Below, in pieces: positions 1-64,000 of a stretch of 64,000 bases of DNA. The DNA is taken from the NCBI GenBank assembly GCA_022828125.1, contig JAJEJD010000008.1, positions 124,001 through 188,000 on the forward strand, in the 5' to 3' direction. Origin of the DNA: a bacterium. Its GTDB lineage: Bacteria > UBA8248. A program made the position numbers and the translations under genes. The first letter of the stretch is position 1. Every line of letters starts with the position of its first letter. Under the pieces are notes generated by a model, which saw nothing but the letters and a program-made list of their open reading frames with translations, was not told the origin of the DNA and did no database searches.

Positions 1-2
1 AA

Positions 3-1211
3 TGGCGTATTCTCATCGCTTTTTGCGTTTTCTATGCCTTCAACTATCTGGGCAGATTCAACTTCAGTCTGGTGCAATACGCGGTCATCCAGGATTTGGG
101 CATCACGCGAGTCGATACTGGGTGGATCAATTCATGGATGTTCTGGGGGTTCGCTTTCGGCGACCTGGTCTTCGGCAGGATTGCGGAAAAAGTAGGCTAC
201 AAAAACACCATACTCTTCGCCGCCATAACCACGTCGTTGTTCAACTTCATCGCGAGTTTCGGGAATTCCATCACTTCGCTCGCCATACCCTGGGCGATGG
301 TCGGTTTTGTGAACGCGGCCACATGGGGGCCAGGACTCGGCCTGGTGGCGCAATGGTGGCCCAGACGCGAGCGGGGGCAGGCGATTGGGCTCGTGGGAAC
401 AGCCGCCGGAATAGCGCTCCTCATCGTTTGGGCGGTCGTACCCTGGACGGCGGCGCAATACGGCTGGCGAACCGCGATCCGCTACCCCCCCATGATCATC
501 GCCGTTTTGGGAATCATTTTTTATTTTATCGCCAAAGACAAACCCTCTGATCTAAACCTCCCTGAGTATATAGAGTCAGATGACGTATCCCGCGAAGCAG
601 AAACGGCAGGCAGCGAGAGTGAACATGGACTGAAGGCGTATTTTCACTTGATGACCAATCTGCGCTTCTTTTTGGCGTGCCACGTAAAAGGACTGGACAA
701 CGTGGTTCGTTATGGAGTCGTGTCTTGGGCGCCTTTGTATTACGCTCAGGTGGGTGGATTCAATCTAAAAGAGATGGGTTTGCTGACCTTCGCATATCCT
801 TTGGGGTATTTGTTCGGGCCTATCTTCGGTGGAATCATTTCCGATCGATTCTTCAAGAGCAACCGCTCCATCGTCATCATACTTGCCGCCTTTCTAAGCG
901 CCGCCGCGATGATGGGGATCGCCTATGCGCCCGCCGATAACATTCCCCTCGCCGTCATTTTGCTCATCGTCGGTGGGTTTTGCGTCAACATGTCCACTGT
1001 GCAAGCGCTGGGAGTAGACCTGGCCGGCAGGCGGCTGGCGGGAACAGCGGCGGGCGTGTTGGATGCCCATGGGTATATTTACGGCGCGCTCCAAGCCATA
1101 TTCTTTGGATGGCTGTCTCTGGCGATTTCTAATGGGTGGTTCTGGGTGTTCACAGCCATGGCGGCCAGTAGACTCATTGCGGTATTACTCGTCTGGAGGG
1201 TGCGGGCATAA
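3..1211 (+). CDS. MFS transporter, 5' end cut by window
   Basis: Major facilitator superfamily permease of the inner membrane; the substrate cannot be told from sequence. The reading frame is open from base 3, and the residues before the first possible internal start (GTG at 72) are already membrane-helix-like (WRILIAFCVFYAFNYLGRFN), so the true start lies outside the window. About 402 residues are visible. The cytoplasmic loop-2 motif appears as FGRIAEKVGYKN in the first half and is repeated as GGIISDRFFKSNR in the second half, the usual MFS pseudo-symmetry. WWPRRERGQAIG resembles the corresponding motif of the organophosphate/glycerol-phosphate antiporter branch. Base composition is visibly less G+C-rich than most of the window. 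The next gene is convergent, with only about 50 bp between them. Confidence 0.85.
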   Translation, partial: WRILIAFCVFYAFNYLGRFNFSLVQYAVIQDLGITRVDTGWINSWMFWGFAFGDLVFGRIAEKVGYKNTILFAAITTSLFNFIASFGNSITSLAIPWAMVGFVNAATWGPGLGLVAQWWPRRERGQAIGLVGTAAGIALLIVWAVVPWTAAQYGWRTAIRYPPMIIAVLGIIFYFIAKDKPSDLNLPEYIESDDVSREAETAGSESEHGLKAYFHLMTNLRFFLACHVKGLDNVVRYGVVSWAPLYYAQVGGFNLKEMGLLTFAYPLGYLFGPIFGGIISDRFFKSNRSIVIILAAFLSAAAMMGIAYAPADNIPLAVILLIVGGFCVNMSTVQALGVDLAGRRLAGTAAGVLDAHGYIYGALQAIFFGWLSLAISNGWFWVFTAMAASRLIAVLLVWRVRA

Positions 1212-1264
1212 GCGAGCGGTTATCCTGAGAAAGGTCGAGAAGTCTGCGTTTTCGGGTTTGGCCA

Positions 1265-2662
1265 TCATTTGTCGTTTTCCCGTTTTATGCCCCTCAGTAT
1301 TTCGAGGCGAATTCTGTCCTCGTCACTTCCAAACTTCTCATCCAGAAAAGAAAGGAGGCGCCGCACCCAAATCTCATGATGCTCTTGCGCCATCATCAAG
1401 TACAAAGACGTCCCGAAACGCCAATCCTTGTCCGAGCCACGGACGATGACGTCGAGTCGAAAATCGTCCTGCCTCGCCAGACATATCGCGGCCAAAAGGT
1501 CTCGTCCATTCTCCAAATCGAATGGAAAAGGTTTTTTCGTACCATCTCCGAATCGAATGATCAATTTCAGCGCGGCCGAATCCGTCCGCTCCGGCGCATC
1601 GAAAACGATTGAAAGCAATTCGGGGGATGCAGAAGCATCAACGCCGACCACGATGTAAGTCTCACCACCCACGGTGAATCTTGATGACGATAGAATACTG
1701 CCATCCCGATGTTGTTCGCTCAAAAAATCATTCAGCCAATCAGGCAGTCTCTCCCGTCCGGGATAAGCCGTGGGCGTTTCGCCTTCATCCAGCAACTGGA
1801 GTTTGTTCGCCCATGCAAGCAAAGAAACTAACAACGGTGGCGCGGGGCGCAGGGTTTTCGACTCCCAAGGCGTCATGCCTTCCATGGCGCCATTGAAGCT
1901 CCTCATCAATACAGCCTGCATATCCTCCCACGCGGTTCTTCGTTCCAGGGCACCTCCAGAATCAATTGAAATTCTCAATCCCTCTATCGCCGCCAAACGC
2001 TCCACCAATTCGGACAAATGATAATTTTCCGCCATATCTCCATACATTTTTCGGGCTTCAGCGACATTTTCGGTTAAACCATTGTCATGAAGCCACGAAT
2101 CCAAATTCACCGGCAAAGGACGCAAACCGACATTCGGGTCGCTGGAACGTCTCCAAAGGCCGCGAGCGCCTTCTAAGGCAGTTCCCGCGGCTTGCTCCGT
2201 ATGAATCTCCCAAACATCGGAAAGTTCTTTTCGTATGGCGCCTTCGCCCACCCCTTCGTCGAACATGTTCGCCAACCGCCGGAGCAACAAACTGAAAAAC
2301 GCCGATTGCGCCTTCGCCATAGAGGACAATTTTCCGCGCCTCGACGTAAGGGCCGTCAGCGCCAGGTACAGGGTGCCGATCGCCGGCTTTACGCCCTGAG
2401 CGCCATACAGCGCCGTCAGCTTCTCCATGCGCTGAAGAACAAACCCCAACTCCTCACCGGCCAACAACTTCAAATGGATGAAAGAAATCGGGAGAGCCTG
2501 CTCAGGCAGGATGGGTTCCGCCTGGGGAGAAAAAAGCGTTTGGGTGAAATTTTGCCGGATTTGCTCGCCTACATCCCCGAAATTCTCACGCAGGTAACGC
2601 TCACAAGACGACTCCCACCAATCGCAAAACAAGCTTCGCGGCGCGGTTGGGGACACCCTCAT
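1265..2662 (-). CDS. Hypothetical protein, 465 aa
   Basis: I do not recognise this protein. It is an uninterrupted 465-residue frame with no signal peptide and no obvious membrane helix. The N-terminal two thirds looks mainly helical; the C-terminal third has alternating beta-like segments and ends in a charged helix (RRLLSFLDEKFGSDEDRIR). Its ATG overlaps the stop codon of the upstream small membrane protein by 4 bp (ATGA type), which argues for a real, translationally coupled gene at the distal end of the coaD-aminotransferase run. It shares the lower G+C content of the adjacent MFS gene, so both may be recent acquisitions. Function is unknown. Confidence 0.65.
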   Translation of the reverse strand: MRVSPTAPRSLFCDWWESSCERYLRENFGDVGEQIRQNFTQTLFSPQAEPILPEQALPISFIHLKLLAGEELGFVLQRMEKLTALYGAQGVKPAIGTLYLALTALTSRRGKLSSMAKAQSAFFSLLLRRLANMFDEGVGEGAIRKELSDVWEIHTEQAAGTALEGARGLWRRSSDPNVGLRPLPVNLDSWLHDNGLTENVAEARKMYGDMAENYHLSELVERLAAIEGLRISIDSGGALERRTAWEDMQAVLMRSFNGAMEGMTPWESKTLRPAPPLLVSLLAWANKLQLLDEGETPTAYPGRERLPDWLNDFLSEQHRDGSILSSSRFTVGGETYIVVGVDASASPELLSIVFDAPERTDSAALKLIIRFGDGTKKPFPFDLENGRDLLAAICLARQDDFRLDVIVRGSDKDWRFGTSLYLMMAQEHHEIWVRRLLSFLDEKFGSDEDRIRLEILRGIKRENDK

Positions 2663-2883
2663 TCGCTCTCGGACATGGATGATTGATCCTGCTCACCGAT
2701 TGAGGTCGCCGTCGCACGCGCCTTCTTCTGGAGCAAACGCCCGACGGAAAACAAAATGACCGCGGAACCCAATATAACGAGTTGGATGGCATAAGCGGAG
2801 GGATTCAAAGCGCCTATGAGCAAGGCGACCCCGCAATCCACCATGGCGAGAATTTGAAGAGCGCGCCCCAAGCCATACATCAA
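2659..2883 (-). CDS. Small two-helix membrane protein
   Basis: A 74-residue protein with two hydrophobic segments (residues about 10-27 and 32-51) separated by a short loop, followed by a basic stretch (LLQKKARA) and an acidic, serine-rich tail. The pattern predicts a small inner-membrane protein with a cytoplasmic C terminus. It overlaps the aminotransferase stop by 4 bp at its start and the 465-aa gene by 4 bp at its end, so all three are probably translationally coupled. No family was recognised. Confidence 0.6.
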   Translation of the reverse strand: MMYGLGRALQILAMVDCGVALLIGALNPSAYAIQLVILGSAVILFSVGRLLQKKARATATSIGEQDQSSMSESE

Positions 2884-4076
2884 CCAAGCTGTCCCAAGGC
2901 CGCTCTGATTCGCTCAATCCCTTCTTTGACGTTTTCCAGAGAAGTCGCGTAGGAGAAACGCACGTAGTCATCGGCGCCGAAACCGGCGCCGGGAACGCCG
3001 GCGCAGTGGGCGTGTTCTAAGAGGTACAACCCCACATCCATTGAATTTTTTAATATTCCGTCCGGCCCCTGCCGCCCGAATATGCCGCTCACCCGGGGGA
3101 AGGCGTAAAACGCGCCCTTGGGGTTCACGACGCTCAGCCCCTCTATCGAGTTCAGTCCCTCGACGATCGCCTGTCTTCTCGCGTCGTATTGCACCAGCCA
3201 TTCGTTCAGGAACTCATGAGAGCCCCTCAGGGCCGCGACCCCCCCGTATTGGGCGAAGGAAGTGGCGTTGCTCGTGCTCTGGCCCTGCAGCGTGTCCATG
3301 GCTTCGATGATTTCAGAGCTCCCGAGCGTATAGCCCAGACGCCAGCCCGTCATCGCGTAGGTTTTCGAGAACCCGTCCAGAACGAGGGTGCGCGCCTTCA
3401 TTTCGGGGGAAAAACCGGCGATCGAGAAATGCTCCTCGCCGTCATAGGTGATTTTCCCGTAAATCTCATCGGACATGACCATCGCGCCGGTCGATAAAAC
3501 CACCTCGGCGATCGCCTCCAGTTCCTCGCGGCTGTAGACGCAGCCCGAAGGGTTGCACGGGCTGTTGATCACCACGATTTTCGTCCGCTCGGAGACGGCT
3601 TCGCGCAACTGCCCGGCCGTCATCTTGTGGCCGTTTTCCTCACTGGTTTCCACCAGAACCGGTTTCGCCCCGGTCAAAGTCGCGACGGGTTCATACGCCA
3701 CCCAGATGGGCGCGGGGATGACGACCTCATCACCCTCCTCGACGAGGACGTGCAGGGCGTTGAAGACCGATTGCTTCCCGCCCACGGTGACGATGGCTTC
3801 CGTTTTCGGGTCATACCGCAGGCCCTTGTGCTCCTCGGCCCAATCGCAAATCGCCTCTCGCAGGGAAGGTATGCCCCGAACCGCCGTGTATTTCGTGGCG
3901 CCGTCGCGCAGACCCCGGATGGCCCCTTCCTTGATGTGCTCGGGGGTATCGAAATCGGGCTCTCCCGCAGCGAACGAGATGACGTCGACTCCTTGCGCCT
4001 TCATTTCCGCTGCCTTGGTGTTCATCGCCAGCGTGGGAATGGGAGGCAACTTGCTCATTCGGGATGCAAAACGCAT
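2880..4076 (-). CDS. Aspartate/aromatic-type class I aminotransferase
   Basis: PLP-dependent class I/II aminotransferase of the AspB/AspC-like group, transferring an amino group between an amino acid and a 2-oxoacid in the cytoplasm. The 398-residue length is normal. SFAAGEPDFDTP near residue 34, NSPCNPSG near 171, SDEIYGKITYDG near 202, and the Schiff-base lysine in GFSKTYAMTGWRLGY (about K238) are all present, as is the C-terminal VRFSYATS arginine region that binds the substrate carboxylate. CTGGAG lies 6 nt before the ATG. The gene follows coaD by about 28 bp on the same strand and overlaps the next gene, so it sits in an operon. A second, distinct aminotransferase lies at 47262. Confidence 0.9.
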   Translation of the reverse strand: MRFASRMSKLPPIPTLAMNTKAAEMKAQGVDVISFAAGEPDFDTPEHIKEGAIRGLRDGATKYTAVRGIPSLREAICDWAEEHKGLRYDPKTEAIVTVGGKQSVFNALHVLVEEGDEVVIPAPIWVAYEPVATLTGAKPVLVETSEENGHKMTAGQLREAVSERTKIVVINSPCNPSGCVYSREELEAIAEVVLSTGAMVMSDEIYGKITYDGEEHFSIAGFSPEMKARTLVLDGFSKTYAMTGWRLGYTLGSSEIIEAMDTLQGQSTSNATSFAQYGGVAALRGSHEFLNEWLVQYDARRQAIVEGLNSIEGLSVVNPKGAFYAFPRVSGIFGRQGPDGILKNSMDVGLYLLEHAHCAGVPGAGFGADDYVRFSYATSLENVKEGIERIRAALGQLG

Positions 4077-4103
4077 GAATAACTCCAGGGTTAAAAAATG
4101 AAT

Positions 4104-4589
4104 TTAGCTGCGGAACCGCTCACCGAGCGCTTCTCGTACAGAAGCGGATACGTGTTCGCCCACGTCTCCGCCGAGTGAAGCGACTTCCTTGACGAGGCTC
4201 GAACTGAGGAAACTGTACTGTTCGCTGGGCATGAGAAAAATCGTTTCGATCTCCTCGTTCAACCTTCTGTTCATGAGCGTCATCTGCATTTCGTAATCAA
4301 AATCGCTCACGGCGCGCAGGCCGCGAATGATGGCCTGGGCATTCACTTTCATGGCGAAATCGACGAGCAGTTCACGCTCGAAGCTCGCGACCTCGATCTG
4401 GTTCGACGCCTCGAATTCTTCCAGGAAGAAATTCCTGCGTTCCTCGAAACTGAACAGCGGCGTTTTCGAGGGGTGAACGGAGATGGCCACGGTCACCTTG
4501 GAGAAAAGCCTCTGGCTCCTGCGAACGACGTCGAAATGCCCTTTCGTCGGCGGATCGAAGGTTCCCGGGTATACCGCATGACTTTCCAT
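4104..4589 (-). CDS. coaD: Phosphopantetheine adenylyltransferase
   Basis: Catalyses transfer of AMP from ATP to 4'-phosphopantetheine, the penultimate step of coenzyme A synthesis, in the cytoplasm. At 161 residues it is the usual size. The nucleotidyltransferase signature is at the N terminus (YPGTFDPPTKGHFDVV, with T15-K-G-H18). The family blocks RGLRAVSDFDYEMQM and YSFLSSSLVKEVASLGG follow in order. It is the first gene of a minus-strand run that continues into the aminotransferase. Confidence 0.95.
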   Translation of the reverse strand: MESHAVYPGTFDPPTKGHFDVVRRSQRLFSKVTVAISVHPSKTPLFSFEERRNFFLEEFEASNQIEVASFERELLVDFAMKVNAQAIIRGLRAVSDFDYEMQMTLMNRRLNEEIETIFLMPSEQYSFLSSSLVKEVASLGGDVGEHVSASVREALGERFRS

Positions 4590-4819
4590 GGAAACGAACC
4601 TCTTATCAAGCGAAAGGGGCCTCTGCCCCGTGCAAAATGCGCGTTAAAGCTAGTCTTTTGGATATCTCGTGTCAACTTGACCGACGTGAATACGCCGCCG
4701 AGTGGACCGGGCGGGGCTCGCGCTTCGTTTCGACCGGTACATCCCCGCATTCCGGGGCCGATTGAGAATTTTTCCATAACGCGGGGGAGCGGTGGCGTCC
4801 CGTATCTACCAGAAATATC

Positions 4820-5380
4820 CTATGTTTTCAGGACTTCCCGCACCATGTGGCTGATCTCGGGAAGGATGATTTTTTCCATGCCTGTGCGGCAGGCGTTCCC
4901 CGAGCCGGGAAGCGTCATGATGATGGTGTCGCGGCAAGTCCCCGCCGTCGCGCGGGTAAGCATGGCGGCCGTGCCGATCTCCTCGAAACTCACATGCCGG
5001 AACAATTCTCCGAAGCCGGGCATTTCCTTCTCCAGAATGGAAACGACGACGTCGTACGTCGTATCCCGCTTGGTGATGCCCGTCCCCCCGTTCGATATCA
5101 CCACCTGGATGCCGGGGTCGGCGCACGCCTCGAGCAGGGCTCCGCGAATCTGGTCCGGCTCATCCTTCACGATGCGGTAGAAGGCGACCTTGTGGCCCAT
5201 GTCGCGCAGCATGTTCATGATCAGTTTCCCGCTCGTGTCGCTTTCTTCCGCCCGCGTGTCGCTCACCGTGAGCACGCCGCACGTGACGGCGTCCGGCCCC
5301 TCGGCGCGGTGGTCTTCAAAAGTTTTCAGCTCGGCCGCCTGCTCGACTTCGCGGCGGGACGGCCCCTCGCCCTGGTTCAT
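4820..5380 (-). CDS. moaB: Molybdenum cofactor biosynthesis protein MoaB/MogA family
   Basis: MoaB/MogA-fold protein that adenylylates molybdopterin or acts at a related step of molybdenum cofactor assembly. The family core is clear: GVLTVSDTRAEESDTSG, then ISNGGTGITKRDTTYD (the GGTG loop), then LPGSGNACRTGMEKII and LPEISHM. I chose the ATG at 5380 because GGGAGA lies 5 nt upstream; a GTG at 5419 would add 13 residues without a comparable site. The N-terminal 20 residues or so before the domain are charged and probably flexible. Two molybdopterin oxidoreductases in the window (10330 and 39171) would need this pathway. Confidence 0.9.
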   Translation of the reverse strand: MNQGEGPSRREVEQAAELKTFEDHRAEGPDAVTCGVLTVSDTRAEESDTSGKLIMNMLRDMGHKVAFYRIVKDEPDQIRGALLEACADPGIQVVISNGGTGITKRDTTYDVVVSILEKEMPGFGELFRHVSFEEIGTAAMLTRATAGTCRDTIIMTLPGSGNACRTGMEKIILPEISHMVREVLKT

Positions 5381-5429
5381 TCTTATCTCCCAGCTATCAG
5401 CGATATGCGTTTTAGACACTCACGCCCTG

Positions 5430-5462
5430 GAACAAAAGAACCGGAGAACGAATTCTCCGGCT
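5430..5462 (-). terminator. Rho-independent terminator of the small lipoprotein gene
   Basis: A perfect 8-bp stem CCGGAGAA / TTCTCCGG with a 4-nt loop spans 5441-5460. On the minus strand it is followed by a T-rich run (TTCTTTTGTT). It lies about 90 bp downstream of the lipoprotein stop and upstream of moaB. Confidence 0.7.
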
Positions 5463-5551
5463 CTTCGAGGCTTGCGAAACGATCCATCAAGAAGGCGCGC
5501 CGGGAGTTCGCTTCAACTTTCCGGCAGGTTCGCCGCACACGCCCTCGGAAC

Positions 5552-5830
5552 TTATTTCATCATTTTCTTCTTGAAGCCCTTGGCCATCATGCACGAATCG
5601 AAATTGCTCTGCGCATAAGACGACGCGGAACTGGTCGCGACGGGGCCGCCTTTGGCCTTCGCATCGTAGATGAACTCTTCCTTCATCGCGCAACTCTTCA
5701 GGTCCTTCACCGCCTGGTCCATCTTCACGCCCACGCCGCGCTTGAACCAGACGTTGTGCTCGGGCGGCGCACATCCCGCAATCACGAAAACCACTCCAAC
5801 CGCCAGAACGATACCAGCCATTTTTCGCAT
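5552..5830 (-). CDS. Small predicted lipoprotein
   Basis: A 92-residue precursor with a basic start, a hydrophobic helix and a lipobox (FVIAGC), so it is predicted to be lipidated and membrane-anchored facing the periplasm. The mature part is short, with two further cysteines (KSCAMKEEF and DSCMMAKGF) that could form a disulfide, and ends in a lysine/methionine-rich tail. The start at 5830 is preferred because GGGAGA lies 9 nt upstream; an ATG at 5848 would add six residues. No family recognised. A cluster of phased ATTTATCGA repeats lies about 250 bp upstream. Confidence 0.7.
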   Translation of the reverse strand: MRKMAGIVLAVGVVFVIAGCAPPEHNVWFKRGVGVKMDQAVKDLKSCAMKEEFIYDAKAKGGPVATSSASSYAQSNFDSCMMAKGFKKKMMK

Positions 5831-6078
5831 GAGTCGTATTCTCCCCATAAGTTCAATGCCTCGCTCGCCTGCCGGATTCCCGCGAGGTCAAAACACTCTC
5901 CGATGAAAGCAATTCATACAAGTGAAAATCTACCATTCTATTTCCCCATCGTCCAACACAAAATACACTAGCGCTCCAAGCCTTTAATATCGAGTCTTCC
6001 CGGCGGCAGCCCGGATCCGCGAAATACGGCTGCATCCATTAAATATTTCAATGGATAATGGGTATTTTTATTTCGGTA

Positions 6079-6119
6079 ATTTATCGAAAAACCCCGTGAA
6101 TTTATCGATATTTATCGAA
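6079..6119. repeat. Three helically phased ATTTATCGA repeats
   Basis: ATTTATCGAA at 6079-6088, ATTTATCGAT at 6100-6109 and ATTTATCGAA at 6110-6119, i.e. start-to-start spacing of 21 and 10 bp (two turns and one turn of B-DNA). The surroundings are A+T-rich. The same decamer occurs three times in the clpB leader at 20-21-bp spacing. It may be an operator for an unknown regulator. Confidence 0.6.
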
Positions 6120-6235
6120 TTGTTCGGAAATTCCCTATCCCCTGGTGCAACGACGCGCCTCGACTTCATACGCACCTGCGCCCTGAGCGGCGCAAGCGCA
6201 ACTGCGGGGAATTGCGGGGCGAACCCGACTGTGGG

Positions 6236-6591
6236 AAAGGGTTGTTGACAAAGTCCCCTTTTCAAGGGGCAGGGGGACACCCCTCTCGACCGGAAAGGCC
6301 CCCCTACCCCCCTTGACGGGAAAAAACCAAAAAAGCCCCCCTGAAAGCACTGGGGTACAATGGTTTTGTAGGGACAGGCCTCCGTGCCTGTCCTGACAAA
6401 GGGCAACCACGGAGGGCAGGACAGGCACGGAGGCCTGTCCCTACGATGAACAATTCGATGATCGGGATTCCCCGCCTCATCGGGGGGCATCGCTTTTCCC
6501 CCCTGATAAGGAGGGGGGTGGGGGTTCGTAGACGATGCCCCCGCCGAGAGGTTTTCCAACAACCCCTGCAGGGGCCGTTCGCGAACGGCCC
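6236..6591. repeat. Composite intergenic repeat in a gene-free stretch
   Basis: The 5849-6704 gap holds no gene. From about 6236 it is repeat DNA: a left GTTGTTGACAAAGTCCCC terminus, degenerate C-run/G-run blocks, the GTAGGGACAGG palindrome, a right end GGTTTTCCAACAACCCC, and a 20-bp perfect palindrome GGGCCGTTCGCGAACGGCCC at 6572-6591 that recurs exactly at 12672-12691. The part from 5849 to 6235 contains only the phased ATTTATCGA repeats. Confidence 0.75.
6368..6444. repeat. GTAGGGACAGG inverted repeat, 27-bp arms
   Basis: Perfect inverted repeat: the 27-bp arm at 6368-6394, beginning GTAGGGACAGGCC, is repeated in reverse complement at 6418-6444 around a 23-bp spacer. Related palindromes occur at 13016, 24027 and, in part, 25746. 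The flank AACAATTCGATGATCGGGA just right of this copy also flanks the 24027 copy. Confidence 0.85.
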
Positions 6592-6704
6592 TTCAAGCCA
6601 AGCAGCCCCTCCTTCCTCAGTCGGGGCTGACCCCCAATCCCGCGCGGATGTGCTATAAACAATGAAAACGCGATGAACCGCAGCCTCAAAAGGAGAAGAA
6701 AGAC

Positions 6705-7511
6705 GTGTCGAACTCGGATTTGGCGGGAAGCTGGGCGCTCATTCTGGGAGCCAGCAGCGGCTTTGGAGAGGCGAACGCCCTGAAACTCTCGAGCCTGGGC
6801 GTGAACATTCTGGGCGTTCACCTCGACAGGAAAGCCACGCTGCCCAACGTGGAGCGCATTCGGGAGCAAATCAGGACGAACGGCGCGGAATCGCTTTATT
6901 TCAACGTGAACGCGGCGGGCCACGAGGAGCGCGAGAGCGTTCTGGATCAGATAGGGGAGCACCTGGGCGGGAACGCGGAGGGCGCGGTGCGCATCCTGCT
7001 GCACAGCCTGGCCTTCGGTACGCTCAAGCCCTATATCGCCGATGAAGAGAAAGACGCCATCAACCCCAGGCAGCTCGAAATGACGCTCGACGTCATGGCG
7101 AACAGCCTCGTCTACTGGACCCAGGCGCTCGTGCGGCGCGGACTCATGGGCTTCGGGGGCCGCATCTACGCCATGACGAGCGCGGGCGGACACCGCATCT
7201 GGAAGACTTACGGCGCCGTGTCGGCGGCCAAGGCCGCGCTCGAAAGCCACATCCGCCAGCTCGCCGTCGAACTCGCGCCAAAGGGCATCACGGCGAACAG
7301 CATCCAGGCCGGCGTCACGGACACGCCCGCGCTCCGCAAAATTCCGGGCAACGCCGAGATGATCGAAGGCACGAAGAAGATCAACCCGCACGGGGAGCTG
7401 ACGACGCCGCAGAAAGTAGCCGACGCCATCGCGACGCTCGCCGCCTCGGGCACGCAGTGGATGACGGGCGATCTGATTCGCGTCGACGGAGGCGAAGACA
7501 TCGCGGGGTGA
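6705..7511 (+). CDS. SDR-family oxidoreductase, enoyl-ACP-reductase-like (FabI/FabL type)
   Basis: NAD(P)-dependent short-chain dehydrogenase/reductase of 268 residues. The cofactor-binding turn is GASSGFGEA near residue 16. The catalytic pair is spaced YGAVSAAK (Y-x6-K), as in enoyl-ACP reductases FabI and FabL, not the usual Y-x3-K of SDRs. The GITANSIQAGVTDTPALRKIPG block after it also resembles FabL, and WMTGDLIRVDGGEDI is a normal SDR C terminus. A role in fatty-acid elongation or reduction of another enoyl substrate is inferred, not shown. It starts with GTG; AAAAGGAG lies upstream. It stands alone between repeat DNA and the TauE/SafE gene. Confidence 0.82.
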   Translation: MSNSDLAGSWALILGASSGFGEANALKLSSLGVNILGVHLDRKATLPNVERIREQIRTNGAESLYFNVNAAGHEERESVLDQIGEHLGGNAEGAVRILLHSLAFGTLKPYIADEEKDAINPRQLEMTLDVMANSLVYWTQALVRRGLMGFGGRIYAMTSAGGHRIWKTYGAVSAAKAALESHIRQLAVELAPKGITANSIQAGVTDTPALRKIPGNAEMIEGTKKINPHGELTTPQKVADAIATLAASGTQWMTGDLIRVDGGEDIAG

Positions 7512-7668
7512 GGCGGGTTTTGCATGGACGGAGAACGATCCGGGAAAACCCGCCATGGCGCGTGACGGAAAGAATCCGTGCGTTCGTCCACACGCTCACC
7601 TGCTCCCGGCCGGGCACGCCTTACGCCGCGCATCGGGATAGACTCCCCTCTTTTTCCTTGAGATTCAC

Positions 7669-8421
7669 ATGAGCGACTTCGAGATCGCCATCGTCGTTTG
7701 CGTCCTCTTTTTCGGGGGATTCGTGAAGGGGTCCATCGGCTTCGGCACGCCGCTGGTGGCTGCCCCGCTCCTCGCGCTCTTCATCGCTCCCAAGGAAATC
7801 GTCACCCTGCTCGCGCTCCCGCTCCTCCTATCCAACTTCACCGACACCTACCGCCTCCGCTCGGAATGGCGCTCTATCAGGGAGATATGGCTGTATCTCC
7901 TGGTCGCCATGGCGTTCATGCCGCTCGGGGTGTGGTTCCTGGGGTTCGGAGACCCCGATTTCATCCGTCTGATGATGGGGGTTATGGCCTACATATACCT
8001 GCTCGTGGAGAGCCGCCTGGGTTTCTTCAAGGAACTGGGCGCGGGCTTTCAGAGAATCGTGGGCGCCCTCATGGGGGCGACCCTTGGTTTCGTATACGGG
8101 ACGACGACCATCAGCGGCGCCATCAACATCATCTATTTCAGCATGCTCAGGCTGGCGAAAAACCCGTTCATATTTCTGATGAACGCGTTCAACTCGACGG
8201 GCATGTGCGTCATCATTCTGAGTCTCTGGCTCCAGGGCTTTTATACGAAACCGCGATTCACGAACGCGCTGATGGCGATCATCCCCGTATACGTCGGGTA
8301 CTGGGCGGGCATCCGCGTTCGCGAGCACATCGACCAGGCGCTTTTCTTCAGGCTCATCCGTATCGCTCTGTTCCTCATCGCCACGAGCCTGGTAATCAAG
8401 TTCGTCATGGGGAAGATGTGA
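7669..8421 (+). CDS. TauE/SafE-type (TSUP) membrane exporter
   Basis: A 250-residue polytopic inner-membrane protein of the TSUP family, associated with export of sulfite, sulfoacetate or related anions. The N-terminal half begins with the family pattern FFGGFVKGSIGFGTPLVA followed by LLALFIAPKEIVTLLALPLL. The second half repeats it as ALMGATLGFVYGTTTISGA. Seven or eight hydrophobic segments are visible. The substrate cannot be assigned. Rhodanese and molybdoenzyme genes elsewhere in the window make sulfur chemistry plausible, but they are not adjacent. Confidence 0.85.
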   Translation: MSDFEIAIVVCVLFFGGFVKGSIGFGTPLVAAPLLALFIAPKEIVTLLALPLLLSNFTDTYRLRSEWRSIREIWLYLLVAMAFMPLGVWFLGFGDPDFIRLMMGVMAYIYLLVESRLGFFKELGAGFQRIVGALMGATLGFVYGTTTISGAINIIYFSMLRLAKNPFIFLMNAFNSTGMCVIILSLWLQGFYTKPRFTNALMAIIPVYVGYWAGIRVREHIDQALFFRLIRIALFLIATSLVIKFVMGKM

Positions 8422-8425
8422 GGGT

Positions 8426-8884
8426 TTGTTGAAGAAGCCCGATGCGGCTCAATCTTCTGTCTCGTCCTGCGCAGTCCGTCGCTCCGCCTCACCCTGAGTA
8501 GCGGCGAAGCCGCGTATCGAAGGGCGCTTCTCTTCGACAGGCTCTTGATGCGCCCGGGTCCTCCCTCGATACGGCGCGCAAGCGCGCCTACTCGGGATGA
8601 GGGAGGTTGAACCCGACCGAGTAGAGAAGAGATCCACTCCCCCCTTGAGGGGGAGTCGATGAAGCCGAGCGATTTGTGCGAAGGCTGAATCGGTGGGGGG
8701 TAAAATGCGTTTTATCGCCAGTCCGAATTATCCCCCCACCGAATCGCTTTCGGGCTTGCGCCCTCAGCTCTTCGACTCCCCCTCAAGGGGGGAGTAATTC
8801 CATTTCTCTACCTGGTCGGCAAAATATCACAAGGGAGGGGAGTGAAATTTAGCGCGCTCCTTCAGAGGGCTTTTTCTACAACTC
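8426..8884. repeat. Composite intergenic repeat filling the 8422-8944 gap
   Basis: A left end TTGTTGAAGAAGCCC (from 8427) and a right end GGGCTTTTTCTACAAC (to about 8882) form an imperfect terminal inverted repeat. Between them lie a block of the CCTGAGTAGCGGCGAAGCCG type (8487-8610) and one copy of the 160-bp element (8636-8795). No gene is supported between 8422 and 9010. Confidence 0.75.
8636..8795. repeat. 160-bp duplicated element, copy 1
   Basis: Ends are ACTCCCCCCTTGAGGGGGAG and its inverted counterpart at 8775-8795. The interior carries two inverted blocks around CCCCCACCGAATCGCTTTCG and a central TTTTATCGCCAGTCCG. The same element is present in opposite orientation at 25799-25959 with few differences, so it is a mobile or recombinogenic repeat, not chance sequence. 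Confidence 0.8.
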
Positions 8885-8944
8885 CGCGAGAATTCACGGC
8901 AAGGGGAAATTCATCCCCAAGGGCCATCATCGGGTTTGATCCCA

Positions 8945-8976
8945 AACAAAACCCCGCCCGGGAGAACCCGGGCGGG
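8945..8976 (-). terminator. Rho-independent terminator of the amidohydrolase gene
   Basis: Perfect 10-bp stem CCCGCCCGGG / CCCGGGCGGG with an AGAA loop. On the minus strand it is followed by GTTTTGTT. It is 35 bp downstream of the amidohydrolase stop. Confidence 0.8.
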
Positions 8977-9010
8977 ATTTGATGCTATCGGGCGAGAGGC
9001 CGGCTACGGG

Positions 9011-10165
9011 CTAGCTGCCGTTCTTCGCCATAATCGCGCGGGTGATGTCGCCCTCCGGCGTCTTTCCTTCCGGCGCGCCGTTCATGCCGGGGAATTTCTG
9101 GTGGTTCTTCACCGGGTCGATGCCCGCGAGGTGCGCGAGCGTGGTGCCCAGGAAGCCCGCCTTGTCTTCTTTCGTGATGGCGGGATAACCCCATTTCTCC
9201 TGTAATTCCTCGTCGATATGGAGTTTCAGGACCGCCTCGACCGATTGATACGGATCCGAAGCCGGCCAGTCGCTGCCCCACACGAATCGGCCGGGGCCGA
9301 CGATTTGCAGCGTCGTGCCGACCATGTGCGCGAACCGGTGCGGCGCGCGCATGAGCCAGGGCAGCAGAATCGAGTAGCTCACGTACACGTTCGGGTGTTT
9401 CCACATCAGCATGACGAGGTCTTCCCAGTAGGGATAGCCGCCGTGGTAGGCGACGATCTTGAGGTCCGGGAAGTCGGATGCCACCTCGTCCAGCAGAATC
9501 GGGAGGGTGTAGCGCGTGGGACCCAGCCGGATGGTGATGCCGGTGTGGAAGAAGGCCACGATGCCCTTGTCCTGGCACATCTCATAGGCGGGCCAGAGCC
9601 TGCGGTCGTTGATGGGGCAGTCCTCGGGCTGATAAAACTTGGTGAACTTGAAGTTGTAGTTGTCGTGGAGGTATTCCATCTCCCAGAGGAAATCCTTGGT
9701 TTTCCGCTTGGAGAACGGCCCCACGTTCGAGACGCCGATGACGCGGTCGGGATATTTCTCGATGGCGTCGATGACGTGCTGGTTCGTGGAGAACGGCGCG
9801 CTGTCGCCCGCCGTGTCGATGAACGACTCGCGCATGAGGGCTATCTGGTCCACGCCCGCGCGGTTCATGTCGCCGATGATCTTGTCGATATGCCAGTCCA
9901 TGCCTGGGTGGATGGCCGCCGGCCTGTTGTTCCTGTGGTCGATCCACTGCCACTGGTTGCACATCTTGTGCGCATATTCGAAGGTGCTGGTGCCCTCGAA
10001 ATACTTGATGAAGCGCCGGTAATCCTCAGGCATCACGTGCGTTTCGCAGTCGATGATGTAGTAGTCGTTCGCGTCCTCGCCCGTCTCGGGATTCGACGGC
10101 AAGGGCATCTTGGTATCCCAGGTGGGGGGCACGTATTCGGCCTGCGCAGTTCCGTCTGTGCTCAT
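9011..10165 (-). CDS. Amidohydrolase_2 (ACMSD-like) family metal hydrolase/decarboxylase
   Basis: A 384-residue TIM-barrel amidohydrolase of the ACMSD/gamma-resorcylate decarboxylase branch, which acts on C-C or C-N bonds of small acids with a divalent metal. The first-strand motif is DCETHV near residue 40, where many relatives have DxHxH, so the first metal histidine appears replaced by glutamate. Later motifs are intact: FFHTG (metal His), YHGGYP, and WGSDWP with the conserved Asp. GGAGGT lies 8 nt before the ATG. It is divergent from the molybdopterin oxidoreductase at 10330 across about 165 bp, so the two may share control. The substrate is unknown. Confidence 0.8.
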   Translation of the reverse strand: MSTDGTAQAEYVPPTWDTKMPLPSNPETGEDANDYYIIDCETHVMPEDYRRFIKYFEGTSTFEYAHKMCNQWQWIDHRNNRPAAIHPGMDWHIDKIIGDMNRAGVDQIALMRESFIDTAGDSAPFSTNQHVIDAIEKYPDRVIGVSNVGPFSKRKTKDFLWEMEYLHDNYNFKFTKFYQPEDCPINDRRLWPAYEMCQDKGIVAFFHTGITIRLGPTRYTLPILLDEVASDFPDLKIVAYHGGYPYWEDLVMLMWKHPNVYVSYSILLPWLMRAPHRFAHMVGTTLQIVGPGRFVWGSDWPASDPYQSVEAVLKLHIDEELQEKWGYPAITKEDKAGFLGTTLAHLAGIDPVKNHQKFPGMNGAPEGKTPEGDITRAIMAKNGS

Positions 10166-10329
10166 TCTCTCTTACCTCCAGAAGTGTCGGATGCAGATGG
10201 AAGCGACATCGTCGCGTTCCGCTCTATGATGGCTAACTCCATTTGCTCAGAAACAAAAGAAGGCCTATGTTAGGATGCGAAAGAAATCATGTAAAGCAGT
10301 CCCCATGTGAAAACCTGGAAGAGGCAGCG

Positions 10330-12612
10330 ATGTCGGACGCAACGCGAAAAACCTATACGCTCTGCTCCCCTCACTGCGGGAACAACCCCTGCAGCTTCGA
10401 GGTCGAAGCGAGCGGCGAGGAGATCACCTCGTTCCGCGCGAACCCCAGAATGCGCATCAAGCCCTGCATCAAGGGGTTCCAGTTGCCGGACAGGTATTAC
10501 CACCCCGACAGGCTCCTCTACCCGATGAAGCGCGTGGGCGCGAAGGGTTCCGGGCCGGGCGGCGCGAACCGCTTCGAGCGCGTGAGTTGGGATGAGGCGC
10601 TCGAACTCGTCGCCGGGGGGCTCGAGGCCGCCAAGGCGAAGGGCGGAAACGAATCCGTGATGATGTACCACTACTCCGCCCAGCACACCCTGCCCGGCGG
10701 CCGAGACGCCGAGCCCGCCACCATCATGCGGCTCATGAACATGTGGGGCGGCGCCGTGCAGCCCTACAAGCGCGGCAGTCTCTGCTGGAAGGCCTTCCTT
10801 GGCGCGAGCGACGACGTGTTCGGCCACTGGCAGGTGAACAACAAGCCGACCGATGACTGCGAGTGGATCGTCCTTTGGGGCAACAACCCGGTGGAGACGG
10901 GATACCGCGGCCTGCTCCAGTCCCTACAAAGCGCCAAGAAAAACGGAGCCCGCTTCATCGTGGTGGACCCCCTCCGCACGCGGACAGTGGAGCGCTTCGG
11001 CGAAGTGCACGTGCCGATTCGCCCCTCCACGGACACAGCACTTGCGCTGGCCGTGCTGCGACTCATGCTCTCAGAGGGCGCGCTTGATGAGACCTTCCTC
11101 AGGCAGAGGACCAACGCCGCGTTCCTGGTGGACGTGGAGACCGCTCGCTTCGTTCGAGGTGCGGACGGCGCGCCTCTCGTCTGGGATCATGACACGGCTT
11201 CGGCCAGGCCGTTCGTCGCCTGCGCGAAGCCGGCCTTGCGCGGGACGTTCCAGGTGAACGGAACCGGCTGCAGACCCGCGCTCGATTACCTGCGCGACGC
11301 CGCCGAGCCCTGGACGCCCGAGCGCGCGGCGCGCGAATGCGGCGTCTCGGCGGAGCACGTGCGCTCCATCGCCCAAGCGATGCGGAGAGGAAAAGTCATC
11401 GTCTTTTACGGGTCTTACCAGCGTACCGTGCATGGGGAACAGGCAGTCCGCGCGCTGCACATCCTGAACCTCATGGCGGGCGCCTCGGGCGGCGTGCTGC
11501 GCCACGGGGCGCGAGAGGCGGGCTTTCCCTTCGAGAAGGCGGACGGGACCGGCCTTGTAGAAATCATGACCGACCGCTGGGCGCTCCCCAATCCGGTGAA
11601 GCGCACCATCCCGACCGGGAGGATCGGAGAAGCCATCCTGAACCCCGACTCCTACGGCGGCCCCGTGCACGCCGCGCTGGTGATGTGGGGCAACCCGGTC
11701 GGGCAGGCGGGCAACGCCCACAAGACCGAGCGCGCCCTGCGCGCACTCGATTTCTGCGCGGTGTCGGACATCTTCATGACGCCGACGGCGAAATGCGCGG
11801 ACGTGGTGTTGCCGGCATCCACCTGGCTCGAGCGCTGCGCGATCACCGACGGCATGGAGGCGGGAAATACATTTTTTCACCTCGTCCATGAGATGACGCC
11901 CAAACAAATCCTCATCTATACGCCGGGCGCTATGCCTCCGCGCGGGGAGTCGCTCGATGACTTCGAGATTGTCTGCCGTCTGGCCGAAAAAATGGGCTAT
12001 GGCGCGCACTTTCCGTGGAAATCATCGAGGGAATGGATAGAAGAGCTCCTGGAAGCCGCGCGTTCGGACGCGCGCTTCCCCTGGTTCGAGGATGTCACGA
12101 TCGAGAAGCTCGAGACCGAGGGGCAAATCATTCTCGATATCCCGGAGGCCGCTCCGCGCTGGGACCTCACGACTCCACACGGGCGCGCGCAGGTCTTTTT
12201 CGAAGAGATCCCGCAGCAAGTCCCCAGACATTTCCCGCCCGAAGAAGACTCGGGCCGCGAGGAGGCGAACTATCCGCTTCAGCTCTTGACGCCGAAAACC
12301 TACTTCCGCGCGAGTTCGACCTTCAACAATGCGAAGAAGCTGCTACGCCACGGCTGGAACGTCGCCACCCTGCATCCGGCCGACGCCGCCGCCCGGGGCA
12401 TCGAGAACGGCGACAGCGTGCGTCTTAAAAACGACTATGGAGAGTCCGTGTTCGAGGCCAGGGTGAGCAAGGGCATCAGGCCGGGCGTCGTGCACGTGCC
12501 TGCGGGCGGATTGCCCGAGGACGGTGCGGCCAACCAGCTCACCGGCGACGCCTTGTCCGAATACGAAAACGCGACGTTCAACAGCTACCGCGTGGAGGCG
12601 GAAAAAAGCTGA
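10330..12612 (+). CDS. Molybdopterin oxidoreductase, DMSO-reductase family, cytoplasmic
   Basis: A 760-residue catalytic subunit binding a bis-MGD cofactor and one N-terminal iron-sulfur cluster. The cluster cysteines are C12, C16, C21 and C46 (CSPHCGNNPC then KPCIKG), a C-x3-C-x4-C spacing wider than the common C-x2-C-x3-C. The likely Mo ligand is C152 in KRGSLCWKAF. Later blocks WGNNPVETGYRGLL, WGNPVGQAGN and DVVLPASTWLER are family-typical. The C-terminal dinucleotide-binding domain starts at YPLQLLTPKTYFRASSTFNN. There is no Tat signal, so it is probably cytoplasmic. I chose the ATG at 10330; upstream in-frame codons give no convincing start. No electron-transfer subunit is adjacent. The reaction is unknown. 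Confidence 0.85.
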   Translation: MSDATRKTYTLCSPHCGNNPCSFEVEASGEEITSFRANPRMRIKPCIKGFQLPDRYYHPDRLLYPMKRVGAKGSGPGGANRFERVSWDEALELVAGGLEAAKAKGGNESVMMYHYSAQHTLPGGRDAEPATIMRLMNMWGGAVQPYKRGSLCWKAFLGASDDVFGHWQVNNKPTDDCEWIVLWGNNPVETGYRGLLQSLQSAKKNGARFIVVDPLRTRTVERFGEVHVPIRPSTDTALALAVLRLMLSEGALDETFLRQRTNAAFLVDVETARFVRGADGAPLVWDHDTASARPFVACAKPALRGTFQVNGTGCRPALDYLRDAAEPWTPERAARECGVSAEHVRSIAQAMRRGKVIVFYGSYQRTVHGEQAVRALHILNLMAGASGGVLRHGAREAGFPFEKADGTGLVEIMTDRWALPNPVKRTIPTGRIGEAILNPDSYGGPVHAALVMWGNPVGQAGNAHKTERALRALDFCAVSDIFMTPTAKCADVVLPASTWLERCAITDGMEAGNTFFHLVHEMTPKQILIYTPGAMPPRGESLDDFEIVCRLAEKMGYGAHFPWKSSREWIEELLEAARSDARFPWFEDVTIEKLETEGQIILDIPEAAPRWDLTTPHGRAQVFFEEIPQQVPRHFPPEEDSGREEANYPLQLLTPKTYFRASSTFNNAKKLLRHGWNVATLHPADAAARGIENGDSVRLKNDYGESVFEARVSKGIRPGVVHVPAGGLPEDGAANQLTGDALSEYENATFNSYRVEAEKS

Positions 12613-12787
12613 TCCGGCGGGCGCGCTTCCACCCACACATGGCGCAATTTTCATGCAATCACAGGAAGTAGGGGCCGTTCGCGAACGGCCCACTGCAAAA
12701 AGTGAGGCGATTTGTTCGTCATTCCGGCTTTCGTCGGAATGACGGCCAAAATCCGAACCCGGGCGGCGCAGGCTCTCTCCTTGAAAA

Positions 12788-12925
12788 CCAACCCCCCCTA
12801 CCCCCCCTTGTCAGGGGGGTATGAAAAGGCGATGCGCCCCCGCCGGGCTGAGAGGGCTTTGCTTTTTCTTGCCCCCCTGACAAGGGGGGGTAGGGGGGGT
12901 TGCCTTTATCCCCTGTCAAGGGGGA
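12788..12925. repeat. C-run/G-run inverted repeat, copy
   Basis: Left arm CAACCCCCCCTACCCCCCCT, right arm its reverse complement, with a T/A-rich interior. Copies with the same arms lie at 36145, 37172, 44426, 48491 and 56258. The G-rich arm (two or more runs of seven G) could fold into a G-quadruplex. Confidence 0.8.
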
Positions 12926-13015
12926 AGTAATTGTAAAATGAAAAGAGATGACATTGTCCGTTTTGGATTAAATCATTTCGGAATAAAGACATTCAAAAAC
13001 AGGCTACGCTCACCC

Positions 13016-13046
13016 GTAGGGACAGGTCGCGACCTGTCCCTACAAA
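13016..13046. repeat. GTAGGGACAGGTCGCGAC palindrome
   Basis: An almost perfect palindrome centred on TCGCGA with arms GTAGGGACAGG / CCTGTCCCTAC, followed on the plus strand by AAAAA. A truncated copy is at 25746-25769. Confidence 0.8.
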
Positions 13047-13248
13047 AACGGCATCATCCCTCTCCCTTCCCGTAGTCGGGCAATTCTGGGAATTGTCCGC
13101 CCCCCTAGGTTGTCCATTGTCGGGCCAGACACGGGCATTGGACAGGCACAGGGGCCTATGGGGCAGCCCTAAGGAGGGGGTGCCACTACGAACCGACCCT
13201 GGGCCGTCATTCCGGCGAATGCCTGGCAGGAAGATACCCAAGATTTCC

Positions 13249-14073
13249 CTACTTCCACTCCCAGGCCTTGTGCTTGAGGAGCACCACCTCGGTTGGGCGC
13301 GGCAGCGTTCTGCGGCTGAAGACGTAGGTGTCGCTCTCCAGTCTCTTGACGCGCCTGAAAGCACCAAGAAAGACGTTCAACTCCTCGAGTGAGCGGACGT
13401 CCATCGGAACCGCGACGTTGGGGCCCAGTCTGTGGACGAAATCCGCCATGACTCTCGGGTTCATGGCGCCCGGGTCCGAGATGATCGCCAGGGCCACGTG
13501 AATCTTCCCCAGCCTCCTGAGCTGCTCGGGGTTCATGGGCGATCCCAGATCCCCCAGATGGGCGATGCAAAGACCGCCCGTCTCGAACAAAAAAGAAGAG
13601 GCCTTGGACTCTCCGGCGTCGAAATCATCACTACCCATGCCCTGAACGATGGGCACGTTGCGGATGCGCACGTCGCCTATTCTGTAATCCACCTCGTTCC
13701 ATTTCTCTCCGTATCCGAGCACGCCCCGCAAGACGACGGGGTTTCCGCCCAGCACCTCGACGGAACTGTGGTTCATCGCCACCTCGCTCGTGGTGGCCAC
13801 GTGGGGGCTGGTCTTGGGGATGGGGTATCCCCGATGGGGGGAGAACGGATCGGTCACGACCCGGATTCCCTTAGGAGAGATGATGCGGAAAAAAGCGTGG
13901 CCGAACCACTGGATGCTGATCCGGCGCGGGGCCTTCGCCGCCTGGAGGTAGGACACGGGAACCGCCTTCCTGAAAGGCATGTGGCGCACCAGACCGGGCG
14001 AGCACTTGGCCGATACGACGGCCGGAACGGCTAAATGGCAAAGGAGCAAAGTGAGGCAAAGCGCTTTCTTCAT
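13249..14073 (-). CDS. Secreted MBL-fold protein with degenerate metal site
   Basis: A 274-residue protein with a cleavable signal peptide (KKALCLTLLLCHLAVPAVVSA) followed by a metallo-beta-lactamase-like domain of the UlaG/COG2220 type. Family landmarks are visible: IQWFGHAFFRI, VVTDPFSPHRGY, CIAHLGDLGSP and a final VALAIISDPGAMNP/VAVPMD region. The HxHxDH metal motif is lost: the equivalent segment reads ATTSEVAMNHSS, and the usual PMHY near the end is PMDVRS. It therefore probably does not bind two metals in the normal way and may be a binding protein or an inactive paralogue. It is monocistronic and convergent with repeat DNA. Confidence 0.75.
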   Translation of the reverse strand: MKKALCLTLLLCHLAVPAVVSAKCSPGLVRHMPFRKAVPVSYLQAAKAPRRISIQWFGHAFFRIISPKGIRVVTDPFSPHRGYPIPKTSPHVATTSEVAMNHSSVEVLGGNPVVLRGVLGYGEKWNEVDYRIGDVRIRNVPIVQGMGSDDFDAGESKASSFLFETGGLCIAHLGDLGSPMNPEQLRRLGKIHVALAIISDPGAMNPRVMADFVHRLGPNVAVPMDVRSLEELNVFLGAFRRVKRLESDTYVFSRRTLPRPTEVVLLKHKAWEWK

Positions 14074-14274
14074 CCCTCCTCCCTCTCGGCTGAAGCTAGA
14101 TAAACAAGCGAAATTCTATCCCCAAAAGGAGAGCGTGAGAAGCGATGCGTCCTCACCGGGGCGGCGGACAGGACTTCCCCCCATAAGTTTTTCAAACAGC
14201 CCTCTTTATGACAGGATGCACCCGACTCTCGAACATCCGATTGCCGGAATTCGCTTATACGGAAAGGAACCCCC

Positions 14275-14967
14275 ATGCCCATCATCGATTTGAGTCTCGC
14301 CCACTACGACGAAATGGATCCCGTGGCGGCCGCCGTGGGCAAGATGATGAACGCCGAAACCTCCGTGCGGCGCAAATATTTTCCACCCCAAAAAGAACCC
14401 GACGTCGTCTTCGTCGACAGCTGGCTTTCCATATTCGCCCACGCGGGCACGCACCTCGATTGCCCGCGCCACATCTACCGCTGGGGTAAGACGACGGACG
14501 AGGTGGCGCTCGATCGCTTCATGGGGCCCGCCTGTCTGCTCGATTTCTCATCCAGGGGGGCGGATGAGGCCATCTCCGCCGAGGATTTGGAAGCGCGCTC
14601 AGGCCTCGTCCGGGAAAACGACATCGTGCTTCTGCGCACCGATTTTACCGATAAATTCTGGGGTTCGGACGCTTATTTGAGAAACTCGCCCTTTCTCACC
14701 GGCGACGGCGCCAGATGGCTCGTGGACAAGGGGGTGAAGGCCGCCGGCTTCGATTTTCTACAGGAAGAGGAGGTGAAGAAGATTCCCGAGAACGTGCCCG
14801 AGAACTACGTCGTCCACCGGACGCTGCTGGGAAACGGGATCATCCAGATCGAGCACATGACGAACCTCTCGGCCATACCGCAGGAGCGCTTCCAAGTCAT
14901 CGCGCTGCCTCTCAAGATGCCGGGGATCGAAGGCTCCCCCTGCCGGGCCGTCGCCGTCGTGGATTAG
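14275..14967 (+). CDS. Cyclase-family (kynurenine-formamidase-like) metal hydrolase
   Basis: A 230-residue member of the cyclase/KynB superfamily, cytoplasmic metal-dependent hydrolases acting on amides or lactones. The diagnostic motif is HAGTHLDCPRH at residues 56-66, giving the His/Asp/His metal ligands. An N-terminal IDLSLAHYDEMDP and a C-terminal GSPCRAVAVVD are also typical. A second member of the superfamily lies at 61963-62676, so the organism has at least two. The substrate is not determinable. The gene is alone, with about 200 bp upstream free of features except a short GTTTTTCAAACAGCCC repeat remnant. Confidence 0.82.
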   Translation: MPIIDLSLAHYDEMDPVAAAVGKMMNAETSVRRKYFPPQKEPDVVFVDSWLSIFAHAGTHLDCPRHIYRWGKTTDEVALDRFMGPACLLDFSSRGADEAISAEDLEARSGLVRENDIVLLRTDFTDKFWGSDAYLRNSPFLTGDGARWLVDKGVKAAGFDFLQEEEVKKIPENVPENYVVHRTLLGNGIIQIEHMTNLSAIPQERFQVIALPLKMPGIEGSPCRAVAVVD

Positions 14968-14977
14968 AAACCCTCGA

Positions 14978-15238
14978 TTATTCAGGTGATTTTTGCCCCG
15001 CCAGATAACCCTCGAACATGCCTTCGAGACGAGACACTCTCGCGTCCAGGGATGCAACACTGGCCGCCAGAGACGCGACGCTCTCTGTCAGGGACGCCAC
15101 GCTCGCTTCCAGGGATGAAACCCTGGCTTCCAGAGATGACACTCTTGCTTCCAAGGCGGAGATTCGCCTGTCAATCCTGTAAATGTAGGATAGGATGGCG
15201 ATTCCGAAAAAGGCGATTTCGATCATTTCGGCAGTCAT
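14978..15238 (-). CDS. Small membrane-anchored coiled-coil protein
   Basis: An 86-residue protein with one N-terminal hydrophobic segment (IEIAFFGIAILSYIY) followed by about 50 residues of near-perfect heptads, the repeated unit being SLEARVS / SLTESVA. The pattern predicts an inner-membrane anchor with a parallel coiled coil. I chose the ATG at 15238 because AAGGAG lies 11 nt upstream; a GTG at 15250 overlaps that site. The repetitive DNA encoding the heptads (TCCAGGGATG-like units) may vary in copy number between strains. Its 3' end faces the cyclase stop only 10 bp away. Function unknown. Confidence 0.6.
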   Translation of the reverse strand: MTAEMIEIAFFGIAILSYIYRIDRRISALEARVSSLEARVSSLEASVASLTESVASLAASVASLDARVSRLEGMFEGYLAGQKSPE

Positions 15239-15396
15239 TATTCGGCGCACTCCTTAAGGACTCGGGTTTACATTTGGGTCCTCTGGAACGCTCGTACAAC
15301 AAAACTTTATTATATTGGGGATTTAATTTCAAACTGGAGACTTCCATAGACCAAGGAAATCCTCACACCCACGCCTCACACCCGATGGAGAATCCC

Positions 15397-16047
15397 ATGG
15401 AAGACGCTCTCGAATTCTTCTCCCGCGCGCCGACGACGGCGGTCGCGGACGCCTCGATATTTCTGGGCCTCGACCTCATCATGAAAGACGTCGCCCCGCT
15501 CACGCCCTTCACCGAGGAGCGCGTCGCAGCACCCGCGGCCACCATGCGCTTCGAACCCGTCCGGGGCGAGGTGAACCCCGCCCGGGTGAGCCTCTACGGA
15601 ACGCACGAGGAGATGGAGCCGGGCAAGTTTGTCGTGCTCGCAACTGAAGCGAGCGACATGGCCGTTCTGGGGGCCAACGGGGCGCGCGTCATCCACAGGC
15701 GGGGCGCGGCGGGCGTCGTCACAGACGGGCGCGCGCGCGACGTTCTCGAAATCAGGGAGTTAGGGCTTCCCGTATGGTGCCGCGGCCCAAGACCCCTGCC
15801 CTATTCCAGACGCCTCGTCGCGGCGGAGCGCGACGTCCCCGTCACCTGCTGCGGGGTGCGGGTGGCACCCGGAGACATCGTCGTCGCCGATGCGGACGGC
15901 GTGGCCGTCGTGCCGAAGGATGAAACCGAAAGGGTGCGCGAGCGAACCCGAATCGTCATGGAAATCGAGGAGGAATTCACCCGAAGGTTCGACGCGGGCG
16001 AATCGGGAACAGAACTCGTGAAGATGATGCGCAGAAAGTGGGAGTGA
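15397..16047 (+). CDS. RraA-like family protein
   Basis: A 216-residue RraA/demethylmenaquinone-methyltransferase-like fold protein. Relatives are either RNase E regulators or aldolases/decarboxylases such as HMG aldolase. The core ANGARVIHRRGAAGVV followed by TDGRARDVLEI holds the Arg-Asp pair of the aldolase-type pocket, and VAPGDIVVADADGVAVVP is the conserved C-terminal strand pair. The ATG at 15397 has GGAG 6 nt upstream; an ATG at 15385 is also in frame. Upstream reading to 14986 is open but crosses the coiled-coil gene on the other strand and is not real. A metabolic aldolase role is more likely than RNase control, given the metabolic context. Confidence 0.78.
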   Translation: MEDALEFFSRAPTTAVADASIFLGLDLIMKDVAPLTPFTEERVAAPAATMRFEPVRGEVNPARVSLYGTHEEMEPGKFVVLATEASDMAVLGANGARVIHRRGAAGVVTDGRARDVLEIRELGLPVWCRGPRPLPYSRRLVAAERDVPVTCCGVRVAPGDIVVADADGVAVVPKDETERVRERTRIVMEIEEEFTRRFDAGESGTELVKMMRRKWE

Positions 16048-16207
16048 AGATTCCGGGGTTTAAGTCACGAAATTATTTTGTTCCATCGCGCCTGTGGCCT
16101 TGCTATATTCTCACGACACGCGAGCGCATTGCGGGCGAACCGCCGGCGCCGAATCGAGCGAAAACCGCACGGACCCGACGCAATCATCACGAGGATTCGA
16201 ACAGAAA

Positions 16208-16492
16208 ATGAACGACCACAAGCCTTTGGAAGAAGATTTGAAGCTGGTAAAATACAGAAGCAGTTACTGGATCATGCTTGAACCCGAAGGAATTCCGCTG
16301 GTCGAATTCGCCGCCAGACACCACGATACGCTCGGAGAGCCGCTCTACCTATGGATGAAGAAACACCTGTCCCGGGAATCCATCCTTGAGTTCCATCAAG
16401 CCGGAAAATTCAATTGGGACAAGTTCAAGCAATTCATGGAATCGAAGGGGTGGGACATCAGCCGCAACGAACCGGGCATCATCAACGCCTGA
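16208..16492 (+). CDS. Hypothetical protein, 94 aa
   Basis: A small, soluble, mixed-charge protein (MNDHKPLEEDLKLVKYRS...) with no signal peptide or membrane helix. Aromatic residues are frequent in the second half (LYLWMKKHL, FNWDKFKQFM, KGWDIS). I do not recognise the family. The frame is open further upstream, but the ATG at 16208 is the first with a sensible protein composition after it. It is followed by a signal-peptide protein 74 bp downstream. Confidence 0.5.
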   Translation: MNDHKPLEEDLKLVKYRSSYWIMLEPEGIPLVEFAARHHDTLGEPLYLWMKKHLSRESILEFHQAGKFNWDKFKQFMESKGWDISRNEPGIINA

Positions 16493-16566
16493 TTCGAAAA
16501 CGCCGCCAAAGCAAAAGACGCCTCACCACGCACGCGGGGCGGAAGCAAGTGTAAGGAGAGATTTCC

Positions 16567-17157
16567 ATGTTCAGAGTTTTGTTGATTCTCGCATTGCTGA
16601 CACCCGTTTTCGCCGCGGAGGCGAAAGAGAACGCATCGTCGCACCGCTCCAAATACGCCGGCCAGCAGAGCCGGAAGATCAAGAGCCTTTCGGCGGAGGA
16701 CATCGCGGAACTCAAGCGCGGCGGCGGCTGGGGGCTGGCCAAGGCGGCGGAGTTGAACGGCGTGCCCGGCCCGAGCCACCTGCTGGAGATGAAGAATGAA
16801 ATCGGCCTCGACGAGACTCAGCGCTCGGCCATCGGCGCCATATACCGGCGGATGAAAAGCCGGGCCATACTTCACGGTGAGCGCCTCATCGACCTGGAGC
16901 GGCGACTCGAGAGCGGCTTCCGCAACCGCACCATCACCGACGCGCTGCTTCGCGCGTCTTTGAGCGCCATCGCCGAAACGAAAAAGGAACTGCGCTACGT
17001 CCATCTGGCCGCGCACATCGAAACGCTGAAGGTTCTCTCCGAGAAGCAGATAAGAACCTACAACGCGCTCAGGGGCTATTCCAACCCGGACCCTTGCGCC
17101 AACGTCCCCAAGGGCCACAACGCGGAAATGTGGCGCAAGCACAACAACTGCGAGTGA
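16567..17157 (+). CDS. Exported Spy/CpxP-like (LTxxQ) helical protein
   Basis: A 196-residue precursor with a cleavable signal peptide (FRVLLILALLTPVFAAEA). The mature part is almost wholly helical and has two LTxxQ-like motifs, LDETQ near residue 81 and LSEKQ near 158, the hallmark of the periplasmic Spy/CpxP/ZraP chaperone and metal-sensor group. KSLSAEDIAELKRGGGWGLAKAAELNGVPGP is a recurrent segment in such proteins. A C-terminal Cys pair (DPC...NNC) could form a disulfide. RBS AAGGAG lies upstream. Its TGA stop overlaps the ATG of the TM2 gene by one base, so the two are co-translated. A periplasmic stress-chaperone role is inferred. Confidence 0.7.
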   Translation: MFRVLLILALLTPVFAAEAKENASSHRSKYAGQQSRKIKSLSAEDIAELKRGGGWGLAKAAELNGVPGPSHLLEMKNEIGLDETQRSAIGAIYRRMKSRAILHGERLIDLERRLESGFRNRTITDALLRASLSAIAETKKELRYVHLAAHIETLKVLSEKQIRTYNALRGYSNPDPCANVPKGHNAEMWRKHNNCE

Positions 17158-17606
17158 TGATGAACCTGAGCGAGAGGCTCATCACGCTCAAGAGCGGGCT
17201 GGACGAGCGCGAACTCCAGGTCCTGACCATCGAACTCGACCGCCGCCGGAAATCGACGGGCGTCACGTTCGCGCTCTGGTTTTTTCTGAGTTGGCTGGGA
17301 CTGCACAAATTCTATCTGGGAAGAATCGCGACGGGCGTCGTCTACGTCGTCGCCCCGTGGGTCTTGATCCTCGTCTTCATCTTCGGCTTCGTCATGGCGG
17401 AATCGAACCCCGAGGCGGGCGGCGCGACCGCCGTAGTGAGCGGACTCGCCTTGATCGCTTATGGCCTATGGTGGGTCGTGGATCTGTTCACGATTCCGAG
17501 GCAGGTGAACGCCTACAACGAAAATCTGGAACTGGAGATCATCGCCTCTTTGAACGCGAGAAAACAGCGGCCGGGCCTGTCGCCGAACCCCACGCGGCCG
17601 GAATAG
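17157..17606 (+). CDS. TM2-domain membrane protein
   Basis: A 149-residue inner-membrane protein. A charged N-terminal helix (LKSGLDERELQVLTIELDRRRKS split by short turns) is followed by the TM2 domain: two hydrophobic segments with the motif LSWLGLHKFYLGR between them and a third hydrophobic stretch ending WWVVDLF. The length fits TM2 proteins with a cytosolic N-terminal region. Function of the family is unknown in bacteria. It starts within the stop codon of the Spy-like gene (TGATGA), so the pair probably acts together at the envelope. Confidence 0.75.
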   Translation: MMNLSERLITLKSGLDERELQVLTIELDRRRKSTGVTFALWFFLSWLGLHKFYLGRIATGVVYVVAPWVLILVFIFGFVMAESNPEAGGATAVVSGLALIAYGLWWVVDLFTIPRQVNAYNENLELEIIASLNARKQRPGLSPNPTRPE

Positions 17607-17616
17607 ACGCTACCCC

Positions 17617-19218
17617 TTATTTCCGCGCGTATTTCTTCCCGAGGTTCTCCTCCCAGGTGAGGTAGCCTTCCATCGCGCTGCGCCCGATGTCGTAGGGCTT
17701 GAGCTGCACGTCTTTGGGCAGTTCATCCAGCCCCTCGCGCCCGGTATCGAGGGAAAACCCCGCCTCGCGCCAGGCCGCCTTGCCGCCTTCGAGATAACCG
17801 ACTCTGCGGTAGCCGAGTCCTTGGAGAGCGAGCGCGCTCAGGGCGGATTTGCGCCCGTCCTCACAGACGCACATCACCCGCGCTCTCTTGTTCACCGCCC
17901 GCTCGGGCGCCTGCTCTTCCAGCCGGCCCCTAGAGGCCCATACGGACCCCGGCAGATGGCCCCTCTCGTAGGAGGAACTCAAATCCACGTCCAGAACCGC
18001 GCCGAACCTCTGCCTCCTGGCGCTCGCCTCCCCCGCCGAATAGGCGCGTGTCTGCGCCCGCGCTTTTTCCAGGAGGAGAACCTCGCCCGCCCCCGCCGGG
18101 CTTTCTCCCGAAGCCGCCTCGCTGGGCTTGTCCATCGCTCCCCCGGCCTCACACCACGCCGTGAGGCCACCGCGCAGCACGCTCACGTCGAGCCCCATCT
18201 GGCGAAGCCAGTAGGCCGCCATGACGCCGCGCGCGTTCTTGTCGCAATAGGCGACGACCTTCCCCGCGCGCACCGCAATCACCTCGTCGGTGCGCTGCGC
18301 CGCCTGCCCGCCGGGGATGGAGATGGCCCCCGGTATGTGGCCTTCCGAGAACTCGGGCGCCAGGCGCACGTCGAGCACGTAGAGCGTGCGGCTCCCGGCT
18401 TCGGCCTGAAGCGCGCGAAGTTCCTCGACCGATACGAAGGGAATTCCCTCCTCTTCGGCCACCTGCGCGCCGAGCACCTCCCCGTGGGCGCGGCTTTGCT
18501 CGGAGGGAGCGGGAATCTCGCTCGGTTTTCCTTCCTCCAGCTGCAAGCCTTCGAGCATGATGCCCATACCGCCGTTTTTGAGCGCGCGCGCGTGTGTGAC
18601 GCCCAGCCGATGAAGCGCCTGCGTGCCGATGATGCTGCGGGTGCGGCCCGCGCAGTTGATGATGAGGGGCGTTTCCCTGTCCTGGTCCAGATCCCAGGCA
18701 TGGAGAATGAGTTCGCCCCCCGGCAGGCTCCGCCCGGTGGGAACGCAGAAGCGTTCGAATTCCACCTCCGTTCTCGTGTCGAATATGCGCGGCGGCGTAT
18801 CGCTCTCGATCAGGTCGAAAAGTTCCCGCGCCGTGATCTCGGGCACCTCGTTTTCCACGTGAATCCGCTCGCCGAAATCCTTGCTCGGCACGTTCGTGCC
18901 TGAAGCCGTGGGAAACGCCTGCGCCTCCCACGCGCCCAAACCGCCCTCGAGCACGGAGACGTCCGTAAAACCGCATTCCTCCAAAAGCGCCGCGACGTGC
19001 TCCGCCCTCGAACCGCCCTCATCCATGCATACCACGGGCGTCGCCTTGACGGGCACGAGGCGCGCGGCCAGAAACTCAATCTCGCCACGCGGGGCGTTCG
19101 TCGTCATGAATATCTGCTTTTCGTGAAACTCCATCGGGTCGCGCACGTCGAGCACGGCATGCGGGCGGTCGCTCTCCATCAATTCCTTCAGTACAACCGG
19201 GGATATTCTTTTCACCAT
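17617..19218 (-). CDS. Four-domain rhodanese sulfurtransferase
   Basis: A 533-residue cytoplasmic protein made of four tandem rhodanese domains, each with its catalytic-loop cysteine: VVCMDEGGSR (domain 1), INCAGRTRS (domain 2, the classical CxGxxR loop), AYCDKNARG (domain 3) and CVCEDGRKSA (domain 4). Each domain also has its DxRxxxEF-like or LDV entry strand and a YLEGG/VLRGG exit. Rhodaneses carry a persulfide and move sulfane sulfur between donors and acceptors; four intact sites in one chain suggest relay or storage. I used the ATG at 19218 because GGAAGGA precedes it; a TTG at 19236 would add six residues. It is 36 bp downstream of the dehydrogenase on the same strand. Confidence 0.85.
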   Translation of the reverse strand: MVKRISPVVLKELMESDRPHAVLDVRDPMEFHEKQIFMTTNAPRGEIEFLAARLVPVKATPVVCMDEGGSRAEHVAALLEECGFTDVSVLEGGLGAWEAQAFPTASGTNVPSKDFGERIHVENEVPEITARELFDLIESDTPPRIFDTRTEVEFERFCVPTGRSLPGGELILHAWDLDQDRETPLIINCAGRTRSIIGTQALHRLGVTHARALKNGGMGIMLEGLQLEEGKPSEIPAPSEQSRAHGEVLGAQVAEEEGIPFVSVEELRALQAEAGSRTLYVLDVRLAPEFSEGHIPGAISIPGGQAAQRTDEVIAVRAGKVVAYCDKNARGVMAAYWLRQMGLDVSVLRGGLTAWCEAGGAMDKPSEAASGESPAGAGEVLLLEKARAQTRAYSAGEASARRQRFGAVLDVDLSSSYERGHLPGSVWASRGRLEEQAPERAVNKRARVMCVCEDGRKSALSALALQGLGYRRVGYLEGGKAAWREAGFSLDTGREGLDELPKDVQLKPYDIGRSAMEGYLTWEENLGKKYARK

Positions 19219-19254
19219 GACTTTGGATCCTTCCAATGTGTATGAGCCATACGC

Positions 19255-20151
19255 CTAGCGGGAGGGAATGCCCGCCATGCGCCTGAATACCTCGATAATG
19301 GCCGACGTGTCCGCGTCGGCGAGCCCGCCATACTCTGCGGCCTGGAGCACCTGCTGGTGCACGGAGCTGAGCAGCATGGGGGAGCCGAGCTTCTGGCCCT
19401 GCTCCAGCATGAGCCGCACGTCCTTGTGGTGCTGTTTGATGCGCGAGAGGGGATTATCGTAATCCGCGTGGATCATGCGGGGGCCGCGCTGGTCCATGGC
19501 CTTGCTGTAGGCCGCGCTGTCCTTGAGTACTTCGAGCAGGCCCTCCATTTCGAGGCCCGACTTCATCCCCAGAACGAGACCTTCCGAAAGTGCCAGGCGC
19601 GTCAGGCCCAGCACGAGGTTGATGACGAGCTTCGTCCGCGCGCCGGCCCCGCACGGCCCCATGTGGTGGATGGAGCGGGCGAACGTGGCCAGAATCGGCT
19701 TCGCCGCCTCGAAATCATTCTCCTCGCCCCCGACGACGGAGACGATCTGTCCATCCAGCACCTGATTGCGCGAACCGCTCAGGCTCGCATCGAGAAAGCC
19801 GATATTCCTGGCGCGGAGGTCTTCACCGAGTTTTTCCGAATCGTCGGGGCTCGAAGTCGAGGTGTCGATGACGATCAAGCCCTCTCGCGCCACGCTCGCG
19901 ATTCCGCCATCGCCCAAACAGCTTTCGCGGACGACGTGGCTGTAGAGCAGGGAGATGATGACGAACTGCGCATCCTCCGCCGCCTCCGCCGCCGAGCCCG
20001 TGGGCGTGCCCCCGTTCTCGGCGAGGGCATCAAGCCTGCTTTGGTCGATGTCGAACCCCCGCACGCGGTGCCCCGCTTCCATCAATTTTTGGCTCATGGC
20101 CGTTCCCATGAGGCCGAGCCCTACGATTCCGATATTCGCGCTTTCCGTCAT
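19255..20151 (-). CDS. NAD(P)-dependent beta-hydroxyacid dehydrogenase (HIBADH family)
   Basis: A 298-residue member of the 3-hydroxyisobutyrate / tartronate-semialdehyde reductase family, oxidising or reducing short beta-hydroxyacids in the cytoplasm. The N-terminal Rossmann turn is GIVGLGLMGTAM, the substrate loop reads DASLSGSRNQ, and the catalytic lysine lies in GAGARTKLVINLVLG. The C-terminal helical half has AYSKAMDQRG and KDVRLMLEQG blocks. The ATG at 20151 has GGAG 7 nt upstream; a longer frame to 20178 lacks support. It precedes the four-rhodanese gene on the same strand. The exact substrate is not assignable. Confidence 0.85.
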   Translation of the reverse strand: MTESANIGIVGLGLMGTAMSQKLMEAGHRVRGFDIDQSRLDALAENGGTPTGSAAEAAEDAQFVIISLLYSHVVRESCLGDGGIASVAREGLIVIDTSTSSPDDSEKLGEDLRARNIGFLDASLSGSRNQVLDGQIVSVVGGEENDFEAAKPILATFARSIHHMGPCGAGARTKLVINLVLGLTRLALSEGLVLGMKSGLEMEGLLEVLKDSAAYSKAMDQRGPRMIHADYDNPLSRIKQHHKDVRLMLEQGQKLGSPMLLSSVHQQVLQAAEYGGLADADTSAIIEVFRRMAGIPSR

Positions 20152-20200
20152 CTCGCATCTCCAGACATACGAAGCCATTTCCCCGAGGGGAGTATGAAAA

Positions 20201-21313
20201 TCAGAATTTGGGTCGTCCCTCGGGAGCGTACCCCGTCATCTCGACAAAGCCCACCCCCGTGAGCTTTTTTTCGCCCGGGGCGCCTTCGGCGAAAACGCCT
20301 CCTTCCCAATAGGTGATGCCCGTACTGCCCTTGGACTCTATCTCCTGCGCGCGGGCATAGGGCTCCAACCGCAAGCGAAGGCCGTGCGCCGGAACCTCGA
20401 CCTCCCACCCCATGGGATAGACGGCGCCGCTCCGCTCGCTCTTCCATGTATCCAGACCCTTAAAGCGGAAATCCCCGAGACGCAGATGCGCCGCGCTGCC
20501 GTCCGCCTCCACCAGCGTGCCGCTGCTCGTAGGCTCCACGCTCCCGTCTTTTCGCCTCATGAGATATAACATCAAATCGCGTCCGTCGGACAACTGGAGG
20601 CTCAGCCAGTCCCACCCCACCTGATCCTTCGTCAACTGGTTCGAGCCGAACTCATGGTCCATCCACGCCGTTCCGCGCACCTCAATCTTCCTCCCCTCCA
20701 TTTCGAGGACGCCCGAGGCGAAAAGCCGCGTGTAGGAATAATAGTGGGAGGCGCGTCCGGGACCCGGCGCCTTCCGGCTCACTCCGTCTTTACCGTGAAC
20801 AACGAGGGGTTTCGCGGGTTTCAGATCGAGGCGCAGCTTCATCTCGGGCGCCGCCGCGCTGATGTGAATCGAGGATCCGCCTTCCCCTCCCGTGCTTTCG
20901 GCGCGCCAGTCGCGAAGCCAGACCCTGAGACCCTCCTCCGACGCGCCCGCCTGCTCGAGTTCGCCCCGGCTGATTCGCTCGGAAAACCGGTGTTTCTTCC
21001 GCTTCGCATCCAGGACCGAGAAATGCCCGAAATAGAGATTCCTGAGCGCCCAGCGGCTTTTCGAATTTCGGGACGCTCCCGGTCGAAGCCCCGCCCTGAA
21101 AAACGTGAGCATGAACGGGTATTTCCCGCCCTCGGCATCCTGCAAATTTCCCGAGAAATACCACCACTCCGTGCGGAACGCCTCGTGCGCGCCGTGGTCG
21201 CGGGGGAACTGGTAGCGATAGCCGGGCAGCGCCTGCCGCCAACTCGCGGGATGCGCGGGCGCAGCGCCCAGGATGATGACGGCGGCCAGAAGAGATGGAA
21301 CAAGTTTCTTCAT
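20201..21313 (-). CDS. AttH/CrtC-like secreted lipocalin-type protein
   Basis: A 370-residue protein with a signal peptide (MKKLVPSLLAAVIILGAAPAHP) and the lipocalin-like AttH/carotenoid 1,2-hydratase fold (COG5621). Typical blocks are FPRDHGAHEAFRTEWWYFSG at the start of the mature chain, RASHYYSYTRLFASG, GTAWMDHEFGS, GWDWLSLQLSDGRDLMLY and ITYWEGGVF. The ATG at 21313 overlaps the stop of the double-FtsX permease by 4 bp. The ATPase, fused permeases and this protein together match the attE-attFG-attH order of Agrobacterium-type operons. It probably receives or modifies a lipid-like molecule exported by the ABC system; that is inference. Confidence 0.82.
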   Translation of the reverse strand: MKKLVPSLLAAVIILGAAPAHPASWRQALPGYRYQFPRDHGAHEAFRTEWWYFSGNLQDAEGGKYPFMLTFFRAGLRPGASRNSKSRWALRNLYFGHFSVLDAKRKKHRFSERISRGELEQAGASEEGLRVWLRDWRAESTGGEGGSSIHISAAAPEMKLRLDLKPAKPLVVHGKDGVSRKAPGPGRASHYYSYTRLFASGVLEMEGRKIEVRGTAWMDHEFGSNQLTKDQVGWDWLSLQLSDGRDLMLYLMRRKDGSVEPTSSGTLVEADGSAAHLRLGDFRFKGLDTWKSERSGAVYPMGWEVEVPAHGLRLRLEPYARAQEIESKGSTGITYWEGGVFAEGAPGEKKLTGVGFVEMTGYAPEGRPKF

Positions 21314-23904
21314 TCTTCGCTCAACGCCTCCCGAATGGGGATGCCCGCCGCGGCTCTCGCGGGAAGCCAGCTCGCCGCCAGCGAGGCGAGAATCACCACG
21401 AGCAGATACGCCGCTATTCCCTTCCAGGCGAAGATATACTGGATCGTCCAGCCGAAACTGAGCTTGTTGACGATGAAGATCAGGATGGCTGCCAGACACA
21501 CGCCGGCCGCAAGACCGGCGAGCACGGACAGGACGCCCAAAATGGTCGCCTCCCCCATGATGGCGCTTATGATGCCCTTGCGGTTCAAGCCCATTGCGCG
21601 CAGCGCGCCGATTTCATGCACGCGCTCCAGGATATTCGAACTCAGGCCCGTCGCCACGCCGAGCAGAGCCACTAGAACGACGATGAACTCCAGCGCATAG
21701 GTGATGGCGAACGTCTGATCGAAGATGTTCGATACGCGCTTTTTGAGACCGCTGTTGGAGATCAGCACCATGGTGGGGTCGAGAACTTCTTCGAGCGATT
21801 TGCGGACGTCTCCCGGGCGCGCGTTTTCCGAGAGATATATCGCAAGGGCGCTTAAGCGATCATCCCCCCAGTGTTTTTTCAGGAATTCGCGATCCACCAC
21901 GATGAACCCGCCGTCGGTGGTGTAATCGTAATACACGCCCGCAACGCGCACAGCGACCACGCCCCCCGGAGCCGGGAGGCGCAGGAGGTCCCCTTTCTTG
22001 ACGCCGTAGAGGTTCGAGAACGTCTCGGTGATTATCGCCTCGCCGCGCGCCCTCGCCCTCATGATCGTTTCTTTCGAGTCGCCCTCCAAAAACAGCCGCC
22101 TGCCCCTTTCGGCCTCGATGCGAAAATCACCGCCCGCCAGCGTGATGCGCTCTCCGCGCCAGGGCAGGCGAACGGCCCTGAAGCCACCCACCGCCGCGAC
22201 GCCTGAAACGCCGCCGATGGCCTGGATCGCGTCTTCTGAAACGCTCGCCTTCGAACCCTTGATGAAGCGCGATGCGGGCGCCGCGTAGAAGTCAGCTCTC
22301 AGCGTTTGTTGCGTCCAGATTTCCACCGTGGCGCGGAAGCTATCGATCATGATGATCAAGCTCACCAGCATGGACACGGCGATTGCCAGTGAGGAGAGCG
22401 TGACCGCGTTTCGGTGCGGATGCCTGCCCAGACCGTGCGCAGCGAGCCACGCTTTCAAGACGCCGTCCAGCACCCGCCGGATGATGATCGAACCCAGCAA
22501 GACGACCGGCAGACTCGCCAGCGCGGTGGCCAGGATGACCGCCGCCGCCGAGAGATAGCCGGGTAAAGGGGTTCCCCCCGCCAGGGCCTGCAAGTTCAGC
22601 CCGTAGGCGATGATGGCGGCGACCGAAGCGCCTGCGACGTAAACGGCGATGACTTTGGGGCGCACCTCCACGATTCCCTGCCTCTCCACAATGCCCTGGT
22701 GTGGACTTTGGCGCGAGGCCGCGACTGCCGGGAAAAGACTCGACACGAGAGAAACGCCCAGTCCAACACCGAATCCCCATAGAAGTTCTCCTGGGCCCAA
22801 GAAAACATGGCGCACCTCCAGAAACGCGTAGAGGTTCCTGATCGTCTGGGAGATGAACGATAGCGCGCCCTGGGCCATGAAGGCTCCCATCGCGACGCCA
22901 AGACTCGAACCCGCCAGACCGATGCAAAGCGCCTCCGCCCCGTAGAGGACGACAATGCCTCTCGCTGTCATGCCGAGTGAGCGCAGGGTGGCGATTTCGC
23001 CTCTGCGCCGCAAGACCGAAGCCGACATCGTGTTGTAGATCAGAAAACAACCCACCAGCAGCGCGATGACGCTCAGTACGGTGAGATTGAGTTGGAACGA
23101 TGCCAGCATTTTCTCCACGTCGCGTCCGCGCCGCGCGGGCCGCTCGACAATCGCGCCGGGCGGGAGAAAGCGCTGGATTTTTTCGCGGATAGATTCGATT
23201 TCGCTTCCACCTTCGAGAATCAGATCGATCCTGTCCAGACGGCCGAAACGCTCGAACACCTCTTGGGCGACGCCGATGTCCATGATGAGGAGACGGCCGT
23301 CCATCGATTTCGCCATGCCTTCCGGTTTCAGGACGCCCCGGACACGAAAGCGCATTCTTCGCGCGGCTTCGATCTCGACGAAATCGTCAACTCCGACGCC
23401 CAGCGCATCGGCTACGCCTCTGGCGATGAACAGACCCTGCGGGTCGGCGATGCGCGAGAGAATTTCCTCGCGCGAGTATTTATTCTCAAACTCATAGCCT
23501 CTAAAATCGTTGTCTCCGAGCAAATCGAGGCCCAGAGCCAGGACGGCTCGTCCTTGCGAAGGGACGCCGCGCCGCCACCTGGCCCCTGAGCCGCCCGCCT
23601 TTTTTATCCAGACGTGCTGCTGGATGACGGGCGCCGCTCTTTTCACTTCCCGCATCGCCCGGAGCCTCAAGATGAGATTTTCATCCACGCCCAGACCGCC
23701 CGCGGAGACTTCCAGTTGCGTCTTGCCCGAAATGGCGACCAAACTATTCTCAAATGCCCGGATGGAAGTCTCGTTCGCCATCTTGACGGCGATGAATACG
23801 GCGACGCCCAGGGCCACCCCTACCAACGTGAGCAACAGGCGAAACGGCTCTTCCTTGAGACGACGCCAGGCGAGAAGGCGCAAGAGGGAAAAGGTGAGGC
23901 TCAT
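21310..23904 (-). CDS. Double FtsX/MacB-type ABC permease (AttFG-like)
   Basis: An 864-residue inner-membrane protein containing two complete FtsX modules: an N-terminal helix plus periplasmic domain, three helices (FQLNLTVLSVIALLVGCFLI onward), then a second core after residue 480 with the same order (SLAIAVSMLVSLIIMI, periplasmic domain, LEFIVVLVALLGVATGLSSN onward). The family motif RRRGEIATLRSLGMT in the first half is mirrored by ERVHEIGALRAMGLNRKG in the second. This duplicated form is typical of the AttF-AttG/YbbP type exporters that pull lipids or lipoproteins from the membrane. The start at 23904 has GGAGGT 9 nt upstream; a longer frame reaches into repeat DNA and is rejected. Confidence 0.88.
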   Translation of the reverse strand: MSLTFSLLRLLAWRRLKEEPFRLLLTLVGVALGVAVFIAVKMANETSIRAFENSLVAISGKTQLEVSAGGLGVDENLILRLRAMREVKRAAPVIQQHVWIKKAGGSGARWRRGVPSQGRAVLALGLDLLGDNDFRGYEFENKYSREEILSRIADPQGLFIARGVADALGVGVDDFVEIEAARRMRFRVRGVLKPEGMAKSMDGRLLIMDIGVAQEVFERFGRLDRIDLILEGGSEIESIREKIQRFLPPGAIVERPARRGRDVEKMLASFQLNLTVLSVIALLVGCFLIYNTMSASVLRRRGEIATLRSLGMTARGIVVLYGAEALCIGLAGSSLGVAMGAFMAQGALSFISQTIRNLYAFLEVRHVFLGPGELLWGFGVGLGVSLVSSLFPAVAASRQSPHQGIVERQGIVEVRPKVIAVYVAGASVAAIIAYGLNLQALAGGTPLPGYLSAAAVILATALASLPVVLLGSIIIRRVLDGVLKAWLAAHGLGRHPHRNAVTLSSLAIAVSMLVSLIIMIDSFRATVEIWTQQTLRADFYAAPASRFIKGSKASVSEDAIQAIGGVSGVAAVGGFRAVRLPWRGERITLAGGDFRIEAERGRRLFLEGDSKETIMRARARGEAIITETFSNLYGVKKGDLLRLPAPGGVVAVRVAGVYYDYTTDGGFIVVDREFLKKHWGDDRLSALAIYLSENARPGDVRKSLEEVLDPTMVLISNSGLKKRVSNIFDQTFAITYALEFIVVLVALLGVATGLSSNILERVHEIGALRAMGLNRKGIISAIMGEATILGVLSVLAGLAAGVCLAAILIFIVNKLSFGWTIQYIFAWKGIAAYLLVVILASLAASWLPARAAAGIPIREALSEE

Positions 23905-23921
23905 CAGCCCGCCACCTCCAA

Positions 23922-24506
23922 GGTTGTTGAAAAACCCCTTCTCGCCGGGAATGACGGGGAACACTCTCGATTGGGAGGGCAACAACCCCTTTGGGGGAGG
24001 GCATCCCGATCATCGAATTGTTCACCGTAGGGACAGGCCCCCGTGCCTGTCCTGATGCGGGACAACCACGGGGGTAGGCATCTTCGATACGGGCGGCCAC
24101 GGGGGGCCGCCCCTACGTCACTCATCCCGAACAACCCGCCACTCCGCCTCACCCTGAGTAGCGGCCCCTCGACTTTACTCCGGGCAGGCTCCGCCGTTCC
24201 CCGACATCCCTCACCCTGAGTAGCGGCGAAGCCGCGTATCGAAGGGCGGTCCTGAGCGTATCGAAGGGCCTGTCCTGAGCCTGTCGAATGGGGCGAAGTT
24301 CGCGCCTGCGGGGGTAAAACGCGACCGAGTAGGGAGCGTTTGCGCCTCCCATCCTTCGATACGGCGCTCGCGCGCCTACTTAGGATGAGGGTTTGGGGTC
24401 GTCCGATGAGAGATTGCGAAAACCACGTTTTCCCGTAGGTGGACACGACATAGGAGAGAGAACGTGGTTCGGCGCAGGGAGCGCTTATGGTCTTTTTCAA
24501 CAACCA
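23922..24506. repeat. 585-bp composite repeat splitting the ABC operon
   Basis: Left end GGTTGTTGAAAAACCCC and right end TCTTTTTCAACAACC form a terminal inverted repeat. The inside holds a GTAGGGACAGG-type palindromic block (24027-24117), then CCCTGAGTAGCGGC-type repeats in both orientations (24150-24390). The element fills the whole gap between the ATPase and the permease gene and contains no gene. Its right terminus encodes the last codons (D-G-C-stop) of the ATPase. Confidence 0.78.
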
Positions 24507-25180
24507 TCCTCCAGGCGGCCGTCAACCATTCCGACTCTCCGGGTGGCGTAGCGTATGGGCATCTGGTCATGCGTCGCCATGACGATAGTGAAACCGTCCT
24601 CCTGGTGGAGTTCTGAGACGAGTTCCAGGACGTTCTGTGAATTCTCGGAATCGAGGTTTCCCGTCGGCTCATCGGCCAGGATGAGGCGTGGCTTGTGGAT
24701 GACGGCGCGCGCAACGGCCACGCGCTGCATCTCACCGCCCGAGAGTTGCCTCGGGAAACTCCGCATCCGGCTCTCAAGCCCCACGCGCGCCAGGGCGTTT
24801 TCGACCATCTCCTTGATTTCACTTCGCTTCCGGCCCTGAAGCAGGAGCGGCAGGGCGACGTTTTCATACGCGGTCATCGTCGGCATGAGGTGAAAGAATT
24901 GATGGATGAAGCCCACCTCTTTGCGGCGAATTTCGCTCAGGCCCTCATCGCTCAGGCGCGATATTTCTCGTCCGCCCAGAAACACCTCGCCACTCGACGG
25001 CGCGTCCACCGCGCCCATCAGGTGCAGAAACGTGCTCTTGCCCGACCCGCTGGGGCCCGAAACCGTGATAAACTCGCCTTGCTCCGCCCGGAAGTTCACG
25101 TCTTTTAGCGCGTGGATGAGCACATCGCCCGCAACGTAGGTTTTGGATACCTCTTTCAACTCGACCAGGGGATGGGCCAT
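24497..25180 (-). CDS. ABC transporter ATPase, LolD/AttE-like
   Basis: A 227-residue ATP-binding subunit of the LolD/MacB-N/AttE group. Walker A is GPSGSGKST near residue 42, the Q-loop is GFIHQFFHLMP, the signature is LSGGEMQR, Walker B is LILADEPTGNLDSE, and the switch histidine lies in MATHDQ. It should energise the double FtsX permease downstream (21310-23904). The C terminus is unusual in that the final DGC-stop is encoded by the terminal inverted repeat of the composite repeat, so the original end may have been replaced. It is divergent from the VOC-family gene at 25225. Confidence 0.9.
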   Translation of the reverse strand: MAHPLVELKEVSKTYVAGDVLIHALKDVNFRAEQGEFITVSGPSGSGKSTFLHLMGAVDAPSSGEVFLGGREISRLSDEGLSEIRRKEVGFIHQFFHLMPTMTAYENVALPLLLQGRKRSEIKEMVENALARVGLESRMRSFPRQLSGGEMQRVAVARAVIHKPRLILADEPTGNLDSENSQNVLELVSELHQEDGFTIVMATHDQMPIRYATRRVGMVDGRLEDGC

Positions 25181-25224
25181 GCCGATTCTCCAAACGAGCG
25201 CATAAGAACTGCAAGGAGTCTGAA

Positions 25225-25623
25225 TTGTTCGAATCGCTGCCCGCCGTTTTTCTCATCACCAAAGACTACGAGGCGTCGTGTCGTTTTTATACCGAAACGC
25301 TGGGTCTGAAAGAAGCGAGCCGGGAGAAAGAACACGTGCGATATGACGTGGGAGGAACCTCGCTCGTCATCCACGCGCCGATTCCCGATGAGGAGATGCG
25401 GAAATGGAATCTCGAACCCCTCCGGGAACCCAGAGGTTCCGGCGTCGTCGTCACGCTAACGCCCGAGGACGTGGACCGCGCCTATGATGCCCTCGTGGAA
25501 AAAGGCGCGGAAACCGTTTTCCCGCCACTCGACGCCCCCTGGGGCGTTCGCATGTTCATGCTGAAGGACCCGAACGGGTTTCTAATTGAAGTCAGCAAAC
25601 CCCTTTCAGGCGGGGATTGTTGA
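25225..25623 (+). CDS. VOC-superfamily (glyoxalase-like) protein
   Basis: A 132-residue single-module vicinal-oxygen-chelate protein: strand FESLPAVFLITKDYEASCRF, YTETLGLKEASRE, then VLTPEDVDRAYDAL-like and APWGVRMFMLKDPNGFLIEVSKP blocks. Relatives are glyoxalases, dioxygenases or resistance proteins; the role cannot be narrowed. The start is TTG with AAGGAG 6 nt upstream, and no better start exists. The last two codons (GAC-like D, then C) and the TGA stop fall in a TTGTTGA repeat terminus, the same situation as the neighbouring ATPase gene. A TGA after Cys prompted a check for selenocysteine, which failed. Confidence 0.75.
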   Translation: MFESLPAVFLITKDYEASCRFYTETLGLKEASREKEHVRYDVGGTSLVIHAPIPDEEMRKWNLEPLREPRGSGVVVTLTPEDVDRAYDALVEKGAETVFPPLDAPWGVRMFMLKDPNGFLIEVSKPLSGGDC

Positions 25624-26023
25624 AGAAGCCCACCTCGGTCGGAATAGTCCTATCGATCTTCTAAGAATATTCCCCCCTTGAGAGGGTTGTTGAAAAAGTC
25701 CTGATTCCGTGATTTGGCGAACAGAACCAACTGGTAGAAGTACCCGTAGGGACAGGTCGCGACCTGTCCAAACAGAACCACCGCGCCAGTCCGTAATCAC
25801 TCCCCCCTTGAGGGGGAGTCGAAGAGCTAAGGGCGTAAGCCCGAAAGCGATTCGGTGGGGGGGATAATCCGGAATGGCGATAAAACGCGATTCACCCCCC
25901 ACCGATTCAGCCTTCGCACAAACCGCTCGGCTTCATCGACTCCCCCTCAAGGGGGGAGTGATTTTTCTCTCTCGTCGGTCGGTTACATACGACAAATCCA
26001 GAGTGCCGGGACTGTTTCAACAA
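25616..26023. repeat. Composite repeat between VOC and PIG-L genes
   Basis: Two left-type termini (TTGTTGAAGAAGCCC at 25618, GTTGTTGAAAAAGTCC at 25686) and a right end GACTGTTTCAACAACC (about 26006-26021). Inside are a partial GTAGGGACAGGTCGCGAC palindrome (25746-25769) and the second 160-bp element. No gene is supported from 25624 to 26035. Confidence 0.75.
25799..25959. repeat. 160-bp duplicated element, copy 2 (inverted)
   Basis: Reverse complement of the element at 8636-8795, starting ACTCCCCCCTTGAGGGGGAG and ending GGGGGGAGT. The centre GGATAATCCGGAATGGCGAT matches the other copy with only a few changes. Confidence 0.8.
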
Positions 26024-26035
26024 CCTCCAGGCGGC

Positions 26036-26905
26036 TCAGGACAGGCCCTCGAACACCGATCTTTCGCCCTCTCGAACCTTTACCTGCGATTGAGCGGAAA
26101 CGAAGGTTTCCTCGTTGTAGAGCCAGCGCCCCGTCATGCGGACGAACCACCAGAAGAAATTTCCGTTGATCTGGCTTTTGTGCGCCGTGAGGGCGCGCCA
26201 TTTGCGGCGAAGGTATCTGCGGATGTTCACGCGGGTGGTGATGAGCTCATCCGGCGTCCCGTATTTATCCTCCCGGAAGTCCGGGTCGTCGAGCGGCGTT
26301 TTCTGCCCGAAAAGCCTCATCCAGCGCCAGGCGCGCAGCATCTTCGTGCGCGACCAGGCGGTGTGGTAGAGCTTGGGTACGCGCCAGGCCTCTCGTCCGC
26401 TTTCAGGAAATCGGGAGGAGTCAGCGGCCGCCTCCAGCGCTTCGGTGGTGACCTTGTTCGCCATTAGATGATCGGGGTGGCCGTATCCGCCCTGCTCGTT
26501 GTAGGTGACGACCACGTCGGGGCGATAGCGGCGTATGTAGCTCACTATCTTGCCGACGACTTCTTCCTCATCGGCGTTTTTGAACGCATCGGGATGTCCG
26601 TTGCCCTCCCAGCCGTCCATGCCGGAATCGCGATAGCCCAGGGCGTGAACTTCAGAAACCCCCAATATCCGCGCCGCCCGCTCGAGTTCTTCGATTCTGA
26701 TTTCCCCGAGCCTGTTCTGGTCCGCCTCGGAATCGGGGTCGAGGTTTTCACCGAGATGCTCCATCTTGCCCATCTCGCCGTTGGTGCAGGTGATGAGTAT
26801 GACGCGGTGGCCTTCGCGCGCGCTCCTGAGAATCAGGCCGCCCGTGCTGCTGCACTCATCGTCGGGGTGCGCATGAACCAGCATGAGGGTGAAGGTTTTG
26901 GACAT
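26036..26905 (-). CDS. PIG-L/LmbE-family deacetylase
   Basis: A 289-residue zinc deacetylase of the PIG-L family, whose members remove acetyl from N-acetylglucosaminyl compounds (MshB, Mca, BshB and similar). The metal motif HAHPDDE is at residues 11-17 and the second ligand block is YGHPDH, both intact. The 289-residue length is closer to MshB/Mca than to short LmbE forms. The pathway here is not known; low-molecular-weight thiol or glycan metabolism are both possible. The gene is downstream of korAB on the same strand but separated by a terminator. Confidence 0.85.
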   Translation of the reverse strand: MSKTFTLMLVHAHPDDECSSTGGLILRSAREGHRVILITCTNGEMGKMEHLGENLDPDSEADQNRLGEIRIEELERAARILGVSEVHALGYRDSGMDGWEGNGHPDAFKNADEEEVVGKIVSYIRRYRPDVVVTYNEQGGYGHPDHLMANKVTTEALEAAADSSRFPESGREAWRVPKLYHTAWSRTKMLRAWRWMRLFGQKTPLDDPDFREDKYGTPDELITTRVNIRRYLRRKWRALTAHKSQINGNFFWWFVRMTGRWLYNEETFVSAQSQVKVREGERSVFEGLS

Positions 26906-26929
26906 GGTTTCCGGACGCCCGGAGGCGCG

Positions 26930-26962
26930 AGAAAGGCCGCCGGAACGGAAACCGGCGGCCCT
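26930..26962 (-). terminator. Terminator after korB
   Basis: 9-bp perfect stem GGCCGCCGG / CCGGCGGCC (26935-26943 and 26952-26960), followed on the minus strand by CTTTCTC. It lies 17-49 bp after the korB stop. Confidence 0.65.
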
Positions 26963-26978
26963 TGGAGGCGACGAAAAC

Positions 26979-28001
26979 TTAGTGGTGCTCCCAGGTATCT
27001 CCCGAATTCAAGAGCGCATCGATATCGCCCTCGCCTTTCTCCTGGGCCGCGGCGACTTGATCGACCATCAATCCCTCAAACGGCGGACGCTCCACCTTCC
27101 TCAGGACGCCCAGGGGCACGGGGCCGCCTTCGAGTTCGACCCGGCTCAGGATATGGGCGTAGCCGCCCGCCTCGTCGTCCACGCGGTGGACGGTCACGTC
27201 GGGAGAATCGGCTTCGACGATGCGGACCTTGTAATCCTCGAGGGAGACTCCCTTGCGATCATCCTCCGGGCCGTAGACGAGGGGCTGGCCGTCTTCGAGA
27301 TAAATCACGTTCTGCTCTTTCATGCCTTTCTCGGTGAACTTGTGCCACGCGCCGTCGTTGAACACGATGCAGTTCTGCAGCACCTCGAGCAGCGACGTTC
27401 CTTCGTGGTTCGCCATCTCCTCGAACATCGCGGCCATGTGCTTCTGATCCCTGTCCGTCGTGCGGGCGACGAAGCTGCACTCCGCCCCCAGGGCCAGCGT
27501 CAGCGGGTGGAGCGGGTAGTCCACCGAGCCGATGGGCGTGGACTTCGTGCGCGAGCCCAGAAGCGAGGTGGGCGAATACTGGCCCTTGGTCAATCCGTAC
27601 ACGCGGTTGTTGAACAACACGATCTTGACGCCCACGTTGCGGCGCATGGAGTGAATCAGGTGGTTTCCGCCGATGCTCAGCGCGTCGCCGTCGCCGCTGA
27701 TGACCCAGACGGAAAGGTCCGGGTTGCTCACCTTGACACCGGTGGCGAACGCAGGCGCCCGCCCGTGAATGGTGTGGAAACCGAACGTGTCCATGTAGTA
27801 GGGAAAGCGCGCCGCGCAGCCGATGCCTGAGACGAAAACGAATTTCTCGCGCGGAATCTCGAGCGTCGGCAGCACCTTCTGCATCTGGGCCAGAATCGCG
27901 TAGTCTCCGCAACCCGGGCACCAGCGCACGACCTGGTCGGACTGAAAATCCTTGCGGGTGAGGCCCAACCCGCCGCCGTTCTTGGCTGTCGTTGTAGACA
28001 T
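26979..28001 (-). CDS. korB: 2-oxoacid:ferredoxin oxidoreductase, beta subunit
   Basis: TPP-binding beta subunit (340 residues) of a 2-oxoglutarate- or 2-oxoacid-type ferredoxin oxidoreductase, which converts 2-oxoacid, CoA and oxidised ferredoxin to acyl-CoA, CO2 and reduced ferredoxin. The family N-terminal WCPGCGDYAILAQ is present, and the TPP motif reads GDGDALSIGGNHLIHSMRRN with VVLFNN-type continuation NNRVYGLTKGQ. Its ATG follows the alpha-subunit stop with no gap. The Kor assignment over other 2-oxoacid enzymes rests on the two-gene gamma-alpha/beta organisation. The preference for 2-oxoglutarate is likely but not proven. Confidence 0.88.
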   Translation of the reverse strand: MSTTTAKNGGGLGLTRKDFQSDQVVRWCPGCGDYAILAQMQKVLPTLEIPREKFVFVSGIGCAARFPYYMDTFGFHTIHGRAPAFATGVKVSNPDLSVWVISGDGDALSIGGNHLIHSMRRNVGVKIVLFNNRVYGLTKGQYSPTSLLGSRTKSTPIGSVDYPLHPLTLALGAECSFVARTTDRDQKHMAAMFEEMANHEGTSLLEVLQNCIVFNDGAWHKFTEKGMKEQNVIYLEDGQPLVYGPEDDRKGVSLEDYKVRIVEADSPDVTVHRVDDEAGGYAHILSRVELEGGPVPLGVLRKVERPPFEGLMVDQVAAAQEKGEGDIDALLNSGDTWEHH

Positions 28002-29858
28002 TTAGAGTAACTCCTCAATCTTGGTAATCAGTTCGCCGACCTTGAAGGGCTTGCCCTGAATTTTGTTGAAGCTGATCGTATCGATCAGATACTGGTAGCG
28101 GAGCATCTTGGAGAGTTGTCCCAGGTTCAATTCGGGGACGAGGATTTTTTCGAAATTGCCGAGCACTTCTTCGAGGTTCGCCGGGAAGGGGTTGAGATGT
28201 CTCAGGTGAACCTGGGATACGGAGGCGCCCCGGGCCTGCAGGGCCTCTATCGCCGCCGTGATGGCGCCGAAGGTGCCGCCCCAGCCGATGACGAGAACCT
28301 TTCCGCTCGCCTCGCCGATGACCTCTGCGGGCGGGATGTCCTTCGCGATTCCCGCAATCTTCTTATCGCGCGTGCGGACCATGAACTCGTGGTTTTCCGG
28401 TTCGTAGTTGACGTTGCCGGTCCTGTCCTCTTTCTCGATTCCGCCGATCCGGTGCTCGAGCCCGGGCGTGCCGGGAATCGCCCACGGTCGCGCCAGCGTT
28501 TCGGAGTCGCGATTGTAGGGGAGGAAACCCTCCGGGTCCGTGTGGAAAGCCACCGGCATCTCGGGAATGTCCGAAGCCTTGGGCAGCAGCCAGGGTTCGG
28601 AGCCGTTGGCGAGATAGCCGTCGCTCAGAACCACAACGGGCGTCATGTATTTCACCGCCAGGCGGCACGCCTCTATCGCCGTCCAGAAGCAATCCCCCGG
28701 CGTGGCCGCCGCCACGACCGGAAGCGGGCTTTCGCTGTTGCGCCCGAACATCACCTGGAGGAGGTCGGCCTGCTCGGTCTTCGTGGGAAGCCCCGTGCTC
28801 GGGCCGCCGCGCTGGATGTCGGCGATGACCATGGGAAGCTCCGTCATCACGCCCAGGCCCATGGCTTCGGCCTTGAGAGCGATGCCGGGGCCGCTCGAGC
28901 ACGTCACGCCGAGCGAGCCGGTGAACGAAGCGCCGAGCGCCGCGGATACGGCAGCGATCTCGTCTTCGGCCTGGAAGGTCTGTACGCCGAAATTCTTGTG
29001 CCGGGAGAGTTCGTGGAGAACGTCGCTGGCCGGCGTAATCGGATAGGCGCCCCAGAAGAGGTTGATGCCCATCTTCTTCGTCGCCGCGATGAAGCCGTAG
29101 GCCAGGGCGACGTTGCCCGAGATGTTCCTGTACCGGCCCGCCGGATAGGTGGCCTCGCGCACGATGTAGTTGCTGGTGAAGACCTCGGTGTTCTCGCCGA
29201 AGAAATACCCCGCCTCGAGCGCGCGCGTGTTGGCCTGCACGAACTCGGGGCGTTTGCCGAATTTCTCCTCGATCCACTGCTTCGTCGGCTCCAGCGGGCG
29301 CGAGTACATCCAGTACATCAGACCCAGCGCGAAGAAGTTCTTGCACCGATCCGCCAGGTTGGACTGAAGCTCCATGTCTTCCAGGGCCTGGCGCGTCATG
29401 GAGGTGATCTTCACTTCGTGGATGTCATAGTTGCCCTTGAACTCCTCATCCTCGAGGGGGTTGGACTCATAGCCGGCCTTGGCCAGGTTCTTCTGGCCGA
29501 AGTTGTCCACGTTGGCGATGATGATGCCGCCGCTCTTCAAATCGCCGATGCTCGTCTTGAGCGCGGCGGGGTTCATCGCCACGAGAACGTCCACGGCGTC
29601 GCCCGGGGTGTGGATGTCCCTGCTCGAGAAGTTGATCTGGAACCCGCTCACTCCGGCGAGGGTTCCGACGGGTGCGCGAATTTCGGCGGGAAAGTCGGGG
29701 AACGTACTCAGATCGTTCCCGGCGATGGCCGCCGCGTTCGTGAACCTGTCTCCGGTGAGCTGCATCCCGTCGCCGGAGTCGCCGGCGAAGCGTATCGCCA
29801 CCGTTTCGAGTTCAACAAGCTGCTTCTCAGCCCCGTTTTTACCTGAAGACTCAGCCAT
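28002..29858 (-). CDS. korA: 2-oxoacid:ferredoxin oxidoreductase, fused gamma-alpha subunit
   Basis: A 618-residue fusion of the gamma domain (IRFAGDSGDGMQLTGDRF at residue 18 onward, CoA-binding) and the alpha domain (WGAYPITPASDVLHELSRH near 255, then FQAEDEIAAVSAALGASFTG and TCSSGPGIALKAEAMGLG). The C-terminal transketolase-like module includes VIGWGGTFGAI. It forms the two-gene KorAB type with the following gene. AAAGGA lies 6 nt before the ATG. A sigma-70-like promoter is visible about 155 bp upstream. The enzyme suits reductive carbon metabolism or low-potential ferredoxin production. Confidence 0.9.
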   Translation of the reverse strand: MAESSGKNGAEKQLVELETVAIRFAGDSGDGMQLTGDRFTNAAAIAGNDLSTFPDFPAEIRAPVGTLAGVSGFQINFSSRDIHTPGDAVDVLVAMNPAALKTSIGDLKSGGIIIANVDNFGQKNLAKAGYESNPLEDEEFKGNYDIHEVKITSMTRQALEDMELQSNLADRCKNFFALGLMYWMYSRPLEPTKQWIEEKFGKRPEFVQANTRALEAGYFFGENTEVFTSNYIVREATYPAGRYRNISGNVALAYGFIAATKKMGINLFWGAYPITPASDVLHELSRHKNFGVQTFQAEDEIAAVSAALGASFTGSLGVTCSSGPGIALKAEAMGLGVMTELPMVIADIQRGGPSTGLPTKTEQADLLQVMFGRNSESPLPVVAAATPGDCFWTAIEACRLAVKYMTPVVVLSDGYLANGSEPWLLPKASDIPEMPVAFHTDPEGFLPYNRDSETLARPWAIPGTPGLEHRIGGIEKEDRTGNVNYEPENHEFMVRTRDKKIAGIAKDIPPAEVIGEASGKVLVIGWGGTFGAITAAIEALQARGASVSQVHLRHLNPFPANLEEVLGNFEKILVPELNLGQLSKMLRYQYLIDTISFNKIQGKPFKVGELITKIEELL

Positions 29859-30012
29859 TGGTTTGGTTGTCCTTTAATTGGATTGACCTGGTGTAGGAAA
29901 ACACTTGGAGGGTCTCATTCACTGCGAGATACCATATGTCGTGCATGTCATTTTCGAGCATGTCTTTTTGTGAGTCCGAGTGGCGATTCATCGACCAACC
30001 AGCCGATCGCGA

Positions 30013-30041
30013 ATTATGCGGAAATCCATTAAAGCCGTCAA
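30013..30041 (-). promoter_or_regulatory. Predicted sigma-70-type promoter of korAB
   Basis: On the minus strand TTGACG (30041-30036) and CATAAT (30018-30013) are separated by exactly 17 bp. Transcription would start near 30006, leaving a leader of about 150 nt before korA. Confidence 0.5.
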
Positions 30042-30078
30042 CGCAAAGTCAACCTTTTTTTCAAAAAAATCAAATACA

Positions 30079-30654
30079 TCAGCCCGCACGGGAGCCGTCG
30101 AGGCCCAAATCCGCGGCCGCCCCCTGCATGGCTTCGAGCGTGAAGGCGACGTGCTCTTCCAGAGGCACCCCGAGTTCCGAGGCGCCCAACTCCACGTCCG
30201 CGCGATTCACGCCCTTGGCGAAATTCTTGTCCTTCCATTTTTTCCGTATGCTTCTCGGCTTCACCTGCCGGATGTCCTTCGCCGGATTCACGAGGGCGAC
30301 GGCGGTGATGAGGCCCACCAGTTCGTCCACGGCGAAGAGCGCCCGGGCGAGGCGCGTCTCCCGGGGGACGTTCAGATACTCCGCATGCCCCAGAATCGCC
30401 TGTATCATCTCCTCGGGGTAGCCTGCCTCGCGCAGCACCGCGCAGCCGGTCTCGGGGTGCTCTTCGGGCGAGGGATGCTTTTCGTAATCCATGTCGTGGA
30501 GCAGGCCCGTGACGCCCCAAAGCGCCTCGTCTTCTCCGTATTTTCTCGCATAGGCGCAAAGGGCGGCCTCCACCGCCCGGGCGTGCGCTCTGAGGCCCGG
30601 GCTTTTGGTCCACTCGAATAAAAGCGCCTCCGCACTCGCGCGATCCAGTTCCAC
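30079..30654 (-). CDS. HD-domain phosphohydrolase-like protein
   Basis: A 191-residue HD-superfamily protein, a metal-dependent phosphohydrolase fold. The ligand set is LRAHARAVE (His), GLLHDMDYEKHP (His-Asp), then ILGHAEYLN and AVDELVGLI (Asp). The first two thirds matches the common HDIG-like module; the C-terminal 60 residues hold a basic stretch (KPRSIRKKWKDK) and an acidic end. I chose the GTG at 30654 because GGAGGGAG lies 6 nt upstream; the frame is open to an ATG-like start at 30696. The substrate is unknown. It is upstream of korA on the same strand but 220 bp away with its own korA promoter between. Confidence 0.75.
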   Translation of the reverse strand: MELDRASAEALLFEWTKSPGLRAHARAVEAALCAYARKYGEDEALWGVTGLLHDMDYEKHPSPEEHPETGCAVLREAGYPEEMIQAILGHAEYLNVPRETRLARALFAVDELVGLITAVALVNPAKDIRQVKPRSIRKKWKDKNFAKGVNRADVELGASELGVPLEEHVAFTLEAMQGAAADLGLDGSRAG

Positions 30655-30774
30655 GCTCAACTCCCTCCGCTGATGATGAATCAAAGAGATGCGCAATCAA
30701 AGAAATAACCAATCACTCTTACTTCCAATAAACCTTGCGCTTCGGCCCGAATCTGTCAAGGCGCGCAGCCTCGC

Positions 30775-30802
30775 TTGATGCGGTTTGAGTGTGATACATA
30801 TT
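30775..30802 (+). promoter_or_regulatory. Possible promoter of the M24 peptidase gene
   Basis: TTGATG (30775-30780) and CATATT (30797-30802) with a 16-bp spacer, in an A+T-rich gap 64 bp before the ATG. Only moderately close to consensus. Confidence 0.3.
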
Positions 30803-30865
30803 CCCCCCGAGATATTTTCCAACAAAATTCCGTGCAGTGAAAGAAATTTTTTCAGGGAGAAAAAC

Positions 30866-32098
30866 ATGCTCTACAACAGGGAACGCGCGCTGGAACTGAT
30901 GCGGGAACACGACGTGGCGGCCATGATCGGCACGACGCTCGAGAACGTCACCTATCTGACGGGCCACATCGGCTGGGCGCAGCGGGTCTACCGCGCGCGA
31001 AAAAGCTATGGCGTCATCACCAACAATCCCGATGCCGGCACCGACCTCATCATGAACCGCGCGGACAACACCTATTACGCCGCCTACGGCGGGCACGCGG
31101 AGAACGTCTACGTCTGGGGCGGACAGGCGAACCACATCGAGCCGGAAGGCTACGAGCCGCATGACGAGGAGATGAGGCGCTACCGCGAACTCCACGCAAG
31201 CGGAGCCAGGCACGCCACCCTGCTCGACGGCCTCCTCGCAGCACTTAAGGATCGGGGCATCACCTCCGGCAGAATCGCCCTGGACGAGGAGGGCTGCCCG
31301 GACAGCCTGTTCGCCACCTTGAAAGAGAAACTCCCCAATTGTGAATTCATCCCCGGCTCGGGCCTGTTCCTGATGACGCGCCTCGTCAAGACGGCGGATG
31401 AACTCGACCGCCTGCGCGAGGCGGCCCAGGTGAACGAAGACGCCATCGGAAAAGTCTTCGACTTCCTGCATGAGGGCGTGAGCGAGCGCGAGGTGGCCGA
31501 GGTCTGGCGTCAGGAGGTGGCCCGGCCCGGCGGCATGTGGCACTGGTTCCACTTCAACTCGGGCCCGAGGGGCGTCTTCATCTTCCCGCCCACCGACAGG
31601 AAGCTCGAAAAAGGCGACGGCTTCATGTTCGACGCCGGGCTTTTCCACAAGAACTACAACGCCGACACGGGAAGCTGCGGCTCCATCGGCGAGCCGAGCG
31701 CGCGCGTGCAGCGCGAATGGAAGGGAATCGATGAGGGGTTCCACGAATGCCTGGAGGTGATCAAGGCCGGCTGCACGGGCAACCAGATTTATCAGGCGCT
31801 CGTGAAGGGAATTCAGTCGCGCTTTCCCGAGTTCGACGCTCCCTTCGCGGGGCACACGATCGGCCTCGAAGCCAGGGAGTTCCCCTTCATCCTGGGGCCC
31901 GAATCGAAGCACAATCAGCCGTTCTACCCGACGACTTCGGAGATTCCCCTGCCCGTCGATTCGGTGATCAACATCGAGGCGCCTATCGGCACCTTCGGCC
32001 TGGGGGGCTACCAGATCGAATACTCGGTCGTCGTGAAGGAAAACGGCTGGGAGATGCTCATCCCCCAGGACAGGAGCTTCCGCGTCATCGACGCGTGA
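30866..32098 (+). CDS. M24-family Xaa-Pro peptidase-like protein
   Basis: A 410-residue pita-bread metallopeptidase: an N-terminal creatinase-like domain (ALELMREHDVAAMIGTT onward) and a C-terminal M24 domain. Metal ligands can be followed: FMFDAGLFHKNYNADTGS (two Asp), FAGHTIGLEAREFP (His), INIEAPIG (Glu) and YQIEYSVVV (Glu). Family members are aminopeptidase P, prolidase or creatinase-type amidinohydrolases, and small substrates are possible. The ATG at 30866 has GGGAGA 7 nt upstream; the frame extends further 5' but without support. The gene is divergent from the HD-domain gene. Confidence 0.85.
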   Translation: MLYNRERALELMREHDVAAMIGTTLENVTYLTGHIGWAQRVYRARKSYGVITNNPDAGTDLIMNRADNTYYAAYGGHAENVYVWGGQANHIEPEGYEPHDEEMRRYRELHASGARHATLLDGLLAALKDRGITSGRIALDEEGCPDSLFATLKEKLPNCEFIPGSGLFLMTRLVKTADELDRLREAAQVNEDAIGKVFDFLHEGVSEREVAEVWRQEVARPGGMWHWFHFNSGPRGVFIFPPTDRKLEKGDGFMFDAGLFHKNYNADTGSCGSIGEPSARVQREWKGIDEGFHECLEVIKAGCTGNQIYQALVKGIQSRFPEFDAPFAGHTIGLEAREFPFILGPESKHNQPFYPTTSEIPLPVDSVINIEAPIGTFGLGGYQIEYSVVVKENGWEMLIPQDRSFRVIDA

Positions 32099-32271
32099 TT
32101 GGAATGCGGGGGCTTGTTTTGTAACAACTAGCCCAGACGCTCCAACACGAGAGTGAAAAAGAAGAAGTTTTCGACCCAATAACCTGCGAACACACGAGGA
32201 TGCCAAACCTCGGTTCAGCCAAAAAGAGTAGAGTTGAGCCGAGGCGCAGGCATGTGAGTCAGGGAACAAAG

Positions 32272-32790
32272 ATGTTGCGCTCCAAAATCTGTGTCGACTG
32301 CGGGCGGCGGATTCGCCCCCGCTACACGCGCTGTTACAAATGTGAGATGCGTCGCCGCCGGAGCGGCTGGCATGATCCGGAGCATCTCAGCGGCCAGGCC
32401 AAGCGCGATGCGAAGCTGGGCCGCAGCAAGTTCTACGTGTACCTGCTGGATACCGACTACGGCCACTATGTGGGGCACACCGCCAACGTACGGGCGAGGG
32501 TAAAGGCTCATGTAGACAACAAAGTCAAATCCACGGCCGGTGGAGGCCCGAAGCTGCTTTGGAAGTCCAGCCCATTCCCAACACGCGAGGATGCCGCAGG
32601 CTTCGAGGCGGCGCTTAAGTCCTTAAGAGATCAGTCGTCGGAACGCTTCCGGGAAATTACAGGTCACGCGCCTGTCCCGTTAAAGTCGGTTCCGGCATCA
32701 GGTCCTGGGTGTGGATTAGCGGGCTTCATATGGATAGCGGCTATTGTCGCCTTGGTGCTGTTCATTCTGGGAATTTTCCAGGGGTCGTAA
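32272..32790 (+). CDS. Zinc-ribbon + GIY-YIG-like + membrane-anchor protein
   Basis: A 172-residue protein with an unusual domain order. Residues about 5-25 form a treble-clef or zinc ribbon (ICVDCGRRI...YTRCYKCEM, two CxxC pairs). Residues about 55-115 look like a GIY-YIG nuclease core (KFYVYLLDTDYGHYVGHT, then NVRARVKAH and WKSSPFPTREDAAGFE, giving the Tyr/Tyr, Arg and Glu positions). The last 35 residues include a hydrophobic helix (GFIWIAAIVALVLFILGIF), so it is predicted to be membrane-anchored. The best ATG is at 32272; the frame is open to 32200. A membrane-tethered GIY-YIG protein is unusual, and activity is unproven. Confidence 0.6.
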   Translation: MLRSKICVDCGRRIRPRYTRCYKCEMRRRRSGWHDPEHLSGQAKRDAKLGRSKFYVYLLDTDYGHYVGHTANVRARVKAHVDNKVKSTAGGGPKLLWKSSPFPTREDAAGFEAALKSLRDQSSERFREITGHAPVPLKSVPASGPGCGLAGFIWIAAIVALVLFILGIFQGS

Positions 32791-32926
32791 CTCCGGACGG
32801 GCACTCTGCTTTCCCATAAGATGATGCGGGAATTGTGAACAGCCGACAAATTCCCCTCATTGACCCAAAGAGAAAAATAAGGTGAGATAGGCGAGTCGCC
32901 ACAATTCTCTATCCTGGAGAAAGCCG

Positions 32927-34159
32927 ATGCCCCATCATACCGACTTCATTCCGAGACGCGATTTTATCCGCAAAGGCGCCTTCGCCGGCCTGGGCGCGGG
33001 ACTCCTGCCCTTCGCGCGCGCCATGAACGCGGACGCCGCGCAGAACCGGGTGCGCCGCTACGTCCCCCTGGGCAAGACGGACATCAAGATGTCGGACATC
33101 TCCTTCGGCAGCAGCCGGCTGGGTTCCGATGAGGAGGACCTCGTCCTCCATGCCCTCGACTCAGGCATCAACTACTTCGACACCGCCGAGAGCTACTCCT
33201 GGGGGGAATCGGAGACCACCATCGGACGCGCGCTCAAGGGCAAGCGCGACAAGGTCTACATCGCCTCCAAAACGCATGCGGGCGCGAGCGACAAAAAAGA
33301 GTCGATGATGCGCTCTCTGGAGCAGAGCCTCCAGAAACTACAGACCGACTACGTGGACGTCTATTTCAACCACGCGGTGAACGACGTGGAAAGAATGAGC
33401 AACCCCGAGTGGAGCGAGTTCGTGGCGCTCGCGAAAAAACAGGGGAAAATCCGGTATTCGGGCATGTCCGGCCATGCGGGCAATCTGATTCAATGCCTCG
33501 ACTACTCCACCGCCAACAGCGTCGTGGACGTGTATCTCATCGCCTACAACTTCGGACAGGACCCGGCGTTTTACCAGCGCTTCACGCGCGGGTTCGACTT
33601 CATCGCCAGGTTCCCGAAGCTGCCCCTGGCCCTCGCGCGGGCGAAGGCCAAGGGCATCGGCGTCATCGCTATGAAAACGCTCATGGGCGCGCGCCTGAAC
33701 GACATGCGGCCCTATGAAAAAGGAGGCGCCACGTTCTCCCAAGCCGCCTTCCGCTGGGTGCTCTCGAACCCCAACGTGGATTCGCTCATCATCTCGATGA
33801 CGAGCAAGGACAACATCACCGAGTTCGTGGGCGCTTCGGGCTGGAAGAAGGTATCGCGCCGCGAGGTGCCGATCCTGAAGAAATACGCGCGGCTGAACGG
33901 AACCTCCTACTGCCGCCATGCGTGCAACGACTGCGCGGGCGCGTGTCCGGAGAACGTCCCCATCGCGGACGTGCTCCGCACCCGCATGTATGCGACCGAT
34001 TACGAGGACGTGCGATTCGCCAAGGCCGAGTACTCCATGCTGGGCGCGGGCGCGTCGGCGTGCCTCACCTGCAGCCACCAGAGCTGCGCCGGCGCCTGCA
34101 CGCACGGGCTGCCCATCGAGAAGATGACCGCGCCGACCCACGAACTGCTCACGGTATAG
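32927..34159 (+). CDS. Tat-exported aldo/keto reductase with C-terminal Fe-S motifs
   Basis: A 410-residue protein with a twin-arginine signal (RRDFIRKGAFAGLGAGLLPF), then an aldo/keto-reductase TIM barrel: INYFDTAESYSWGESE (catalytic Asp and Tyr), VYIASKTHA (Lys), YVDVYFNHAVND (His). The C terminus adds two cysteine clusters of ferredoxin type, CRHACNDCAGACP and CLTCSHQSCAGACTHG. The Tat signal with iron-sulfur motifs suggests the protein folds with its cofactor in the cytoplasm and works in the periplasm. CTGGAG lies 7 nt before the ATG. The next gene (epimerase) begins within 50 bp on the same strand. Substrate unknown. Confidence 0.85.
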   Translation: MPHHTDFIPRRDFIRKGAFAGLGAGLLPFARAMNADAAQNRVRRYVPLGKTDIKMSDISFGSSRLGSDEEDLVLHALDSGINYFDTAESYSWGESETTIGRALKGKRDKVYIASKTHAGASDKKESMMRSLEQSLQKLQTDYVDVYFNHAVNDVERMSNPEWSEFVALAKKQGKIRYSGMSGHAGNLIQCLDYSTANSVVDVYLIAYNFGQDPAFYQRFTRGFDFIARFPKLPLALARAKAKGIGVIAMKTLMGARLNDMRPYEKGGATFSQAAFRWVLSNPNVDSLIISMTSKDNITEFVGASGWKKVSRREVPILKKYARLNGTSYCRHACNDCAGACPENVPIADVLRTRMYATDYEDVRFAKAEYSMLGAGASACLTCSHQSCAGACTHGLPIEKMTAPTHELLTV

Positions 34160-34203
34160 GTCAAGCCGCCGCACAGGCGTATCGCAAAAGGCGAGTCGCC
34201 CCG

Positions 34204-35148
34204 TTGCGTACGAACGCCTTGCGGCCTGACGGGAGAAGACCCATCGACATCGCCATCACGGGTGCGAACGGCGCCGTCGGCAAAGCGCTCATCGAGCGCT
34301 TAGGCTCCAATGCGTCCATCAGTCCATCGCGCCTGCGCGCACTCGTGCGCGACCTGGGCCGAAGCGCGAACCTGCGCGGTCTCCCCGCCGAACTGATTCA
34401 GGTGGACTACGACGACGCCGAAAGCCTCGCGCGCGCCGTGGAAGGTGCGGACTGCGTGGCGCACCTGGCGGGTTCGCTGGTCCCGAGAGCGGGCGATTCC
34501 CTGCTCGGGGCGAACCTGCTCACCACGAAAAACGTCGCCGAGGCGAGCCGCGCGCAAGGGGTGAAATCCTTCGTTTATTTGAGTTTTCCAGGCGCGGACG
34601 CAAGTTCCGAAAACGAGTATCTGCGGACGAAAGGCCGGGCCGAGGATGTGATAGCGGAGAATTTCGACTCGGGCGCCATTTTCCGCGTGCCCATGATCCT
34701 GGGGGCCGACACTCCCGCGATGAACCAGATAAAACGCCTGCTCGCCTCCTCGGTCGTCCCCCTCGTGGCGGGAGGGTCTGTGCGGATCCAGCCGATATTC
34801 CTGGGCGACGTCATCAACGCGATCGAGTGGGTGATTCTTCATCCCGAAGCGCCGCTTGCGCGAATGAACCTTGTGGGGCCGGAGACTCTCCTCTATCGCG
34901 ATCTGCTCATGCGCGCCGGGAGGAGGCTGGGGAAACAGCCGAGAATCCTGACGATTCCGAGGGGACTAGGGCGAGCCGCATCGAGCATCATCGGCAGGCT
35001 CTCCCCCTCCTCCCCCATGAGCCGCACCGTATTCGACATCATTTTTTATGAGCATCTGTGCAGTGATGAAGATGCCAGAAGCGCCATGTCTATCCCCGCT
35101 ACCGGGATCGACGAAACCTTAGACCTCTCGCTGCCGCACCAGGAATAG
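34204..35148 (+). CDS. NmrA/extended-SDR NAD(P)-binding epimerase-like protein
   Basis: A Rossmann-fold protein of the extended SDR/NmrA type, about 300 residues. The cofactor turn is IAITGANGAVGKALIERL, then DLGRSANLRGLPAELIQVDY (Asp-rich second strand), CVAHLAGSL, and YLSFPGADASSENEYLRTKGRAE with a probable Y-x3-K pair (YLRTK). No ATG precedes the Rossmann strand: the only conventional choices are TTG at 34204 and 34219, while a GGGAGA at 34231 sits 6 nt before an ATC codon. The start is therefore uncertain. It lies between the aldo/keto reductase and the flippase-like gene on the same strand. Confidence 0.75.
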   Translation: MRTNALRPDGRRPIDIAITGANGAVGKALIERLGSNASISPSRLRALVRDLGRSANLRGLPAELIQVDYDDAESLARAVEGADCVAHLAGSLVPRAGDSLLGANLLTTKNVAEASRAQGVKSFVYLSFPGADASSENEYLRTKGRAEDVIAENFDSGAIFRVPMILGADTPAMNQIKRLLASSVVPLVAGGSVRIQPIFLGDVINAIEWVILHPEAPLARMNLVGPETLLYRDLLMRAGRRLGKQPRILTIPRGLGRAASSIIGRLSPSSPMSRTVFDIIFYEHLCSDEDARSAMSIPATGIDETLDLSLPHQE

Positions 35149-35174
35149 CCGCTGCGCCTTCAAGGAGTTTCGTT

Positions 35175-36116
35175 TTGGAGCAAAACCAGGATACGCATCA
35201 GTCGAGCAAAGCCGGTCGACTCATCCCCATCGCCCTGACGGTGGTGATATTCATCATCATCTTCTGGCGGATCCCGTTCGGCGAGTTCGTCCTCGCCGTA
35301 TCGAAGGCGAGGCTGGCGCCCTTCTTGATACTGATGGGGTGTTTTTCGATCTGCTTTTTCCTGATGGACACCTTCGTCCTGAGCCGGATGATCCGCTGGT
35401 TCCACGGCCCGCTGACGTTCCCGACGCTGCTGCCCGTGCGCGCCGTCACCTACGTCGTCTCCATCATCAACACCCAACTCGCCCAGGTGGCGCTCGCGCT
35501 CTATTTTCACCGCAGGTTCCAGACCCCGCTCGCCGAGATCACGAGCACGGTCGCCATGCTCATCCTGCTCGAAGTCACGAACCTGATCTCCTTCGCCACG
35601 GTCGGACTCATCGCCTTCCCGGGCGGAGCGCCGCTCTTTCTGTTCGCCCTGCCCGCCGGGCTGGCCTGCTTCTGGCTGCTGATCACCCAGGTGGCGCGGG
35701 GGGGACTGGGCGTGATCGGAGCGAAAATCGGCGGCCACACCCTGCTCAACACCTTCCGGGCCGTGAGGTTCAAACAGGGCCTCACCGTCCTGGCGCTCAA
35801 GGGCTCCGTATTCCTGCTCTCCCTGTTCGTGCACAAATACGCCCTGACGCTCTTCGGGATGGACATACCGCTGCTGCAGCTTCTGACCTTCCTGCCGCTC
35901 GTCTTCATGATAGGGGCGCTCCCGGTGACGGTGGCGCACCTGGGAACCTCCCAGGCCGCATGGATATTCTTCTTCAGCGACTACGCCGCGGAAGCGGACC
36001 TCCTCGCCTACAGCCTCGTCTCCCATCTCACCTTCATGTTGGCGAACGGGACCATCGGCTTGCTGTTCATGCCGAAGGCGTACTCGGACCTGTTCGGAAA
36101 GAGGCGCGCCGCCTGA
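35175..36116 (+). CDS. Flippase-like membrane protein (LPG-synthase TM family)
   Basis: A 313-residue polytopic membrane protein with about eight hydrophobic segments, of the UPF0104/lysylphosphatidylglycerol-synthase N-terminal family. Segment order and motifs fit: an early ARLAPFLILMGCFSICFFLM, then VSIINTQLAQVALALYFHRR, and later FLPLVFMIGALPVTVAHLGTSQAAW, which is the family's PxSxxGLGxxE-like region. Known relatives flip or modify lipids. The start is TTG at 35175, with AAGGAG 7 nt upstream. It follows the epimerase by 26 bp, so they are probably co-transcribed, and the CDP-alcohol phosphotransferase lies convergently beyond the repeat. Confidence 0.75.
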   Translation: MEQNQDTHQSSKAGRLIPIALTVVIFIIIFWRIPFGEFVLAVSKARLAPFLILMGCFSICFFLMDTFVLSRMIRWFHGPLTFPTLLPVRAVTYVVSIINTQLAQVALALYFHRRFQTPLAEITSTVAMLILLEVTNLISFATVGLIAFPGGAPLFLFALPAGLACFWLLITQVARGGLGVIGAKIGGHTLLNTFRAVRFKQGLTVLALKGSVFLLSLFVHKYALTLFGMDIPLLQLLTFLPLVFMIGALPVTVAHLGTSQAAWIFFFSDYAAEADLLAYSLVSHLTFMLANGTIGLLFMPKAYSDLFGKRRAA

Positions 36117-36388
36117 AGGGGGTGTTGGGAAAGGCCTTCTGCTCAGGGGATAAAGGCAACCCCCCCTACCCCCCCTTGACAGGGGGGCAAGAAAAACCAA
36201 AACCCCTCTACCGGTGGCGGGCGTCGCCTTTTCATACCACTCTGTCAGGGGGCTTTTCTTTCGCGCCTTCGCCGGGGAGGCGTCGCCTTTTTTTACCCCC
36301 CTGACAAGGGGGGGTAGGGGGGGTTGCCTTTCAGTCGAGAGGGATGCCCCCTCTATTCCCTGAAATGAGGACTTTTTCAACAGCCCCC
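36117..36388. repeat. Composite repeat between two lipid-related genes
   Basis: Left end GGTGTTGGGAAAGGCC, right end GGACTTTTTCAACAGCC. The interior is a C-run/G-run inverted repeat (36145-36330) with two inner GGCGTCGCCTTTT blocks. It fills the entire gap between convergent genes. Confidence 0.75.
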
Positions 36389-36967
36389 CTAAAGACTACT
36401 TTGAGGCGAGCGCGCGTTACGGATGAGCAAATACAGGGCATAGAGAAAGACCAGATGGCCCAACCAGGGCAGGACGGGCGCAAGCCAGTTCCACGATAAA
36501 CCCGCCTCGCAGACGACGACGCCCACCAGGGCGTAGAACAAGACCCCCGCCCACTTTCCCGCCGCATCCTCGGGCAGGGATTCATCCGTACTCCCTGCAC
36601 CACGCATGCACCGCCACAGGAACTGCGCGCCCAGCGCCAGTACGCCCAGGGCAGCCCAGGGGCCGATACGCCCAGCCCAGGCGGCGGCTGCGAGCGCCGC
36701 CGCGTTGAAGGCCACGTCCGAGATGGCGTCCACCTGCCCCCAGAAATAACTCCTGGCATTTGCGCGCCTCGCCAGCGGGCCGTCGATCAGGTCGCTCAGG
36801 ATCGCGTAGACGTAGGCGGCAACGAGCAAGACCCGCCACCCCAGGTCGGGCGCGGAATCGATGCGTAGCAAAGCCCAGACGAAGGGAGGAATCGCCAGAA
36901 TCCGCGCGAGCGTGAGGCCCCTCGCCAGATATGCGAGCTTCCAGTTGATCGATCCCTCCCCACCCAC
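36389..36967 (-). CDS. CDP-alcohol phosphatidyltransferase family protein
   Basis: A 192-residue inner-membrane enzyme that joins an alcohol to a CDP-diacylglycerol or similar donor with release of CMP. The catalytic motif is SDLIDGPLARRANARS followed by YFWGQVDAISD: the four aspartates and the AR pair are all there, but the glycine is one residue later than in the consensus (a Trp occupies its place). Five or six membrane helices follow. The GTG at 36967 has GGAGG 7 nt upstream; the frame is open to 37030. The alcohol acceptor is not known. Confidence 0.75.
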   Translation of the reverse strand: MGGEGSINWKLAYLARGLTLARILAIPPFVWALLRIDSAPDLGWRVLLVAAYVYAILSDLIDGPLARRANARSYFWGQVDAISDVAFNAAALAAAAWAGRIGPWAALGVLALGAQFLWRCMRGAGSTDESLPEDAAGKWAGVLFYALVGVVVCEAGLSWNWLAPVLPWLGHLVFLYALYLLIRNARSPQSSL

Positions 36968-37083
36968 CTGCTTTCCTCCCCGGCGGCCAAGCGCGCGAAA
37001 ACGCGAAAAACCGCGATCACTCTGCCTCAATCGGAGCCGCGGAAAAAGCCTCCTCGCCGGGGCGTCGCCTTTGTCCTCTGAAG

Positions 37084-37490
37084 AGGGGTTGTTGAAAAAG
37101 TCCCACGTCGGGGGATATTGCCTTTAGCGGGAAGGCCGCTTTCGCGCGAGCCCCCGACCTCCCTCTTTGAAAGCAACCCCCCCTACCCCCCCTTGTCAGG
37201 GGGGCAAGAAAGAGCAAAACCCCGGCAAGGAGGGAGCCAGAAAAAAAGAAGGCCTCCCCCCGACAGGGGGGAACAACAAAAAGACCCCCCTGACAAGGGG
37301 GGGTAGGGGGGGTTGCCTTTATCCCCTGAAAAGGGGACTTTTTCAGCGTTCCCGTCTCCTTCATCCTGAGTAGCGGCGGAGCCGCGTATCGAAGGACAGT
37401 CGCGCCCGATGCGGAAGCGATTGCTCCGCTCGCCGGGAGACGCCTTCATCCTTCGATACGGCGCTTGCGCGCCTACTCAGGATGAGGCTT
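37084..37490. repeat. Composite repeat plus CCTGAGTAGCGGC block
   Basis: Left end GGGTTGTTGAAAAAGTCCC (37086), C-run/G-run inverted repeat at 37172-37328, right end GGGGACTTTTTCAGCG (37346). It is followed by an inverted pair of CCTGAGTAGCGGCGGAGCCG-type blocks (37357-37490). The rest of the gap (36968-37083, 37491-37631) shows nothing I can name except the region expected to hold the promoter of the molybdoenzyme operon. Confidence 0.75.
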
Positions 37491-37631
37491 TGCGGCCACC
37501 CCTGCAAAGCCCCCACCCCCCCCAAGGCCTTTTCCTCCATCCTCAATTGACACGCCCGCCGCAAAGTTCTAGCTTTGGACTACCAAAACCAGGATATGAG
37601 AAACGCGCATCATCTCAAGTGAGGAATCTTC

Positions 37632-39152
37632 ATGCCCAAGTACGCAATGGCGATCGACCTCGAATCCTGCATCGGGTGTCATGCCTGCACGATCGCCTGT
37701 AAATCGGAACACGACATTCCCATCGGCGTCTGGCGGTGCTGGGTGAAGGAAGTCGAAAAAGGCACCTTCCCGAGCACGAGGCGGGAATTCCTGCCCGTCC
37801 TGTGCAACCAGTGCGACGACGCGCCCTGCCAGAACATCTGCCCGACGAAGGCGCTCTTCCGGCGCAAGGACGGCATCGTGGACCTGGACCCGGACTGGTG
37901 CATCGGATGCAAATCCTGCATCGCGGCCTGTCCCTACGATCAACTCTTCATCGATCCCAACACGATGACGGCGGAGAAATGCAACTTCTGCGCGAATCGC
38001 CTCGAAGCGAACCTCGAGCCCGCCTGCGTGGTGGTCTGCCCCACGCAGTGCCGCGTGTTCGGCGACGTGGAGGACGCGGATTCGAAGATATCGAAACTCA
38101 CCACGCAGCGCCCCTACCACGTGAGAAAGCCCGAATACAACACGGCGCCCAACATCTATTATCTGGAAGGCAGCCGCCAGCTCCTGGACCCCACCGAGGC
38201 GGGCCAGTCCGGCATCTACAAGCAGGGCGAGATGGACATGGAGCGGGAAGACGTCGTGCCCGAGTGGGAGAACAAGCCCGGTGAGAGCCGCACCGTCTAC
38301 GACACCTTCCACGAGGTTCCCTGGGAGACGAAGATCATCACTTATCTTTTGACCAAGGGGGCGAGCACGGGTCTTCTGGTCATCAGCCTGTTCCTGTGGA
38401 TGTTCGGCTTCAAGAGCTCGCTGTTCTCCTTCTGGATGCCCGCGCTGAGCGGAATCCTCCTCGCCGCCACGGGGTTCGTGCTCATCACCGACCTCAAGCG
38501 GCCCGAGCGGTTCTACTACATCATGCTGCGCTCGAACTGGGGAAGCTGGATGGCGTGGGGCACTTGGTTCATCGCGCTGGACGGCGTCTTCACCCTCCTC
38601 TGGGTGATCGGCGCGCTCTTCGGCGCGGAAGGCTTCATGGGCCTCATCCTGTGGCCCACCATCGTTTTGGGCGTGCTCGCCTCGATATACACGGGCTTTT
38701 TCTTCGCCCAGGCCTCGGCGCGCGATTTGTGGAAAGGTAGCGAGAACACGCTCGACATCGGCGTGCAATCGGGTATCAAGGGCGCGGCGGTCCTGCTGCT
38801 CTTCGCCACGCTCTTCCCGATCGCGAATCAGGCGTCCGCCCTGAACGTCCTGGGCGGGCTGCTCGCCGTTCTCGTCCTGCTGCACCTGAGCATCCTCGTG
38901 TTCTCGATTCTCGTGCACCGCTTCGGCTCCGTCGCGCATGAGCGGGCGATTCACCTGCTGACGAAAGGCCCGTTCAAGAACGATTTCTGGGGCGGGGCCG
39001 TCATCGTGGGGTGCGTTCTCCCCCTGCTTCTTCTCTGGGCGGGAGGCTTCGGCGGTTTCGGCGCGGTGCTGGCCGGGGTCATGGCCATGGCGGGCGCGTA
39101 TCTTTGGGACAAAATCTGGGTGAAGGCCGGTCAGGCCGTTCCCCTTTCGTAA
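37632..39152 (+). CDS. Fused ferredoxin-like and NrfD-like subunit of a molybdoenzyme
   Basis: A 506-residue fusion. Residues 1-140 are a four-cluster ferredoxin of the NrfC/PsrB/DmsB type with four cysteine sets: CIGCHACTIAC (13-23), CNQCDDAPCQNIC (58-70), CIGCKSCIAAC (90-100), and CNFC (116-119) with C131/C135. After a linker, residues about 235-500 form an NrfD/PsrC-type quinone-interacting membrane subunit with eight hydrophobic segments. The two are normally separate polypeptides, so electrons pass between quinone pool and catalytic subunit within one chain. It starts a three-gene operon with the catalytic subunit 18 bp downstream. Confidence 0.9.
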   Translation: MPKYAMAIDLESCIGCHACTIACKSEHDIPIGVWRCWVKEVEKGTFPSTRREFLPVLCNQCDDAPCQNICPTKALFRRKDGIVDLDPDWCIGCKSCIAACPYDQLFIDPNTMTAEKCNFCANRLEANLEPACVVVCPTQCRVFGDVEDADSKISKLTTQRPYHVRKPEYNTAPNIYYLEGSRQLLDPTEAGQSGIYKQGEMDMEREDVVPEWENKPGESRTVYDTFHEVPWETKIITYLLTKGASTGLLVISLFLWMFGFKSSLFSFWMPALSGILLAATGFVLITDLKRPERFYYIMLRSNWGSWMAWGTWFIALDGVFTLLWVIGALFGAEGFMGLILWPTIVLGVLASIYTGFFFAQASARDLWKGSENTLDIGVQSGIKGAAVLLLFATLFPIANQASALNVLGGLLAVLVLLHLSILVFSILVHRFGSVAHERAIHLLTKGPFKNDFWGGAVIVGCVLPLLLLWAGGFGGFGAVLAGVMAMAGAYLWDKIWVKAGQAVPLS

Positions 39153-39170
39153 TCCGGGAGCTTCAAGAAC

Positions 39171-42047
39171 ATGAGCACAAGTCATCTTCAAGTCGGCAAG
39201 GGCGCGCGCGACGTCGCCTCGCTGGGCCGCCCCGACCTGCTGGCCAAGGCCCCGCCCGCGGCCCCTGCGGGACAACTCAACTACACGAACACGAACGGCG
39301 CCCTCACCTCCTACCCGAGCCCGGACCAATGGGACAACTGGACGGAATACGAGAGCACCAAGTGGCCGCAGAAAGTGGCGAGGAACTACGCGCTGGTCCC
39401 GACGCTTTGCTTCAACTGCGAGGCGGGGTGCGGACTTCTGGCCTACGTCGACAAGGACGACATGAAGATCAGGAAAATCGAGGGGAACCCGCTCCATCCC
39501 GCCTCGCGCGGGCGCAACTGCGCGAAGGGCTGGGTGACGCTGAACCAGGTCTACGACCCCGACCGCATCTTCTATCCGCTCAAGCGCGTGGGCGAGCGCG
39601 GCGAGGGCAAGTGGGAGCGCGTGAGCTGGGACGAGGCGTTAGACGACATCGCCGGGCGCATTCGTGAGGCGATTCTGGCGGAGCGGCGAAACGGCGTCAT
39701 CTACCACGTCGGACGCCCAGGCGAGGACGGCTACATGTTCAAGACGCTCGCCGGCTGGGGCGTGGACGGCCACAACAGCCACACCAACGTGTGCAGTTCC
39801 TCGGCCCGCATCGGCCAGTTCCTCTGGAACGGGTCGGACAGGCCCTCGCCCGATTTCACGAACGCCGACGCCATCCTGCTCATCAGCAGCCACCTCGATA
39901 CGGGCCACTACTACAACCCCTCGGCCCAGCGCATCATCGAGGCGCAGACGAGCGGGGCGAAGCTCATCGTCATCGACCCCAGGCTCTCCAACACGGCGGC
40001 GAAGGCCGACTACTGGCTGCCCGCCTACAGCGGAACCGAGAGCGCGATTCTGCTCGCCATCGCGCGCTATCTGCTCGACACCGGGCAGTTCGACGCGCAG
40101 TTCGTCGAGGAATGGTTTAACTGGACCGAATACATGCGCACCGTCCACCCCCACGAAGAGGCGAGCTTCGATAACTTCATCGAGAAGCTGAAACAAGAAT
40201 ACGCGGAGTTCACCTTCGAGTACGCGGCGGAGGAAACGGGCGTATCCGTCGACTTGATCGCCGAGGTCGCCCAGGTCGTCGCCCGCGCCGGAAGCCGCCT
40301 TTGCGTCCACGTATGGCGCGCCGCCGCCACCGGGAACCTGCACGGCTGGCAGGTGTCGCGCTGCCTGCACTTCCTGCCGTCTCTGACGGGTGCTGTGGGC
40401 ACGGTGGGCGGAACCCACCTGGCGAGCACGCACAAGTTCGTGCCCAAACACCCCAACCCCGCGCCGGGTCCAAAGGATTGGAACGAGCTTCTCTTCCCCC
40501 GGGAATACCCCCTCGCGTTCTTCGAGATGAGCTTCCTGATGCCGCATCTCGTGAAGGACAAGGGCCACAGCGTCGACGTCTACTTCACGCGGGTCTACAA
40601 CCCGGTGTGGACGAACCCCGACGGCTTCATGTGGGTGGAGATGCTGAAAGATCACGACAAGATAGGCTGCCACGTGGCGCTCACCCCCACCTGGAGCGAG
40701 ACGGCGTGGTTCGCGGACTACATTCTGCCGATGGGCAACGCGACGGAGCGCCACGACAACCAGAGCCAGGAGACACACCCCACGAAATGGGTCGGCTTCC
40801 GCCAGCCGGTTCTCAGGGCGCTGCGCGAGAAGATGGGCGAGACGTTCGAGACCTCGCGCGAGACGAACCCCGGCGAGGTGTGGGAGGAGGACGAACTCCA
40901 CATCGAACTCTCCTGGCGCATCGACCCGGACGGCTCGCTCGGCATCCGGCAGTATTTCGAGAGTCCCTACAGGCCGGGCGAGAAGATCACGGTGAACGAA
41001 TACTACCAGTGGATGTTCGAGAACGGCGTTCCGGGCCTGCCCGAAGCCGCCGAGAAGGAAGGCCTGACGCCGCTCGAATACATGCGCAAATACGGCGTTT
41101 TCGCCGTGCAGGAAAACGTGTACGAACCCCACATGCACGAGCTGTCCGAAGAAGCCATGCACGACGCCCACGTGGACGAGGCGACGGGCTCGGTCTGGAA
41201 AGACGGCGCGCTCATCGGCAACATGAGCCGGGGAAGAGCGAGAGAGGGCTTCCACACCCCGTCCAGGAAACTCGAGTTCTACAGCCCGACCATGGCCGCC
41301 TGGGACTGGGGCGATGAAGCCATACCCAAGTACATGAAAACCCACGTCTACTGGCGCGACATGCAAAGGGAGAACAACGAGTTCGACCTGCTGCCGAACT
41401 ATCGCCTCGCCACCCTCATCCACACGCGCTCGGCCGTGAAGTGGCTTTATGAAATCACCCACAACAACCCGCTGTGGCTACACACGGACGACGCCGCGCG
41501 CCTGGGGCTTGCCACGGGCGACCTGGCGAAGGTCGAGACTGCGATAGGCCATTTCGTCACGAGATGCTGGGTGACGGAGGGTCTTCGGCCCGGCATCGTC
41601 GCCATGGCGCATCACCTGGGCCGCTGGCGTCTGAGCGAAGAGCAGGGCGCGCCCAAGATCGCCTCCGCCGTCGTTCGGCTGGATGAAAAGGGTGACGGCG
41701 AATACACCATGAGGCAGGTGCACGGCGTCCAGCCCTTCAAGAGCGACGACCCCGATACGGAGCGCATCTGGTGGCGCGAGGTGGGCGTGAACCAGAACCT
41801 CACCTTCCCGGTCAACCCCGACCCGGTGAGCGGGATGCACTGCTGGCACCAGAAGGTGCGGGTGACGAAGGCGGGGGCGGCGGATCGCTACGGCGACATC
41901 AGCGTCGACACGAAGAAGAGCTTCGAGCACTACAAGCAATGGATCGAGATGACGAAGCCCGCGCCCGGCCCCGACAACCTCAGGCGTCCGCTGTGGTTCG
42001 CCCGGCCCAACAAGCCCCAGGCCGAGGCCTACACCATCTCCGAATGA
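39171..42047 (+). CDS. Molybdopterin oxidoreductase catalytic subunit (CISM type)
   Basis: A 958-residue DMSO-reductase-family catalytic subunit. The N-terminal [4Fe-4S] cysteines are C80, C83, C87 and C117 (C-x2-C-x3-C-x29-C). The likely Mo ligand is C208 in HTNVCSSSARIGQ, as in polysulfide/thiosulfate/arsenate/sulfite-type enzymes. MGD-binding blocks and a C-terminal dinucleotide-binding domain follow. There is no Tat signal, so the active site faces the cytoplasm, as in SoeA-type sulfite dehydrogenase. That reaction is one candidate; polysulfide or another oxyanion is equally open. It is translated with a dedicated chaperone whose ATG overlaps its stop by 4 bp. Confidence 0.88.
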   Translation: MSTSHLQVGKGARDVASLGRPDLLAKAPPAAPAGQLNYTNTNGALTSYPSPDQWDNWTEYESTKWPQKVARNYALVPTLCFNCEAGCGLLAYVDKDDMKIRKIEGNPLHPASRGRNCAKGWVTLNQVYDPDRIFYPLKRVGERGEGKWERVSWDEALDDIAGRIREAILAERRNGVIYHVGRPGEDGYMFKTLAGWGVDGHNSHTNVCSSSARIGQFLWNGSDRPSPDFTNADAILLISSHLDTGHYYNPSAQRIIEAQTSGAKLIVIDPRLSNTAAKADYWLPAYSGTESAILLAIARYLLDTGQFDAQFVEEWFNWTEYMRTVHPHEEASFDNFIEKLKQEYAEFTFEYAAEETGVSVDLIAEVAQVVARAGSRLCVHVWRAAATGNLHGWQVSRCLHFLPSLTGAVGTVGGTHLASTHKFVPKHPNPAPGPKDWNELLFPREYPLAFFEMSFLMPHLVKDKGHSVDVYFTRVYNPVWTNPDGFMWVEMLKDHDKIGCHVALTPTWSETAWFADYILPMGNATERHDNQSQETHPTKWVGFRQPVLRALREKMGETFETSRETNPGEVWEEDELHIELSWRIDPDGSLGIRQYFESPYRPGEKITVNEYYQWMFENGVPGLPEAAEKEGLTPLEYMRKYGVFAVQENVYEPHMHELSEEAMHDAHVDEATGSVWKDGALIGNMSRGRAREGFHTPSRKLEFYSPTMAAWDWGDEAIPKYMKTHVYWRDMQRENNEFDLLPNYRLATLIHTRSAVKWLYEITHNNPLWLHTDDAARLGLATGDLAKVETAIGHFVTRCWVTEGLRPGIVAMAHHLGRWRLSEEQGAPKIASAVVRLDEKGDGEYTMRQVHGVQPFKSDDPDTERIWWREVGVNQNLTFPVNPDPVSGMHCWHQKVRVTKAGAADRYGDISVDTKKSFEHYKQWIEMTKPAPGPDNLRRPLWFARPNKPQAEAYTISE

Positions 42048-42682
42048 GCCTCCGCTGGAAGCGCCGCGCCTCACACGCTGAATACGCCGAACAGGCGAGG
42101 CTCCGCGCGCAACTCTACCGGGTGCAGGCCCGTGCGATGCTCGACCCGCTCGACGAGGAACTCGCCGGGTTTTTGCGCGAGAACTACCCGTTCCTCCTCC
42201 CTGAAGGATTCGAGGCCACCGAGGAAGCCCTCCGGATACTCCGGGTCGACTTCACGAACCTCTTCGTGCTCTCCTCCCCGCCCTACGAAGCCGCCCTGAT
42301 GGATGAGAGCGGGCACCTGAACTCGAAGAGAACGGATGCGGTCGCCGATTTCTACCGGGCGTGCGGCTACAACCCCGGACGAGGCAGCGAGGGCCTCGCC
42401 CACCCCAGCGTGCTGGCGATGGACCACCTGAGCGTGGAGCTCGAATTCCTGGCCTGGCTCGCCACGGAAGAGGCGGACGCCTGGGAGGAGGGAGACGCCG
42501 ACCTCGCGCGGGAGAAGCTCTCCTTGAGCGCGCGGTTCATGGACGAGCACCTCATGTGCTGGATGCCCGTCTACACGTCGAGCATGGAAGAGGACGCGGA
42601 AACGCACCTCTACCGCGCCCTCGCCGGATGGATACGCGAATTCGCCTTCTCGGACAGGAAATACATCGCCGGGATACTGTAA
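42044..42682 (+). CDS. TorD/DmsD-family molybdoenzyme chaperone
   Basis: A 212-residue helical protein of the TorD/NarJ group, which holds the apo-catalytic subunit until the molybdenum cofactor is inserted. The signs are RILRVDFTNLFVLSSPPYEAA in the N-terminal half, then DHLSVELEFLAWLA, and FMDEHLMCWMP, the family's HLxxWxP motif. ATGA overlaps the catalytic gene's stop, a strong sign that the two products are made together. The catalytic subunit has no Tat signal, so the chaperone's job here is cofactor loading, not proofreading of export. Confidence 0.85.
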   Translation: MSLRWKRRASHAEYAEQARLRAQLYRVQARAMLDPLDEELAGFLRENYPFLLPEGFEATEEALRILRVDFTNLFVLSSPPYEAALMDESGHLNSKRTDAVADFYRACGYNPGRGSEGLAHPSVLAMDHLSVELEFLAWLATEEADAWEEGDADLAREKLSLSARFMDEHLMCWMPVYTSSMEEDAETHLYRALAGWIREFAFSDRKYIAGIL

Positions 42683-42712
42683 TAAGGGTAATTATAAACT
42701 TTACTTAACAAA

Positions 42713-42994
42713 ACGCATCGTCATTCCGTTGGTGAGTATGTTCGGGAGATGGCACATATCCAAGGGATCGAATCATTCTGGTCGATGTTGAAGCGGGCGT
42801 ACAAGGACACATTCCACAAGATCAGCCCCAAACATTTGCAGCGTTATGTGTCGGAATTTGCCGGAAAGCATAACATTCGCGACCTAGACACTATCGTTCA
42901 AATGCGGGACACTGTCGCCCGACTCGTCGGTCGCAATCTCCTCTATCGCGACTTGATCGCGGACAACGGACTTAACAACGCGGCGCGGACATAG
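42713..42994 (+). pseudogene. Remnant of IS1595-family (ISXO2) transposase, 3' part
   Basis: The frame from 42713 reads HSVGEYVREMAHIQGIESFW, then SMLKRAYKDTFHKISPKHLQ, RYVSEFAGKHNIRDLDTI and VGRNLLYRDLIA, the conserved C-terminal third of IS1595/ISXO2 DDE transposases. The catalytic N-terminal part is absent: sequence before 42710 has stops and is unrelated. No terminal inverted repeats were recognised. It is a dead fragment left next to the molybdoenzyme operon. Confidence 0.8.
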
Positions 42995-43083
42995 ATTCTC
43001 GTTTCGCAACAAGGCGCGGGCAAGCGTTTCGGGGGTTGCGCCTTTCAGATCGCGTTCCGGGACTAGTACGGGGCCTCCTCTGG

Positions 43084-43545
43084 TCATCGGTCCGCCTCAC
43101 ATACGGCAGCCCCAGGGCCAATCAGCACCACCGGCACCTGCGCCGGGTTGTTAAGCGCCGCGAGTGCCGTAGGACATTGACATAACTTCCCCTTCGACGC
43201 GGCGCAAAGCTCCTTGGGGGTGGGGGATGCAACGTACCACAGGACGCCGATCTTGAGATTGGGAAGAGCGGTAGCTCGTTTCTTCCACCACCAAGCCGCA
43301 TCCGGGGCCATAATCTCGCCGAAACTTCCTATGAGCGTCCCGAGGTAGAACGCCTCACCCACCTCGCAGGATGGCGCACTGATATCCGGCAGGTGGAAAG
43401 TTCCTGATTGCGCATTGCACCAATCGAGCACTGCCGCATTCAGCGACGACAACAAGTCCGTAGCCCTCGTTGCGCTCATCGGCAACGCCAGAGCCGCAGC
43501 CAGAACCCCTGCCGCAATCGTTCGTCTTAAATTCGGTTTAGCCAT
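43084..43545 (-). CDS. Exported hypothetical protein, Rap1a/Tai-like size
   Basis: A 153-residue precursor with a signal peptide (LRRTIAAGVLAAALALPMSATRA). The mature part has five or six cysteines (DWCNAQSG, PSCEVGEAF, ELCAAS, KLCQCPTAL, AVCEADR), suggesting disulfides in the periplasm. Size, Cys content and GEAFYLGTLIGSFG resemble the small Rap1a/Tai-type immunity-like proteins, but the match is weak. The start at 43545 is preferred since GAGG lies 6 nt upstream, within a run of three ATG codons. It overlaps the stop of the small membrane protein upstream. Confidence 0.5.
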   Translation of the reverse strand: MAKPNLRRTIAAGVLAAALALPMSATRATDLLSSLNAAVLDWCNAQSGTFHLPDISAPSCEVGEAFYLGTLIGSFGEIMAPDAAWWWKKRATALPNLKIGVLWYVASPTPKELCAASKGKLCQCPTALAALNNPAQVPVVLIGPGAAVCEADR

Positions 43546-43547
43546 CA

Positions 43548-43823
43548 TCATCCTCGAAACAGTCTGGCAAGACGATGACAGGCTTGCCGCCATTCTGTCT
43601 TGTTCGTAACGTTTAACATCGCGGGATGCGTTTTTGCCGACGCGGTCGCGATCTTACCACTCAATAACACTTGTCTGCGATGCTTCGGCCAAAGCAACTC
43701 GACAACCCCGATCAAAGCGACGCCTAGCCATATCCATCCCGATGGAACAGTCCACCTAGCGTCTACCATGCCGCCAACACCGACATCGACGAGGATAAAA
43801 TACAGGTCGCGCGTTATAAACAT
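43548..43823 (-). CDS. Small hypothetical membrane protein
   Basis: A 91-residue frame with one clear hydrophobic helix (GWIWLGVALIGVVELLW) preceded by a short beta-like N terminus, and a basic C terminus. Its TGA stop lies inside the ATG run that starts the next gene (CGAGGATGATGATG), which is the main reason to believe in it. An opposite-strand frame overlaps almost all of it, so confidence is limited. Function unknown. Confidence 0.4.
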   Translation of the reverse strand: MFITRDLYFILVDVGVGGMVDARWTVPSGWIWLGVALIGVVELLWPKHRRQVLLSGKIATASAKTHPAMLNVTNKTEWRQACHRLARLFRG

Positions 43824-43932
43824 TCAGGCATGACACCATGCCTCATCGGTTTGTCAGGTAAGGCTTATAAATCCCTTAAAGAGGCAGAGCGTCGGTTCGA
43901 GCCACGCGGGTATCGCACCTGAGCCGCCGGAC

Positions 43933-44325
43933 TTATGAAACTTCCTCTTGCATGGCGCGCGCCCACTTCCGGGCCTGTTTTAGGTGGCGTCTGAGTTCTC
44001 GCGTCTTCTTCGTCCAGTCGCTCCACGCGGCTTTGGACGGCGGGCACGCCTTCGACCAGGCGCGGTAGCGGGCAAGGTTCTCTTCCGCCACCCCGTCGAT
44101 TCGCGCGAGCAGCTCCTGGACCCGGCCGTCCGAACCCGCCTCCCGAAAGAGATTCTCCAGCATCCTGGCGCGGTTCTGAACGCCCGCGCGCAGGCCCATC
44201 TCCCCCGCAAGAGCGCGGATGCGGCTTCTCGTCAGGAATATGCCCGAGCGGGCGGGCGTCACGAGAAATTCGGCCAGTTCGTGGAGGTTCCCGCGTTCGA
44301 ATGTTCGTGTGATGTCGGAACTCAT
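43933..44325 (-). CDS. Hypothetical helical protein, 130 aa
   Basis: A 130-residue basic, mostly helical protein. Charged heptad-like stretches appear at RRHLKQARKWARAMQEEVS and in the middle (ARMLENLFREAGSDGRVQEL). No signal peptide or membrane helix. I do not recognise the family. Its composition is unlike the repeat DNA on its 5' side, supporting a real gene. No co-oriented neighbour is close. Confidence 0.5.
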   Translation of the reverse strand: MSSDITRTFERGNLHELAEFLVTPARSGIFLTRSRIRALAGEMGLRAGVQNRARMLENLFREAGSDGRVQELLARIDGVAEENLARYRAWSKACPPSKAAWSDWTKKTRELRRHLKQARKWARAMQEEVS

Positions 44326-44398
44326 AGCGCGCCCATATTACGCCAAAACGAGGCGGATGACACCGGCGGAAGGGATCAGGCGCGAATCCGGCGGCCAG

Positions 44399-44700
44399 AG
44401 GGGTTGTTGGAAAGTCCCCTTTTCAGGGATAAAGGCAACCCCCCCTACCCCCCCTTGACAGGGGGGTAAAAAAGAAAGCCTCCCTTAACAGGGGGCAAGA
44501 AAAAACAAAAGCCCCTCTACCGGCGGTGGGCGTCGCCTTTTCATACCCCCCTGTCAAGGGGGGGTAGGGGGGGTTGTTTTCCGGCGTCCCTCGATACAAA
44601 CGCGCCTACTCAGGATGAGGGTTTGGGGCGACCGGTGAAAGAGCATGGATTTCTCTCAAAATAGAAGCACCCCCCACCGATTCACCCGAAACTCGGCGCC
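44399..44700. repeat. Composite repeat upstream of trmJ
   Basis: Left end GGGTTGTTGGAAAGTCCCC, C-run/G-run inverted repeat at 44426-44577 with an interior GGCGTCGCCTTTTCATACC block, then a CTACTCAGGATGAGG remnant and a fragment CCCCCACCGATTCACCCG of the 160-bp element. 44701-44843 holds nothing recognised. Confidence 0.7.
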
Positions 44701-44843
44701 ACACCCGATCCGTTTATGACAGGCCGGGCCGCTTCGTGCTATGAGGAGGAAAGGGCATGGCCTGCGCCGGGAACGTGGACGAAAGCTGCACCCGTAGCGG
44801 GCGGCCGCCGGATTCCCGTTTCGCAAGATGGTGATTACACCTC

Positions 44844-45680
44844 ATGGACGAACCCGTTTCTCTGGAAGAAAACACCGATTTCGCCGTCATCCTCGTGCGG
44901 CCGAGGGGGGCCGGCAACGTGGGCGCCATCGCGCGCGTGATGTCGCACTTCGGCCTGTCGGACCTGCGCCTCGTCTCGCCCGGGTGCGACGTCAAGAGCG
45001 TGGAGGCGCGCTCGATGGCCATGAGCGCGCAGCCCTTACTGCTCGGCGCGAAGCATTTCGCCAGCCTTCGCGAAGCCTCGCACGATTGCGGCTGGCTGGT
45101 GGGGACGTCGAGGCGCCTCGGCAGAAAACGGCAGCCCACCATGCGCCCGAGAGAGGATGCGGGCGCTCTGCTCGCGCGCGCTTCGGGGGTGAAGGTCGGC
45201 CTGGTGTTCGGACAGGAGGACAAGGGCCTGTTCACCGAGGAGTTGAGCCTGTGCCAGGAGAGGCTCCTCATCCCGGCGCTGCCGGACGGCGAGTCGTTCA
45301 ACCTCTCCCAGGCCGTGCTGATCGTCTTGTGGGAGTTGTTCTGCCGAAACCAGCCGGACGCCCGGCCCGGAGTCGGCGATGCGAAGCGCGAGCGCGCGAG
45401 TGACGGCGAACCCGCATCGCGCGAGGAGATCGAGGGACTCGTGGATCACCTGCTCGAATCCATGGAGCAGATAGGCTTCGTCCCCCACAACGACCCGGAT
45501 CGCGTGGCGCGGACTTTCCGGAAGATGCTCGACAGGCTCGGGCCGGACGAGAGGGAGGTCCGTGTGATGCGCGGCGTGCTGCGGCAGGCGATCTGGAAAC
45601 TCCTTCATCCGGGAGAAAAAGACGGGCCGGATGAGGCCGCCGTTTCGTCCCGCCCGGGTGAAGCGGATGAGGAAGACTGA
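44844..45680 (+). CDS. trmJ: tRNA (cytidine/uridine-2'-O) methyltransferase, TrmJ-like
   Basis: A 278-residue SPOUT-class methyltransferase of the TrmJ/LasT branch, which 2'-O-methylates position 32 of tRNA. The knotted-fold motifs are RPRGAGNVGAIARVMSHFG (motif 1, N and R), LVFGQEDKGL (motif 2) and LPDGESFNLSQAVLIVLWEL (motif 3). The C-terminal extension after residue 180 is rich in acidic residues and includes a helical dimerisation-like part (EEIEGLVDHLLESMEQIGF). It is followed by queA on the same strand, and both act on tRNA, so they are likely one transcript. Confidence 0.85.
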   Translation: MDEPVSLEENTDFAVILVRPRGAGNVGAIARVMSHFGLSDLRLVSPGCDVKSVEARSMAMSAQPLLLGAKHFASLREASHDCGWLVGTSRRLGRKRQPTMRPREDAGALLARASGVKVGLVFGQEDKGLFTEELSLCQERLLIPALPDGESFNLSQAVLIVLWELFCRNQPDARPGVGDAKRERASDGEPASREEIEGLVDHLLESMEQIGFVPHNDPDRVARTFRKMLDRLGPDEREVRVMRGVLRQAIWKLLHPGEKDGPDEAAVSSRPGEADEED

Positions 45681-45724
45681 CTTCGGGCATCGCTCCGAAG
45701 GGAACCTGACAGAGCGTGAAACGC

Positions 45725-46756
45725 ATGAAACTAGACGACTTCGACTACCACCTGCCCAAAAACCTCATCGCCCGCTACCCGCCGCCGAGGCGCGAAGACG
45801 CGAGGCTCCTCCACCTCTCAAGAGAAGGCGAAGCCCTCGCGCATCTTCGGGTCACCGACCTGCCGCGTTTTTTAAGTCCGGGGGACCTGCTCGTCATCAA
45901 CGATACGAAGGTCAACCCGTGGCGGATTCACGGCAGGCGGGAGAGCGGCGGCCGGGTGGAGGTCTTGCTGCTCAAGCAGCTTTCCCCCGGAAGATTCCGC
46001 GCCATGGCGCGCGCCAACCGCCCGCTGCCCGAGGGCGAAGCAATCGTCTTCGATGAGGCGCACCGCGCCACGCTCGGGCCGCAGGGGCTTGAGAGAGAAC
46101 TCGAATTCTCCTCCCCGGACGGCCTCGCCGAGTGGCTGGAATCTTTCGGGGAGATGCCGATCCCGCCCTACCTGGGGCGATGCGCCGAGGCGGTCGACAG
46201 GGAGCGCTACCAGACCGTCTTCGCCCGGAACCCCGGCGCCGTCGCCGCGCCCACGGCGGGGCTGCACCTGAGCGAGAAGATTCTCGATGACATATCGGCC
46301 GCAGGCGCGCGCATCGCCAGGCTCACCCTCCACGTGGGCGCCGGTACGTTCCGGCCCGTTCAGGCGGAAAACGTCGAAGAACACGAGATGGACGCGGAAA
46401 GCTACATTCTCACCGAAGAGGCGATCGCCTCGATCCATGAGGCCAAGGCGGGTGGCGGCCGCGTCCTGGCCGTGGGCACGACGGTGGTCCGGGCGCTGGA
46501 ATCCGCATATATCGAGACAGCCGCCCGAGGCCGGACGCTCCAGGCGGGAGAATTCAGCACCCGGCTGTTCATCCGGCCGGGCTTTCGGTTTCACCTGGTG
46601 GACATGATGCTGACGAATTTCCACCTGCCGCGCTCGACCCTGCTCATGCTCGTGGCGGCGTTCGCCGGCAGGGAGAAAATCCTGGGCGCATACGCGGAGG
46701 CGATCGATGAGGGATACCGGTTCTACAGCTACGGGGACGCCATGCTGATCAGCTAG
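45725..46756 (+). CDS. queA: S-adenosylmethionine:tRNA ribosyltransferase-isomerase
   Basis: Transfers and isomerises the ribosyl part of AdoMet onto 7-aminomethyl-7-deazaguanine in tRNA, making epoxyqueuosine. The 343-residue chain starts LDDFDYHLPKNLIARYPPPRRE, the family's N-terminal signature, followed by LSPGDLLVINDTKVNPWRIHG, AAPTAGLHLSEKIL, LTLHVGAGTFRPVQ and TNFHLPRSTLLMLVAAFAG. Two blocks vary slightly: the usual NDTRVIPARL is NDTKVNPWRI, and MHSE is EMDAES. The ATG at 45725 is used; a GTG at 45716 is also in frame. It is 44 bp after trmJ. Confidence 0.92.
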   Translation: MKLDDFDYHLPKNLIARYPPPRREDARLLHLSREGEALAHLRVTDLPRFLSPGDLLVINDTKVNPWRIHGRRESGGRVEVLLLKQLSPGRFRAMARANRPLPEGEAIVFDEAHRATLGPQGLERELEFSSPDGLAEWLESFGEMPIPPYLGRCAEAVDRERYQTVFARNPGAVAAPTAGLHLSEKILDDISAAGARIARLTLHVGAGTFRPVQAENVEEHEMDAESYILTEEAIASIHEAKAGGGRVLAVGTTVVRALESAYIETAARGRTLQAGEFSTRLFIRPGFRFHLVDMMLTNFHLPRSTLLMLVAAFAGREKILGAYAEAIDEGYRFYSYGDAMLIS

Positions 46757-46777
46757 GGGGCCGGGAGAATCACCGGC

Positions 46778-47071
46778 TCAATGAAATCTCACGTCGGCGC
46801 CGTTCACCGCATCCTTGAAGTGCTTGCCCGCCTTGAAGCGCACGACGCGGCGCGCGCTGATGGGCGCCTCCTGACCCGTCTTGGGGTTGCGCCCCACGCG
46901 AGGGTTCTTCTCCCTGACCTGAAAAGAACCGAAGCGCCTCAGAATGACGGACTCGCCGCTCTGGAGGGATTCCTTGATGGTCTGGATAATCGTCTCTACC
47001 GCTTCTTCCGACTTCACTTTACTGAGACCCGTATCGTCCGACACGAGGTTGATGATATCGATTTTCGTCAA
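46778..47071 (-). CDS. IHF/HU-family DNA-binding protein
   Basis: A 97-residue histone-like protein, closest in pattern to IHF alpha: MTKIDIINLVSDDTGLSKVK, then the body ILRRFGSFQVREKNPR, the beta-arm tip VGRNPKTGQEAPI with the intercalating Pro, and VVRFKAGKHFKDAVN. It bends DNA as a dimer; the partner is not in the window. The gene is convergent with queA, with a short GCCGG / CCGGC hairpin between the two stops. Confidence 0.88.
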   Translation of the reverse strand: MTKIDIINLVSDDTGLSKVKSEEAVETIIQTIKESLQSGESVILRRFGSFQVREKNPRVGRNPKTGQEAPISARRVVRFKAGKHFKDAVNGADVRFH

Positions 47072-47261
47072 AGGACTCCCCCCTTCCGCAGCGCCTCGTC
47101 CCTCGTTCAGAATATAATCCGGGACGAAAAAGTCTCCTGCGGTTTAGTGCCGCAACAACTAATAATGTCGGTAACCTCTTGAGTTAAATACACTTTACCA
47201 CTAGCCTTGCAGGTGAGCAACCACTTAAAAAACAACCGGAAACCTGAAAGGTCAAAAAAAT

Positions 47262-48413
47262 ATGAAGCAACTCTCCGTACCGGCGCGCATCTCGGACATC
47301 AAGCCCTTCCTGGTGATGGACATCATGGAGCGCGCCCATCAACTCGAAGCCCAGGGCCGAGATGTTATCCACCTGGAAGTGGGAGAGCCCGATTTCGACA
47401 CGCCCGGGGTCATCACCCGCGCCGCCGAGGACGCCCTGCGCGCCGGCCACACCCACTACACGGCGGCATTGGGCATCCCGGAACTGCGCGAGGCGATCGC
47501 GGAATTCTACAACCACAAATACGGCGTATCCGTATCGCCCGGGCGCGTGGTGGTGACGAACGGCACGAGCCCGGGCCTGTTGATGCTCTTCTCCGTTCTC
47601 GTGGATGCGGGCGATGAGATCATCATCTCGGACCCCCACTACGCCTGCTACCCGGCCTTCATCCTCTCCGCCTGCGGGACGCCCGTGCGGGTCCCCACCC
47701 GTGCAGAGCACGGCTTCGCGCTCGAGGCCGATACCGTCCGCGATTTCCTCTCACCGAACACCAGGGCCATCCTCATCAACTCGCCGTCCAATCCCACGGG
47801 CGCATCGCTCTCGCGAGGGGACATGGCGGCGCTCGCCGAGTTGGGGGTTCCCATCGTCTCGGACGAGATTTATCACGGACTCAGCTACGAGGATGCGGAA
47901 TACACGGCGCTCCACTTCACGGAGGATTGTTTCGTCATCAACGGTTTCTCGAAGTATTTCGCCATGACGGGCTGGCGGGTCGGCTATCTCATCGTGCCCC
48001 CCGAATACGTCCGTCCGCTGGAGATACTGCAGCAAAACTATTTCGTCTCGCCCAATTCCTTCGTCCAGCACGCGGCGGTCGCCGCCCTCAAGGACGGCGT
48101 GCCCGAGGCGGAGCGCATGCGCGGGATTTATGACGAAAGGCGCAAGATCATGCTCGCGCGCCTGGAGGACATCGGCCTCAAGATGCTCCATGAGCCGACG
48201 GGCGCGTTCTACGCCTTCGCCGATGCGCGCGCCTATGGGGCGGACAGCCTGGAACTGGCAAAGGAAATTCTCGAAGCCACCGGCGTGGCCGTGGCGCCGG
48301 GAGCGGATTTCGGGCCGGGTGGAGAGGGGTTCCTGCGGTTCTCCTACTGCAACTCGGTCGAAAACATCGAAGCCGGCCTCGAAAGAGTCGGGGCGTTCCT
48401 CAAGAAGCGATAA
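47262..48413 (+). CDS. Class I/II aminotransferase
   Basis: A 383-residue PLP enzyme distinct from the one at 2880. Family signatures in order: VIHLEVGEPDFDTPG (residue about 34), TNGTSPGLLM (about 97), NSPSNPTGASLSRG, VSDEIYHGLSYED, and the PLP lysine in VINGFSKYFAMTGWRVGYL. The C terminus has RFSYCNSVENIEAGLERV, holding the substrate-carboxylate arginine. A biosynthetic amino-acid role is likely; the substrate is not determinable. The gene is monocistronic, bordered downstream by repeat DNA. Confidence 0.88.
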   Translation: MKQLSVPARISDIKPFLVMDIMERAHQLEAQGRDVIHLEVGEPDFDTPGVITRAAEDALRAGHTHYTAALGIPELREAIAEFYNHKYGVSVSPGRVVVTNGTSPGLLMLFSVLVDAGDEIIISDPHYACYPAFILSACGTPVRVPTRAEHGFALEADTVRDFLSPNTRAILINSPSNPTGASLSRGDMAALAELGVPIVSDEIYHGLSYEDAEYTALHFTEDCFVINGFSKYFAMTGWRVGYLIVPPEYVRPLEILQQNYFVSPNSFVQHAAVAALKDGVPEAERMRGIYDERRKIMLARLEDIGLKMLHEPTGAFYAFADARAYGADSLELAKEILEATGVAVAPGADFGPGGEGFLRFSYCNSVENIEAGLERVGAFLKKR

Positions 48414-48435
48414 AAAGGGAATGATGTAATTCACT

Positions 48436-48742
48436 TCCCCTTTGGGGCTGCTAAAAAGTCTTTGTCAGGGGAGTACCTCCCCAACCCCCTTTGTCAGGGG
48501 ATAAAGGCAACCCCCCCTACCCCCCCTTGTCAGGGGGGCAAGAAAAATCAAAACCCCCTCTACCGGCGGCGGGCGTCGCCATTTCATACCCCCTGACAAG
48601 GGGGCTTTCTTTTTTACCCCCCTGACAAGGGGGGGTAGGGGGGGTTGGTTTTCAGGGTGGGGGAAGCGGAGCTTGCCCTGAGCGAAGTCGAGGGGCCGCT
48701 ACTCAGGATGAGAGAGATGTGGGAGCTTTTCAACAACCTCCC
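48436..48742. repeat. Composite repeat with TIR-like ends
   Basis: Left end GGGGCTGCTAAAAAGTC, right end GGGAGCTTTTCAACAACC, C-run/G-run inverted repeat at 48491-48650 with interior ACCGGCGGCGGGCGTCGCC, and a partial GCTACTCAGGATGAG block. 48743-48845 has nothing recognised. Confidence 0.75.
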
Positions 48743-48845
48743 AAGACGAGAGCGGGAAAACCCGGGCAGGAAGAATCGGTTTTGAAAAAAGGGTGATGAA
48801 TCGACAGGTAAAGAAGAGTCGTCAACCGAAAGATTTGATTCCCGA

Positions 48846-48878
48846 CAAAAACCGCCGCCCGGCGGACCGGGCAGCGGC
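48846..48878 (-). terminator. Terminator of rpoZ
   Basis: Long G+C-rich stem (GCCGCTGCCCGG / CCGGGCGGCGG, TCCG loop) followed on the minus strand by TTTTTGTC, 23 bp after the rpoZ stop. Confidence 0.75.
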
Positions 48879-48900
48879 ATGTGTGCGATTTCGAGGGAGA

Positions 48901-49176
48901 CTACGCCTCGTCGTCGAACCCGACATCCATGAATCCCTGTTCCACATCGGTCATATCGAGGGCCGACGCGGTCTTTCGCCACTCCAGTTTCTCCTCGATA
49001 ATCTCGCGGAACACGATCTCCTCGGGCGTCTCGTGGGATTGTGAGGGAACCAGAGGCTCGGCACCCCGCCTGAGCTGGGCCACCCGCTTGGCGAGCAGCA
49101 CCGAAAGCAGGAAACGATTCTTGACGACACCGAGCGCTTCTTCGAACATCTCGTCATAAGACGTGGACACGGCCAT
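48901..49176 (-). CDS. rpoZ: RNA polymerase omega subunit
   Basis: A 91-residue protein: EEALGVVKNRFLLSVLLAKR, then VAQLRRGAEPLV, matches the omega core helix that holds the beta' subunit, and ETPEEIVFREIIEEKLEW is the usual second helix. The start is the ATG at 49176 with GGGAGA 4-6 nt upstream; a frame reaching 49227 adds non-conserved residues. Omega is more often beside gmk/spoT; here it sits after the DUF1844 gene in a minus-strand run with the dnaJ-grpE cluster, so that linkage may be local. Confidence 0.8.
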   Translation of the reverse strand: MAVSTSYDEMFEEALGVVKNRFLLSVLLAKRVAQLRRGAEPLVPSQSHETPEEIVFREIIEEKLEWRKTASALDMTDVEQGFMDVGFDDEA

Positions 49177-49256
49177 GTAATCTCCCGCATGAGGTAAACA
49201 AAAAGGACTGTTGGGGATATTGCGCATCGAATCGGCGCCTTGCCGATCCTTCGGAC

Positions 49257-49781
49257 CTAGCCGAACCCAACCTCCCGAACATATATCATTTGCAAATCGG
49301 AGTGAACCTGATTCAGGAGATGTTCCTCCTCCTGAGTAAGGTTGCCTTCCGTCTTCTCCTTGAGGGCAGCGAACAAGTCGACGAAAATTTTGGAACTTCG
49401 CGGGTCCGCCGCCCCGATGCGCTCTCCCGTTTGCGGATGAATGCCCATCGCCGCCAAGGCGTTTTGCTGCACGATGGCGATGAGCATCTCGAAACTCTTG
49501 TCTTCCTCTTCCTCCTCATCCGCCTCCTCGACAGGAGGCGGCGATGTTTCCTCGGCTTGGGGTTGCGGAACCTCCGGGGGTGGAGCCGGTTCCGGCTCCA
49601 TCGCCTCCGGTCCCGGCGCGAACGCGCCGGGTTGCGGACTCATCTCTTCATCCGCCGCATCCGGGGAGAGCAACTGCCCTTCACCTCCGGAAGCAGGCGA
49701 TTCTTCATCCTCATACCCCCTCACGGAGAATCTCCGGTCGGAAATCTTGAACCCTTTATCTTCTACGTTTTCCTCTTCCAT
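49257..49781 (-). CDS. DUF1844-family protein
   Basis: A 174-residue protein. The first 95 residues are low-complexity, rich in Pro and Glu (PEPAPPPEVPQPQAE and a run of Glu/Asp). The C-terminal 75 residues are the DUF1844 domain: SFEMLIAIVQQNALAAMGIH, then SSKIFVDLFAALKEKTEGNL and TQEEEHLLNQVHSDLQMIYV. DUF1844 proteins are widespread and uncharacterised, often near translation or stress genes. It lies between the chaperone cluster and rpoZ on the same strand. Confidence 0.8.
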   Translation of the reverse strand: MEEENVEDKGFKISDRRFSVRGYEDEESPASGGEGQLLSPDAADEEMSPQPGAFAPGPEAMEPEPAPPPEVPQPQAEETSPPPVEEADEEEEEDKSFEMLIAIVQQNALAAMGIHPQTGERIGAADPRSSKIFVDLFAALKEKTEGNLTQEEEHLLNQVHSDLQMIYVREVGFG

Positions 49782-49851
49782 CGCTTGCCCTCCGGCGTCC
49801 GACCCCGGGGCTATCGGACCCCGCCTCTCCTCGTTCCGCCCGAATGAATGC

Positions 49852-51000
49852 TTATCCCCAAAGAGAACTCAACTTGTCGAGAATGCCCTTTTTTCCGGCG
49901 CCGTTTCCCGCGGCGCCTCCAGTCCCGTTTTTCTCCGCCTTTTCACGTTCGATCTCCGACAATTCGCCAAACAGCTTCTCCTCGTCCGGCGTCAACCTCG
50001 TCGGCGTCCGGACGTGCACCAAGAACATGTGATCGCCGCGCCCTCTTCTCCCGAGGCGCTGGAATCCCTCGCCCCTGAGCCGGAGCACATCCGAGGACTG
50101 CACCCCCTTGGGTATATCGAGCTCGGATTCCCCGTAGAGCGTCCTCACCTTCACCGTATCGCCGAGCGCGGCCTGGGAGAACGAAACGGATACCTGGCTC
50201 GCCACGTCCGCCCCGTTGCGTTCGAATTCCTCATGCGCGAGCATGGAGACGACGACGAACAAATCGCCCGCCGGCCCGCCCTTGGCGCCCCCTTCCCCCT
50301 CTTCGCGAAGGCGCAGCCTGGCGCCCTCGTCCACGCCGGGGGGAATCTTCACCTTCACCTTCCGCTGCTCCAGGCGGCGCCCGGCCCCGCTGCATTCCGC
50401 GCAGTGCTCGGTGATTTGCCTGCCCGCGCCGCCGCAATCCGAACAGGCGGTGGAAAAGGTCATGAAACCCTGGCGGTAGGACATCTGCCCGCTGCCGCCG
50501 CACGATGGGCACTCGCGAATCGCATCGGGCGATTTGGCCCCGCTGCCGCCGCAATAGACGCATTCCGTGGGCCGCTCGAACTCGATTTCGCGCTCGATGC
50601 CCGAAGCCGCCTCCTCGAACGTCATCTCCAGTTCATAGGCGAGATCGCGGCCCTGGCGCGGCCCGTCGCGGCGGGAGCGTCCGCCTGCGAATGCGCCGCC
50701 GAACAGATCGCCGAAAATATCCCCGAACGAGGAGAAGATGTCGTCGAAACTCGAAAACCCCTGATGCCCCATTCCCCGGAGCCCGTCATGGCCGAAGCGG
50801 TCATACGCGCTCCGCTTCTCGGGCTCGCTCAATACCTGGTAGGCCTCGGAGGCTTCCTTGAACAACTCCTCCGCCTTCGCATCGCCGGAGTTGCGATCCG
50901 GATGATGCTGCATCGCCAGCGTGCGATACGCCTTCTTGATCTCGGCGTCGCTCGCGTTGCGGTCTACACCCAGCACTTCGTAGTAGTCACGCTTGCTCAT
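49852..51000 (-). CDS. dnaJ: Chaperone DnaJ (type I Hsp40)
   Basis: A 382-residue type I DnaJ: N-terminal J domain with the HPD loop (MQHHPDRNSG), then a G/F region (GHDGLRGMGHQGF, SFGDIFGDLFGG), four zinc-finger CxxCxGxG-type repeats (CVYCGGSG, CPSCGGSG, CSDCGGAG, CAECSGAG) and a C-terminal substrate-binding domain. It stimulates DnaK ATPase and binds unfolded clients. A shorter zinc-less J protein sits at 53128. It follows grpE on the same strand with about 60 bp between. Confidence 0.95.
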   Translation of the reverse strand: MSKRDYYEVLGVDRNASDAEIKKAYRTLAMQHHPDRNSGDAKAEELFKEASEAYQVLSEPEKRSAYDRFGHDGLRGMGHQGFSSFDDIFSSFGDIFGDLFGGAFAGGRSRRDGPRQGRDLAYELEMTFEEAASGIEREIEFERPTECVYCGGSGAKSPDAIRECPSCGGSGQMSYRQGFMTFSTACSDCGGAGRQITEHCAECSGAGRRLEQRKVKVKIPPGVDEGARLRLREEGEGGAKGGPAGDLFVVVSMLAHEEFERNGADVASQVSVSFSQAALGDTVKVRTLYGESELDIPKGVQSSDVLRLRGEGFQRLGRRGRGDHMFLVHVRTPTRLTPDEEKLFGELSEIEREKAEKNGTGGAAGNGAGKKGILDKLSSLWG

Positions 51001-51059
51001 GTTTTCCCTTCGTACCTAAAATCGAAAACACGCGAAGATACTATGCGCGAGCATCGGGT

Positions 51060-51776
51060 TCAAGGCCGCGCGTCCGGCTGAGGGCCGGCGTACTTGCCCA
51101 CCGAGACGCGCGCGGGCCTCAATACCGCATCGCCCAGCCTGTAGCCGCAAGCCAACTCCTCGACCACCAGGCCGTCCTGCGCCTCATCGTCCACCTCGAC
51201 CATGCGCACCGCCTCGTGTTCTTCGGGATTGAAAGCGGCGCCCATCGCCGGGAGAGGCTCCACCCCCAGATTCGAGAGTTCCTGAAAAAACCGGCCCTGA
51301 ATCATCCGGACACCCTGCACGAGGGTTTCCAGCGCGCCGCTTTTTTCCCCCTGGGGAGTTCCGCTATCGACGGCCGCCGTGGCGCGCGCCAGATCGTCGG
51401 CAATGCCCAAAAAGCCGGAGACCGCCTGTTTTTTCACTTCCTGGGCCCTTCGCTCCATCTCGCGTTCCTGGCGCGCCCGGAAATCGGCCGTATCCTTGTC
51501 GATTTTCTCGACATATTCCTTGAACTTCTCCTCGGCGGCGGCCACCTTCGCCTGGAGCTGCTCCACGTAGGCGGGCACGCGCGGGGTATCTTCGGCCTCC
51601 CCGGCGCTCTCCTCGCTCACCTCGCCGTCTTCGCGGACGCGCCGCCTGTCCACGACGCGCGGCTTCTCCTCGGCTTCCTCTTCCGCGTCCGCCGCTTCTG
51701 CCGGCTCGTCGGCCGCGGCTTCGGCCTTCGCGCCATCGCCGTTATCCGTCTCGACTTTTACGTCCTTCGCTTTCAT
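51060..51776 (-). CDS. grpE: Nucleotide exchange factor GrpE
   Basis: A 238-residue GrpE, longer than E. coli's (197) because of an acidic N-terminal region of about 90 residues (EEAEEKPRVVDRRRVREDGE). The coiled coil covers about 95-150 (EQLQAKVAAAEEKFKEYVEK then DTADFRARQEREMERRAQEV) and the beta-wing domain follows (PLPAMGAAFNPEEHEAVRMV, LACGYRLGDAVLRPARVSVG). It releases ADP from DnaK. Located between htpX and dnaJ on the minus strand. Confidence 0.92.
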   Translation of the reverse strand: MKAKDVKVETDNGDGAKAEAAADEPAEAADAEEEAEEKPRVVDRRRVREDGEVSEESAGEAEDTPRVPAYVEQLQAKVAAAEEKFKEYVEKIDKDTADFRARQEREMERRAQEVKKQAVSGFLGIADDLARATAAVDSGTPQGEKSGALETLVQGVRMIQGRFFQELSNLGVEPLPAMGAAFNPEEHEAVRMVEVDDEAQDGLVVEELACGYRLGDAVLRPARVSVGKYAGPQPDARP

Positions 51777-51797
51777 GAAACGACTTCCTCCCGGAAC

Positions 51798-52658
51798 CTA
51801 GTATCTCATCTCCATCAGCCGCCGAATCCTCTCCTCCATCGGCGGGTGCGTGCTGAAAAGATTCGCCAGACCCCCGCCCGCAAGCGGGTTGACGATATAC
51901 ATGTGGGCGGTCGCCTCGCTCGCGCAGTGGAGCTCCTCGCGGTGGGCGGCCTCGTCCAGTCGATGCAGGGCGTTCGCAAGACCCACCGGCGTGCCCGCGA
52001 TTTGCGCGCCCGTGGCATCGGCGAGGTACTCGCGCGAGCGGCTCACCGCCATCTGGAGCAGCGTCGCCGCAATGGGCGCCACGATGGCGGCGACGATGAT
52101 TCCCAGCAGGCCGCCCCCGCCGCCCTCCTCGTCGTCGTCCCTGCCGTATGCGCCGAAGAACGCGGCGAACTGCGCCATCTGCGCGAGATACATGATCGCG
52201 CCCGCCAGGGAGGCGGCGACGGTGCTGAGAAGAATGTCGCGGTTCTTGATGTGGGCGAGTTCGTGTGCGGCCACGCCTTCGAGTTCCTCGCGGTTGAGAT
52301 CGTGCAGAATCCCCTCGGTGAAGGCGACGGCGGCGTTTTCGGGGTTTCTGCCCGTGGCGAACGCGTTCGGCGCATCCTCGGGAATGACGTAGACGCGCGG
52401 CATGGGCAGGTTCGCGCGCCGGGCCAGGTCCGCCACCATGCCGTAGAGTTCCGGCGCATGTTCGGGAAGCACCTCGTTCGCGCCCGTGCTGGCGAGGACG
52501 ATCTTGTCCGAATACCAGTAGCTGTAGCCGTTGATGCCCACCGCGAGCACCAGGGCGATGACCAGCCCGGTCGTCCCGCCGAGCAGATTCCCGATGAGCA
52601 GGATCAGCCCCGTCAGCAAACCGAGCAGCAAAAAGGATTTTATGGAATTCGTGCTCAC
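51798..52658 (-). CDS. htpX: Membrane protease HtpX (M48)
   Basis: A 286-residue inner-membrane metalloprotease for misfolded membrane proteins. Two N-terminal hydrophobic segments ([20 protein letters not shown] and [15 protein letters not shown]), then zinc motif [12 protein letters not shown] (H132, E133, H136), a second hydrophobic pair, and the third ligand in [14 protein letters not shown]. Its ATG overlaps the hspR stop by 4 bp, tying it to the heat-shock regulator. It is followed by grpE with a 22-bp gap. Confidence 0.92.
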
Positions 52659-53062
52659 AACCGCCTCCTCCTGACGCGCACGAGTTTGGCGGCGACCGAA
52701 GGTATCATGGCCTGCATCTCTGGCGTCGCGTTGTTCATCTGCTCGCGGAATTCTTCGAACGCCCGGCTCTCGATCAGTTCCTCGAGTTCGCCCAGGCGCT
52801 CGAGCGCGCTCATCAGCTTCTCGCGAAGCTCGATGATGACCTGCACGCCCGCCAGATTCACGCCCATCTCCCGCGTGAGCGCCATGATGACCTCTAGTTG
52901 ATCGATATGTTCCTCGGAGTAGTAGCGCGTCCCGCCCTCGCTGCGGTTCGGCTCGATGAGACCCTGACGCTCATACATCCTGAGCGTCTGCTGGTGAATC
53001 TCGAACATCTCGGCCACCGCGCTGATGGTGTAGCGCCCGTCTCTCACGCTTCTACGCGCCAT
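52655..53062 (-). CDS. hspR: MerR-family heat-shock regulator, HspR-like
   Basis: A 135-residue MerR-type regulator. The N-terminal wing-helix is [20 protein letters not shown], then [20 protein letters not shown], with a coiled coil after it ([15 protein letters not shown]...[21 protein letters not shown]). HspR proteins repress dnaK operons in many G+C-rich bacteria and use DnaK as co-repressor. Its place between cbpA and htpX and downstream of dnaK fits the classical dnaK-cbpA-hspR order. No perfect HAIR site (CTTGAGT-N7-ACTCAAG) was seen; a partial one lies in the clpB promoter. Confidence 0.85.
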
Positions 53063-53127
53063 TATCCTCTCCTGAACCTCTCTTCATCGAAGTAATCCGC
53101 TCACGTCCATATCCGATTCGCCCGTCA

Positions 53128-54081
53128 CTACATGCTCACGCCCGTCATGTTCGCACGCGGCGAGGTGGGGTTGCGCCGTTCGAGTTCGCGGACGATCTCC
53201 CTGCTCTCCTCATCCATCTGATCGGGCAACAAGACCCGGACCCTGACGATCAAATCCCCCTTGCCGGAGCCCTTGAGCCTGGGCGCCCCCTTTCCCGAAA
53301 GCCTGAAAACCTGGCCGTTCTGGGTCGAGGGAGGAATCGTCATCTTCATCGCCCCCTCGAAGGTGTTGATCTCCACGCGCGCGCCCAGCAGCGCCTCACC
53401 GAGACTTACGGGAAGCTCGAGGTACAGGTTATCCCCCTTGCGCTCGAAGAAGGGGTGTTCGCGCACCTTTGTGACGATGAAGAGGTCCCCCTGCGGCCCT
53501 CCGTTCAGGGAGGCTTCTCCCTTGCCCGCCAGGCGGATGCGCGAGCCGTTCGAGACGCCGGGCGGTATCTTCACCTGAATGCGCTCGGTGGTGTGCTGGA
53601 TTTTCCCGTTCTCGTTCGTGGTCTTGGGCACGGTGATGGTGGTGTTGAGCCCCTTCAGGGAATCGTCGAAACCGATCTCCATCGAGTAGTTCACGTCCTG
53701 GCCCTTCCGGGGGGCCTGGGACTGCGCGTGGAAGCCGCCGCGCGCAGCACCTCCGCGCGCGCCGCCGAAAATCCCGCCGAAAATATCGCCCAGGCCGAAC
53801 TCGCGCAGAATGTCCTCCATGCCGGGCGGGGCGCCCTCGCCCCAGGGGCTGCCCCCGCCGAAGGCGGCATGCCCCATGGCATCGTATTTTCTGCGCTTCT
53901 CGGGGTCCGAGATGACCGCGTAGGCCTCGCTGATCTCCTTGAAGCGCTCCTCCGCCTTCGCATCCCCCGGGTTCACGTCGGGGTGATACGTCCGCGCCAG
54001 CTTCTTGAAGGCGCGCTTCAGTTCCGCTTCCGAGGCGCTCCGGTCAATCCCCAGCACCTCGTAATAATCACGCTTCGGCAT
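53128..54081 (-). CDS. cbpA: Curved-DNA-binding/J-domain protein, CbpA/DnaJ2-like
   Basis: A 317-residue class II J protein: J domain (YYEVLGIDRSASEAELKRAF, HPD in TYHPDVNPG), a G/F linker (FGGIFGGARGGAARGGFH) and C-terminal domains I and II without the zinc finger (VKIPPGVSNGSRIRLAGKGE, LFIVTKVREHPFFERKGDNL, RLSGKGAPRLKGSGKGDL). It works with DnaK on a different client set from DnaJ. It lies 24 bp after dnaK and 65 bp before hspR. Confidence 0.92.
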   Translation of the reverse strand: MPKRDYYEVLGIDRSASEAELKRAFKKLARTYHPDVNPGDAKAEERFKEISEAYAVISDPEKRRKYDAMGHAAFGGGSPWGEGAPPGMEDILREFGLGDIFGGIFGGARGGAARGGFHAQSQAPRKGQDVNYSMEIGFDDSLKGLNTTITVPKTTNENGKIQHTTERIQVKIPPGVSNGSRIRLAGKGEASLNGGPQGDLFIVTKVREHPFFERKGDNLYLELPVSLGEALLGARVEINTFEGAMKMTIPPSTQNGQVFRLSGKGAPRLKGSGKGDLIVRVRVLLPDQMDEESREIVRELERRNPTSPRANMTGVSM

Positions 54082-54105
54082 ACCGTCCTCATCCGGGCAA
54101 GACTA

Positions 54106-56022
54106 TCAGGACTTGTCCTTGTCCACTTCCTCGAACTCCGCATCCACGACGTCGCCCGCAGGCGCGCCGTTCTCACCGCCGCCGGACTCAGGAGTCTCGG
54201 CGGCGCCATCGGCCTGACTCGCCTGTTCGTACATCGCCTGCGCGAGCTTGTGCGAGGCCGCCTCGAGTTTTTCCTGCGCTTCCTTGATCTCCTCCACCGT
54301 CGCGTCCTCTTTCGCGAGAACCTCCCGGAGCGCGGCGATGGCGTCTTCTATCTCTTTCTTGTCCTCGGCCGAAACCTTATCCTCGTTCTCCTTGAGCATC
54401 TTCTCCGTGCCGTACGCCATGCTGTCGGCCGTGTTTCTCGCCTCGACGGCCTCGCGCCGCTTCTTGTCTTCCTCGGCGTGCTCGTCCGCGTCGGCCACCA
54501 TGTTGTTGATCTCCTCCTCGGAGAGGCCGCTCGAACTCGTGATGGTGATCGCCTGCTCCTTGCCGGTGCCGAGGTCCTTGGCGGAGACGTTCACGATGCC
54601 GTTGGCGTCGATGTCGAACGTCACCTCGATCTGGGGAACGCCCCGGGGCGCGGCCGGGATGCCGACCAGGTGGAACTTGCCCAGCGAGCGGTTGCCCGAG
54701 GCCATCTCGCGCTCGCCCTGTAAGACGTGCACCTCGACGGAGGGCTGGTTGTCCGCCGCCGTCGAGAAGGTCTCGCTCTTCTTGACGGGAATCGTCGTGT
54801 TGCGCTCGATGAGCCTGGTGGACACGCCGCCCAGCGTCTCGATGCCTAAGGAGAGCGGGGTGACGTCCAGCAGCAGCACGTCCTTGACGTCACCGGCGAG
54901 CACGCCGCCCTGAACGCCCGCGCCGATCGCCACGACCTCGTCGGGGTTCACGCCCTTGTGGGGCTCTTTTCCGAAAAATTTCTCCACCGTCTCCTGCACC
55001 AGCGGCATCCGCGTGGAACCGCCCACCAGCACGACCTCGTCGATGTCGCCGGGCTGGACCTTGGCGTCATCCAGCGCACGGCGGCAGGGACCCAGCGTTT
55101 TCTCTACCAGATCGCCGGTCAGCTGCTCGAGCTTCGCGCGCGTGAGCTTCAGGTTCAGGTGCTTGGGACCCGAGGCGTCCGCCGTGATGAACGGCAGGTT
55201 GATCGTCGTTTCCATCGAACTGGAAAGCTCGATCTTCGCCTTTTCGGATTCCTCGCGAAGACGCTGGAGCGCCATCGGGTCGCCCGAGATGTCGATTCCC
55301 TGGTCTTTCTTGAACTCCTCGGCCATCCATTCGATGATCCGGTGGTCGATGTTGTCGCCGCCCAGGTGCGTATCGCCGTTCGTGGCCTTCACCTCGACCA
55401 CGTTGTCCCCCACCTCGAGGATGGAGATGTCGAACGTGCCGCCGCCGAAGTCATAGACCGCGATAGTCTGATCCGCCTTCTTGTCGAGTCCGTAGGCGAG
55501 GGCGGCGGCCGTGGGTTCGTTGATGATGCGCTGGACGTTGAGACCGGCGATTTTGCCGGCGTCTTTCGTCGCCTGGCGCTGGCTGTCGTTGAAATACGCG
55601 GGCACCGTGACGACCGCCTCGGTCACCTGCTCGCCCAGGTAGTCCTCCGCGGCCTGTTTGAGCTTTTGCAGCACGCTCGCCGAAATCTCGGGCGGGGCGT
55701 GCTCCTTGCCGTCGATCCGGATGCGCGCGTCGCCGCTGTCCGACTTCACGACCTCATACGGCACGATGGTGACCTCTTCGGGCACCTCGTCGAAACGCCT
55801 GCCCATGAAGCGTTTTGCGGAATAGATGGTCCTGGTCGGGTTGGTCACCGCCTGGCGCTTGGCCACGAGGCCGACGAGCTTCTCCCCGTCGTCGGTGAAC
55901 GCCACGACGCTGGGCGTCGTGCGGTTGCCCTCCTGGTTGGCGATGACCGTAGGCTGCCCACCCTCCATGACGGAGACGACCGAGTTGGTGGTGCCCAAAT
56001 CAATTCCGATTACCTTCGACAT
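54106..56022 (-). CDS. dnaK: Chaperone DnaK (Hsp70)
   Basis: A 638-residue Hsp70. The ATPase signatures [29 protein letters not shown] and [17 protein letters not shown] are present, the linker reads [18 protein letters not shown], and the tail ends [15 protein letters not shown]. The real start is the ATG at 56022, 8 nt after an AAGGAG site. A TATAAT-like box lies about 30 bp upstream in A+T-rich DNA, but the -35 is weak and neither CIRCE nor a HAIR operator is evident. It is the first gene of the six-gene heat-shock run to 49852. Confidence 0.96.
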
Positions 56023-56146
56023 CAAACTTTCTCCTTATCCAAACGCGAATTATATATTAGAGTTGATGACTTCCCTGCCGATCAATTCATATTTCCCTCT
56101 ACAAAACTACACTCCCATGCCTGGTTTTTTTCACTCCCCCCTGGAG

Positions 56147-56463
56147 GGGGTTGTTGAAAAAGCCTCGATTGACGATGTTTTGACCCTTTCAACGAAAGAG
56201 CAAAGTACACTCCCCCACCGGCGCGATTTCGAACTTCGCCCTCGTCGCCCTGAAAACCAACCCCCCCTACCCCCCCTTGACAGGGGGGTAAGAAAAAGCA
56301 AAACCCTCTCGATCCGGCGGCGGGCGTCGTCTTTTTTCATATCCCCCACCTGCCGGGGCGTCGGTCTTTTTTACCCCCCTGTCAAGGGGGGGTAGGGGGG
56401 GTTGCCTTTATCCCCTGACAAGGGAGGGGTACTCCTTTGACAAAGGCTTTTTCAACAACCCCA
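56147..56463. repeat. Composite repeat between dnaK and clpB
   Basis: The clearest member of the family. Left terminus GGGGGTTGTTGAAAAAGCC (56147), right terminus GGCTTTTTCAACAACCCC (to 56463), making a terminal inverted repeat of about 18 bp. The C-run/G-run inverted repeat lies at 56258-56420. The rest of the dnaK-clpB gap holds the dnaK leader (56023-56100) and about 70 bp with nothing recognised. Confidence 0.82.
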
Positions 56464-56530
56464 TATGCGGCCCCTGCAAAACCGAATCCTCCTTCCGCGG
56501 GCTTTTTTACAACCCCGCATCCGGGAGTAT

Positions 56531-59161
56531 TCAAGTCTTCACCGCTTCGGCCTCCATGAGGACGGCGAAGGCGAGCGCATCCGCCCCCTCCGGGTGGTCC
56601 GCTTCCACGGTTTCACCGGTTTCGAATTCCCCGGCAAGCAGCTTCTTGCTAAGCGGGTTCATCACATAAGTCTGGATCGCCCGCTTGAGCGGCCGCGCCC
56701 CGTAGACGGGGTCGTAGCCGCGCTCGGCCAGGAAGCTTCTGGCGGCGTCGGTGAGACGCAGCCTGATCTTCTGCGCTTCCAGGCGTTTTTCGAGTTCTCG
56801 CAACTGGATATCCACGATATCCGCAATCTGCTCTTTCGTGAGCGCGCGGAAGACGATGATCTCATCCACCCGGTTCAGAAACTCGGGCCGGAACACCCGG
56901 CGAAGCGCCGTGAGCAGGCCTTCGGACTGATCGGCCTCTTCCACGCCGCCTCCCACGAAGCCGATCTCGTTCCGCGAAAGCTCTTCCGTTCCCACGTTGC
57001 TCGTCATGATGATGACGGCGTTTCGGAAATCGACCGTGCGGCCGTGCCCGTCCGTGAGCCTGCCGTCATCGAGGAGCTGCAGGAGCAGGTGGAAGGTCTC
57101 GGGGTGCGCCTTTTCGATCTCGTCCAGAAGCACCACCGAGTAGGGCTTCCTGCGGACTGCTTCGGTGAGCTGCCCCCCCTCCTCGTAGCCGACGTAGCCG
57201 GGCGGAGCGCCGATGAGCCTGGCGACGGCGTGTTTTTCCATGTATTCGCTCATGTCCACGCGAACCATCGCCGACTCGTCGTCGAACAGGAACTCCGCGA
57301 GCGCGCGGGCGAGTTCGGTCTTGCCCACGCCGGTGGGACCCAGGAAGATGAACGAGCCGATGGGGCGGTTCTCGTCCATGATGCCCGCACGGGCGCGGCG
57401 CACGGCTTCGGAGAGGGCCTCCACCGCCCGGTCCTGGCCTACGACGCGCTTGTGGATGTTCTCCTCCATGCGCAGGAGTTTCTCCCGCTCCGTCTCCAGG
57501 AGCCTGCTCACGTTGACCCCCGTCCAGCGGCTCACGACGGCGGCCACGTCGTCCTCGGTGATCTCCTCTTTCAACATGCGGCCATTGGTTCTTTTTTCGA
57601 GTTCTTCCTCCGCGTCGGCCATTTCCTTCTCCGCCGCGATAATCCCGCCGTAGCGAAGCTCCGCCGCCCGGCCCAGATCTCCCTCGCGCTCGGCGCGCTG
57701 GGCTTCGGCCTTGAGCTCCTCGATGCGCTCCTTGAGTTCGCGCACCCGGGAGATTTCTTCTTTCTCCTCCGCCCATTTGCTTCTCCGGGCGCTGCTCTGC
57801 TCATCGAGAGCGGATATCTGCTCGCGTATCTGCGCCAGACGCTCCCGGCTGCCCTCGTCCTGTTCGCCTTCGAGAGCGCGTTCCTCTATCCGCAGCCTGA
57901 GAAGCTCGCGCTCCTGCCGGTCGATGTCCTTGGGCAGGCTGTCCAGTTCGAGCCGCAGACCGCTCGCGGCCTCGTCGATCAGGTCGATGGCCTTGTCCGG
58001 CAGGTGGCGGTCGCTGATGTAGCGATGCGAGAGCGCGACGGCGGCGACCAGGGCGTTGTCCAGGATGCGGACGCCGTGGTGAATCTCGTATCGCTCCTTC
58101 AAGCCCCGCAGGATGGAGACGGCGTCCTCCATGCTCGGCTCATCCACCATCACGGGCTGAAAGCGCCGCTCGAGCGCCGCGTCCTTCTCGATGTGTTTCC
58201 GGTATTCATCGAGCGTGGTGGCGCCCACGCAGTGAAGCTCTCCCCGGGCGAGGGCTGGCTTCAGGAGATTGGAGGCGTCCACCGCCCCCTCCGCGGCGCC
58301 CGCGCCCACGACGGTGTGAAGCTCGTCGATGAACAAGACGATCTCGCCCGCCGATTCGCTCACTTCCTTCAAAACGGCCTTGAGCCTGTCCTCGAACTCG
58401 CCCCGGAACTTGGAGCCCGCGATGAGCGAGCCGATGTCGAGAGTGAGCAGGCGCTTGCCTCTGAGACCCTCGGGCACGTCGCCGTCCACGATGCGCTGGG
58501 CCAGCCCCTCGACGATGGCGGTCTTGCCCACGCCGGGGTCTCCAATGAGCACCGGATTGTTCTTCGTGCGCCGGGAGAGCACCTGCATGACGCGCCTGAT
58601 CTCCTCCTCGCGGCCCACGACGGGGTCGAGCCTGCCGGAGCGGGCCTGGCCGGTGAGGTCGACGGCGAAACGCTCGAGCGCCTGGTAGCGGCTCTCCGCG
58701 TTCTGATCGGTGATGCGCTGGCTTCCGCGGACCTCCTTCAAGGCCGCGAGTGCTGTCTCGCGGTCGAGACCGGCCGCGCGCAGGATTTTCCTGACCTCCG
58801 CGTCGCCGTTCTCAAGCGCGGCGAGAAGGAGGTGCTCGCCGCTCACGTATTCATCGGCCATGGCCTTCGCTTCGCGCTGCGCCGCCTGGAAGAGCGTCGC
58901 CAACTCCTGGGTGACATACATGGGCCCGCCGTTTGTGGCGACTTTCGGGAGCTTCTCGAGCGAGGCTTCGAGTTCGCGGCTTAAAACGTGGACTCGCAGG
59001 CCCGCCTTTTCAATGAGCGGGGCCAGCACGCCTTCGGGCTGACCCAGAAGCGCGAGGATTACGTGCGCGGGCGTGACGCCCTGGTGGCCTCTCGTCTGGG
59101 CCGACTCCTGGGCATGCTGGAGGGCCTCTTGCGTCTTGTGGGTGAATTGCTCAAAATTCAT
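56531..59161 (-). CDS. clpB: ATP-dependent disaggregase ClpB
   Basis: An 876-residue Hsp104/ClpB: N-terminal repeat domain ([20 protein letters not shown]), NBD1 with Walker [14 protein letters not shown] and Walker [12 protein letters not shown], the coiled-coil middle domain (about 400-520, [14 protein letters not shown]), NBD2 with Walker [15 protein letters not shown] and Walker [12 protein letters not shown], and the C-terminal D2-small domain. It extracts aggregated proteins together with DnaK. It is transcribed in the same direction as dnaK but separated by a repeat, and has its own promoter at 59320-59348. Confidence 0.96.
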
Positions 59162-59201
59162 GGAAGTGCGCTCCGAATTTCCCGGTGGAATTGATGAAAA
59201 T

Positions 59202-59252
59202 TTCGATAAATATCGGTAAAATTCGATAAATTTCCACCGTATTTCGATAAAT
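59202..59252. repeat. Three phased ATTTATCGAA repeats in the clpB leader
   Basis: On the minus strand ATTTATCGAA occurs at 59252-59243, 59231-59222 and 59211-59202, spaced 21 and 20 bp. They lie between the predicted clpB promoter and the ATG, i.e. inside the transcribed leader. The same motif occurs at 6079-6119. Confidence 0.7.
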
Positions 59253-59319
59253 TTCCCGGCGCCTGAAACCTCGTCAATCCCGGAAACCGGAGGCAGCCGA
59301 GGCTTATAGACGCAAGAAA

Positions 59320-59348
59320 AATATAATATCTTAGTCTGTTCTTGTCAA
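59320..59348 (-). promoter_or_regulatory. Predicted sigma-70-type promoter of clpB
   Basis: On the minus strand TTGACA (59348-59343) and TATATT (59325-59320) with an exact 17-bp spacer. The -35 is embedded in CTTGACA-N7-ACTAAGA, a partial match to the HAIR operator (CTTGAGT-N7-ACTCAAG). The leader to the ATG is about 150 nt and contains the phased ATTTATCGAA repeats. Confidence 0.6.
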
Positions 59349-59517
59349 GTTTTATAATAATTAAATGTATAGAATTTTCGGGCGTTTTCGGAAGATCCCT
59401 GCCTTCGCAGGGCGGAAAAAAGGTTCCTGGCGAGCGATTGGCCCATATTTTCAAAGATATATCGGGGGCAAGCCTTTGCAAAAAAGGCGAAATGAGGTAT
59501 ATTCGGTATGTGGTCAT

Positions 59518-59535
59518 AACGATAAGTCGATAAAT
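59518..59535. repeat. Tandem CGATAA motif before the HesB gene
   Basis: CGATAAGTCGATAAAT, two CGATAA units 8 bp apart; the second extends the ATTTATCGA motif found in the clpB leader. It lies 38 bp before the HesB-like start, in the gap divergent from clpB, and could be an operator for that gene. The single related copy here makes it weaker than the two three-copy clusters. Confidence 0.4.
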
Positions 59536-59572
59536 CACAACAGCCCTTATCAAGGTCAAGGAGAAACAACCG

Positions 59573-59956
59573 ATGTCGGATGGAACGGTCACGCTGTTCG
59601 ATCAGTCCCAAAAGAAACCCCAAGCCCTTGAAGGCATTACGGTTACGCCGCTCGCCAACCAGAAGGTGGCCGAGATTCTCGAGGCGGAAGGCAAGAGTGG
59701 CCACGGGTTGCGTCTGGCCGTCACCGCAGGCGGCTGCTCGGGTTACAACTACGGCCTCTATTTTGAAGAGAGCGCGAATCCCGAGGATAAAGTGTTCTCC
59801 GCCGAAGGCTTCGACGTGTTCGTGGACCCCCAGAGCTACCCCGTCATCGCCGGAACGGAAATCGATTTCGTCGACAACCTTCAGGGTTCGGGCTTCAAAA
59901 TCAACAATCCCAACGCCATGGGCATGTGCGGCTGCGGAAAATCCTTCACTACGTGA
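59573..59956 (+). CDS. HesB/IscA-family Fe-S cluster insertion protein
   Basis: A 127-residue A-type carrier. The family ligands are in order: GLRLAVTAGGCSGYNYGL (first Cys), then NPNAMGMCGCGKSF (CxC near the C terminus). An ErpA/IscA-like role in delivering 4Fe-4S clusters is likely. An N-terminal extension of about 20 residues precedes the domain. CAAGGAG lies upstream of the ATG. It is divergent from clpB and immediately upstream of the selenocysteine-containing radical SAM gene, an enzyme that needs such clusters. Confidence 0.88.
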   Translation: MSDGTVTLFDQSQKKPQALEGITVTPLANQKVAEILEAEGKSGHGLRLAVTAGGCSGYNYGLYFEESANPEDKVFSAEGFDVFVDPQSYPVIAGTEIDFVDNLQGSGFKINNPNAMGMCGCGKSFTT

Positions 59957-59974
59957 TAAAACCATGCTTTACGT

Positions 59975-60007
59975 GCCCCGGGCATCACGCGCCCGGGGCT
60001 TTTTTTG
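59975..60007 (+). terminator. Rho-independent terminator after the HesB gene
   Basis: 9-bp stem GCCCCGGGC / GCCCGGGGC with a 7-nt loop, then TTTTTTT. It lies 19 bp after the HesB stop and 20 bp before the radical SAM start, so the two genes may be only partly co-transcribed. Confidence 0.8.
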
Positions 60008-60026
60008 TTGAACGAGAGACTTCGCC

Positions 60027-61481
60027 GTGAACCCTAACGATAAGGCTTCGGAGTGGCGAGCGCCCGGCGCCGTCGTCCTCGTCTCGTGTTATGAGCTGGG
60101 GCACCAGCCTCTGGCCGTCGCCTCCCCTCTGGCTTTCTTGCGCGAAGCGGGCTTCCGTCCCTGGGCGATGGACGTTGCGGCGGAGGATTTCTCGCCCGAA
60201 AAAATCGCAAAGGCGAAATTCGTCGGCATCAGCGTGCCGATGCACACGGCGCTCAGACTCGGCGTGGAAGTTGCGGCGAAAATACGCGAGACAAACCCGG
60301 CGTGCCACATCTGCTTCTATGGCCTCTACGGCCTGCTCAACAAGGGCTATCTGCTTGAAAACGGCGGGGATTCGGCCATCGGCGGCGAGTTCGAACTGCC
60401 GCTCGTGAAACTCGTTCAAGGTCTGTCGCAATCCTCGGAGAAACTCGACGTTCCCGGCGCGGCCACGAGAGAGCACACATCCGGTCCGTATCTCGAAAAA
60501 ATCCCCCTGCTCAAGCCCGACCGGGAAGGATTGCCCGCGATTCAGGCATACGCCCATCTCGTAAGAGACGGGGTACACTATCCTGCGGGAGCCGTCGAGG
60601 CGAGCCGAGGCTGCAAGCACTTGTGCCTCCATTGCCCCATTCCGCCGGTCTACGAGGGCCGTTTCTTCGTCGTGCCACAGGATAAAGTTCTGGAAGACAT
60701 CGAAGACCTGGCGGCGCAAGGCGCGCGCCACATCACCTTTGCGGACCCGGATTTCCTGAACGGCCCTGCTCATGCGCTTCGGGTCGCCCGCGCCATGCAC
60801 GAGCGGTTTCCGGCTCTCACCTTCGACTTCACGGCCAAGGTCGAGCACCTCATCAAGCACGAGGAGCTTCTGCCGGAGTTCAAAGAATACGGATGCGCGT
60901 TTATCATTACCGCGGTGGAATCTTTAAGCGACCTCGTCCTTGGTCATCTGGTGAAAGGACATAACAGGGAGGACGTCTTTCGCCTGGTGAAAGCCGCCCG
61001 GCAGGCGCGTGTCTCCATCCGGCCGTCTCTGGTCGCATTCACGCCGTGGACGAGCGCGCAGGATTATTTCGATCTGCTTGATTTCATTGAAGAATACGCC
61101 TTGATCGACGAGGTCGACCCCATACAGATGGCCATCCGGCTTCTGGTGCCGCCGGGTTCCCATTTACTCGACTCCCCTCACATGAAGAGATACATCACCG
61201 AACTCGACGCCGAGAATTTCATCTACCGCTGGGAACATCCGGATGAGAGAATGGACAAGCTGCACCAGGAGGCGCTCACCCTCGTGGAGGATGCTGCCAC
61301 TCGCCAGGAGGACGCCGCCGTAACTTTTGCGAGGATTCGCGAATTGGCGGCCGATATTCTCGAACACCCCGGTCAGGCGCAGCCAAAAGCCGCCTTCGCG
61401 CCCGATCGAATCCGCCCGCCTCGCCTGACCGAATCGTGGTTCTGCTGAGCGGAGCCCACCCAGGGCCAGTTGGCCCTCTGA
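60027..61481 (+). CDS. B12-binding-like radical SAM selenoprotein, CUAEP tail (UGA at 61446 = Sec)
   Basis: A 484-residue protein when the TGA at 61446-61448 is read as selenocysteine. Residues about 1-135 form a Rossmann-like cobalamin-binding-type domain (VVLVSCYELGHQPLAV, IGGEFELPLVKLV). The radical SAM cluster is SRGCKHLCLHCP (C196, C200, C203). The frame continues past TGA as W-F-C-U-A-E-P-T-Q-G-Q-L-A-L to a TGA at 61479. A family of radical SAM proteins ending CUAEP or CCAEP is known to me by name; here U follows Cys473. A 6-bp stem with an AGTT loop (61462-61477) places a G in the second loop position about 20 nt after UGA, within the known bacterial SECIS range. Standard gene calling would stop at 61448. 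Confidence 0.88.
61446..61477 (+). other. Selenocysteine UGA and SECIS-like hairpin (radical SAM gene)
   Basis: TGA at 61446-61448, then a perfect 6-bp stem AGGGCC / GGCCCT (61462-61467, 61472-61477) with tetraloop AGTT. G is at loop position two, and the loop starts 20 nt after the UGA. These features meet the published bacterial SECIS rules (stem, G in the first two loop positions, 16-37 nt distance). Confidence 0.75.
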
Positions 61482-61497
61482 GACATCAAGAGAAGAT

Positions 61498-61848
61498 TTA
61501 CGTCAAAACCTTTGTATATGTTTCCTCGTCGAAACCGACGATGAGGGCGTTTCTATGCTTGATGACCGGCGCTCTGAGCGTGCCCGAGCGGCCCATCAAT
61601 AGTGCCAGCACGTCTTCGCGCGCAGGGCTCTCTTTTTCGATATTCAGGTGAATCACCTTCCTGCTCCTGGTCGAATAGACGTCCGTCACCCCATCCAGAA
61701 CCGAATCGACGTTGCTCTCATCCACCACGTCTTTTCTGGAACTGGCCTGCTCGGATACCTCGATTCCATTTTCCGCAAGAAACGCTTGCGTTTTGGTGCA
61801 GGTCTTTCAGCCGGAGCGATGGTAATACCAATCCACTGCCTTCGACAT
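61498..61848 (-). CDS. ArsC-family selenoprotein (UGA at 61809-61807 = Sec14)
   Basis: A 116-residue thioredoxin-fold protein of the ArsC/Spx-like type. Starting at ATG 61848 the frame reads MSKAVDWYYHRSG-U-KTCTKTQAFLAENGIE, so the in-frame TGA falls at the first cysteine of the CxxC redox motif (U14-K-T-C17). It continues through LMGRSGTLRAPVIKHRNALI and VGFDEETYTKVLT, family-typical of ArsC-like (seleno)proteins. GAGGAG lies 10 nt upstream of the ATG. A 6-bp hairpin CGCAAG-CGTTT-CTTGCG starts 17 nt after UGA, loop at 23 nt with G second. Without recoding only the C-terminal 76 residues would be called, from a GTG at 61728. It is convergent with the radical SAM selenoprotein, 16 bp apart. 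Confidence 0.88.
61774..61809 (-). other. Selenocysteine UGA and SECIS-like hairpin (ArsC-like gene)
   Basis: TGA at 61809-61807, then a perfect 6-bp stem CGCAAG / CTTGCG (61790-61785 and 61779-61774) with a CGTTT loop. G is second in the loop and the loop begins 23 nt after the UGA, within the bacterial SECIS range. Confidence 0.75.
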
Positions 61849-61962
61849 GTCTCAGAATCTCCTCATGAAACGAGAAACCCTCCCGCTCAAAAACCTTGAC
61901 GGCGGCCAAGCGATTCGGGGGATGTCCGCCTTCAACTCACCCGTGATGAAGGCGCAATTGCT

Positions 61963-62676
61963 TCAAAGATTCATCACGGCGACGGCTCGTATGGGAGAGC
62001 CCGTGCCATCGCGAATCTTGAGCGGCAGCCCCACATACAGAAATTCCTTGCCAGCCACCGCTTCGATATTCGCGAGATTCTCCGTGTTGTGGCGCTGGAG
62101 TTCCCTGCAAAGCACATGGCAGGGGAACGTCAGCTCTATGGTGTTCACACCGGCGTCGATGCTCGGCGCATCCTGACCGATGTTCACCACGCCGCATTCG
62201 CGATAGAGGAAGTTCGCGGCGTCATAACCCAGACCCGGGTACGTGGTGAGGTAATCGTCCGTCGGATAGGTGCGCTTGAAATGCCCGCCCGTGAAAAGGA
62301 GCGTGCCGTCTTTGGGGGGCGTAAGTTCCGTCGCCGAAAGCTCATCCTGCAAGAGCTGTAAGGATATCTCCTCCATCGGCTCCACCTTGCCCGTGAAATC
62401 CAGCGCGATCGCCCGGGTGATGAACCATTCGAGCGGCGCCTGATCGATATTGGGCGCCGTATCACGCTCATCGATGTGGCTGACCGAATCGGTGTGCGTT
62501 GGCCCGTGATCGCACATATGGAGCATCATGGCCGCGTACGTGATGTCCTTCGGCTTAATCGGCGCATTGGCCGCGTCTTCGTGCCGAGCGACGTATTCGA
62601 TTTCGGTGGCCGGGTGCCCGGGAAACCTGGGCGCGCCGGTGTAGATCTCCTGGCTCAGATCGATGATTTCGTACAT
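61963..62676 (-). CDS. Cyclase-family (KynB-like) metal hydrolase
   Basis: A 237-residue cyclase-superfamily protein: MYEIIDLSQEIYTGAPRFPG at the start, metal motif CDHGPTHTDSVSHID (the usual HxGTHxDxPxH has Pro for Gly and Ser-Val for Pro), and RIRDGTGSPIRAVAVM-like IRDGTGSPIRAVAVMNL at the end. The ATG at 62676 is the first that gives a family-typical N terminus. It lies 115 bp upstream of the ArsC-like gene on the same strand. A second family member is at 14275. Substrate unknown. Confidence 0.82.
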   Translation of the reverse strand: MYEIIDLSQEIYTGAPRFPGHPATEIEYVARHEDAANAPIKPKDITYAAMMLHMCDHGPTHTDSVSHIDERDTAPNIDQAPLEWFITRAIALDFTGKVEPMEEISLQLLQDELSATELTPPKDGTLLFTGGHFKRTYPTDDYLTTYPGLGYDAANFLYRECGVVNIGQDAPSIDAGVNTIELTFPCHVLCRELQRHNTENLANIEAVAGKEFLYVGLPLKIRDGTGSPIRAVAVMNL

Positions 62677-62699
62677 GCTCGTCTCCTCAACAAACAATC

Positions 62700-62732
62700 C
62701 GAAAAGCCCCCGCACGTGAATGCGGGGGCTTC
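62700..62732 (-). terminator. Terminator of the LLM flavin gene
   Basis: Perfect 10-bp stem AGCCCCCGCA / TGCGGGGGCT (62704-62728 region), followed on the minus strand by TTTTCGG. It separates the LLM gene from the cyclase gene. Confidence 0.75.
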
Positions 62733-62746
62733 ATCGTCAACAAAAA

Positions 62747-63991
62747 TCAGGCGACGCCGCCGACCGTTACGCCGTTCGATACCGGACATTCCAGATCGGG
62801 CCAGATTTTCGTCATGAACGTCTCAAGCTCGTAAATAACCTCTTCCTTGGGGCACTGCGCGTAGTGCCAGATGAGGGTGATGAACTCAGAAGGAACTTTC
62901 TCGTACGTTTCTTCCCATTCGCGCTTGAGCCTGTCCACCGGACCTCCCAGGAAGATGCCGCTTTCCTTGATGTTCTGGATCCAGTCGATGCTCTCCGTGT
63001 CGTCCGGGAACTGCGGGAAGAAGGGCACGTAGAAGTTCTGGTAGATGTCCTGATCGTAGTTCTTGAGCTTCTCGTCGTACTCCTCCTCGGTGTCTGTCAC
63101 ATGGATCCACCGGCAAACGCATTGCCGCTCGCCATGCGCAAAGTTGTGACCCGCCTTGGCGGCTTCTTCCACATAGAGGTGCGAGAATTCTTCCATCTTT
63201 TCCAGTTTTGTGAAATACACGGGCCGGAACCCGTGTCTCGCCGCGAATTTGATGGAATCGGGACTCGCGCTGACCGCCTGGAACACGGGCGGATAAGGCT
63301 CCTGATAGGGCTTGGGAACGACGCTCACCTTCCGCACCCGGTTGTCGTCACCGATTTCGCCGATTGCGCCGGCGTCCCGGGCGCTCTTCCAGGCCGGATA
63401 ATCGATGCCGTCCTCATACGGGTAGGGAATCTCGTAGTAATTTCCCTTCACTTCCACCGAATCTTCCTGCCAGAATTTAAGCAGCATTTCGACGCGTTCT
63501 TCAAAAATGTCGCGGTTCTTCACGTCGTCGGCCCCGCCGAGGGCGTCTGAGACGGTGGCCCGGGTGTCGCTGAACTGCCCCAGGACATTCGACCATCTGG
63601 ACTGATACCCGCGCGCCAAGCCGCAGAAGAACTTCCCCCTGGTGATGTGGTCGAGGATGGCCGTCTCCTCGGCCACGCGAATCGGATCCTGCGTCGCCAT
63701 GACGTAACCCAGCGCACCCACCCGCGCATTCTTGACATGATTCGCCCACCAAGCGTTGAGAACACCCGGGTTGGGGCCTACCTCATAACCCTCCGAATGC
63801 AGATGGTGCTCGATGGTGCTGATGCCCCATACGCCCATTTCATCGGCGGCCTTCACGATGTCGACCCATTCGTGAAGCACGTGATGGTATAGATCCTTGT
63901 CCCTGGCCAGGGGCCTTTTCTGCTCGCGCTCTTCGCGGTTTTCCGTCGGCAGCATGGGGTAGAGCTGGATTATCACCTTGGGTTTCGCCAT
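62747..63991 (-). CDS. LLM-class flavin-dependent oxidoreductase
   Basis: A 414-residue luciferase-like monooxygenase of the TIM-barrel LLM family, using reduced FMN or F420. Typical elements: VKAADEMGVWGISTIEHHLH near residue 48, VGALGYVMATQDPIRVAEET, LDHITRGKFFCGLARGYQSR, and PVFQAVSASPDSIKFAARHG, the flavin-phosphate-binding region. The frame begins with ATG at 63991, nine bases from the window end; the gene looks complete but its promoter is outside. Substrate unknown; with the cyclase and amidohydrolase genes it suggests oxidative breakdown of small organic compounds. Confidence 0.88.
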   Translation of the reverse strand: MAKPKVIIQLYPMLPTENREEREQKRPLARDKDLYHHVLHEWVDIVKAADEMGVWGISTIEHHLHSEGYEVGPNPGVLNAWWANHVKNARVGALGYVMATQDPIRVAEETAILDHITRGKFFCGLARGYQSRWSNVLGQFSDTRATVSDALGGADDVKNRDIFEERVEMLLKFWQEDSVEVKGNYYEIPYPYEDGIDYPAWKSARDAGAIGEIGDDNRVRKVSVVPKPYQEPYPPVFQAVSASPDSIKFAARHGFRPVYFTKLEKMEEFSHLYVEEAAKAGHNFAHGERQCVCRWIHVTDTEEEYDEKLKNYDQDIYQNFYVPFFPQFPDDTESIDWIQNIKESGIFLGGPVDRLKREWEETYEKVPSEFITLIWHYAQCPKEEVIYELETFMTKIWPDLECPVSNGVTVGGVA

Positions 63992-64000
63992 CGCCTTATT

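What the first reader, a model, noticed from the sequence alone, without database searches (positions are those of the whole stretch)
60027..61481. Radical SAM selenoprotein hidden by a UGA misread as stop
Seen: the radical SAM frame continues past TGA 61446 as C-U-A-E-P-TQGQLAL to a second TGA, and a hairpin of SECIS geometry (6-bp stem, AGTT loop with G in position two, loop 20 nt after UGA) follows. Known: radical SAM proteins with a C-terminal CUAEP or CCAEP tail form a recognised (seleno)protein family, and bacterial Sec insertion uses such a hairpin. Inference: TGA encodes selenocysteine and the enzyme has a Cys-Sec redox tail. What it modifies is unknown.
Basis: partly seen in the sequence, partly recalled or inferred. 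Interest (0 to 1): 0.93.

Follow-up and report, generated by a model that had tools for sequence, protein, structure and literature searches.

The report
Selenocysteine-tailed radical SAM enzyme, confirmed
A radical enzyme gene whose apparent stop codon really encodes the rare amino acid selenocysteine near the protein's end; it belongs to a family already catalogued but uncharacterised, and it travels with an amino-acid ligase that suggests what pathway it serves.

Summary
The radical SAM frame (60027-61481, +) runs through TGA 61446-61448 into AEPTQGQLAL and then a second TGA. The genome has selA, selB, selC and selD. In all 80 named relatives that column is TGA (51) or a Cys codon (29), and the C-[U/C]-x-E-P tail is conserved. 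The downstream hairpin covaries on both sides, is present in every Sec form tested and weak or absent in nearly all Cys forms. Outside the window's family, Sec-form genes occur with selB (14/14) and Cys forms lack it (0/2). The protein passes NCBIfam NF040546 'CUAEP/CCAEP-tail radical SAM (seleno)protein', so it is a new member of a catalogued family, not a new kind. New here: (i) the family is tied to one ATP-grasp amino-acid ligase (16/16 genomes versus 6/352) and to Fe-S carriers; (ii) in four genomes that ligase has its own in-frame TGA at its otherwise invariant Cys; (iii) the nearest relative is the arsinothricin enzyme ArsL, whose tail also has a Cys pair and whose clusters also hold an ATP-grasp; (iv) a second selenoprotein gene (ArsC family, UxxC) lies tail-to-tail at 61498-61848 (-). 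The chemistry is inferred, not shown.

The parts
60027..61481 (+). Radical SAM selenoprotein gene (CUAEP-tail family), 484 residues, GTG start, ends at TGA 61479-61481
   Evidence: Frame; NF040546 664.5 bits against cutoff 500; AlphaFold2 model mean pLDDT 93.5
61446..61448 (+). UGA codon read as selenocysteine (residue 474)
   Evidence: TGA or Cys codon in 80 of 80 named relatives; Sec machinery in the genome
61462..61477 (+). Bacterial SECIS hairpin, stem AGGGCC/GGCCCT, loop AGTT
   Evidence: Two-sided covariation and Sec-versus-Cys contrast
60612..60635 (+). Radical SAM cluster motif C196-x3-C200-x2-C203
   Evidence: Invariant in 50 aligned relatives; Pfam Radical_SAM
59573..59956 (+). A-type iron-sulfur carrier (IscA/ErpA/SufA family), directly upstream in the window's family
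   Evidence: TIGR00049 120.9 bits, cutoff 58.8; conserved upstream neighbour in relatives L055-L062
61498..61848 (-). Second selenoprotein gene, tail to tail: ArsC-family (seleno)protein with SGUKTC (UxxC) motif, TGA at 61807-61809
   Evidence: NF041106 118.5 bits, cutoff 85; same TGA in same-genus loci L011/L151 and L015/L150

Best explanation
Shown by comparison: the gene encodes a radical SAM selenoprotein of the CUAEP/CCAEP-tail family. UGA 61446 is decoded as selenocysteine through an in-gene bacterial SECIS hairpin and the genome's own SelA/B/C/D, giving a protein whose C-terminal tail carries a vicinal Cys473-Sec474 pair. Shown by co-occurrence: the enzyme works in one pathway with an ATP-grasp/LAL_C2 amino-acid ligase and with iron-sulfur carriers. 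Inferred (about 40% on its own): like ArsL, its nearest characterised relative, it splits SAM to a 3-amino-3-carboxypropyl radical; the Cys-Sec tail holds a thiophilic substrate such as As(III) or another soft element in the active site, a new amino acid is formed on that element, and the ATP-grasp enzyme, which carries its own invariant Cys (Sec in some species) beside its conserved E-x-x-x-R-x-x-G-G loop, ligates it into a small peptide. The confidence given is for the first two sentences; the chemistry is rated 0.4.
For: Identity. Sec machinery; selB present in 14/14 Sec-form genomes and 0/2 Cys-form genomes outside the window's family. Pathway: 16/16 genomes with the rSAM have the ATP-grasp versus 6/352 without (p = 2e-23); the genes sit side by side in several phyla; the window's own genome has the ligase next to an Nfu gene. 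Fe-S carriers of unrelated families (A-type, Nfu) and SUF genes recur next to it. Chemistry: ArsL family NF040542 is the next best model at 312 bits; ArsL-family proteins align over the whole fold and end in RCCLKC, their CC aligned with C473-U474; two ArsL-family (RCCLKC-tail) plasmid clusters hold an ATP-grasp gene a few genes upstream, homologous to the CUAEP-linked ligase at 21-28% identity. ArsL transfers 3-amino-3-carboxypropyl to As(III) (PMC8552651).
Against: No arsenic genes (arsM, arsR, arsB) were seen among the recurrent neighbours of the CUAEP family; the only arsenic-like neighbour, the ArsC-family selenoprotein, was found only in the window's genus, and ArsC relatives are often not arsenate reductases. 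ArsL is only about 33-35% identical and the window protein falls under the NF040542 cutoff. The ArsL-linked ATP-grasp lacks the invariant Cys and is a distant homologue. The repeated Fe-S carriers are not explained by an ArsL-like reaction. No biochemical evidence for this family was found.
Confidence: 0.85

Rival explanations
1. Sulfur or selenium insertion: the enzyme consumes a second iron-sulfur cluster held by the Cys-Sec tail, as lipoyl synthase does, and the neighbouring Nfu and A-type carriers reload it; the ligase then uses the product.
For: Nfu- and A-type carriers and SUF genes recur next to the rSAM in distinct phyla, an unusual bias; Nfu proteins support lipoyl synthase turnover (PMC9585516, title and abstract only).
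Against: Beyond the CxxxCxxC motif and the C-U pair no Cys is fully invariant (C21, C96 and C290 are only nearly invariant), so a second [4Fe-4S] site is not obvious; the closest relative ArsL is thought to have a single cluster (PMC8552651).
Confidence: 0.25
2. Redox tail: Cys-Sec forms a selenenylsulfide that passes electrons or protects the enzyme.
For: Adjacent Cys-Sec pairs can be redox active (general knowledge); many Sec sites in the review tables are thiol-redox motifs (PMC13188914).
Against: The pair is adjacent, not CxxC/CxxU; ArsL-family proteins also end in a Cys pair, and there the substrate is a thiol-loving element.
Confidence: 0.3
3. TGA 61446 is a true stop and the enzyme ends at WFC.
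For: Standard gene calling stops there; the hairpin is not more stable than shuffles by itself.
Against: Tail conserved across many phyla, Cys/Sec exchange about six times on the tree with at least two forced by supported branches, covarying SECIS, full Sec machinery, perfect match of selB to codon type outside the family.
Confidence: 0.02

Closest known systems
NF040546 CUAEP/CCAEP-tail radical SAM (seleno)protein (NCBIfam)
   Same: Whole-length match, same tail with Sec or Cys; RefSeq already uses the name (Thermomicrobium roseum plasmid)
   Different: Nothing essential; this is a member, from an uncultured lineage close to MAGs named Nitrospinota and Tectomicrobia. The family carries no assigned function or partner
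ArsL, arsinothricin biosynthesis radical SAM protein (NF040542, RCCLKC tail)
   Same: Homologous over the whole N-terminal and rSAM domains (33-35% identity), Cys pair at the C terminus, ATP-grasp gene in two plasmid clusters
   Different: No Sec, shorter C-terminal region without WFCUAEP, arsenic genes as neighbours; the window protein scores 312, under the cutoff 450
TIGR04167 rSAM_SeCys and NF045646 TrsS, other radical SAM selenoproteins
   Same: Radical SAM plus Sec
   Different: Listed in the 2026 review with other or no motifs; neither model is hit by this protein
B12-type radical SAM fold (AprD4 6fd2, TsrM 6wte, MgmA 9ccb)
   Same: Overall fold, TM about 0.6
   Different: 20% identity or less; cobalamin binding not tested here

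Membership tests
NF040546 CUAEP/CCAEP-tail radical SAM (seleno)protein | Score above curated cutoff over the model length | tested here: met
   664.5 bits versus 500, model 1-467 of 468
NF040546 CUAEP/CCAEP-tail radical SAM (seleno)protein | C-terminal C-[U/C]-A-E-P tail | tested here: met
   WFCUAEP in the window; tail found in 80 of 80 relatives, with CUTEP and CUSEP in two
NF040546 CUAEP/CCAEP-tail radical SAM (seleno)protein | CxxxCxxC cluster motif | tested here: met
   C196, C200, C203 invariant
Bacterial selenoprotein | selA, selB, selC, selD in the genome | tested here: met
   All over cutoff; selA and selB adjacent on contig C30
Bacterial selenoprotein | SECIS hairpin right after the UGA | tested here: met
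   Covariation in 38 distinct sequences; absent or weak in nearly all Cys forms, a few (e.g. Thermogemmatispora) keeping a remnant
Bacterial selenoprotein | Sec present in the protein | not testable with these tools
   Needs mass spectrometry or 75Se labelling
ArsL (NF040542) | Score above curated cutoff | tested here: not met
   311.9 versus 450
ArsL (NF040542) | RCCLKC tail | tested here: not met
   Tail is FCUAEP; only the CC/CU pair aligns
ArsL (NF040542) | 3-amino-3-carboxypropyl transfer to As(III) | not testable with these tools
   Enzyme assay needed

The most novel reading that the evidence does not exclude
The CUAEP enzyme and its ATP-grasp partner form an undescribed biosynthetic pathway, spread over about ten bacterial phyla, in which both enzymes use a Cys or Sec to hold the same thiophilic (probably metalloid) intermediate, the first building an amino acid on it from SAM and the second ligating it. 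The Sec form of the ligase would be a new selenoprotein family.
Probability: 0.35. Interest if true: 0.85.

Novelty: new member of a known kind. Interest (0 to 1): 0.5.

Why it matters
Tying it to one ligase, to Fe-S carriers and to the ArsL fold turns 'unknown substrate' into a short list of tests. The in-frame TGA at the ligase's invariant Cys suggests that selenium is used twice in one pathway, which points at the substrate rather than at generic redox.

Tried and rejected
Rfam scan of the region: no SECIS or other convincing match. Single-sequence folding: uninformative, z = 0.01. A DUF169 gene is a frequent neighbour in Nitrospira and Planctomycetes but has no clear orthologue in the window's genome (25% identity over part), so it was not made part of the core pathway. 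Literature: no paper held contains CUAEP; CCAEP gave unrelated papers; no paper joins selenoprotein, ATP-grasp and SECIS or arsinothricin and ATP-grasp; the two papers by Haft and colleagues that a 2026 review cites are not held, so a mention there cannot be excluded. Coordinates of the AlphaFold model are not exposed, so the position of the tail relative to the SAM site could not be measured (pLDDT of residues 471-484 is 66-73). The stem score of the putative SECIS in the Sec-form ligase does not stand out from Cys forms, so that claim rests on the codon column and silent-site conservation.

Full report
Observation. The frame starting at GTG 60027 runs for 473 codons to TGA 61446-61448 and continues as AEPTQGQLAL to TGA 61479. 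Its folding energy alone is not better than shuffled sequence, so the observation needed comparative support.

Selenocysteine. The window lies in a 3.9 Mb draft genome (G000, 97% complete) that holds tRNA-Sec (75.9 bits, cutoff 47), selB (384.5, cutoff 242), selD (334.9, cutoff 125, itself with one in-frame TGA) and selA (575.9, cutoff 268). A scan of 84,980 species genomes gave 80 loci: the column is TGA in 51 and TGC/TGT in 29; the motif C-[U/C]-A-E-P is complete in 78, with CUTEP and CUSEP in the other two. Among 49 Sec loci the hairpin is always found; among 29 Cys loci it is mostly gone, a few keeping remnants. In 38 distinct Sec sequences the five inner pairs form in every case with changes on both sides (alignment). 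On a 52-protein tree Sec and Cys exchange about six times by parsimony, at least two of them forced by well-supported branches. In a sample of 386 genomes, outside the window's own family all 14 Sec-form genomes have selB and both Cys-form genomes lack it.

Identity. NCBIfam model NF040546, 'CUAEP/CCAEP-tail radical SAM (seleno)protein', matches at 664.5 bits with cutoff 500. The family is catalogued and used in RefSeq, as in Thermomicrobium roseum. A May 2026 review of the prokaryotic selenoproteome contains neither CUAEP nor any model number beginning NF0405 (PMC13188914), and no held paper contains CUAEP. It is therefore known by name, with no function that I could find.

Pathway partners. 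Neighbour analysis over 80 loci with domain annotation shows: an A-type Fe-S carrier upstream in the window's lineage (59573-59956 here); Nfu-type carriers directly downstream in Rokubacteria and others; SUF genes in Ignavibacteriota and a few others; a DUF169 gene in Nitrospira and Planctomycetes; and an ATP-grasp ligase with a LAL_C2 domain directly or nearly adjacent in several phyla. The window's genome has that ligase elsewhere (53% identity, C19:299743-300972), beside an Nfu gene. Outside the window's family 16 of 16 genomes with the rSAM have the ligase, against 6 of 352 without (Fisher p = 2e-23). Phylogeny was not corrected for, but the genomes outside the window's family are mostly one or two per family.

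A second Sec enzyme in the pathway. In four genomes (G112, G250, G379, G386) a copy of this ligase has an in-frame TGA at codon 293 of the aligned region, exactly at the Cys of R-[SAP]-I-G-G-x-C, which is Cys in every other orthologue where the motif was read. In G112, G250 and G379 it lies about 40-90 nt downstream of the matched part of the Sec-form rSAM. A hairpin GGGAC-CGGGAT-GTCCC begins 18 nt after the UGA and is nucleotide-identical in all four although only 20% of comparable codons in the gene are (45 of 224); codons 298-304 are the longest run of identical codons in the gene. The stem score alone does not stand out from Cys forms, so the evidence is the codon column and the silent-site conservation. 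No selenoprotein ATP-grasp model appears in the NCBIfam hits, and the word grasp does not occur in the review. This is a candidate new selenoprotein family.

Mechanism. The nearest other model is ArsL (NF040542, 312 bits). ArsL moves the 3-amino-3-carboxypropyl group of SAM to As(III) (PMC8552651; a 2024 JACS paper on the same enzyme is cited in PMC12159101). ArsL-family proteins align across the whole fold and end in RCCLKC, with the Cys pair in the C473-U474 columns (the long gap before it makes that register approximate); two plasmid clusters contain an ATP-grasp gene upstream, a distant homologue of the one found here. I therefore favour a substrate-holding Cys-Sec tail and ArsL-like radical chemistry on a thiophilic element, followed by ligation. 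This step is inference at about 40%. Against it stand the missing arsenic genes and the unexplained Fe-S carriers, which favour a lipoyl-synthase-like, cluster-consuming reaction as the chief rival on chemistry. The AlphaFold2 model is confident (pLDDT 93.5) and resembles B12-type radical SAM enzymes, but the tail is the least certain part.

Verdict. The finding is correct and well judged. It is a new member of a known, uncharacterised family; the added value is the link to a ligase, the second candidate Sec enzyme, and the neighbouring ArsC-family selenoprotein in the same window.

Noticed in passing
window 61498-61848 (-), TGA 61807-61809: Second selenoprotein gene, convergent with the first: ArsC family (seleno)protein NF041106 with SGUKTC motif and a 6-bp hairpin CGCAAG-CGTTT-CTTGCG after the UGA; same TGA in two same-genus relatives. 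Not in the ORF list because of the TGA.
   Followed up: partly
L173 5518-6738, L174 5503-6723, L175 5452-6669, L193: ATP-grasp/LAL_C2 ligase with in-frame TGA at its otherwise invariant Cys, next to the CUAEP rSAM in three of the four genomes: candidate new selenoprotein family.
   Followed up: partly
window 59975-60006: Strong terminator-like hairpin (9 G-C pairs, then seven T) between the A-type carrier and the rSAM start, leaving about 20 nt before the GTG; the rSAM would need read-through or a very close promoter. A similar hairpin is visible in same-genus loci L010, L012, L015 (by eye).
   Followed up: no
G000:C30:4116-5078 (L047): The genome's selD itself carries one in-frame TGA, so SelD is probably also a selenoprotein here.
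   Followed up: no
L207 2629-3852, L208 1430-2662: ArsL-family (RCCLKC-tail) plasmid clusters of Priestia and Alicyclobacillus contain an ATP-grasp and a carboxymuconolactone-decarboxylase-family gene upstream; no held paper mentions both arsinothricin and ATP-grasp.
   Followed up: partly
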